The translations under genes and the position numbers were made by a program. Below, piece after piece: positions 1-35,041 of a DNA stretch of 35,041 nucleotides (position 1 is its first letter; the number at the start of each line of letters is the position of its first letter). The stretch is from Pararhodobacter sp. SW119 (GTDB taxonomy: Bacteria > Pseudomonadota > Alphaproteobacteria > Rhodobacterales > Rhodobacteraceae), in contig NZ_JADDJF010000034.1 of the NCBI RefSeq assembly GCF_017811755.1, forward strand, positions 1 through 35,041, written 5' to 3'. The notes under the pieces are model-generated. The model searched no databases and had not been told where the DNA came from. It was given only the letters and a program-made list of their open reading frames with translations.

Positions 1-1
1 G

Positions 2-385
2 GTGGCGCGCCGGTTCTCGATGATCAAGCTGCCGCCGCTCTCGCACGCCAAGGACGGCAAGCCCCTCGCCAGGCAGATCGCGGTCTTCTGTCAGCAGGCG
101 GGACTGGAACCGCCGAATGATCCCGAGCTGATCCCTCGCCTGGTTCACGCCAGCCGCGAACGTTTCGGGCGTTGCATCGAAACCATCATTTACGCAATCG
201 AGGTTGCCCTTAGATGCGGCGCCGTCCAGCTCGACAGGCAACACTTCGCGGAGGCCTGGGGCATGCAGGAGGGCTGCGCTTACGGTCGCAACGTCTTTCT
301 CTCGGAGCGGTGGTCCGAGATCGAGCTACACGATCAGCACGTAGTAGAGCCCCAACCCCGCCGGAAACGGGGGAGAGGCCAGTAG
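2..385 (+). CDS. TniB/TnsC-like AAA ATPase of a transposon, C-terminal part only
   Basis: The frame is open from the first bases of the window, so the true start and the Walker motifs lie to the left; 127 residues are visible. The visible part has the look of the C-terminal lid of TniB-type NTP-binding proteins: an 'arg-arg-phe ... leu-pro-pro-leu' segment ending the AAA core, then a helical domain with a 'RFGRCIETIIYAIEVAL' helix and a short basic tail. TniB/TnsC proteins are ATPase partners of DDE transposases (TniA/TnsB) in Tn5053- or Tn7-like elements. The gene is followed by a terminator at 467-501 and a repeat-rich region, as expected near an element end. The family call rests on pattern memory of a partial protein; another AAA accessory ATPase of a Mu-type transposase is possible. 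Confidence 0.55.
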   Translation: MARRFSMIKLPPLSHAKDGKPLARQIAVFCQQAGLEPPNDPELIPRLVHASRERFGRCIETIIYAIEVALRCGAVQLDRQHFAEAWGMQEGCAYGRNVFLSERWSEIELHDQHVVEPQPRRKRGRGQ

Positions 386-466
386 CGCCGTCACCGGGTG
401 CGCTGGTCTCCTGAAGCGATAAGGCCGCCACCGACAGTTTCGAGCCTAAACCTCATCGTCCTGCCG

Positions 467-501
467 AAGAGGCCGCAGATATTCTGCGGCCTCTTTCTTT
501 T
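467..501 (+). terminator. Rho-independent terminator after the TniB-like gene
   Basis: Perfect 12-bp stem AAGAGGCCGCAG (467-478) and CTGCGGCCTCTT (484-495) with a 5-base loop, followed by TCTTTT. It lies 82 bases after the stop of the TniB-like gene and has the right polarity for + strand transcription. Confidence 0.85.
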
Positions 502-537
502 GCGCATTTGCTTGTCGTGGCCCGGCCGATCGGGCGA

Positions 538-664
538 GACATTCGGCTGAATGTCCGCTTGTGACGCGGCACGCTAAAAACTACTCGACTGTGTCGCCGT
601 GCGGCACGAAAAAACCAGCACAATGCATCACGGAAAAGAATCTACCGTGGGGCGCGCGAAAAGC
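538..664. repeat. Repeat cluster, possible transposase-binding end of the upstream element
   Basis: This gene-free stretch holds a perfect 7-bp inverted repeat GACATTC/GAATGTC (538-555). Four imperfect direct repeats with the theme CACG or CGCG followed by an A run then begin at about 566 (GCGGCACGCTAAAAAC), 601 (GCGGCACGAAAAAACC), 625 (GCATCACGGAAAAG) and 650 (GGGCGCGCGAAAAGCC), spaced roughly 24-36 bases. Multiple TnsB/TniA sites of about 20 bp are typical of Tn7/Tn5053-type ends. The outer boundary and target-site duplication cannot be fixed because the other end is outside the window. No gene is visible between 386 and 755. Confidence 0.4.
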
Positions 665-705
665 CTATGTGCAAACATTCCTTGTCAAAATGTTCATTTT
701 GCCTG

Positions 706-729
706 AAAAAAGTGCAAACTCTGCTTGCA
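706..729 (-). terminator. Weak candidate terminator for nrdJ
   Basis: On the minus strand a 5-bp stem (TGCAA/TTGCA, 713-717 with 725-729) is followed closely by a run of six T (706-711 read on minus). It lies about 25 bases past the nrdJ stop. The stem is short, so this is only a candidate. An AT-rich palindrome, CAAAATG/CATTTTG, sits just beyond it near 686-701 and has no T run. Confidence 0.35.
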
Positions 730-755
730 GCCACACACAACCTTGCTGACGCGGG

Positions 756-3020
756 TCAACTGCATTTCGAGTGACCGCAGGCGCGGCAGGTCATGCAGCC
801 TTCTATCATCACCATCTCGTAGACGCCGCAAGCGGGGCAGGCGGCGCCGCGTTTGCCCGCGCCCATCACCGCGGCCCTGGCCTGCGGGTCGGATTTCAGA
901 CCCAGTCCCGCGCCCTCGATGAAGCCGATCTTGATCAGGTGCTCCTCGATCACGCCGCCGATCGCGGCCAGGATCGAGGGGATGTAGCGGCCTTGCATCC
1001 AGGCGCCGCCGCGCGGGTCGAAGACCGCCTTCAACTCCTCCACCACGAAGCTCACGTCGCCCCCACGGCGGAAGACGGCCGAGATCATGCGCGTCAGCGC
1101 CACGGTCCAGGCGTAATGCTCCATGTTCTTCGAGTTGATGAAGACCTCGAAGGGTCGCCGCCGACCGCCGACGATGATGTCGTTGATGGTGATGTAGATC
1201 GCGTGTTCGGAGACTGGCCATTTCAGCTTGTAGGTCTGCCCCTCCAGCGCTTCGGGGCGGTCGAGGGGTTCGGAAAGATAGATCACCTCGGCGCCGGTGT
1301 CGGCCTGGGGGGCGATGTCGGTGGTTTCGGACACGGTCAGGACGGATCCCGTCACGTCGTTCGGACGGTAGGTCGTGCAACCCTTGCAGCCCATGTCCCA
1401 GGCGGCGAGGTAGACGTCCTTGAACGCTTCGAAACCTATGGCCTCGGGCACGTTGATCGTCTTCGAGATCGAGGAATCCACCCATTTCTGCGCTGCGGCC
1501 TGCATCTTCACGTGGTCGATGGGCGCCAGCGTCTGCGCGTTCACGAAATACGCCGGCAGTGGTTCGTCGCCCTTCAACTCTCGCCACATCTGGACGGCGT
1601 AGTCCACGACCTCCTCCTCGGTACGGGAGCCGTCGGGCTGCAGGACCTTGCGCTTGTAGCTGTAGGCGAAGACGGGCTCGATCCCCGAGGAGACATTCCC
1701 AGCGTAGAGGCTGATGGTGCCGGTGGGCGCGATCGAGGTCAGGAGCGCGTTGCGGATGCCGTGGGTGCGGATCGCGTTGCGCACATCCGCGTCCATCTGG
1801 AGCATGTTGCCCGACGCAAGGAACTTCTCGGCGTCGAAAAGGGGAAACGCGCCCTTTTCCTTCGCCAATTCAACGGAAGCGAGGTAGGCGCTGCGCGCAA
1901 TGGCCTTCATCCAGGTTTCGGTCTGCGCCACCGCGTCGTCGGCGCCGTAGCGCAGCCCGAGCATCAGGAGCGCATCGGCCAGCCCCGTGACGCCCAGACC
2001 GATGCGGCGCTTCAGGCGCGCTTCCTCGGCCTGCTTGGGGAGGGGGAAGCGGCTGGCGTCGACGACGTTGTCCATCATCCGGATGGCCAGTCGCACCAGA
2101 TCGTCCAGCGCCGTCGCGTCGAGTCTTGCGTCTTCGGTGAAGGGGTCGGTGACCAGCCGGGCGAGGTTGACCGAGCCGAGAAGGCAGGCTCCATAGGGCG
2201 GCAACGGTTGTTCCCCGCAGGGGTTGGTCGCGGCGATTTTTTCACAATAGTTCAGGTTGTTGGCCTGATTGATCCGGTCGATGAAGATCACGCCCGGCTC
2301 GGCGTAGTCGTAGGTCGCGCGCATGATCCGGTTCCACAGGTCGCGCGCCTGGACGGTCTGGTAGACCTTGCCCTCGAAGACGAGATCCCAGGGGCCGTCG
2401 TCCCTGACCGCTTCCATGAAGGGGTCGGTGACCAGAACCGAGAGGTTGAACATGCGCAGGCGCGCGGCGTCTTGTTTGGCGATGATGAAGGCCTCGATAT
2501 CCGGGTGGTCGCAGCGCATCGTCGCCATCATCGCGCCGCGGCGCGAGCCGGCGGACATGATCGTGCGGCACATCGCGTCCCAGACATCCATGAACGACAA
2601 CGGCCCCGAGGCGTCGGCGGCGACCCCGGCGACGGGTGCGCCCTTGGGCCGTATCGTGCTGAAATCATACCCGATTCCACCGCCCTGCTGCATCGTCAGC
2701 GCGGCTTCCTTCAGCATGTCGAAGATGCCGCCCATGCTGTCGGGGATGGTGCCCATGACGAAGCAGTTGAACAGCGTGACCGACCGGCCGGTGCCGGCGC
2801 CGGCGGTGATGCGGCCGGCGGGGAGGTATTTGAAATCCTCCAAGGCATTGAAAAAGCGGTCTTCCCATTTCGCGGGCTCGGCCTCGACCGAGGCCAGGGC
2901 GCGGGCGATGCGGCGCCAGGTGTCTTCGATCGTGCCGTCGATGGGGGTGCCGTCGGCGGCCTTCAGGCGGTATTTCATGTCCCAGATCTGCTCGGCAATG
3001 GGGGCGGCGAAACGGGTCAT
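756..3020 (-). CDS. nrdJ: Adenosylcobalamin-dependent (class II) ribonucleoside-diphosphate reductase
   Basis: Reduces ribonucleotides to deoxyribonucleotides in the cytoplasm, using adenosylcobalamin to generate the active-site thiyl radical, so it needs no separate NrdB. Numbered from the chosen start (754 residues): redox Cys86 in 'FNCF', the N-x-C-x-E active-site motif at 266-270 (Asn266, Cys268, Glu270) and the partner Cys279 in 'GACLLGSVNL'. The C-terminus carries two CxxC pairs (zinc-ribbon/redox tail). A GTG at 3053 would add 11 residues, but it sits next to a predicted -10 box (3056-3061). The ATG at 3018-3020 has an AGGA 7 bases upstream, and family members usually begin with this Met, so 3020 is preferred. 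No nrdR neighbour or cobalamin riboswitch is visible. Confidence 0.95.
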   Translation of the reverse strand: MTRFAAPIAEQIWDMKYRLKAADGTPIDGTIEDTWRRIARALASVEAEPAKWEDRFFNALEDFKYLPAGRITAGAGTGRSVTLFNCFVMGTIPDSMGGIFDMLKEAALTMQQGGGIGYDFSTIRPKGAPVAGVAADASGPLSFMDVWDAMCRTIMSAGSRRGAMMATMRCDHPDIEAFIIAKQDAARLRMFNLSVLVTDPFMEAVRDDGPWDLVFEGKVYQTVQARDLWNRIMRATYDYAEPGVIFIDRINQANNLNYCEKIAATNPCGEQPLPPYGACLLGSVNLARLVTDPFTEDARLDATALDDLVRLAIRMMDNVVDASRFPLPKQAEEARLKRRIGLGVTGLADALLMLGLRYGADDAVAQTETWMKAIARSAYLASVELAKEKGAFPLFDAEKFLASGNMLQMDADVRNAIRTHGIRNALLTSIAPTGTISLYAGNVSSGIEPVFAYSYKRKVLQPDGSRTEEEVVDYAVQMWRELKGDEPLPAYFVNAQTLAPIDHVKMQAAAQKWVDSSISKTINVPEAIGFEAFKDVYLAAWDMGCKGCTTYRPNDVTGSVLTVSETTDIAPQADTGAEVIYLSEPLDRPEALEGQTYKLKWPVSEHAIYITINDIIVGGRRRPFEVFINSKNMEHYAWTVALTRMISAVFRRGGDVSFVVEELKAVFDPRGGAWMQGRYIPSILAAIGGVIEEHLIKIGFIEGAGLGLKSDPQARAAVMGAGKRGAACPACGVYEMVMIEGCMTCRACGHSKCS

Positions 3021-3055
3021 GCGCAAATCCTGTGGTGCGGCCTGGGGAGTCACCC

Positions 3056-3084
3056 AAGATACGCCTGTCCGAGGCGCTGGTCAA
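3056..3084 (-). promoter_or_regulatory. Predicted sigma70-type promoter of nrdJ
   Basis: Read on the minus strand: -35 TTGACC (3079-3084), 17-base spacer, -10 TATCTT (3056-3061). Transcription would start near 3048-3050, giving a leader of about 30 bases to the ATG at 3020. It overlaps the alternative GTG start, which argues against that start. Confidence 0.6.
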
Positions 3085-3258
3085 ACCCTAGTGCGTTGCA
3101 CGGCCGGGCCGCTGACAGCGGCTGCCGACCCGTTTTCGGCGTAGGAAACCGGGCCGAATGGCGTTGCGCGGGGGTGTTGCGGGCGTGCGGTGGCGTGTGA
3201 GGGCGGCAAGTTCGAGATTTGCGGCGCAGGCCGCTGAAAAGGCGCGATTTTCGGCTGC

Positions 3259-3310
3259 CAGCAAGTGGCTGGCAAGCGTATGGCAAGCGTATGGCAAACG
3301 TATGGCAGTT
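3259..3310. repeat. 11-bp tandem repeat array, copy 1
   Basis: Five consecutive 11-base units: a degenerate CAGCAAGTGGC, then TGGCAAGCGTA twice, TGGCAAACGTA, and a terminal TGGCAGTT. The period matches about one helical turn. It lies in the 327-base gap between the glutaminase stop and the nrdJ promoter, about 175 bases upstream of the nrdJ -35. A second array ending in the same three units lies at 23593-23644. No convincing gene is seen in this gap. Confidence 0.85.
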
Positions 3311-3380
3311 ATTACCAACTGGCTAATTTTTGCCGCTTTCGGCGGGCATTCCGGATGTGGGCGCCCTGCGGGCCGCTCGA

Positions 3381-4346
3381 TCAGACGGGGCCACGGTTGG
3401 CGAAGACCGACCAGTTCATGCGGTCCGACAACCGCTCCAGCGCCATGACGCCCAGGCGGGAATTGCCGGCCTCGTCCAGGCCGGGCGACCAGACCCCGAT
3501 CGACGCGGTGCCCGGCACCACCGCCAGGATGCCGCCGCCGACCCCGCTTTTCGCGGGCAGTCCGGTGCGGTAGGCAAACTCGCCCGAGCCGTCGTACATG
3601 CCGCAGGTCAGCATCAGCGACAGGATGCGCCGCGCGCGCTTAATCCGCCGCTGGTCCGCGTCGTCGGGTTTGGGCGGTTCGGGCGGAATCAGGAAAAGGC
3701 CCAGCCGCGCCAGTTGGTGGCAGGACAACTCCATCGCGCATTGCAGCACGTAGGGCAGCATGACCTTGGCCGGTTCGTTGTCGAAATTGCCGAAGTGCCG
3801 CGCGATATGCATCAGCGCGGTGTTCTGGTCGCCGCCCTGGCGCGAGCTTTCGATCACCTCATCGCTGAAGGTGACCTTGTCGCCGTCGAGGTGCTTTTCG
3901 ACGAAGCTGCGGACGGCGTGCGCGGCTTCGTCCGAGCCGTATTTCGATACCAGAAGGTCGATCACCACCAGCGCGCCGGCGTTGACCAGCGGGTTGCGCG
4001 GATAGCCCTTGTACTGTTCCAGGTCGATGACCGTGTCGAACGGGTTGCCCGAGGGCTCGCGGCCGACGCGTTTCCAGAGCGCGTCGCCGATGGCCTCGTG
4101 CGCCAGTTCCAGCGACAGGATCTTCGAGATGCTCTGGATCGAGAAGGGCACCTGCGCATCGCCGGCGCTGGCGACGACGCCCTCGCCGGGAAACGCCACG
4201 GCGATGCCGAACTGGTGCAGATCGACGCGCGACAGCGCCTCGTCCTCGGGCGGCATGCCCCAGCCGTCAGTCTCGTGCATCTCCTGCGCGATCTCGTCGA
4301 GGGCGCGCTGAAGTGCGGCTCGTTCGCCGCGTTTGGTTTTGGCCAT
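3381..4346 (-). CDS. glsA: Glutaminase
   Basis: Hydrolyses L-glutamine to L-glutamate and ammonia in the cytoplasm; serine-dependent glutaminase family (beta-lactamase-like fold). The 321-residue length is typical. Visible signatures are the SxxK catalytic motif in 'FSIQSISKIL' (Ser72, Lys75), the 'EPSGNPFDTVIDLE' segment, 'PRNPLVNAGAL', and a late 'KSGVGGGILAVVPG' motif. An AAGGA sequence lies 6 bases upstream of the ATG. It is divergent from the DUF1489 gene (110-base gap) and upstream of nrdJ on the same strand, but the intervening gap contains a separate nrdJ promoter. No organism-specific oddity is seen. Confidence 0.95.
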   Translation of the reverse strand: MAKTKRGERAALQRALDEIAQEMHETDGWGMPPEDEALSRVDLHQFGIAVAFPGEGVVASAGDAQVPFSIQSISKILSLELAHEAIGDALWKRVGREPSGNPFDTVIDLEQYKGYPRNPLVNAGALVVIDLLVSKYGSDEAAHAVRSFVEKHLDGDKVTFSDEVIESSRQGGDQNTALMHIARHFGNFDNEPAKVMLPYVLQCAMELSCHQLARLGLFLIPPEPPKPDDADQRRIKRARRILSLMLTCGMYDGSGEFAYRTGLPAKSGVGGGILAVVPGTASIGVWSPGLDEAGNSRLGVMALERLSDRMNWSVFANRGPV

Positions 4347-4456
4347 GAAAAATCCTTCTCGCGAAAATCCCTTTCGCAGGGCAACGCGCCGGGGGCGGAA
4401 AGGTTGCCGGTCTTGCCGCTTGCCAGTCGGGCCGCCGCGGCCTAGATGCCAAGGCG

Positions 4457-4888
4457 ATGGCGGGCGTGATCCATATCCTGAAACTCTGCGTCGGCGCCGA
4501 GGCGGTCGAGGACCTGATCGCCTGGCAGCGCACGCGCGCGGCGCAGAACCCCGACGGGTTGCCGCGGCACGTCACCCGGATGTGGCCGCGCCGCGAGGCC
4601 GAGGTGCTGAACGGCGGCTCTCTTTTCTGGGTGTTCAAGGGGCTGGTGCTGGCCCGCCAGCGGATCCTGCGCTTTGACGAGGTGACGGGCGCCGACAGAA
4701 TCCTGCGCTGCGGGCTGGTGCTGGAACCGGCGCTGGTGCGCACCGAGCCGCAGCCGCGCCGCCCGTTCCAGGGCTGGCGCTACCTCAAGCCCGAGGATGC
4801 ACCCCGTGACCTGCCCGCGGCGCGCAAGGGCGATGACGCGCTGCCCCCCGCGATGAGTGCTGCGCTGGCCGACCTGGGACTGCGCTAG
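4457..4888 (+). CDS. DUF1489 family protein
   Basis: 143 residues, matching the small, mostly alphaproteobacterial DUF1489 family of unknown function. Recognisable features are the N-terminal 'MAGVIHILKLCVGAEAVEDL', the 'RHVTRMWPRR' segment, 'GGSLFWVFKG', and the C-terminal 'PFQGWRYL' followed by 'DLP'. No signal peptide or membrane segment is seen, so it is probably cytoplasmic. The start has only a weak AAGG upstream. It is convergent with the antiporter gene, and the two stop codons overlap at CTAG (4885-4888). Confidence 0.85.
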   Translation: MAGVIHILKLCVGAEAVEDLIAWQRTRAAQNPDGLPRHVTRMWPRREAEVLNGGSLFWVFKGLVLARQRILRFDEVTGADRILRCGLVLEPALVRTEPQPRRPFQGWRYLKPEDAPRDLPAARKGDDALPPAMSAALADLGLR

Positions 4889-6570
4889 GTCGTGCCTTCG
4901 CCCTGGGCGTCGATCAGCTGGCGCACGGCGTAATCGGCGGCGTCGTCGAAGGGTTTGAGGATCACGCTGGCGCCCTTGGCGAGCAGTTTCTCGGCCTCGG
5001 CGACCTGCTGCACGGACAGGAAGACCTTGCCCTTGTAGTTGGCCGATTGCAGGCCGTGCAGCAGCGCCAGCTGCGGGTCGGCCTCGGTCAGGCTGGCGCG
5101 GTCGCGGGGAACGGCCGAGACCACGGCGCGGACCCTGGAAAGGTCCAGATGCACGACGAATTCGGGGTCGGTGGCGTCGCCGTAGCTGGCGTCCAGCCCC
5201 ATGCCGCGCCAGTGTTCCAGCGCCTCGGGATCGAAGTCGATGCCGAGGACGCGGAAGCCACGCGCCTTCAGGCCCTGACCGATCCGGCAGCCGTAGCGGC
5301 CCAGCCCGAAGATCACGTAGTCGTAGCGCCGGTCGAGGGCGGCGTCTTCGGCATCCTCGGCCTCGCGCCAGGCGGTGCGGCGTTCGAAGACGCCGAGGAA
5401 CGGCTCGCAGATCGCGTAGAGCTTGTGCGACCAGGTGATCATGTAGACCGAGAGCGCGATGGTCACGAGGCCGACGAGTGTGACCAGCCCCATCGCCCCC
5501 TCGCCGACATGGCCGATGGTGATGCCCATCGCCATGAAGATCAACGAGAATTCCGAGATCTGCGCCACCGTCAGACCGGCGAGGAAGCCGGTGCGCTTGC
5601 GGTAGCCCATATAACCCATGATGGCGAGCACGATCAGCGGGTTGCCGATCAGCACGAAGAGCGACAGCACGATCGCCGGGCCGATCTGGTCGCCCAGCGT
5701 CGACAGGTCCAACGCCGCGCCGAGGTTGATGAAGAAGAACAGCAAGAGAAAGTCGCGCAGGGACGCCAGCCGCGAGCCGATGGCGTCGCGGTACTGGGTG
5801 GAGGCGAGGGAGACCCCGGCCAGCAGCCCGCCCAGTTCCTTGCCGAAACCCAGCGCGTCGCCCGCCGCCGCCAGCCCCGCCGCCCAGCCGACGGCGAAGA
5901 TCACCATCAGTTCCGACGAGCCCGAGATCACGCGCAGCAGCGGGTCGGCGACATAGCGGATGAAGACCATGACGAAGGCGATCATGCCCGCCCCGCCCAG
6001 GAAGACCAGCACCACGTCCCAGAGCGATCCCGCCTGGTCGCCCATCCCCACGCCCAGCGCCGACAGCGTGACCATCGCAAGGACGACGAAGATGTCCTGC
6101 ACGATCAGGAAGCCCAGCGCGATCTTGCCGTGCAGCGCGCCGATCTCCTGCTTGTCGGACAGAAGCTTGACGATGATGATGGTCGAAGAGAAGGTCAGCG
6201 CCACCGCGATGTAGATCGAGGTCAGCCAGTCGAGGCCGAGGCCGAGGCAGATGAGAAAGCCGAAGAAGGCGGTGAAGCCGACCTGGCCCAGCCCCGTCGC
6301 CACCGCCACCCTGCCGAGGTTGCGCACCAGCGAGACATCGAGCTTCAGCCCGACGAGGAAGAGCAGTACCGCGATCGAGATCTGGCTCAGCGTCTCGATG
6401 AAATCGGTGGAACTGACCAGGCCCAGCGCATCCGGCCCGGCCAGCAGCCCGACCGCGATGAAGGCGACGATCAGCGGCTGGCGCAACAGCATCCCGACGA
6501 GGCCCAGTGCCGAGGCGAGCAGCACCAGTATGGCGATCTCGTAGAAGACGGAGGCGAAATCGTGCGTCAT
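4885..6570 (-). CDS. Cation:proton antiporter (CPA2 type, YbaL/KefB-like) with RCK N domain
   Basis: A 561-residue inner-membrane protein. Residues about 1-385 are a string of hydrophobic helices with the Na_H_Exchanger look (for example 'GLLAGPDALGLV', 'FFINLGAALDL'). Residues about 410-530 form a cytoplasmic Rossmann TrkA-N/RCK domain starting 'YDYVIFGLGRYGCRIG' with a GxGxxG nucleotide-binding motif. Such proteins exchange K+ or Na+ for H+ and are gated by the RCK domain binding NAD(H) or nucleotides. Ion specificity cannot be read from the sequence. There is no strong Shine-Dalgarno before the ATG. It is downstream of the BA14K gene on the same strand with a 211-base gap that holds a CCGGCCGG/CCGGCCGG inverted repeat near 6700-6724. 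Confidence 0.9.
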   Translation of the reverse strand: MTHDFASVFYEIAILVLLASALGLVGMLLRQPLIVAFIAVGLLAGPDALGLVSSTDFIETLSQISIAVLLFLVGLKLDVSLVRNLGRVAVATGLGQVGFTAFFGFLICLGLGLDWLTSIYIAVALTFSSTIIIVKLLSDKQEIGALHGKIALGFLIVQDIFVVLAMVTLSALGVGMGDQAGSLWDVVLVFLGGAGMIAFVMVFIRYVADPLLRVISGSSELMVIFAVGWAAGLAAAGDALGFGKELGGLLAGVSLASTQYRDAIGSRLASLRDFLLLFFFINLGAALDLSTLGDQIGPAIVLSLFVLIGNPLIVLAIMGYMGYRKRTGFLAGLTVAQISEFSLIFMAMGITIGHVGEGAMGLVTLVGLVTIALSVYMITWSHKLYAICEPFLGVFERRTAWREAEDAEDAALDRRYDYVIFGLGRYGCRIGQGLKARGFRVLGIDFDPEALEHWRGMGLDASYGDATDPEFVVHLDLSRVRAVVSAVPRDRASLTEADPQLALLHGLQSANYKGKVFLSVQQVAEAEKLLAKGASVILKPFDDAADYAVRQLIDAQGEGTT

Positions 6571-6781
6571 GCGGGTCGCCCGGGATTGGGAAATGCCGGG
6601 AACGACCTAGCCGATCCGGCCCGGTTTGGCCAGATGCCGGCGGGGTCTGCACGCTGTCAGGGCCGCGCGGGGAGGGGCATGCGTTTCACGTGCGCTAATC
6701 CGGCCGGGTGGGATCCGGCCGGGCAACCTCGTGTGCTGACCCTGGGCTGCGGCCAGGGCCGCTTTCCGTCCTGGGCGCAGA

Positions 6782-7300
6782 TCAGGGGCCGTAGGGCGAT
6801 ACGCAGACGCGGCGCGGCCCGTTGTAGGGCTGATAGCTGTTGTCCACCACGCGGTAGGAGCGCCAGCGATTGCGGCACCAGTTCAGGTGATTGCTGCTGA
6901 GAACGCCACTGGCGTGGGCCCCGCCGCGGCGCGGCTGCTGATGCAACTGGTTGACGATCAGGCCGCCGACGATGGCGCCGACGACCGCGGATCCCAGGTC
7001 GGGACCGCTGCTGCGTCGCTGCGGTGCCGGCCGGCCGTAGTGGTGTCGCCGATTGCGCTCGTTGAAGCGCCTGTTCTGTGTGCCGCGGCGGTCGAAGCCC
7101 CGGCGGTTGTCGAAGCGATTGTTATAGCGATTGTTGAAACGGTTCCTGGACTGCACCTGCACCAGGTTCTCGGCGACAGAGCCCTGGAAGACCGCGTTGA
7201 TCGGTGCCGGAGTACCCGCCTGCCCCGCGCTGACCGGGCTGGTCGCGACCGGTGACAGGGCCAGGACAGCGGCACACACTGTTGAAATAATTGTCTTCAT
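6782..7300 (-). CDS. BA14K family secreted protein
   Basis: 172 residues. An N-terminal signal peptide (about residues 1-25, Lys then a hydrophobic stretch ending near 'SPVSA') is followed by a low-complexity Asn/Arg-rich region (repeated N-R-F/Y-N-N-R). A glycine-rich hydrophobic segment 'GSAVVGAIVGGLIVNQL' comes next, then the C-terminal BA14K signature (Trp-Cys ... 'SYRVVDNSYQPYNGPRRVC'). BA14K is named after a Brucella immunoreactive protein and is common in alphaproteobacteria; its function is poorly known. The start at 7300 is chosen because a near-perfect GGAGGA lies 5 bases before it, directly followed by the signal peptide; an upstream in-frame ATG at 7342 would spoil it. It is divergent from the LysR gene. 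Confidence 0.8.
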   Translation of the reverse strand: MKTIISTVCAAVLALSPVATSPVSAGQAGTPAPINAVFQGSVAENLVQVQSRNRFNNRYNNRFDNRRGFDRRGTQNRRFNERNRRHHYGRPAPQRRSSGPDLGSAVVGAIVGGLIVNQLHQQPRRGGAHASGVLSSNHLNWCRNRWRSYRVVDNSYQPYNGPRRVCVSPYGP

Positions 7301-7491
7301 CGTGTCCTCCTCTGATTGGATCCACGCGGTTCTCCTCTCCACGCTCTCCTGATGAACGCGCGAAGGCGTCGCTTCTGTCGAAATCGGACATGACTTTGAT
7401 GTGAGGCCGCAGGGTCGGATGCGGTGATTTCCAGCGCGCAGCCCCGAAAATACTCAAAATCGCGACGGTATTTGCTGGTGAGAGAGGGGTT

Positions 7492-7505
7492 GTCCAAATT
7501 TGGAC
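7492..7505. promoter_or_regulatory. Perfect 14-bp palindrome, candidate operator
   Basis: GTCCAAATTTGGAC lies in the 345-base gap between the BA14K gene (minus) and the LysR gene (plus). A shorter inverted repeat, AAATAC/GTATTT, flanks a 14-base spacer about 25 bases to its left. The symmetrical AT-centred form fits a dimeric repressor or activator site. No partner is identified. Confidence 0.45.
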
Positions 7506-7548
7506 GCCGACGCCGGGCAGAGGCGGCTCGACCGCATCGTTCCGGGCG

Positions 7549-7594
7549 CCAGCGCGCCCTTCGTCGTGGCTTCAGTGACGCGCTGGACGAAGGG
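7549..7594 (+). other. Interlocking inverted repeats upstream of lysR (pseudoknot topology)
   Basis: Arm A CCAGCGCG (7549-7556) pairs with CGCGCTGG (7579-7586). Arm B CCCTTCGTC (7557-7565) pairs with GACGAAGGG (7586-7594). The order A-B-A'-B' means the two stems can form only as a pseudoknot or as alternatives. It ends about 50 bases before the lysR ATG. Role unknown; it could be leader RNA or simply a relic. Confidence 0.45.
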
Positions 7595-7645
7595 CATTCA
7601 ACAGCCCAAGATGGCCGCCCCGTGGCAACCGGCAGGGACCGCCCG

Positions 7646-8506
7646 ATGAACCTCGATCAGCTTCGAACCTTTCTCTGGGTGGCCCGGCTCGGCGGCGTGA
7701 GGCGCGCGTCCGAGCAGATGAACGTTTCGCAACCCGCGGTCTCGGCACGCCTGCAGGCGCTCGAAGACTCGCTCCGCGTCCGGCTTCTGGATCGCACCAC
7801 GCGCGGGGTTAGCCTGACGCGTGAGGGCGAATTGCTGCGCGGCTACGCCGAGCAGATGTTCTTCGTCCAGCAGGAGATCCTGCAGCGCGTGGCCGACCGG
7901 TCGGGCGCCACGGGGCTGTTTCGGGTCGGCGCCTCTGAAACGGTCGCGGAATCCTGGCTGCCGCAGTTCCTCAAACGGCTGAGTGCCGAGTTTCCGCGCT
8001 TGGATCTGGAGCTGACGGTCGATATCTCGGTCAATCTGCGCGAGGCGCTGCTGGCCCGCCAGCTTGACCTCGCCTTCCTGATGGGCCCCATCTCCGAGTT
8101 CAGCGTGGCGAATACCGACCTGCCGGAATTTGCGCTGGGTTGGTATCGTGCGGCCGGCACCGAGACCGCGGATTTCCTCAGCAGCCCAGTGATCAGCTAT
8201 GCGCGCAACACGCGGCCCTACCGCGAACTGGTGGCCGAACTGGGCAAGCGCTACGGGCCGAAGGTACGTATCTACAGCTGCGCGTCGCTGTCGGCCAGCA
8301 TGCAGATGATCGCGTCGGGGATCGGTGTCGGTCCGGTCCCGATCGCACTGGCGCGAGAGCGCGTCGCGGCCGGTCAGCTGGAGCGGTTCGATCCGGGCTG
8401 GACGCCGGCGCCGCTGCGCTTCACGGCCTCCTGGGTGGCCGATCCCCACAACTCGCTGGCGGAGCGGTGCGCGGAGCTGGCGCAGGCGGTCGCAGAAGAT
8501 TGGTGA
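7646..8506 (+). CDS. LysR family transcriptional regulator
   Basis: 286 residues from the ATG at 7646. The N-terminal winged helix-turn-helix (about residues 1-60) has the classic pattern 'MNLDQLRTFLWVARLGG', 'ASEQMNVSQPAVSARLQALE' and 'LLDRTTRGVSLTREGE'. The rest is a LysR effector-binding domain (about 90-286). A longer open frame upstream is rejected because the family begins right at this Met. It precedes the oxoprolinase-TRAP operon by 93 bases in the same direction, so it is the likely local regulator, perhaps responding to the transported compound. A 6-bp inverted repeat in that gap (8510-8537) is a possible site. Confidence 0.9.
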   Translation: MNLDQLRTFLWVARLGGVRRASEQMNVSQPAVSARLQALEDSLRVRLLDRTTRGVSLTREGELLRGYAEQMFFVQQEILQRVADRSGATGLFRVGASETVAESWLPQFLKRLSAEFPRLDLELTVDISVNLREALLARQLDLAFLMGPISEFSVANTDLPEFALGWYRAAGTETADFLSSPVISYARNTRPYRELVAELGKRYGPKVRIYSCASLSASMQMIASGIGVGPVPIALARERVAAGQLERFDPGWTPAPLRFTASWVADPHNSLAERCAELAQAVAEDW

Positions 8507-8509
8507 TCG

Positions 8510-8537
8510 ATTTTGCTGATCGGATCTGCCTCAAAAT
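8510..8537. promoter_or_regulatory. Inverted repeat between lysR and the oxoprolinase gene
   Basis: ATTTTG (8510-8515) and CAAAAT (8532-8537) are separated by 16 bases in the 93-base gap. The position, just upstream of the catabolic operon, would suit LysR regulation. The exact T-N11-A form of a LysR box is not clear. Confidence 0.3.
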
Positions 8538-8599
8538 GAAAATTTGTACGGATTGCCAGTATCCGCGATGGTGCCTCCATCAAATCGGGGGACGAAAGC

Positions 8600-11500
8600 A
8601 TGTGGCAATTCTGGGTCGATCGTGGTGGCACCTTCACCGACATCGTGGCGCGCGCGCCAGACGGCATGCTGAGTTCGCACAAATTTCTTTCCGAGAACCC
8701 GGAACTCTACGCCGATGCCGCTGTGTACGGTATCAACCGCATCCTGTCCGAAGCGCCCGAGTCCGCGCCGGGCATCGCCGCGGTGCGCATGGGAACCACG
8801 GTCGCAACCAACGCGCTTCTCGAGCGCAAGGGCGATCCGACGCTCTTGATCGTCAACGCGGGTTTCGGCTATGTGCTGCGGATCGGCTATCAGGCTCGCC
8901 CGCGGCTTTTCGATCTGAACGTGACGCTGCCGGACGTGCTCTATACCCGGGTTGCCGAGGTGGCCGGGCGTCTGGACAGCGCAGGCAACGAGATTGTCCC
9001 GCTCGACGAGGCGGCGACGCGCACGGCGCTTCAGGCGGCGTTCGCGCAGGGGATCCGCGGCGTGGCGATCGGCTTCATCCACGGCTGGCTGAACCCCGCG
9101 CACGAGGCCCGCGTCGCCGCCATCGCGCTGGAAGTGGGTTTCACGCAGGTCACCAGCTCGCACGAGGTGGCGCGGCTGATCAAGCTGATCGCGCGGACCG
9201 ACACGGCGGTGGCCGATGCCTATCTCTCGCCGATCCTGCGGCGTTATGTCGACCGTGTCTCGGGCGCGCTGAAGCTGACGGGAAAGGGGCAGCTTGCGTT
9301 CATGCAGTCCTCGGGCGGGCTGACCGATGCGGCGAATTTCCGCGGCCGCGACGCGATCCTGTCGGGACCGGCGGGCGGCGTCGTCGGCATGGTCCAGACG
9401 GCGCTGGCGGCGGGGCTGAAGCGGCTGATCGGCTTTGACATGGGCGGCACCTCGACCGATGTCTGCCATTACAACGGCACGTTCGAGCGGGTCTACGAGA
9501 CCGAGGTGGCGGGCGTGCGGATGCGCGCCCCGATGCTGGACATTCACACTGTCGCGGCGGGCGGCGGGTCGGTCTGCGCGTTCCGTGACGGGCGCTACCA
9601 GGTGGGGCCGGACAGCGCCGGCGCCGATCCGGGCCCGGCCTGCTACCGGCGCGGGGGGCCGCTGACGGTGACCGACTGCAACGTGGTGCTGGGGCGCATT
9701 TCGGCGCGCGACTTTCCGGCCGTTTTCGGGCCCGAAGGTGACCAGCCACTGGACCGCGACGCGGCCGTTGCCGCCTGCACCCGGCTGGCCGAACAGGTCG
9801 CCGAGGAGACCGGCCTGCCCGTGGCGCGGCCCGAGGATGTGGCCGAGGGCTTCCTGCGCATTGCGCTGGAGAACATGGCCGCGGCGATCAAGAAGATCAG
9901 CGTCGAGCGCGGCCATGACGTGACGGGTTACACGCTGTGCTGCTTCGGCGGTGCCGGCGGGCAGCATGCCTGCGGCGTGGCCGAGGTGCTGCGCATCCGC
10001 CGCGCCTATCTGCATCCGCTGGCCGGGGTGCTCTCGGCCTATGGCATGGGCCTTGCGCATCTGACCGCGATGCGCCAGCAGCAGGCCAACCTGCCGGTGA
10101 CCGATGCCCGGGCGGCTGAAATCATCGCGGAACTGCGCACCGAGGCGCAGGGCGAACTGATCGAGCAGGGCGTGACCGGCGACGGCATCGTCACCCGCGA
10201 AGTTGCCTTCCTGCGCTATCCGGGCGCGGCGCAGACGCTCGAGGTGGCCTTCGACACGCCGGCGGCGATGACCGACGCCTTCGCACAGGCGCATCTGGTG
10301 CGCTTCGGCTTCGTGCCGGAAGGGGCCGCGCCCGAGATCGACATGCTCTCGGTCGAGGCGCGCGATAGTGCCGAGACCCTCGATCCCGCCATTCTGCCGG
10401 AGGCGCATGATCTGGCGGCGCCGGGCACCACGCCCGCCTGGCTTGACGGCGCGGACCGGCAGATCGGGCTTTTCCACCGCGACAGGCTTGCGCCGGGCGA
10501 GCGCATCGTGGGCCCGGCGCTGATCGCCGAACGCATCGGCACGGTGTTCGTTGCCGACGGTTGGGTGGCACAGGTCGACAGCGCGCTGGGGTTGCATCTG
10601 ACGCATGTGGCCGCGGTCGCGCATTCGGATCTGGGCGCGGCGTCGCTGGCCAGTCCCGACCCGGTCCTGCTGGAGGTGATGTCGAACCGCTTCATGTCGG
10701 TGGCCGAACAGATGGGCGGCACGCTCGCCAACACCGCGCAGTCGGTCAACATCAAGGAGCGCATGGACTTCTCCTGCGCGCTGTTCGATGCGGCCGGCAA
10801 TCTGGTCGCCAACGCCCCGCATGTCCCGGTGCATCTGGGCTCGATGTCGGACTCGGTGCGCGCCACGGCGCGCAGTTTCGCCGGGCGGATGGAACCGGGC
10901 GACGCCTTCATGCTGAACTCGCCCTTCGAGGGCGGCACGCATCTGCCCGACGTCACCGTCATCACGCCGGTCTTCGACGAGGCCGGCGGCGCGATCGTGA
11001 ACTATGTCGCCTCACGCGGGCATCACGCCGATATCGGCGGCACTACGCCCGGATCGCTGCCCCCCGACAGCCGCACGATCCACGACGAGGGCGTGATCTT
11101 CGGGCCGGTGCAGCTGGTGCGCAAGGGAAGGCTTTTGGAGCGCGAGACCCGCGAACGGCTGGCCTCCGGCCCGCATCCCTGCCGCCAGATCGACCAGAAC
11201 ATCGCCGATCTGGCCGCGCAGATCGCCGCGAACGAGACCGGCATCGCCGCCTTGCGCTCGATGCGGGCGGAATTCGGCGCCGATGTGGTCACGGCCTATA
11301 CCGCCCATGTCCAGGGCAATGCCGAACATGCCGTTCGTCAGGCAATTTCGGCGCTGAAGGACAGCACGTTCGAACTGCCGATGGACATCGGCGCGCGGAT
11401 CAGGGTGCAGATCCGCGTCGACCACGACGCGCAAGGGGCCGAGATCGACTTCACCGGCACCTCGCCGCAGCAGGATGGCAACTACAACGCGCCCCTGTCG

Positions 11501-12190
11501 ATCTGCCGTGCGGCGGTGCTCTATGTCTTCCGCTGCCTTGTCGGGCGGGACATCCCACTGAACGAGGGCTGCCTGAAGCCGCTCAAGCTGATCGTGCCCG
11601 AAGGCTGCATGATCAACCCGAGGCCCCCCGCCGCCGTCATCGCCGGCAATACCGAGGTCAGCCAGGCGATCACCGAGTGCCTCTTTGGCGCTCTGGGCGT
11701 GATCGCGGGCTCACAGGGGACGATGAACAATTTCGCCTGGGGCGACGCCCGCTTCCAGAACTACGAGACGATCTGCGGCGGTATGGGGGCGACCTCCAAG
11801 GGTCCCGGCGCCAGTGCGGTGCAGGTGCACATGACCAACACGCGCCTGACCGACCCCGAGATCCTGGAGACCCGGTTCCCGGTGCGGCTGGAAGAAATGG
11901 CGATCCGCCTTGGCTCGGGTGGGGCAGGGCAGCACGCGGGGGGCGACGGTATCCGCCGGCGGCTGCGCGCGCTCGGCCCGATGACCGCGACGCTCCTGAC
12001 CTCGAACCGGGTGCAGCAGCCGTACGGGCTGGCCGGCGGGCGGACGGGACAGCCGGGTGTCAATGCGGTCGTACGGGCCGATGGCGTCCTCAGCGCGTTG
12101 CAGGGTCGCGACCAGGTCGAACTGGCGGCCGGCGACTGCATCGTGATCGAAACGCCCGGCGGCGGCGGGTATGGTGATCCGGAGTCCTGA
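8600..12190 (+). CDS. 5-oxoprolinase / hydantoinase family, HyuA-HyuB fused
   Basis: At 1196 residues this is near the size of single-chain 5-oxoprolinases. 5-oxoprolinase opens the lactam ring of 5-oxo-L-proline using ATP to give L-glutamate in the cytoplasm. Residues about 1-685 form the HyuA half: N-terminal '[12 protein letters not shown]' phosphate-binding motif, '[14 protein letters not shown]', and '[11 protein letters not shown]' near residue 280. Residues about 687-1196 form the HyuB half starting '[20 protein letters not shown]', with 'HVPVHLGSM', 'HHADIGG' and a glycine-rich C-terminus. GGGGGA lies 7 bases before the ATG. It heads the operon with a D-glutamate cyclase-like gene and TRAP genes, supporting action on 5-oxoproline or a close lactam. 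N-methylhydantoinase or another ring-opening activity cannot be excluded. Confidence 0.85.
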
Positions 12191-12273
12191 TCGATGGTGA
12201 TCCGAAACCATTATTTGACCCGATACCCCAGTCGCGCGACACTGAAGCCCTCAATACGAAATGCGAGCATGCC

Positions 12274-13065
12274 ATGAACCGCCAGGATCTTTCGGCACTC
12301 CGTGAAACCATCCGCTCGGGCGCCTTCTCGGGCCACACCGCCGGGCTGGCGCCGGGCAAGCTGCAATGCAACCTCGCCATCCTGCCGGAATCGCACGCGC
12401 TCGACTTCCTGCGCTTCTGCCTGCGTAACCCGAAACCCTGCCCGATCGTCGCAGTCGGTGAGACAGGCGATCCCATGCTCTACACGCTCGGGCGCGACAT
12501 CGACGTGCGCCGCGACACGCCGCGCTACCGGCTCTACCGAGACGGGCGCTTCGCCGCCGAGATGACCGACATCACCGAGCACTGGCACGACGACATGGTG
12601 ACGGTGGCGCTGGGTTGTTCCTTCACCTTCGAGCGCGCGCTGATGGCGGCCGGAATCCCGATGCGCCACATCGAACGCGACGTCACGGTCCCGATGTATC
12701 GCACCAGCCTGCCGCTGGTGTCCGCCGGGCCGTTCGGCGGCACCATGGTCGTTTCGATGCGCCCGCTGCGCGGCGGCGATATCGCCCGCGCCGCTGAGAT
12801 CAGCGCCCGCTATCCGCTCGCGCACGGCGCGCCGGTGCATGTCGGCAATCCCGCCGCGATCGGGATCGACAATCTGGATCGCCCCGACTGGGGCGACCCG
12901 GTGCCGGTCCATGACGACGAGATCCCGGTTTTCTGGGGCTGCGGCGTGACGCCCCAGAACGCGCTGCTCGCCGCCCGCGTGCCGCTGGTCATCACCCACG
13001 CTCCCGGCCACATGCTGATCAGCGATATCGACGAGGACGCGCCGATACCGATTCTAGCCGACTGA
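12274..13065 (+). CDS. DUF1445 protein, D-glutamate cyclase-like (putative hydro-lyase)
   Basis: 263 residues, typical for the DUF1445/putative hydro-lyase family. Recognisable conserved blocks are 'HTAGLAPGKLQCNLAILP', 'ALGCSFTFERALMAAGIP', 'AGPFGGTMVVSMRPL', 'DEIPVFWGCGVTPQ' and the C-terminal 'ITHAPGHMLISD'. The related domain of mammalian DGLUCY converts D-glutamate to 5-oxo-D-proline and water; many bacterial members are annotated only as hydro-lyases. It lies 83 bases after the oxoprolinase gene and 33 before the TRAP binding-protein gene, clearly in the same operon. No strong Shine-Dalgarno precedes the ATG. The link to 5-oxoproline is inferred from family and neighbours; the actual substrate and direction are unknown. 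Confidence 0.8.
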   Translation: MNRQDLSALRETIRSGAFSGHTAGLAPGKLQCNLAILPESHALDFLRFCLRNPKPCPIVAVGETGDPMLYTLGRDIDVRRDTPRYRLYRDGRFAAEMTDITEHWHDDMVTVALGCSFTFERALMAAGIPMRHIERDVTVPMYRTSLPLVSAGPFGGTMVVSMRPLRGGDIARAAEISARYPLAHGAPVHVGNPAAIGIDNLDRPDWGDPVPVHDDEIPVFWGCGVTPQNALLAARVPLVITHAPGHMLISDIDEDAPIPILAD

Positions 13066-13098
13066 GACCAACCACCACCAACCAACGGGGAAGAAACC

Positions 13099-14139
13099 AT
13101 GAAACTGAAACTCGCAACCGCCTTCCTGGTGACCAGCGCGCTTGCCGTGCCGGCCCAGGCCGAGATGCTGTCGGTGGTCGGCAGCTGGTCGAACCTGCCT
13201 CTGCACCGCCAGTACGAGGCGCCGTTCTGGAACGAGATCCTGCCCGATGCCTCGGGCGGGGATATCGAGGTCGCGCTGACCACCCATAACGAGATGGGGC
13301 TCGGCGTCGGCGACGTCTTCAACCTTCTCGCCGAGGGCGTCTACGACGTGGCGATGACCGTGGGCGACTACGCCGTGGCCGACGCACCGGAGCTTGAGGC
13401 GCTCGATGTGCCGCTGATCGCGCTCGACGCCGAGAGCGCGCGCGCCAAGACCGAGGCCGCGCGCCCGATGGTCGAGGACATCTTCCGCGACCGCTTCAAC
13501 AGCCATGTGCTGGCCATCGCCCCCTATCCACCGCAGATCGTCTTCTGCAACGCCGAGATTGCCGGGCTCGAGGATCTGCGCGGGTTGAAGGTGCGCGGCT
13601 CCGGGCGGATGACGGCGAAACTTCTGGAAGCGCTGGGCGCCGAAGGCGTGAACGTCGATTTCGGCGAGGTTCCGGGCGCGCTGCAACGCGGCGCCATCGA
13701 CTGTGCGGTGACCGGCGCCGGATCGGGCTACAATGCCGGCTGGTGGGAAGTGTCCTCGCATCTTCTGACGCTACCGCTGGGCGGCTGGGATCCGGTCGTC
13801 ACCGCGATCAACCTCGACCGCTGGAACAGCCTCAGCGCCGAGATGCAGGAACTGATCACCACCGAGATCAAGACCAGTTTCGAGGATCCGGCCTGGGCCT
13901 CGGCGCAGGATGCGCTGGTCAACGACGTGGCCTGCCTGACCGGCATCGGCGACTGCCCGCACGGCGAGTCGCGTTCGATGGTGCTGGTCGAGGCGAGCGA
14001 GGAGGATTTCGCTACCGCGCGCAGGATCCTGGAGACCGAGGTGCTGCCGGATTGGGCGGCCCGCGCCGGAAGCGACTGGGCAACGCGCTGGAACGAAGAG
14101 GTCGGATCGGTCGTCGGCGTGACGGTCCCGGTGAACTGA
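13099..14139 (+). CDS. TRAP transporter substrate-binding protein (DctP family)
   Basis: A 346-residue periplasmic protein with a signal peptide (residues 1-21, MKLKL... ending AQA). It captures an organic acid and delivers it to the DctQ-DctM permease. It has the usual 'GLKVRGSGR' motif, where Arg166 would bind a carboxylate, as well as 'AEGVYDVAMTVGDYA' and a 'GAIDCAVTGAGSGYNAGWWEV' segment. It is preceded by the D-glutamate cyclase-like gene (33 bases) and followed by dctQ (30 bases). Given the enzymes beside it, the ligand may be 5-oxoproline, D-glutamate or a related carboxylate; some Bordetella DctP proteins are known to bind pyroglutamate. The ligand cannot be read from sequence. Confidence 0.92.
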   Translation: MKLKLATAFLVTSALAVPAQAEMLSVVGSWSNLPLHRQYEAPFWNEILPDASGGDIEVALTTHNEMGLGVGDVFNLLAEGVYDVAMTVGDYAVADAPELEALDVPLIALDAESARAKTEAARPMVEDIFRDRFNSHVLAIAPYPPQIVFCNAEIAGLEDLRGLKVRGSGRMTAKLLEALGAEGVNVDFGEVPGALQRGAIDCAVTGAGSGYNAGWWEVSSHLLTLPLGGWDPVVTAINLDRWNSLSAEMQELITTEIKTSFEDPAWASAQDALVNDVACLTGIGDCPHGESRSMVLVEASEEDFATARRILETEVLPDWAARAGSDWATRWNEEVGSVVGVTVPVN

Positions 14140-14169
14140 ACGCGAAACCTGCAAGGGATCGGACGCCAC

Positions 14170-14730
14170 ATGGCACTGCGCCTTCTTGAATTTCTCAAAT
14201 GGTTCAATCGCGGCATCGCGCTTGCGGTCGGGCTGGGGCTGCTGGCCTGTGTCGCCTTCGTTCTGATCGAGATCACCTTGCGACGGCTCGGCTCGTCGCT
14301 GGGTGGCACCACCGAGATTACCGGCTACGTCATGGCGGTGGCCACCGCCTGGGGCATGGGATTTGCGCTGATGGAACTGGCGCATGTCCGCATCGAGATG
14401 CTGCGCACGCAACTCGCGCAATGGGGGCGGGTGATGCTGGACCTCATAGCAATGCTGGCGATGTCGGGAACGGTCGTGCTGATCGCATTCCGCGCCTGGC
14501 CGGTCCTGTCCCGCAGCATCGCCAACGACTCGCGTGCCAATACCGTTCTGGAAACCCCGCTGTGGATCCCGCAAAGCCTGTGGTTCGCCGGCTGGGCTTG
14601 GTTTGCCTTTATGACCTGCGCGGTCACGCTGATCGTACTGGTGCTGATCCTTCAGGGTCGGCTCGGGCAGGTCGAAGCCGCCATCGGTCCCGGCAACGAG
14701 GTCGACGCCGAGTTGGAGCACGCGAAATGA
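14170..14730 (+). CDS. TRAP transporter small permease (DctQ family)
   Basis: 186 residues with four predicted transmembrane helices (about 18-38, 53-73, 91-112 and 136-160). The family motif region 'LRRLGSSLGGTTEITGYVMAVATAWGM' is present. It forms the small membrane subunit of the sodium-driven importer with DctM. Its stop overlaps the dctM start (ATGA, 14727-14730), which suggests translational coupling and equal dosage. Confidence 0.92.
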   Translation: MALRLLEFLKWFNRGIALAVGLGLLACVAFVLIEITLRRLGSSLGGTTEITGYVMAVATAWGMGFALMELAHVRIEMLRTQLAQWGRVMLDLIAMLAMSGTVVLIAFRAWPVLSRSIANDSRANTVLETPLWIPQSLWFAGWAWFAFMTCAVTLIVLVLILQGRLGQVEAAIGPGNEVDAELEHAK

Positions 14731-16007
14731 TCCTCTATGTCTCGGTCGGGCTTCTCGGCCTTCTGTCGCTGACGATCCCTGTGGGGATCGTGCTTTTCCT
14801 GCTTGGCATCGGGATCGACCAGTTCTTTACGCCGTTCCCGCTGGTTCGCGGCATGGGGCAGATGATCTGGTCAGCCTCGAACAGCTCCACCCTGATCGCG
14901 ATCCCGTTCTTCGTGCTTCTCGGCGAGGTGCTCGTGCGCGGGGGCGTCGCCGCCAAAACCTACGGCGCGCTCGACAAATGGATGAGCTGGCTGCCCGGCG
15001 GGCTGATCCATGCCAATATCGGGACGGCGACGATGTTCTCGGCAACCTCAGGCTCGTCAGTCGCGACCGCCGCGACCGTCGCCACCGTCGCCATGCCGCA
15101 GGCCGAAAAGCTCGGCTATGACCCGCGGCTCTTTTCCGGCGCGATCGCGGCGGGCGGTACGCTGGGGATCATGATCCCGCCCTCGATCAATCTGATCGTC
15201 TATGGGTTTCTCACCGAAAGCTCGATCCCGCAGCTTTTCCTCGCGGGCCTCATTCCGGGGCTTCTTCTGGCGGTCGCCTTCAGCGTGGTAACCGCGCTGA
15301 TCTGCATGTTGCGTCCGAACCTGGGGGGCGAGCGGCGATTTTTCCCGCTGCGGGAGATGCTGGCCGGGCTCGTCCATCTGATCCCGATTCTGATCCTTTT
15401 CGCGGCCATCGTCGGCTCGATCTACCGGGGCTGGGCAACGCCGACCGAGGCCGCCGCGGTGGGGGTCGGCATGGCCTTCCTGATCGCCGCCTTTTCGGGC
15501 GGGGTGAACTGGCCGATGCTGCATGAGGCACTTTTGGGCACGATGCGCATCACGGCCATGATAATGCTCGTGGTTCTCGGCGCGGCGTTTCTCAACTTCA
15601 CGTTGTCGGCCGCCGGGCTTGGGCGCGAATTGCGCGCCTTCATGGACGGTCTGGGCTTGTCGCCCTTGATGATGCTGATGGTCATCGTGCTGATCTACAT
15701 CGTGCTCGGTTTCTTCATCGAGACGCTGTCGCTGATGGTGGTGACGATCCCGATCATGGTGCCGATCGTCGTCGGCCTCGGCTATGACGCGATCTGGTTC
15801 GGCATCCTGATGATCGTGCTGGTCGAGATGGCGTTGATCACGCCACCTGTCGGGCTGAACCTCTATGTCGTGCAGGGCGCGCGAAAAAGCGGCAGATTGT
15901 CCGAAGTCATGGTTGGCTGCATCCCCTATGCGCTGATCATGCTCTTGATGGCCTTTGCCCTGATCGCCTTTCCCGGTCTCGCTCTCTGGCTGCCGGCGAA
16001 CCTGTGA
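14727..16007 (+). CDS. TRAP transporter large permease (DctM family)
   Basis: 426 residues from the ATG that overlaps the dctQ stop. It is very hydrophobic, with about 12 helices, and forms the transport channel of the TRAP system. Conserved DctM features include 'IPFFVLLGEVLVRGGVA', 'FSATSGSSVATAATVATVAMPQ', 'GGTLGIMIPPSINLIVYGFLTE' and 'ITPPVGLNLYVVQG'. An ORF in the other frame that starts upstream is discarded because the family begins at this Met. A DUF2848 gene follows after 42 bases. Confidence 0.95.
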   Translation: MILYVSVGLLGLLSLTIPVGIVLFLLGIGIDQFFTPFPLVRGMGQMIWSASNSSTLIAIPFFVLLGEVLVRGGVAAKTYGALDKWMSWLPGGLIHANIGTATMFSATSGSSVATAATVATVAMPQAEKLGYDPRLFSGAIAAGGTLGIMIPPSINLIVYGFLTESSIPQLFLAGLIPGLLLAVAFSVVTALICMLRPNLGGERRFFPLREMLAGLVHLIPILILFAAIVGSIYRGWATPTEAAAVGVGMAFLIAAFSGGVNWPMLHEALLGTMRITAMIMLVVLGAAFLNFTLSAAGLGRELRAFMDGLGLSPLMMLMVIVLIYIVLGFFIETLSLMVVTIPIMVPIVVGLGYDAIWFGILMIVLVEMALITPPVGLNLYVVQGARKSGRLSEVMVGCIPYALIMLLMAFALIAFPGLALWLPANL

Positions 16008-16049
16008 TGCGACTCGCAAACCTGCGTGACACTGGTAATGGAGGCTTCC

Positions 16050-16730
16050 ATGACAACTGAACTCACGTTCGAGGCCGAGGGACGCGCGCACAGGATCGCT
16101 GTCTCGCAGCTGATTGTCGCGGGCTGGACCGGGCGGGATATGAAGGCGGTCCAGCACCACATCGACGAGCTTGCCGCGTTGGGCGTGCCCGCTCCGTCCA
16201 CGGTCCCGCTCCACTACCGGGTCGCGGCGGGATTGCTCAGCACCACCGACCGCCTGCAGGTGCTGGAGAATGAGACCTCGGGTGAGGCCGAGCCGCTTCT
16301 GATCCACGACGGCCAGACGCTCTGGCTCGGCCTCGGCTCCGATCACACCGACCGCGGGCTCGAGACCGTTTCGGTCGCGCACGCCAAACAGGCGTGCGGC
16401 AAGCCGGTCGCTACCGGCCTCTGGCGATTTGACGCACTAGCCGACCGCCTTGACACGCTCGAACTGGCGTCCTTCGTTCGCGAGGATGCGGATGCCGACT
16501 GGATTCCCTATCAACGCGGCACCCTCGCCGAGATCCGGCCGCTCGCCGATCTCATGGCCGCTCTTCCCGATGGTGGCCTGCGTCCGGGAATGGCCATGCT
16601 CTGCGGTACCCTTGCTGCCATCGGCGGCGTTCGCCCGGCTCGGCATTTCCGCATGGAACTGACCGATCCGGAAACCGGTCGGCACCTTTCGCACAGCTAC
16701 GCGGTCGAGGCGCTGCCGGTCGTCGCCTGA
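16050..16730 (+). CDS. DUF2848 family protein
   Basis: 226 residues starting at the ATG at 16050. GGAGG (16040-16044) sits 5 bases upstream, so the GTG at 16026 in the same frame is not needed. DUF2848 is an uncharacterised family. The conserved segment 'WLGLGSDHTDRGLETVSVAHAKQACGKP' has charged residues (Asp, His, Asp, Arg, Glu) that could bind metal or substrate, reminiscent of fumarylacetoacetate hydrolase-like enzymes, but this is a loose likeness. There is no signal peptide, so it is cytoplasmic. It is the last gene of the oxoprolinase-TRAP operon, so it probably acts in the same pathway. No terminator is seen in the 220-base gap after it. Confidence 0.8.
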   Translation: MTTELTFEAEGRAHRIAVSQLIVAGWTGRDMKAVQHHIDELAALGVPAPSTVPLHYRVAAGLLSTTDRLQVLENETSGEAEPLLIHDGQTLWLGLGSDHTDRGLETVSVAHAKQACGKPVATGLWRFDALADRLDTLELASFVREDADADWIPYQRGTLAEIRPLADLMAALPDGGLRPGMAMLCGTLAAIGGVRPARHFRMELTDPETGRHLSHSYAVEALPVVA

Positions 16731-16950
16731 AATACCTGCCCTTGTTGGCCGTCATCCGCCGCAAGCGTTTGCGCCAACCTCGGATTCCCGCGCGGTCCGA
16801 ATTCCGCAATAAACCTCTTTCTGCATAACGGACAGGTGCGCGATCCGGGACTTTCCATTCCCGTCCTGCACGGGTAGGTTGCGGCTAAACAACGCTCCGG
16901 TTGAAATGTCGGACGACGCGACCCGCAGCATGCGGGGCAAAGAGGTCGGA

Positions 16951-17613
16951 ATGGTGCGCGCAGAAGGCAGCTATCCCCGCAAGCAGATCCCTGTCATCGC
17001 TGCGTTTCTGGCCCTTGTGGGCGTGGCGGTCTCCGGCTGCACGCTGGGCAGCGGCGGTACGAACGGCACGGTCCGCGTCGGCACCACCACCGGGGGTGGC
17101 CAGATGGTCGAACGCGACGTGGAGGCCCCCGAGGTCTTTCAGATGGAAGAAGCCGGGCTCTGGGACGGGCGCCCGTCTCTTGGCGGCGTGTGGGTGGCGC
17201 ATCCCGAAGCTGTCGATCCCGAGCGCGTCGTCATTCTGAATGCCGAGAGCGGTGCCAGCGTTACCGGTGCGCTTTTCCGGCGGGAACGGGACAATCCGGG
17301 GCCACGCTTCCAGCTTTCGTCCGAAGCGGCCAACGCCCTGGGAATCCTGCCCGGCGCGCCGACGCCGATCCGTGTGACCGCCCTGCGGCTCGAGCAGGTC
17401 GAGGTCGCCCCGGTCGAGGGGCCTGCAGAAGACGAGGCCGAGATCGCCGAAGTCGCCGCCCCGGAGGATGCGCAACCCGAGGCGCCGCGGGGATTGCGGG
17501 CACTTTTCCAGCGTCGCCCGCCGCCCGCACCGTCAGACGATGCAGCCGAGGACGGCACCAACGACGAGCCACCTTCGCGCGCGGCGACAGACAGGAATGT
17601 GATCCTGCACTGA
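16951..17613 (+). CDS. Lipoprotein with an RlpA-like double-psi beta-barrel segment
   Basis: 220 residues. The start at 16951 is chosen because AGAGG lies 6 bases upstream and the product begins with a compact lipoprotein signal (basic n-region, hydrophobic stretch, lipobox 'AVSGC', lipidated Cys30). Upstream in-frame ATGs would give an overlong n-region. A central segment 'ERVVILNAESGASVTGALFRRERDNPGPRFQLSSEAANALGI' resembles the double-psi beta-barrel of RlpA, which acts on glycan strands, although the catalytic Asp is not evident. The C-terminal third is acidic and then Pro/Arg rich. It lies 82 bases upstream of the D,D-carboxypeptidase, consistent with a cell-wall role. The fold assignment is a likeness only. 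Confidence 0.65.
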   Translation: MVRAEGSYPRKQIPVIAAFLALVGVAVSGCTLGSGGTNGTVRVGTTTGGGQMVERDVEAPEVFQMEEAGLWDGRPSLGGVWVAHPEAVDPERVVILNAESGASVTGALFRRERDNPGPRFQLSSEAANALGILPGAPTPIRVTALRLEQVEVAPVEGPAEDEAEIAEVAAPEDAQPEAPRGLRALFQRRPPPAPSDDAAEDGTNDEPPSRAATDRNVILH

Positions 17614-17695
17614 TCGGGTTTGAAGAATCGTTCGCGAGCGGGCAGAACGATGCCGAAGCGCACCACCGCGCCCACAGCGAACAAGGGAACCGCCC

Positions 17696-18865
17696 ATGCC
17701 AGCGATCCGCCTTCGTGCACGCCTGACGGCCGCATTCCTCAGCCTCGTGCTGATCGGCCTTGCACCGCTGAGCGCTTCGGCGCAGGTGCCGTTCGAGACG
17801 CGCGCGCCGAACATTCTGGTGCTTGACCTCAACACCGGGCAGGTCCTGATCGACCGGAATTCCGACGTGCCCCTGCCGCCCGCCTCGATGTCGAAGCTGA
17901 TGACGCTTCTGATGCTCTTCGAGTCGATCGAGGATGGCCGCGTCACCATGGACACCACCTGGACGGTTTCGGAACGCGCGCACGCGATGGGTGGCTCTTC
18001 GATGTTCCTGGAGACCCGCCATGCGCCGACCACCGAGGATCTGATCCGCGGGATTGCCGTGCTGTCTGGAAACGACGCCACCGTGGTCGTGGCCGAGGGG
18101 CTGGCCGGTAGCGAGGAAGCCTTCGGACAGATCGCCACGCAGCGCGCGCGAGAACTGGGCATGACCAACACGAACATCATGAATGCCTCGGGCTGGCCCC
18201 ACCCGCAGCACCGCATGAGCCTGCGCGATCTGGCGACGCTTTCGAGCCTTATCCTGAACGAGTTTCCGCAGTACTATCCCTATCTTGCCGAGCCGGAATT
18301 CACCTGGAACAACATCACCCAGCCGAACCGGCTGCCACTGATCGGCACCGGGCTCGGCATGGACGGGCTGAAGACCGGCCACACGACCGAGGCGGGATAC
18401 GCGCTGACCGGGTCGGCGTTGCAGGGCACGCGGCGGATCGTCTTCGTCTTTTCGGGCCTGACCAGCGAGCGCGAACGCGCCGAAGAGGCCGAGCGGATCA
18501 TCAACTGGGCCTTCCGCCAGTTCGCCGAACGCCGCGTGGCACAGGGAGGACAGGTGCTGGCCGAAGCCGAGGTCTGGATGGGCGAGGCGGCGAGCGTGCC
18601 GCTGGTCGCGACGCAGGAACATGCGATCCTGGTGCCCGCGATGGGCACGACCGAGTTGCAGGCGCGCGTGGAATATGACGGTCCGCTGAGCGCGCCGATC
18701 GCGCAGGGGGACGAGGTTGCCCGGCTGATCGTCGAGGTGCCGGGTTCGGCGCCGCTGACCTTCCCGCTGGTCGCCGGCGCCGATGTGGCGCGGGGCGGTT
18801 TCGCGCCGCGGATGCGCAGTGCGGCGACCGTGCTTGCCGACCGCATGGGCGTGACGCTGCCGTGA
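17696..18865 (+). CDS. dacC: D-alanyl-D-alanine carboxypeptidase (PBP5/DacC type)
   Basis: 389 residues with a signal peptide (about 1-29). It removes the terminal D-Ala from peptidoglycan stem peptides in the periplasm. The three penicillin-binding motifs are present: SxxK 'SMSK' (Ser64-Lys67), SGN (124-126) and KTG (226-228). A PBP5-like beta-domain occupies about residues 275-370, and the C-terminal helix probably contacts the inner membrane. The stop overlaps the tmk GTG start (GTGA, 18862-18865). It stands at the head of the tmk-holB-tatD string, an arrangement seen in other Rhodobacteraceae. The gene symbol is by family only. Confidence 0.93.
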   Translation: MPAIRLRARLTAAFLSLVLIGLAPLSASAQVPFETRAPNILVLDLNTGQVLIDRNSDVPLPPASMSKLMTLLMLFESIEDGRVTMDTTWTVSERAHAMGGSSMFLETRHAPTTEDLIRGIAVLSGNDATVVVAEGLAGSEEAFGQIATQRARELGMTNTNIMNASGWPHPQHRMSLRDLATLSSLILNEFPQYYPYLAEPEFTWNNITQPNRLPLIGTGLGMDGLKTGHTTEAGYALTGSALQGTRRIVFVFSGLTSERERAEEAERIINWAFRQFAERRVAQGGQVLAEAEVWMGEAASVPLVATQEHAILVPAMGTTELQARVEYDGPLSAPIAQGDEVARLIVEVPGSAPLTFPLVAGADVARGGFAPRMRSAATVLADRMGVTLP

Positions 18866-19497
18866 ACGGAAAGTGTTGCGCCGGCTTTTTCATCACCTTC
18901 GAAGGGATCGATGGATCCGGCAAGTCTACCCAGGCAAGGCAGCTTGCGGAAACGCTTGGTGCGCGGCTGACCCGCGAGCCCGGCGGTTCGCCCGGTGCCG
19001 AGCAGATCCGTCGCCTGCTGGTCGAGGGGGAGGCGGGAAGATGGTCGGCGGAGACCGAAATCCTTCTGTTCACAGCCGCACGGCGTGACCATCTGGAAAA
19101 GACCATCCTGCCGGCGCTGGAGGCCGGCGGAGTGATCGTATCGGACCGGTTCGCCGATTCGACCCGGATCTATCAGGGGGTCGCGCGCGCAACGCTGCGC
19201 GACACGGTGGACCGACTGCACGCGTTGATGATCGCACAGGAACCCGACCTCACCTTCGTCATCGACACCGATCCGAAGGTGGCGCTGGAACGCGGCCTCG
19301 GGCGCGGAAGCGGAGAGGACAGGTTCGAATCTTTCGGCGTCGATTTTCAGGAACGACTACGCGCGGGTTTCCTGGCTCTGGCAGAGGAGTATCCCGACCG
19401 CGTGCGCGTGATCGACGGCAACCGCGCCCCGACCGCAATCGCGGCCGAGGTCGCGGCGCTGGCGCGGGACGCCCTTGCGCGGCGGGATCATGGCTGA
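18862..19497 (+). CDS. tmk: Thymidylate kinase
   Basis: 211 residues. Phosphorylates dTMP to dTDP with ATP in the cytoplasm. The P-loop 'FEGIDGSGKSTQ' (GSGKST, 18-23) is near the N-terminus, the 'REPGGSPGAEQIR' substrate segment follows, then the 'VSDRFADSTRIYQG' DR motif and a LID region 'GRGSGEDRFE'. It starts with GTG inside the dacC stop overlap, and its last 8 bases overlap the start of holB, so translation is coupled. All expected motifs are intact. Confidence 0.95.
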   Translation: MNGKCCAGFFITFEGIDGSGKSTQARQLAETLGARLTREPGGSPGAEQIRRLLVEGEAGRWSAETEILLFTAARRDHLEKTILPALEAGGVIVSDRFADSTRIYQGVARATLRDTVDRLHALMIAQEPDLTFVIDTDPKVALERGLGRGSGEDRFESFGVDFQERLRAGFLALAEEYPDRVRVIDGNRAPTAIAAEVAALARDALARRDHG

Positions 19498-20608
19498 ACC
19501 GGCACCCGAACCCGATCAAATCGAGGGCGCGCCGCATCCGCGCGAGGCGCCCGCGATCTTCGGCCAAGGCGTGGCCGAGGCCGGCTTCCTGCAGGCCTTC
19601 AATTCGGGCCGGCTGCATCACGGCTGGCTCCTGACCGGTCCCCGCGGGGTCGGCAAGGCGACGCTGGCCTGGCGGATCGCGCGCTTCCTGCTGGCCCAGC
19701 CGCAACCAGGCGAGGCGGGGCTTTTCGGCGCGCCGCCGGAACCCGACAGCCTGGACATTGCGCCCGATCATCCGGTGGCGCGGCCGATGCTGGCGCAGTC
19801 CGAACCCCGGCTGAAACTGATCCGCCGCACCCCGAACGAACGTGGGGTAATGCGTCAGGTCATCGCGGTCGAGGATGTGCGCGCGCTGCGCGACTTCTTC
19901 GGCCTCAGCGCGACGGACGGCGGACGGCGCGTGGTGATCGTCGATGCCGCCGACGAGATGAATCCCAACGCCGCAAACGCGATCCTGAAACTGCTGGAGG
20001 AACCGCCAGCGGGGGCGGTTCTGTTGCTCGTCTCGCACCAGCCCTCGCGTCTCTTGCCGACGATCCGGTCGCGTTGTCGGGTGTTGAAACTCGCCCCGCT
20101 CGACGCCGCGGCGATGGCCGCGGCACTGGACCAGGCCGGTGCCGGCGACGTCGATGCGGCGGCGCTGGCGGCACTTTCGGGTGGATCGGTGGGGGAGGCG
20201 CTGCGGCTTCTGTCCGGCAACGGGCTGGAGCTTTACGGCCAGATTGCGGCGCTTCTGGCGGCGATGCCGGGGGCTCCGCGTCCTGACCTGATCCGGCTGG
20301 CCGACAGTGCTGCAGGACGCGGCAGCGAAGGGCGGTTCGACCTGATCGTCCGGCTCACCGATCTGGCGGTGGCCCGGCTGGCGCGGGCGGGCGCAAGCGG
20401 CGTGACCCCGGACGAGGCGGTGCCCGGCGAGGCGGCGATGATGGCGCGCCTTGCCCGGAACGCGGGCGCGGCGCGCGTCTGGGCGGATCTGGCGGCCGAT
20501 CTGGGCGCGCGGGCCCGGGCGGGCAAGGCGGTCAACCTTGACCCTGCCGCGCTGGTCATCGATATGTTCCTGCGCATGGAAACAGCGGCCAGAAGCCTGG
20601 CCCGATGA
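19490..20608 (+). CDS. holB: DNA polymerase III subunit delta'
   Basis: 372 residues starting at the ATG at 19490, inside the tmk end; a start 15 bases upstream is possible but less likely. Delta' is part of the clamp loader that opens the beta clamp at the replication fork. An AAA+ domain shows 'TGPRGVGKATLA' (Walker A-like, 50-57) and 'VVIVDAADEMNPNAANAILKLLEEPP', plus the 'SRC' sensor motif in 'IRSRCRVLKL'. The four-Cys zinc module of the E. coli protein is not visible between the two, as is common in alphaproteobacteria. A helical collar domain follows. Confidence 0.93.
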   Translation: MAEPAPEPDQIEGAPHPREAPAIFGQGVAEAGFLQAFNSGRLHHGWLLTGPRGVGKATLAWRIARFLLAQPQPGEAGLFGAPPEPDSLDIAPDHPVARPMLAQSEPRLKLIRRTPNERGVMRQVIAVEDVRALRDFFGLSATDGGRRVVIVDAADEMNPNAANAILKLLEEPPAGAVLLLVSHQPSRLLPTIRSRCRVLKLAPLDAAAMAAALDQAGAGDVDAAALAALSGGSVGEALRLLSGNGLELYGQIAALLAAMPGAPRPDLIRLADSAAGRGSEGRFDLIVRLTDLAVARLARAGASGVTPDEAVPGEAAMMARLARNAGAARVWADLAADLGARARAGKAVNLDPAALVIDMFLRMETAARSLAR

Positions 20609-20615
20609 GGCCAGG

Positions 20616-21419
20616 ATGAGCACGCCGGAAATCGTCGACAGTCATACCCATCTGGACTTTGCCGATTTCGAGGGTGAACTGGACCAGGTGATCGACCGCG
20701 CCCGCACTGCCGGGGTCACCCGGATGGTCACGATCTGCACGCGTCTGGAAAACGAGCCGAAGGTGCGCGCGATTGCCGAAGCCCACGATGGCGTCTTCTT
20801 TGCCGTGGGCACCCATCCGATGAGCGTGGCGAAGGAGCCGATGGCGACGGTCGAGGCCCTCGAACGGCTTGCCGCGCATCCGAAATGCGTGGGCATCGGC
20901 GAGTCCGGCCTCGACTATCACTACACCGTCGAAAGCGCCGTGCAGCAGCAAGAGAGCCTGCGCATCCATATCGATGCCGCGCGTCGGACGGGCCTCCCGC
21001 TGATCATCCACGCCCGCGACGCGGACGCGGACATGGCGCGCATCCTTTCCGACGAGCTTGCGGGCGGGGCCTATGCCTGCGTGATGCACTGCTTTTCATC
21101 GGGCGCCGAACTGGCGCGGGTAGCGCTGGACTTGGGGTTCTATCTGTCGGCCTCGGGGATCACCGCCTTTCCACGCTCGGACGCCTTGCGCGCGATTTTC
21201 GCCGATGCCCCGGTCGAGCGGATCCTGGTCGAGACGGATGCCCCCTATCTGGCGCCGCCGCCGCATCGCGGCCGGCGCAACGAGCCTGCGTATACAGCGC
21301 ATACCGCGCGGGCCATCGCCGGTCTGTGGGGGATGGACTACGCGGACTTCGCGGCGCAGACCTCGGCGAACTTCGACCGACTTTTCGCCAAGGCCGCTGC
21401 GGCGGGGAGCGGCGCATGA
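20616..21419 (+). CDS. TatD family metal-dependent deoxyribonuclease
   Basis: 267 residues from the ATG at 20616, 7 bases after the holB stop, with GAGG then AGG upstream. TatD-type TIM-barrel hydrolases act as 3'-5' DNases, and some act on D-amino-acyl tRNA. Metal ligands are all visible: HxH in 'DSHTHLDF' (His10, His12), Glu96 in 'GIGESGLDYHY', His132 in 'IIHARD', His158 in 'MHCF' and Asp208 in 'ETDAPYLAP'. The stop overlaps the start of the next gene (ATGA). Whether it is TatD, YcfH or YjjV is not settled; holB neighbours usually are YcfH. Confidence 0.93.
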   Translation: MSTPEIVDSHTHLDFADFEGELDQVIDRARTAGVTRMVTICTRLENEPKVRAIAEAHDGVFFAVGTHPMSVAKEPMATVEALERLAAHPKCVGIGESGLDYHYTVESAVQQQESLRIHIDAARRTGLPLIIHARDADADMARILSDELAGGAYACVMHCFSSGAELARVALDLGFYLSASGITAFPRSDALRAIFADAPVERILVETDAPYLAPPPHRGRRNEPAYTAHTARAIAGLWGMDYADFAAQTSANFDRLFAKAAAAGSGA

Positions 21420-22216
21420 GCGACCGGTTGCGGGTGACGATCCTGGGCTGCGGCTCCTCGGGCGGGGTGCCCCGCCTGGGCGGCGAATGGGGCGAGTGCG
21501 ATCCCTTGAACCCGAAGAACCGGCGTAGGCGCTGTTCACTGCTGCTGGAGCGGGTCGGTGCCGGCGGGACGACGCGCGTGTTGATCGACACTTCGCCCGA
21601 CATGCGCGAGCAACTTCTCGATGCCGGGATCGGCACGCTGGATGCGGTGGTCTACACGCATGCCCATGCCGACCATGTGCACGGGATCGACGATCTGCGG
21701 ATGGTCGTCTTCAACATGCGGCGTCGGCTGCCGGTCTTTGCGGATGCGCCGACGCAGGAGGCGCTGCTATCGCGCTTCGGTTATGCCTTCGTGCAGCCGA
21801 GCGGATCGCCCTATCCGCCGATCCTCGACCTCTATTCGATCGACGGGCCGTTTAGCGTCGACGGGGCGGGGGGTGCGATCGCGCTGTCGCCCTTCCGGGT
21901 CAATCATGGCAGCATGGATGCGCTGGGTTTCCGGGTAGGGCGCATCGTCTATCTGCCCGATGTCCTGCGCATTCCCGACGAGGCCTGGCCGCATCTGGCG
22001 GGGTTGGAATGCTGGATCGTCGACGCGCTGCGCCGGCGGCCGCATCCGACGCATGCGCATCTCGACCTGACGCTGGAATGGATCGCGCGCGCGGCGCCGG
22101 AAAGGGCGGTGCTGACCAACATGCATGTGGACCTCGACCACACGGTGGTCGAGGCCGAAACGCCCCCGCATATCTCTGCGGCTTTCGACGGGATGGTGCT
22201 GGAGTTCGCGCTGTGA
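21416..22216 (+). CDS. MBL-fold metallo-hydrolase (PhnP-like)
   Basis: 266 residues starting with ATGA overlap on tatD. The metallo-beta-lactamase motif HxHxDH is present in 'YTHAHADHVHGIDDLR' (His82, His84, Asp86, His87). The N-terminal 'GCGSSGGVPRLGGEWGECDP' and C-terminal 'TNMHVDLDH' fit the PhnP/cyclic phosphodiesterase-like subgroup. PhnP itself cleaves cyclic ribose phosphates in phosphonate breakdown, but no other phn gene is nearby. Its place behind holB and tatD is a common alphaproteobacterial order. The true substrate is unknown. Confidence 0.9.
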   Translation: MSDRLRVTILGCGSSGGVPRLGGEWGECDPLNPKNRRRRCSLLLERVGAGGTTRVLIDTSPDMREQLLDAGIGTLDAVVYTHAHADHVHGIDDLRMVVFNMRRRLPVFADAPTQEALLSRFGYAFVQPSGSPYPPILDLYSIDGPFSVDGAGGAIALSPFRVNHGSMDALGFRVGRIVYLPDVLRIPDEAWPHLAGLECWIVDALRRRPHPTHAHLDLTLEWIARAAPERAVLTNMHVDLDHTVVEAETPPHISAAFDGMVLEFAL

Positions 22217-22231
22217 GCTGCCGCGGGCGCG

Positions 22232-22264
22232 CGCCGGGCGACCCCATCGAGGGGTCCCCCGGCG
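22232..22264 (+). other. Strong stem-loop between the MBL and AEC genes
   Basis: Left arm CGCCGGGCGACCCC (22232-22245) and right arm GGGGTCCCCCGGCG (22251-22264) pair with one mismatch around a 5-base loop. There is no T run after it, so it is not a standard terminator. It may separate the two genes or stabilise mRNA ends. Confidence 0.6.
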
Positions 22265-22302
22265 CCGGGCGGCCTGCGTCCCCCCGAAGAGGGCACGCCT
22301 AG

Positions 22303-23232
22303 ATGCAGGCGCTTGTCGATGTGATCCTGCCGGTCTTTCTGGTCGTGGCCTTTGGCTACATCGTCGTCTGGCGCGGCTGGATGAACGATGCGACCGTCGA
22401 TGCGCTGATGAAGTTCACGCAGAACTTCGCCATTCCCTGCCTGCTTTTTCTGGCCATCGCACGGCTCGACCTGGGTACCGAGTTCGATTGGCGCCTGCTG
22501 AGCGCGTTCTACACGGGCGCCGTCATCGGCTTTCTGATGGGACTTTTCGGCGCGCGATTCCTCTTCGGTCGGGACTGGGAGGACGCGATCGCGGTGGGGT
22601 TCGTCTGCCTCTTCTCGAATTCGCTTCTGTTGGGCCTGCCGATCACCGAACGGGCCTATGGGGCCGAGGCGCTGGCGGCGAACTACGCGATCATCGCGCT
22701 GCATTCGCCGGTCTGCTACGCCATCGGGATCACCGCCATGGAGACGGTGCGCGCGCGCGGCACGGGGGTCGGCGCGACGCTGCTGCGGGTGGGCAAGGGC
22801 ATCGCCTCGAACGGGCTGGTGATCGGGATCGTGTTGGGCGCGGCGGTCAACCTGACCGGGCTGGGGCTGCCGGGGGCGCTGTGGCAGGCGCTGGAGATGA
22901 TCGCGCGGGCGGGGTTGCCGGCGGCTCTGTTCGGGCTGGGCGGTGTGCTCTACCAGTACCGGCCCGAGGGCGATCTGCGGCTGATCGCCTATGCCTGCGC
23001 GGTGTCGCTGGTGCTGCATCCGGCGATCACCTGGACGCTGGGTGGCAGCCTAGGGTTGACCGATGCCCAGTCCCGCTCGGCGGTGGTGACGGCGGCGATG
23101 GCGCCGGGTGTGAACGCCTATGTCTTTGCAAACATGTACGGAAGGGCGCGCCGGGTCGCGGCCTCGAGCGTGCTGATCGGCACGGGTCTGTGCGTGATCA
23201 CGGCCTGGGGCTGGATGACGGCGCTCGGCTGA
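22303..23232 (+). CDS. AEC family transporter (auxin efflux carrier/malonate type)
   Basis: 309 residues with about ten hydrophobic helices in two five-helix halves, typical of AEC permeases. The start ATG has GAGGG about 9 bases upstream. Motifs such as 'NFAIPCLLFLAIARLDL', 'FSNSLLLGLPI' and 'AMAPGVNAYVFANMYG' are those of the family. Members export or import organic anions (for example malonate), and the substrate here is unknown. It follows the MBL gene after an 86-base gap with the stem-loop at 22232-22264. Confidence 0.88.
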   Translation: MQALVDVILPVFLVVAFGYIVVWRGWMNDATVDALMKFTQNFAIPCLLFLAIARLDLGTEFDWRLLSAFYTGAVIGFLMGLFGARFLFGRDWEDAIAVGFVCLFSNSLLLGLPITERAYGAEALAANYAIIALHSPVCYAIGITAMETVRARGTGVGATLLRVGKGIASNGLVIGIVLGAAVNLTGLGLPGALWQALEMIARAGLPAALFGLGGVLYQYRPEGDLRLIAYACAVSLVLHPAITWTLGGSLGLTDAQSRSAVVTAAMAPGVNAYVFANMYGRARRVAASSVLIGTGLCVITAWGWMTALG

Positions 23233-23301
23233 GCGGTTGATCCTGCGCAAGGTGGGAAGGCGGGAATCGTGCTAGGCTGTCTTGCTTGGGAGGAGAACGC
23301 C

Positions 23302-23577
23302 ATGATCAACGAGAACGACATTCTGGACATGACCTGCCTGACCCGTGCCGAGATTGCGGCGATCGCCGAACACGAGCATATCGGCGACGTCGCGGCGGCG
23401 GAGATGGGCGAATACATGATGCATATCCATCACGGGCCGCAGCACGTGCAGCAGATGATCTGCGAGGATATCCAGGCCGCGCTGCGGTCCCGGGATCTGA
23501 TGCGGGCGCGCGCGCTTTACCAGACGCTGAAGGCGTTTCTGGCCGCCCATCCGGAGGCGCTGCGGGGCAATTCCTGA
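23302..23577 (+). CDS. Small conserved hypothetical protein
   Basis: 91 residues, acidic and His/Met-rich in the centre ('EMGEYMMHIHHGPQHVQQM'), with no signal or membrane segment. The start has GGAGGAG 6 bases upstream, which is strong support for a real gene. It resembles a small alphaproteobacterial family of unknown function ('LTRAEIAAIAEHEHIGDVAAAEMG' near the N-terminus). It probably folds as helices. The AEC gene ends 69 bases before it. The 11-bp array (copy 2) begins 16 bases after its stop. Confidence 0.7.
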   Translation: MINENDILDMTCLTRAEIAAIAEHEHIGDVAAAEMGEYMMHIHHGPQHVQQMICEDIQAALRSRDLMRARALYQTLKAFLAAHPEALRGNS

Positions 23578-23592
23578 GCCGGGCAGGGGGGC

Positions 23593-23644
23593 TGGCGGGC
23601 GTATGGCAAGCGGCTGGCAAGCGTATGGCAAACGTATGGCAGTT
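23593..23644. repeat. 11-bp tandem repeat array, copy 2
   Basis: Units TGGCGGGCGTA, TGGCAAGCGGC, TGGCAAGCGTA, TGGCAAACGTA and a terminal TGGCAGTT. The last three units equal those of the array at 3259-3310, which also ends in TGGCAGTT. It lies directly after a gene stop, in the 538-base gap 23578-24115. Confidence 0.85.
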
Positions 23645-23704
23645 CCGAACGGTGCGGCAGGGAGTTGGAAAGGACTGCGCCGGCTTTCGGCGGGCTGCGG
23701 GCGC

Positions 23705-23775
23705 GGCGCAGAATGGGGGCGCTGCCCCCCTCTTGGCTGCGCCAATTCACCCCCCGGGGTATTTCTGGACAGAAA
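23705..23775. repeat. Nested palindromic intergenic element
   Basis: An outer stem GGCGCAG (23705-23711) with CTGCGCC (23737-23743) encloses GGGGGC (23715-23720) and GCCCCC (23724-23729). A C/G-rich block ending CCCCCCGGGG then precedes the palindrome TTTCTG-GA-CAGAAA (23762-23775). Elements of this style (GC hairpin, CCCGGG block, then an AT-rich tail) are common between genes in Rhodobacteraceae genomes, so this is probably a dispersed repeat. I see no gene in the rest of 23578-24115. Confidence 0.5.
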
Positions 23776-24115
23776 ATGGCGGAAGGGGGTGGGGAGGACC
23801 CGACCTTGGCGACGGAGCCTCTTTTCGCCGCGCGCGAAGCGTGCGGCGCCCGGCCCAACGCGAGGAAGGTTCGTGCGCGGAACGCGCACAGCCTGACGAG
23901 GGGCGGGAGCACCTGCGGGGCTTTCGGCGGCAGGAGTGGGCATCGCGGTGGGGCGATGGGCGGGGGTGTGGCGCACGCGCGCGAGGCGCCATGCGCGCCC
24001 GCAGGCGGCGCCGCCGGACGCCGGGGTCCGGCTTTCCGACTTGCGCGCGGGGCGTGGCCTGACCTAGGGTTGCACCGCCCGTGCGGCCTGGCCGCGCCTG
24101 TCGAGACGGAGAGCC

Positions 24116-25606
24116 ATGTCACCGATCCGCTTCCCGCTTCTGCTTGTCGCCGGCCTGGCGCTTGGCCTGGCGGCCGCCATTCCCGCCGGTCCGCTGGCCG
24201 CGCAATCCGACGAGGTGATCACCCGCCAGTACCCCGACGGCGGCATCTACGAGGGCACCTTTCAGGACGGCCTGCAGCACGGGCAAGGCAGCTTCCGCCT
24301 GCCCAACGGGTTCGAATACACCGGCGAATGGGTGGAGGGGCAGATCACCGGCGAGGGGGTCGCGCGCTATCCCAACGGCTCGGTCTACGAGGGGGCCTTC
24401 CTGGAGGGGCGGCCGCACGGGCCGGGGCGGATGGTCTTTGCCGACGGCTCGTCCTACGAGGGCGCGTGGGCGGAGGGTGAGATCACCGGCACCGGCACCC
24501 GCCGCTTCGCCACCGGCGCGGTCTACGAGGGCGAGTTCGTCGACGCGCAACCCCACGGCCAGGGCCGGATGGAGCGGCCCGGCGGGCTGGTCTACGACGG
24601 CGAATGGGTCCACGGCCAGCGCGAGGGGCGCGGCACGATCACCTATCCCGACGGATCGGTCTATGCCGGCGAGATGCGCGCCGACCAGCGCCACGGCGAG
24701 GGCCGGCTGGAGCGGCCCGACGGCACCATCTATGACGGCGAATGGGCCGAGGGGATGCTGCACGGCGCGGGCCGGCTGACGCTGCCCGGCGGCGACCGGC
24801 GCGAGGGGGTCTTCGAACAGGGCATGCTGCAGGGTTTGGGCCGGCTGGAGCTGGCCGACGGCGGCGTCTACGAGGGCGAGTTCCTGGACGACCAGCGCCA
24901 CGGGCAGGGCCGGCTGACGGCGGCGGACGGGCATATCTACAACGGCAGCTGGGTCGCCGACCGGATCGACGGGCAGGGCACGCTCGCCCATCCCGACGGC
25001 ACCCGCTACGAGGGGCAGTTCCGCGACGGGCTGCCCGACGGGCAGGGCCGCATCACCTATCCCGATGGCGCCACCTACGAGGGCGCGTGGTCCGGCGGGC
25101 TGATCGAGGGCGAGGGCCGCGCCGATTTCGGCGACGGGATGGTCTACGAAGGCTCGTTCCGCGCCGGCCAGCCGCACGGGCAGGGCCGGATGACCTTTGC
25201 CGACGGGCGCGTCTACGAGGGCGGTTTCGCCGAGGGGCTGTTCGACGGGGCGGGCGTGCTGGTCTATGCCGATGGCGGCCGGTTCGAGGGCAGCTTCGCG
25301 CTAGGCGAGATGGAGGGCACAGGCCGGCTGGAGCTGCCCGATGGCTCGACCTACGAGGGCGAGTGGCGCGCCGGCCGGATCGAGGGGCAAGGCGTGGTCC
25401 GCTACGTCACCGGCGATGTCTACGAAGGCGACCTGGCCGATGGGCAGCGCGAGGGAACGGGCGAGTTGCGCTATACCACCGGCGAGGTGGCGCGCGGGGT
25501 CTGGCGCGCCGGCGTCCTGGTGGAGCCCGCCGCGGAGCCCGAGCCGGAGGTCGAGGCGGCGCCGGAGGGCGAAACCGAACCCGAGGCGGACGAAGCCGAC
25601 GGGTAG
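24116..25606 (+). CDS. Secreted MORN-repeat protein
   Basis: 496 residues. A signal peptide (about 1-29, ending 'LAA') is followed by 18 full and one shortened MORN repeats, each 23 residues long, from about residue 42 to 475. Each repeat has the G-x-x-Y-x-G-x-W/F ... G-x-G form, for example 'GSVYEGAFLEGRPHGPGRMVF'. The tail (about 475-496) is Glu/Pro-rich and acidic. MORN repeats form a curved beta-sheet that binds lipids or proteins; in bacteria most members are uncharacterised. Export to the periplasm or cell surface is inferred from the signal. It has no functional neighbours on the same strand. Confidence 0.9.
   Translation: MSPIRFPLLLVAGLALGLAAAIPAGPLAAQSDEVITRQYPDGGIYEGTFQDGLQHGQGSFRLPNGFEYTGEWVEGQITGEGVARYPNGSVYEGAFLEGRPHGPGRMVFADGSSYEGAWAEGEITGTGTRRFATGAVYEGEFVDAQPHGQGRMERPGGLVYDGEWVHGQREGRGTITYPDGSVYAGEMRADQRHGEGRLERPDGTIYDGEWAEGMLHGAGRLTLPGGDRREGVFEQGMLQGLGRLELADGGVYEGEFLDDQRHGQGRLTAADGHIYNGSWVADRIDGQGTLAHPDGTRYEGQFRDGLPDGQGRITYPDGATYEGAWSGGLIEGEGRADFGDGMVYEGSFRAGQPHGQGRMTFADGRVYEGGFAEGLFDGAGVLVYADGGRFEGSFALGEMEGTGRLELPDGSTYEGEWRAGRIEGQGVVRYVTGDVYEGDLADGQREGTGELRYTTGEVARGVWRAGVLVEPAAEPEPEVEAAPEGETEPEADEADG
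24239..25540 (+). repeat. 69-bp tandem coding repeats (19 MORN units)
   Basis: The DNA repeat unit of 69 bases corresponds to the 23-residue MORN unit. Units differ in sequence but keep exact length, so the array has diverged without indels. This favours ancient duplication with selection on unit length. Confidence 0.8.
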
Positions 25607-25660
25607 CGCGCATTTTCGTTGCGCCAAGGGTCGGCTGTGCAGGGGTGACCCAAAGGCGTT

Positions 25661-25696
25661 GCATCACGGCCGACGACCGGTCGTGTGCATAATTTT
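25661..25696 (+). terminator. Candidate terminator after the MORN gene
   Basis: GCATCACG (25661-25668) can pair with CGTGTGC (25682-25688), with one bulged base, and ATAATTTT follows. A perfect palindrome ACGACCGGTCGT (25673-25684) overlaps the stem. The T run is short, so the confidence is low. Confidence 0.35.
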
Positions 25697-25728
25697 ACCA
25701 TTTAAATTCAAATGCTTCGACGCCACCG

Positions 25729-25758
25729 TTGACTTGTCGGCATAAACCTGCGCATACT
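25729..25758 (+). promoter_or_regulatory. Predicted promoter of the small membrane protein gene
   Basis: -35 TTGACT (25729-25734), 18-base spacer, -10 CATACT (25753-25758), in a locally AT-rich patch. It gives a leader of about 135 bases to the ATG at 25901. The leader contains the hairpin GGTTTC-TTCC-GAAACC (25777-25792). Confidence 0.5.
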
Positions 25759-25900
25759 GTTCCCAGAACGGTTCATGGTTTCTTCCGAAACCGCCTGTTC
25801 GGCTATCATCGAGGTCGGATCTGGGAGCTGCTCGGCGCATGACGGACCGTATCCGTTTCGCCGGGGTCGTCGATGAGTCTCATCAGAACTGGATATCGAC

Positions 25901-26347
25901 ATGGTTGACGAAAAGAAGCCCTCGCGCTGGGAAGAACTGAAGGAATCGCAGGTCAGCAAGACGACGCTCGTATGGTCTTGTGTGGGATCCGTGGTTGTCG
26001 CGCTGGTGATCGGGTTTACGCTGGGCGGCTGGGTCACGGGCGGAACGGCGCGGGAAATGCAGGAGACCGCCGGCCAGGAGGGGCGCTTCGACCTGGCCTC
26101 GGCGATCTGCGTCGAGAACTTCATGGCGCAGCCCGATGCGCGTGAGCGGCTGATCGAACTGCAGGAAATCAACAGCACCTTCCGCCAGCGGCAGTTCATC
26201 GAATCGGGCGACTGGGCGGTGATGCCGGGCCGGGAGTCGGCGTCGCGCCAGGCGGCGGATCTCTGCGCCCGGGTCCTTTCGAATCTGGAAATCCAGGAGT
26301 TCGAAATGCTCGAAGAGTCCGAAAGCCTTGAATCCGACCAAGGCTGA
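25901..26347 (+). CDS. Small single-pass membrane protein, unknown function
   Basis: 148 residues. A charged N-terminal segment (about 1-20) is followed by one membrane helix (about 22-45, 'TTLVWSCVGSVVVALVIGFTLGGWV'). The rest is a soluble domain with two cysteines (in 'SAICVENFM' and 'DLCARVL') and an acidic Glu/Ser-rich end. The domain probably faces the periplasm. The start lacks a strong Shine-Dalgarno, but codon use is normal. I do not recognise the family. It is between the MORN gene and parC, with its own likely promoter. Confidence 0.65.
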   Translation: MVDEKKPSRWEELKESQVSKTTLVWSCVGSVVVALVIGFTLGGWVTGGTAREMQETAGQEGRFDLASAICVENFMAQPDARERLIELQEINSTFRQRQFIESGDWAVMPGRESASRQAADLCARVLSNLEIQEFEMLEESESLESDQG

Positions 26348-26461
26348 GCCGCAAGGCAGCCGCGCGGTCTGGCGTCGCCTCGCTGCGATGGCGGGCCGGT
26401 CTGCCCGCCCCGGGGGAAATTGCCGATTCCCATGCTCGGCCCCAACGGGTAAGACGGGGGC

Positions 26462-28777
<2,316 letters not shown>

Positions 28778-28850
28778 TCGCCGCGCCGTTGTTCCCCACG
28801 CGCCTTTCCGCTAGCACCAAACCCCGATGCCCCGCAGGACTGGAGAGCCG

Positions 28851-29453
28851 ATGACCGCCCGACTGCCCCTTCGCCCCGCAGCCCTTCTCGCGGCCCTGGC
28901 GCTGCTGGCCGCCTGCGCCAGCGGCCGTGACCTGGGCGACATGCGCCCGGAACTGGGCGACTTCCGCCTGTCGCACAACATCGTGGTCGATGCGAATGCC
29001 CAGCAGGGCCCGCTGTCCCGCCCCGCCGAACCCGGCGCCTGGAAGGCCGCGATCGAGGCCGAGGTCGCCCGCCGCCTGGGCCGGTACGAGGGGGATCGCC
29101 TCTATCATGTCGCGGTGCATGTCGACGCCTATATCCTGGCCGTGCCGGGCGTGCCGCTCGTTGCCTCGCCCCGCTCGGCGCTGATCATCAGCGTGAACGT
29201 CTGGGACGATGCCCTCGGCCGGCCGCTGAACGAGCGCGTGCGCCAGTTCACCGTCCTCGAAAGCCTTTCGGGCGAGTCGGTCGTGGGCTCGGGCCTGACG
29301 CAGACGGCCGAACAGCAGATGACCAACCTCGCGCGCAACGCCGCGCTGCAGATCGAAAGCTGGCTGGCCGAGAACCCGCAATGGTTCGATCCGGCGCGGC
29401 GCGGCGAACCGGCGCCGGACCGGGCGGCCGGGGCCAGTGCCGACAACCGCTGA
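28851..29453 (+). CDS. Putative lipoprotein, conserved type
   Basis: 200 residues from the ATG at 28851 (GGAGAG 3 bases upstream). The N-terminus is a lipoprotein signal with lipobox 'LAAC' (Cys22). The mature part is mixed alpha/beta, with '[37 protein letters not shown]' suggesting a small beta-sheet domain, and '[27 protein letters not shown]'. I do not recognise its family with confidence. It lies between parC and tuf, both unrelated. It probably sits in the outer or inner membrane, facing the periplasm. Confidence 0.65.
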
Positions 29454-29480
29454 GCAGCACCGCGAACGCCGCGTGGACGC

Positions 29481-29509
29481 TTGATTTTCCCCGCGGCGGT
29501 GGATAGGAC
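29481..29509 (+). promoter_or_regulatory. Predicted tuf promoter and structured leader
   Basis: -35 TTGATT (29481-29486), 17-base spacer, -10 TAGGAC (29504-29509). The leader of about 95 bases can fold with GCGGTCCCACC (29541-29551) against GGTGGGCCGC (29567-29576), with one bulge. Confidence 0.4.
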
Positions 29510-29608
29510 GCGCCCGATGTTGGCCGGGCTCGCCCCCGTGGCGGTCCCACCCGGCGGCAACACGGAGGTGGGCCGCGCCCACCGCGCGACGAGACAGAGG
29601 AGCCGCTG

Positions 29609-30784
<1,176 letters not shown>

Positions 30785-30824
30785 TCGGCGCGCGGCGCAC
30801 GCCGCATTGCAATGAGCAGAGTTG

Positions 30825-30860
30825 AACGGCGCGCAGGAAGACTGCGCGCCGTTTGTCTTT
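30825..30860 (+). terminator. Strong Rho-independent terminator of tuf
   Basis: A perfect stem (30825-30836 with 30842-30853, core ACGGCGCGCAG/CTGCGCGCCGT), 5-base loop GAAGA, then a T-rich tail TTTGTCTTT. It ends tuf transcription about 40 bases after the stop. Confidence 0.92.
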
Positions 30861-31243
30861 GCGAGTGGCCAGAAACGCCCGACCAGTCGGCCCCTGCGTC
30901 GCCCGTTCGGCGGCCGCGGGCGTAGAAATCACACTGCGCCACCCGCTTCACCCACCAGATGTTGTACGGCATATCGCCTCAACCCCAAAACGCCCTCAAA
31001 ACCGTGCAAAAGTCTTGCGGCCAAAATCGTCGAAATTTTTCGTTTCTGGCAGTTTTCCCGTTCCTGTTTTCCACATTGAGCCCGGTTCATGCAAACCGCA
31101 AACAGATTCGCGGCGCGAGGGACCATTTGTGCGCGCGCGCACGCCCCTCGGCCCGGCGCGTGCCGTTTCTACCTGAATTTTCCGGACGCGTCGGCGCTGA
31201 TGTCCCGGCCAATGCCGACCGAAACGACCACGCGGACGCTGTC
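30861..31243. other. Gene-free gap between tuf terminator and tex stop
   Basis: 383 bases with no credible gene. It holds an AT-richer patch around 31010-31080, and an alternating purine-pyrimidine run at 31128-31144 containing the perfect palindrome GTGCGCGCGCGCAC (31129-31142), which could adopt Z-DNA. A GCACGC/GCGTGC hairpin lies at 31139-31163; no T run follows it on the minus strand, so no clear tex terminator is seen. Confidence 0.6.
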
Positions 31244-33544
31244 TCAGTCCCGCCGGAACGCGGCGCGAAGGGCCGCACTCATGGCGCCATCGGCCGTCGC
31301 CGGCGCCGCGGTCCGGGCGTTGCCCTTGGCCCGCGGCGCAGGCGTCGGGGCGCGCTCGGCCTGCGCCTCCCGCGCCGAGGTGCCGCCGTCCTTGCGCATC
31401 GTCAGGCCGATCCGCTTGCGCGCCACATCGACCTCGACCACGCGGACGCGGACCACGTCGCCGGCCTTGACGACCTCGTGCGGGTCCTTGACGAAGCGGT
31501 CGGCCAGCTGGCTGATATGCACCAGCCCGTCCTGATGCACGCCGATATCGACGAAGGCCCCGAAGGCCGCGACATTGGTGACCGTCCCTTCCAGCGTCAT
31601 GCCCGGCTTCAGATCCCCGATCTGTTCGACCCCCTCGGCGAAGGTGGCGGTGACGAAGCCGGGTCGCGGGTCGCGGCCGGGTTTCTCCAGCTCGGACAGG
31701 ATGTCGCGCACGGTCGGCAGGCCGAAACGATCGGTGACAAAGTCCTCGGCGCGCAGATCCTTCAGCGCGGCGGAATTGCCCATGATCGCCCGGATGTCGC
31801 GCCCGCAGGCCTGCACGATCCGGCGGGCCAGGTCATAGGCCTCGGGGTGGACGGCCGAGGCATCCAGCGGCTCCTTGCCGTCGCGGATGCGCAGGAAGCC
31901 CGCGCACTGCTCGAACGCCTTGGGGCCCAGACCCGCAACCTTCAGCAGCGCCTTGCGACTGTCGAAGGCGCCGTTTTCGTTACGATGCGCGAGGATGTTC
32001 TGCGCGAGCGACGGACCCAGCCCGGCGACATGCGCCAGCAGCGGCGCGGAGGCGGTGTTCAGATCGACGCCCACCGCGTTCACCGCGTCCTCGACCACCG
32101 CCTCCAGCGCGCGGCCCAGACGGCGCTGGTCGACATCGTGCTGGTACTGGCCGACGCCGATCGACTGGGGCGTGATTTTCACCAGTTCGGCCAGCGGGTC
32201 CTGCAGGCGCCGGGCAATCGACACCGCCCCGCGCAGGCTGACGTCCAGATCGGGAAATTCCGCGGCGCCGAGTTCCGAGGCCGAATAGACCGATGCGCCG
32301 GCTTCGGAGACGACGACCTTGGTGGGTCTGGCGGCATCGGGGATCGACCGGAGCGCCTCGGCGACCAGCCGCTCGGTTTCCCGGCTGGCGGTACCATTGC
32401 CGATGGCGATCAGCGCGACCTCATGCCGGGCGATCAGGGACAGCAGCGTCTGCGTCGCGCCGCGAATGTCGTTCTTCGGCTGGAAGGGATAGATCGTGGC
32501 GGTATCCAGCAGCTTGCCGGTGGCGTCGACCACCGCTGCCTTGACCCCGGTGCGGATGCCGGGGTCGAGGCCAAGCGTGGGCTTGGCACCCGCCGGCGCC
32601 GCGAGAAGCAGATCCTTGAGATTGCGCGAGAAGACGTGGATCGCCGCGTCATGCGCCCGCTCGCGCATCTCGGCCATGAGTTCCACGTACATGGTCAGGG
32701 ACAGTTTCACCCGCCAGGTCCAGTTGGCCGCCTTGCGCAGCCAGGCGTCGCCCGGCCCTTGGCCCGGGATCCCGATGGCGGCGGCAATGATCGCCTCGGC
32801 CGCGGGGATGCCGGTCTCGGGGTCGGACGCGATCTCGATGCGCACCACCTCTTCCTTGGAGGCGCGCAGGATAGCCAGCGCCCGGTGGGAAGGAATCGTC
32901 GCCCATTTCTCGCGATGGTCGAAGTAATCCGAGAACTTGGCGCCCGCCACTTCCTTCCCCTCGATCACGCGCGAGGTCACGAAGGCTTCCCTGCGCATGA
33001 AATCGCGCAGCCGGCCGAGGAGGGCGGCATTCTCGGCCAGTTCCTCGACCAGGATGTCGCGCGCACCGTCCAGCGCCTCCTTCACGCCGGGGACGGCCTC
33101 GGTGATGTAGTTCGCAGCGAGCGTCTCAGGCAGGGTGTTGCGGTCGCCCAGGATCGCGCGCAACAGTGGCTCCAGCCCGTTCTCGCGCGCGATCATCGCC
33201 TTGGTGCGGCGCTTGGGCTTGAAGGGCAGATAGATGTCTTCAAGAACGGCCTTGGTTTCCGCGTTGGCAAGCGCGCGGGCCAAATCGTCGGTCATCTTGC
33301 CCTGTTCGGTGATCGACTTCACGATCGCCGCGCGCCGGGCTTCCATCTCTCGAAGATAGGCCAACCGCTCGGCCAGATTGCGCAACTGCGTGTCGTCCAG
33401 GCCGCCCGTCACCTCCTTCCGATAGCGCGCGATAAAGGGGACCGTCGCGCCGCCGTCCAGCAGATCGACGGCCGCCGAGACTTGTCCGGGTTGGGCGTCG
33501 ATATCGGCTGCGAGGGTGCGGAAAATGCGGTCGCTGGCGGACAC
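31244..33544 (-). CDS. tex: Tex family RNA-binding transcription accessory protein
   Basis: 766 residues, the usual Tex length. Starts with GTG, supported by AAGGAG 6 bases upstream. The order of parts is an N-terminal helical region ('ATVPFIARYRKEVTGGLDD', about 33-51), a YqgF-like RNase H fold ('TLGLDPGIRTGVKAAVVDATG', about 325-345), helix-hairpin-helix modules ('DLNTASAPLLAHVAGLGPSLAQNI', about 500-523) and a C-terminal S1 RNA-binding domain ('GMTLEGTVTNVAAFGAFVDIGVHQDGLVHISQL', about 650-682), then an Ala-rich basic tail. Tex binds nucleic acid and influences transcription and stress or virulence genes in several bacteria. It is on the strand opposite to tuf. Confidence 0.95.
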   Translation of the reverse strand: MSASDRIFRTLAADIDAQPGQVSAAVDLLDGGATVPFIARYRKEVTGGLDDTQLRNLAERLAYLREMEARRAAIVKSITEQGKMTDDLARALANAETKAVLEDIYLPFKPKRRTKAMIARENGLEPLLRAILGDRNTLPETLAANYITEAVPGVKEALDGARDILVEELAENAALLGRLRDFMRREAFVTSRVIEGKEVAGAKFSDYFDHREKWATIPSHRALAILRASKEEVVRIEIASDPETGIPAAEAIIAAAIGIPGQGPGDAWLRKAANWTWRVKLSLTMYVELMAEMRERAHDAAIHVFSRNLKDLLLAAPAGAKPTLGLDPGIRTGVKAAVVDATGKLLDTATIYPFQPKNDIRGATQTLLSLIARHEVALIAIGNGTASRETERLVAEALRSIPDAARPTKVVVSEAGASVYSASELGAAEFPDLDVSLRGAVSIARRLQDPLAELVKITPQSIGVGQYQHDVDQRRLGRALEAVVEDAVNAVGVDLNTASAPLLAHVAGLGPSLAQNILAHRNENGAFDSRKALLKVAGLGPKAFEQCAGFLRIRDGKEPLDASAVHPEAYDLARRIVQACGRDIRAIMGNSAALKDLRAEDFVTDRFGLPTVRDILSELEKPGRDPRPGFVTATFAEGVEQIGDLKPGMTLEGTVTNVAAFGAFVDIGVHQDGLVHISQLADRFVKDPHEVVKAGDVVRVRVVEVDVARKRIGLTMRKDGGTSAREAQAERAPTPAPRAKGNARTAAPATADGAMSAALRAAFRRD

Positions 33545-33676
33545 GTCGAACTCCTTATTCAGGGAAGGACGTGATCGCGCTTCTGCGAGAGCGGCGGAAG
33601 GGTGCCTGCGTGGTGTCCACGCAACCGGCGTGAGTTGCAGTAGACTGGCTGGAAGGCGAAGAAGCTCCAGAAAATT

Positions 33677-33706
33677 GAAAATCGAAAAGATTTACTGGAA
33701 AATCGA
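33677..33706. repeat. 21-bp-spaced direct repeat in an AT-rich patch upstream of tex
   Basis: GAAAATCGA occurs at 33677-33685 and 33698-33706, a spacing of 21 bases (two helical turns). It lies about 135 bases upstream of the tex start, in an AT-rich stretch (about 33660-33760) of the 285-base gap between the GDPD stop and the tex start. It could be a binding-site pair for a regulator of tex. Confidence 0.4.
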
Positions 33707-33796
33707 GCCAGATTTCGAGATCTTTATTTGCATAAGTGAAAAACTGGAAAGTTCGGCGCAGTCGAAACCCCGCGGGCCTGAACAGATGGGGCAGAA

Positions 33797-33821
33797 GCGG
33801 GCGGCGCGTGGCACCGCCCGC
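33797..33821 (-). terminator. Stem-loop after the GDPD gene
   Basis: GCGGGCGG (33797-33804) pairs perfectly with CCGCCCGC (33814-33821), ending about 10 bases beyond the GDPD stop. Only TTCTG follows on the minus strand, so termination is likely but weak. Confidence 0.45.
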
Positions 33822-33829
33822 CTGGTCGA

Positions 33830-34885
33830 TCAGGCCGTCCGGCGTCGGCGCGCGATCAGCAGCCCGCCGAGGCCGGTGAGTAGCAGCCAGCCCGCGGCCG
33901 GCAGCGGGATCGGCGCGATCGATCCGTCATCCGGCAAAAGCGCGTTGCGGCTGGCCAGCGACCGGTCTGTGTAGTCGGTGAAGAAGCCGTCCAGGCCAAG
34001 CTCGAACATGCGCAGCATCTGCTCGTCCGATTGTTCGGCTGTCAGCGGACGCAAGGTGTAGGCGTGTACCAGCAGGCCGAGCCCGTGCGCGGCTTCGACG
34101 AAGTCACGCGTCAGGTTGGCGTTGTTGGACACGCCGACGCCCTGCGCGACCTCGGCAATCTGCGACAGGAACGTCGTACCGACGCGATACTGCCCGTCGG
34201 TGATACCGACCCCGCCCAGCATCACGAGGTTCATGTCGCTACCCAGTCCGCGCTGGTACTCGTCCAGTTCCAGCAGGGCGGCGAAGTTGAAGCTTTGCAC
34301 GAAGACCTTGTCCGCCGCCGAGTTGTAGCCCGCTCCCCGCAGCTGGTCGATGATCTGCGTGTTCATCAGCGTGCTGTTGGGGTTCTTGGCCTCGGGGTAG
34401 ATGCCGATCTCGGTGCCATTTGCCGCGTTGTAGCCGGTGAGGAAAGAGAGCACCTCCTGGAAGGTCGGGACCTTGTAGGGATCCGCGGTGCTGGGCGTGA
34501 AGCCGGGATATTCGGTCGACGCCTGCGGCCCGAACGGGACGACGGTCAGCTGCTTGATCTCTTCCAGCGAGAAGGCATTGACGGCATAGCTTTCACGGCC
34601 AGGAAAAACCTCGAGAACATTCGTCGTGCGGGTCAGGGTCGTGTCGTGGATGGCGACCAGATGACCGTCCGATGTCAGCAGAAGATCGGGTTCGATGTAC
34701 TCGGCCCCCAACTGTATGGCGAGTTCGTATCCGCCGAGCGTGTGTTCCGGAAGATAGCCCGAAGCACCACGATGCGCGATCACGATGGGCGGTGAACCGT
34801 CAAGTGTGTTGAGCGTGTAGCTGTCCGCAGTTGCCGGCATCATGAAGCCGGCAGCGAGGGCAGCGGCAATCGCGGCGATTCTCAT
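33830..34885 (-). CDS. Secreted glycerophosphodiester phosphodiesterase with VPLPA-CTERM-like tail
   Basis: 351 residues from the ATG at 34885 (AGGGA upstream), beginning with a signal peptide (about 1-20, ending 'PATA'); a start 27 bases upstream is less good. The GDPD TIM-barrel motifs are intact: 'IAHRGASGYLPEHT' (His38, Arg39), 'EPD' (Glu65, Asp67) and 'AIHD' (His80). It releases glycerol-3-phosphate from glycerophosphodiesters, so it may supply phosphate and carbon. The C-terminus (about 325-351) has 'PIPLPAAGWLLLTGLGGLLIARRRR': a PLPA motif, a membrane helix and an Arg cluster, as in VPLPA-CTERM proteins handled by an exosortase. No exosortase gene is in the window. Confidence 0.9.
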   Translation of the reverse strand: MRIAAIAAALAAGFMMPATADSYTLNTLDGSPPIVIAHRGASGYLPEHTLGGYELAIQLGAEYIEPDLLLTSDGHLVAIHDTTLTRTTNVLEVFPGRESYAVNAFSLEEIKQLTVVPFGPQASTEYPGFTPSTADPYKVPTFQEVLSFLTGYNAANGTEIGIYPEAKNPNSTLMNTQIIDQLRGAGYNSAADKVFVQSFNFAALLELDEYQRGLGSDMNLVMLGGVGITDGQYRVGTTFLSQIAEVAQGVGVSNNANLTRDFVEAAHGLGLLVHAYTLRPLTAEQSDEQMLRMFELGLDGFFTDYTDRSLASRNALLPDDGSIAPIPLPAAGWLLLTGLGGLLIARRRRTA

Positions 34886-35014
34886 GGATACATCCCTTTC
34901 TGAGTTGACCAAGGCGCCATTAAACGAGGCACGAGCCCTTCAGCTCGCACGGATTTGTAACAGATTTCACAAGTTAATGAAAATTTAACGTGTATCGCCC
35001 CGGCCTATTTGCGA

Positions 35015-35036
35015 CGATTCTTTCTCGGAAGAATCG
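35015..35036. other. Perfect hairpin at the right edge, upstream of the GDPD gene
   Basis: CGATTCTT (35015-35022) and AAGAATCG (35029-35036) with a 6-base loop. It lies about 130 bases upstream of the GDPD start. No T run follows on the visible side, so it may be an operator or the end of a gene beyond the window. The sequence between it and the gene is AT-rich, with no certain promoter. Confidence 0.45.
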
Positions 35037-35041
35037 AGGAC

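Follow-up and report, generated by a model that had tools for sequence, protein, structure and literature searches.

A LysR-associated TRAP importer cassette of Pararhodobacter sp. SW119 with a probable role in the uptake and ring-opening of 5-oxoproline or a closely related lactam acid

Gene content of the locus

The window, by which we mean the whole 35,041-nucleotide stretch of DNA that was analysed, carries seven genes on the + strand between positions 7646 and 16730, each of which reached its Pfam cut-off:

7646-8506, + strand: LysR-family regulator (PF00126, PF03466)
8600-12190, + strand: fused HyuA-HyuB (HyuAB), 1196 aa, putative ATP-dependent lactam hydrolase of the eukaryotic 5-oxoprolinase type (PF05378, PF01968, PF19278, PF02538)
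12274-13065, + strand: DUF1445 protein P0003, of the family named "putative hydro-lyase" or "D-glutamate cyclase" (PF07286, 207 bits; NF003969 above cut-off)
13099-14139, + strand: DctP, solute-binding protein of a TRAP importer (PF03480)
14170-14730, + strand: DctQ, small membrane subunit (PF04290)
14727-16007, + strand: DctM, large membrane subunit (PF06808 and TIGR00786, both above cut-off)
16050-16730, + strand: DUF2848 protein with a predicted FAH-superfamily fold, probably a metal-dependent enzyme (PF11010, 238 bits)

These coordinates bore out the seven same-strand genes of the original prediction, whose spacings from HyuAB onward (83, 33, 30, −4 and 42 bases) were exact; the gap between LysR and HyuAB is 93 bases. 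The complete DctPQM importer that it had claimed is likewise there, as judged by the family matches of all three subunits. The end of the operon at 16730 is plausible because the + strand ORF that comes next, at 16879, is without a Pfam match and housekeeping genes lie beyond it. Searches of the window found no tRNAs and no Rfam families at gathering score, and its promoter and terminator patterns were not above shuffled-sequence counts. The G+C content ranged from 0.62 to 0.73, with no step at either operon end.

Conservation of the cassette

Among 198 genomes of the host family, DUF1445 was present in 42 and DUF2848 in 26, and both were present in 20 (Fisher 4e-11). At 16 of 25 DUF2848 loci (own genome left out), DUF1445 and DctPQM share a cassette with DUF2848, and many related cassettes have a LysR gene beside them, in either orientation. 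Conservation of gene order, a check that had been named in advance, was run on the related cassettes and the order was found to be kept; the LysR-DUF1445-DctPQM cassette, often with DUF2848, is widely conserved.

Exchange of oxoprolinases

The fused oxoprolinase had been listed as a part of the module. Our survey of 83 distinct cassettes (of 88, five identical ones being left out; 33 of the 83 are cut within 6 kb of DctM) indicated that it is a replaceable one, with fused HyuAB near DctM in 9, PxpB/PxpC-type genes in 23 and neither nearby in 51. Of these last, 34 have at least 6 kb of sequence on both sides of DctM. The PxpB/PxpC assignments are tblastn matches at E<=1e-6, with Pfam domains run for one pair, and in four cassettes PxpB/PxpC had no adjoining PxpA. 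The near sister L146 (DctP 81%, DctM 87%) has PxpB-PxpC-PxpA upstream of LysR in place of HyuAB.

None of the 83 cassettes had both oxoprolinase types within the same DctM span. We rejected this mutual exclusion as a strong stand-alone test, as 0/83 has a chance probability of 0.045; the exclusion is also imperfect because L143 has HyuAB just outside a cassette that carries Pxp genes. The argument for oxoprolinase replacement is carried by tree switches and genome counts. In a DctM plus DctP tree with 32 labelled rows there were seven switches between HyuAB and Pxp (six without L128), compared with means of 8.1 and 7.3, respectively, when the labels were shuffled. The two labels were thus no more clustered than random, which fits frequent exchange. 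Collapsed trees gave 7-8 switches, which are upper values, the forks having been treated as hard.

At the genome level, fused HyuAB was found without PxpA in 57 of the 198 host-family genomes, PxpA without fused HyuAB in 119, both in 17 and neither in 5 (totals 74 and 136; P 3e-28, a statistic that counts related genomes and scores at most three HyuAB candidates per genome). Across these genomes the two types are nearly exclusive. The SW119 genome itself has two fused HyuAB and no PxpA match in a search that did match in five named control genomes. No Pxp genes were found near the window cassette, which is therefore not a pxp system as defined by the subunits PxpA, PxpB and PxpC, but it may work like one.

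These data also bear on whether the lactam genes are mere passers-by beside an importer for an unrelated acid. Such a loose neighbourhood would accommodate the 51 cassettes with no oxoprolinase nearby, the fact that, of the loci mapped, the window alone has HyuAB placed between LysR and DUF1445, and sister L129, which has no oxoprolinase in the stretch covered. We consider it very improbable, since passer-by genes would not be expected to leave one cassette type that has repeatedly and separately taken up one or other of two unrelated oxoprolinases.

The HyuAB protein of the window

The window HyuAB unites Hydant_A_N, Hydantoinase_A and Hydantoinase_B in one chain. In an alignment with 40 other rows, it has kept 296 of the 302 columns in which those rows are invariant, and it contains DRGGTF, DMGGTS and GADPGP, the ATP motifs of the family (phosphate 1, phosphate 2 and adenosine GxxPGP) as set out in passages of PMC8453981. 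In the HyuAB tree it grouped with 11 others (98 SH-aLRT), namely ten from outside cassettes and that of L143. We therefore rejected it as a typical cassette copy, and it appears to have been recruited separately from the HyuAB of most other cassettes. Its branch is unusually long (0.81 against a median of 0.22), and its substrate may consequently have shifted.

"Oxoprolinase" is a family name here, for hydantoinases and caprolactamase belong to the same HyuA/HyuB families and have ATP motifs in common with the window protein. The CapAB-type enzymes discussed in passages of PMC8453981 are unfused, whereas the window HyuAB is a single chain, with bit scores of 411 with the fused chain 7hk5, 240 with CapA and 116 with CapB. 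Chain fusion was dropped as a mark of an oxoprolinase because 7hk5 is named an N-methylhydantoinase in the PDB. The CapA Lys40 criterion, taken from a passage of PMC8453981, was also dropped, as the residue was not placeable in the HyuAB/CapA alignment.

DUF2848 and the substrate of the module

The original prediction had listed DUF2848, correctly, and had given it no role. A structure model of the protein (pLDDT 96.5) now points to an FAH-superfamily fold: all 20 of its PDB matches at E<=0.001 were FAH-type enzymes, which we take to belong to one superfamily. Glu79, Glu81, Asp98, Lys113 and Gln155 were invariant in 54 sequences and, as judged by eye, may correspond to the FAH motif of Glu-x-Glu and Asp metal ligands plus a Lys and a Gln. 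DUF2848 thus models as an FAH-superfamily protein with an invariant Glu-x-Glu/Asp set, and its predicted fold and acidic residues would be common to fumarylacetoacetate hydrolase, Cg1458, 2-keto-3-deoxy-arabinonate dehydratase and YisK. FAH enzymes differ from it in sequence (11-19% identity), and Pfam keeps the family as a DUF. Sequence profiles gave no significant match of DUF2848 to FAH (best E 0.047, with four of nine hits named FAH/HpcE-type); at E<=1, PF11010 was the sole Pfam family to match. A search of viral contigs gave 22 pattern matches and no confirmed relative, and the term DUF2848 was not met in the literature searched.

DUF2848 usually lies near an amidase, a nitrilase-type hydrolase or an oxoprolinase. 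On plasmids, 14 of 16 loci viewed (from 56 records) showed an amidase or carbon-nitrogen hydrolase and 1 of 16 HyuAB; in genome contigs, an amidase was within 9 kb at 46 of the best 80 loci of a longer list. Within the cassette set an amidase occurred in 36 of 83 (as detected with five query amidases), and this counts against a plain 5-oxoproline pathway, which has no need of one. These neighbours raise the possibility that the substrate is another lactam, a hydantoin or a cyclic imide acid, with HyuAB opening the ring and DUF2848 and an amidase finishing the amide product. The long HyuAB branch is consistent with this, as is the presence of hydantoinases and caprolactamase in the HyuA/HyuB families (passages of PMC8453981), and PxpB/PxpC domains are also annotated in urea-amidolyase-type proteins. 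On the other hand, 15 of the 83 cassettes have the same importer type and no DUF2848, none of these 15 has an amidase nearby, and the characterised use of the PxpB/PxpC-type genes found in 23 cassettes is, with PxpA, on 5-oxoproline. We regard another such substrate as rather unlikely.

DUF1445 and D-glutamate

DUF1445 was present in 76 of 397 genomes, 61 of them outside the host family. From the latter we mapped 39 loci, one for each of 38 genera and a second in G492. Pxp genes were found at 19 and Hyu genes at 6 (one of these, L224, with a match of just 31-32% in two pieces), with both at none, so that 25 of the 39 lie beside one of the two oxoprolinase types. Three loci (L222, L232 and L248) are cut by a contig end and L224 is slightly shorter. 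On plasmids, seven of nine DUF1445 loci viewed (from 240 records) showed an oxoprolinase type, together with TRAP, NRAMP, ABC or MFS importers; at the A. fabrum plasmid locus HyuAB is adjoined by a Glu/Leu/Phe/Val dehydrogenase. Within the 198 host-family genomes, DUF1445 had no association with fused HyuAB (16/42 vs 58/156, P 1.0) and a weak one with PxpA (P 0.008). DUF1445 is a regular neighbour of both 5-oxoprolinase types.

The D-glutamate chemistry originally proposed for this protein was left unsupported. Its relatives 2pif and 3db9 were solved as UPF0317 proteins, and the name "D-glutamate cyclase" of PF07286 calls for caution, as it rests on a two-domain mammalian protein. According to passages of PMC5339696, that namesake was shown to convert D-glutamate to 5-oxo-D-proline with DUF1445 and DUF4392 both present, and the resemblance to racemases was assigned to DUF4392. 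P0003 has PF07286 alone, without DUF4392 (PF14336). No PF14336 match was found elsewhere in the SW119 genome, in a search that matched in no control genome either. The name and the mammalian activity would suit a module in which the TRAP importer takes up D-glutamate, DUF1445 cyclises it to 5-oxo-D-proline and HyuAB opens the ring. Apart from the missing domain, closing a lactam and then opening it with ATP would gain nothing unless the ring form were racemised, and DUF1445 occurs among Pxp genes, which form a 5-oxo-L-proline system in C. glutamicum (passages of PMC13274462). We consider D-glutamate an improbable substrate.

The DctP receptor

Arg166, Gln146 and Glu190 of the window DctP were invariant in 46 aligned sequences (L108, with a stop within range, was left out), and these positions are common to Bordetella pertussis DctP6 and DctP7 (2pfz and 2pfy), in both of which an Arg aligns to Arg166. 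The conserved Arg of TRAP receptors contacts the ligand carboxylate, as described in a passage of PMC4646407. The original argument from Bordetella stands in that the window DctP is compatible with pyroglutamate; it is weak alone, at 18-19% identity to the pyroglutamate receptors and with other-ligand receptors scoring about equally, and the protein is not diagnostic for this ligand. In the profile search (67 matches, 5i5p first) 2pfy, 2pfz and 6wgm ranked 3, 4 and 12, and in the fold search (644 matches) 3, 20 and 17. Assignment of a ligand by DctP homology, whether from the single sequence, profile or fold, was rejected, as pyroglutamate was not singled out. A B. pertussis region combines a DctP-type TRAP receptor with a eukaryotic-type 5-oxoprolinase, as the window does, and 5-oxoproline use by B. 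pertussis could not be demonstrated (both from passages of PMC13274462).

Proposed function

Together, the oxoprolinase swaps, the genome-level exclusion and the contexts of DUF1445 point to 5-oxoproline (pyroglutamate), or else a lactam acid very close to it, as the best candidate substrate. We propose, with a probability of roughly 0.64, that the module serves its inducible uptake and ring-opening. The earlier proposal of import coupled to lactam opening is supported to this extent, with 5-oxoproline the best candidate, and so is the conserved gene order. The LysR regulator would sense the substrate and switch the genes on. DctP would use its TRAP arginine to bind it in the periplasm, and DctQM would import it with sodium, as is expected of the family. 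Fused HyuAB would activate the lactam with ATP and hydrolyse it to glutamate. DUF1445 probably acts on 5-oxoproline itself, perhaps on the D form, and DUF2848 would be an accessory protein with a predicted FAH-superfamily fold, found in some cassettes with this importer and missing from others.

PF07286 has matches in B. subtilis, whose YcsI is presumably the DUF1445 protein. The ycsI gene sits in the ycsFGI-kipIA operon there (passage of PMC10448178), and pxp operons of other genera have DUF1445 among the pxp genes, like the B. subtilis arrangement. The C. glutamicum pxpTABC genes are a proven growth system for 5-oxoproline, to which glutamate and glutamine convert spontaneously, both inside cells and in habitats rich in amino acids (passages of PMC13274462). 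Both pxpTABC and ycsFGI-kipIA of B. subtilis combine an importer, an ATP-dependent 5-oxoprolinase and a regulator, as proposed for the window. The window differs from them in that its importer is of the TRAP type, its HyuAB, fused and eukaryotic-type, takes the place of PxpABC, its regulator is LysR rather than the GntR-type PxpR, and DUF2848 is an addition.

We speculate further, as a possibility that we hold to be somewhat doubtful, that DUF1445 is a dedicated 5-oxoproline enzyme (e.g., one feeding the D form to an L-specific oxoprolinase), regular in the 5-oxoproline catabolism of Proteobacteria and Bacillus, and that DUF2848 founds a new FAH branch, probably with the amide of a 2-oxo acid, open or ring-closed, as its substrate, one step from amide hydrolysis by an amidase, nitrilase-type hydrolase or oxoprolinase.

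The module would provide a predicted TRAP route for 5-oxoproline uptake, and would tie two families without an assigned function, bacterial PF07286 and PF11010, to lactam and amide catabolism.

The operon and its neighbors

The gene coordinates bore out the original prediction of seven same-strand genes in close order, with spacings of 83, 33, 30, -4 and 42 bases from the oxoprolinase gene onward. All seven products had Pfam matches over the cut-off:

7646-8506, + strand, LysR regulator
8600-12190, + strand, fused HyuA-HyuB (Hydant_A_N, Hydantoinase_A, Hydant_A_C, Hydantoinase_B)
12274-13065, + strand, DUF1445 protein (D-Glu_cyclase, PF07286)
13099-14139, + strand, DctP
14170-14730, + strand, DctQ
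14727-16007, + strand, DctM
16050-16730, + strand, DUF2848 protein

The flanking genes look unrelated to the operon. Upstream, on the other strand, Pfam identified a Na/H-exchanger-TrkA_N protein and a BA14K protein; downstream are an ORF that matched no Pfam family and genes for a D-Ala-D-Ala carboxypeptidase, thymidylate kinase and a DNA polymerase III delta-type subunit. A glutaminase gene (3384-4346, - strand), about 3.3 kb upstream of the LysR gene, was not seen within the conserved cassette. One protein (24116-25603) had ten MORN repeat matches.

Conservation of the cassette

Among 198 Rhodobacteraceae genomes, DUF2848 was found in 26 (each a separate genus), DUF1445 in 42 and both in 20 (Fisher 4e-11). 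At the 25 DUF2848 loci outside the window's own genome, DUF1445 and DctPQM shared one cassette in 16, DctPQM occurred without DUF1445 in one (L040; L-numbers denote related loci), and eight had neither DUF1445 nor the DctPQM set. DUF1445-DctPQM was also present at 15 of the 26 DUF1445 loci unlinked to DUF2848, with DctP 70-77% identical and LysR adjoining 14 of the 15. The best 80 genome loci found via DUF2848 included 60 with TRAP genes and 55 with TRAP plus DUF1445. Together, these counts indicated that the conserved core is LysR-DUF1445-DctPQM and that DUF2848 is accessory.

After five identical rows were dropped from 88, 83 distinct cassettes remained. DUF2848 was absent nearby in 15 of these, all cut loci, and had at least eight state changes on the transporter tree. 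Fourteen of the 15 genomes concerned had no DUF2848 match anywhere, and that of L122 (G168) had one elsewhere. Conserved gene order, named as a check in the original prediction, held for the core, which recurs in the family. The order LysR-HyuAB-DUF1445 occurred in the window alone among the loci mapped. No paper was found with the term DUF2848, and the matches listed for DUF1445, YcsI, D-glutamate cyclase, and TRAP with oxoprolinase held no report of this cassette.

Alternative lactam-opening enzymes

The core was accompanied by fused HyuAB, by PxpB-PxpC with or without PxpA, or by neither. Near DctM, the 83 cassettes had HyuAB in nine, PxpB/C in 23, neither in 51 and both in none (chance probability of zero overlap, 0.045), with PxpB/C called by tblastn and Pfam run on one pair (L046, giving CT_C_D and CT_A_B). 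In a wider span there was one exception, L143, where HyuAB lies beyond the Pxp genes. On the DctM+DctP tree, the 32 rows labeled HyuAB or Pxp required 7 switches (6 if L128, with HyuAB on the opposite strand, is left out), versus 8.1 (7.3 without L128) for shuffled labels. The window's closest rows were L146, a Natronohydrobacter MAG with PxpB-PxpC-PxpA upstream of LysR, and L129, with neither HyuAB nor Pxp within the stretch covered. At L107, L109, L112 and L115, PxpB-PxpC follow DctM while PxpA is missing from the rest of the stretch and present elsewhere in the genome; PxpB/C at these loci may work with a different amidohydrolase.

With a cut-off of E<=1e-150 against the window protein and up to three candidates scored per genome, fused HyuAB was identified in 74 of the 198 genomes; PxpA was identified in 136: 57 had only fused HyuAB, 119 only PxpA, 17 both and 5 neither (P 3e-28, for related genomes that are not independent). 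The window's own genome has two fused HyuAB, the second (C1:354384) 54% identical, and a search there for PxpA found none. According to two publications, the eukaryotic-type and Pxp enzymes catalyze the same reaction (PMC13274462; PMC8453981). This common reaction and the near exclusion favor 5-oxoprolinase as the putative activity of the fused HyuAB in these genomes.

Origin of the window's HyuAB

In a quick-method tree of 41 sequences, the window HyuAB fell in a set of 12 (98 SH-aLRT) with L143 and ten copies from outside cassettes, apart from a set of ten that includes L131, L114, L104, L057, L116, L033, L035 and L194. Its end branch was 0.81 against a median of 0.22, yet of the 302 columns invariant across the other 40 sequences (39 of them different) it kept 296, and its three ATP motifs are intact. 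These features argue that the window cassette acquired its HyuAB separately, and that the protein changed fast without loss of its core. Other DctM genes (28-42% identical) lay near seven of 20 HyuAB fetched as non-cassette (L252, L253, L255, L256, L258, L262 and L263). Fused HyuAB can therefore have TRAP genes as neighbors outside this cassette as well.

Association of DUF1445 with oxoprolinases

Outside the family, 38 genera supplied 39 DUF1445 loci, each spanning about 16.5 kb. PxpA/B/C was present in 19 of these loci, Hyu in six (five fused copies at 56-61%, plus L224, which matched weakly and in two pieces), neither in 14 and both in none; five of the 14 had DUF2848 (L214, L217, L221, L226 and L243). 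By a rough arithmetic guess, chance would give fewer than one locus with an oxoprolinase neighbor. A 5-oxoprolinase gene was also in view at seven of nine annotated plasmid DUF1445 loci, with none at the other two:

Klebsiella: NRAMP-PxpA-DUF1445-urea amidolyase family protein (PxpBC-type fusion)-biotin carboxylase
Azospirillum: 5-oxoprolinase gene in view
Acidovorax: TRAP-HyuAB
Paraburkholderia: MFS-HyuAB
A. fabrum: Glu/Leu/Phe/Val dehydrogenase adjoining HyuAB
Two further loci: PxpA at the edge of view

DUF1445 and oxoprolinase often occur together while the importer type changes. YcsI is the DUF1445 protein of B. subtilis. The ycsI gene shares an operon with pxpABC (PMC10448178).

The D-glutamate chemistry originally proposed was not upheld. 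The name D-glutamate cyclase derives from a mammalian protein with both DUF1445 and DUF4392, and its authors point to DUF4392 (PMC5339696), a domain not found in the window DUF1445 protein.

The candidate ligand

The DctP profile search ranked 5i5p (1.2e-27), 5iga, 2pfy (7.9e-27), 2pfz (1.4e-26) and 4n4u in that order, with 6wgm 12th; the fold search (model pLDDT 91) placed 2pfy third, 6wgm 17th and 2pfz 20th. Arg166, Gln146 and Glu190 were invariant in 46 aligned DctP, and the same residues aligned in the pyroglutamate-binding 2pfy and 2pfz. All three also have equivalents in 4n4u, and 5i5p, the best match, has the Arg alone. The window DctP is therefore compatible with pyroglutamate binding, without this being proof of it.

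Based on the gene replacement and genome counts, and not on the Bordetella analogy, we propose that the module takes up and opens 5-oxoproline or a very close lactam acid (probability roughly 0.64); this part of the predicted pathway was retained. That the cassette instead handles another lactam, hydantoin or cyclic imide acid seems unlikely, although it gained some weight at the expense of 5-oxoproline, because PxpB/C-type domains are used more widely and the DUF1445-HyuAB count was neutral. Across the 198 genomes, fused HyuAB was present in 16 of 42 with DUF1445 and 58 of 156 without (P 1.0, no association), and PxpA in 36 of 42 and 100 of 156 (P 0.008, a weak association), a pattern to be expected when almost all genomes carry HyuAB or PxpA.

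DUF2848

A sequence-profile search with DUF2848 gave a best match of only E 0.047. Its structure model (pLDDT 96.5) had 20 PDB matches at E<=0.001, to Cg1458, 2-keto-3-deoxy-arabinonate and xylonate dehydratases, YisK, fumarylacetoacetate hydrolase and a like hydrolase, which belong to one (FAH) superfamily. Glu79, Glu81, Asp98, Lys113, Gln155, Gly186-Thr187 and others are kept in 54 DUF2848 sequences, and the invariant acids appear by eye to fit the FAH metal set. By analogy with other FAH enzymes, the substrate is probably a 2-oxo acid.

The 16 plasmid DUF2848 loci in view had an amidase (11), a carbon-nitrogen hydrolase (3), fused HyuAB (1) or none of these (1, Vibrio). These amide-cleaving genes do not always adjoin DUF2848 (the L067 amidase is about 5 kb away), and an amidase lay within 9 kb in 46 of the best 80 genome loci. 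Outside TRAP cassettes, DUF2848 and amidase are accompanied by importers of the MFS or ABC type, or else by cupin and a flavin monooxygenase set. This context suggests that DUF2848 acts next to amide cleavage, on its product or precursor.

At L029, L060 and L061, DUF2848 adjoins a flavin reductase, a 4-hydroxyphenylacetate-3-hydroxylase-type monooxygenase, a cupin and an amidase; this set looks like a ring-oxidizing pathway, for which an N-heterocycle would fit. An M24 creatinase/prolidase-type gene (Pfam for L030, tblastn for the others) is right after DUF2848 or near the cassette at L030, L135 and L154, and also at L130, L175 and L226. At L034 (the same locus as L142), a presumably ureidoglycine-aminohydrolase-like cupin protein (8831-9691) adjoins the cassette.

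The ligand, the reactions and the LysR control proposed for the module are predictions. For DUF2848, these analyses provide a predicted fold and a genomic context.
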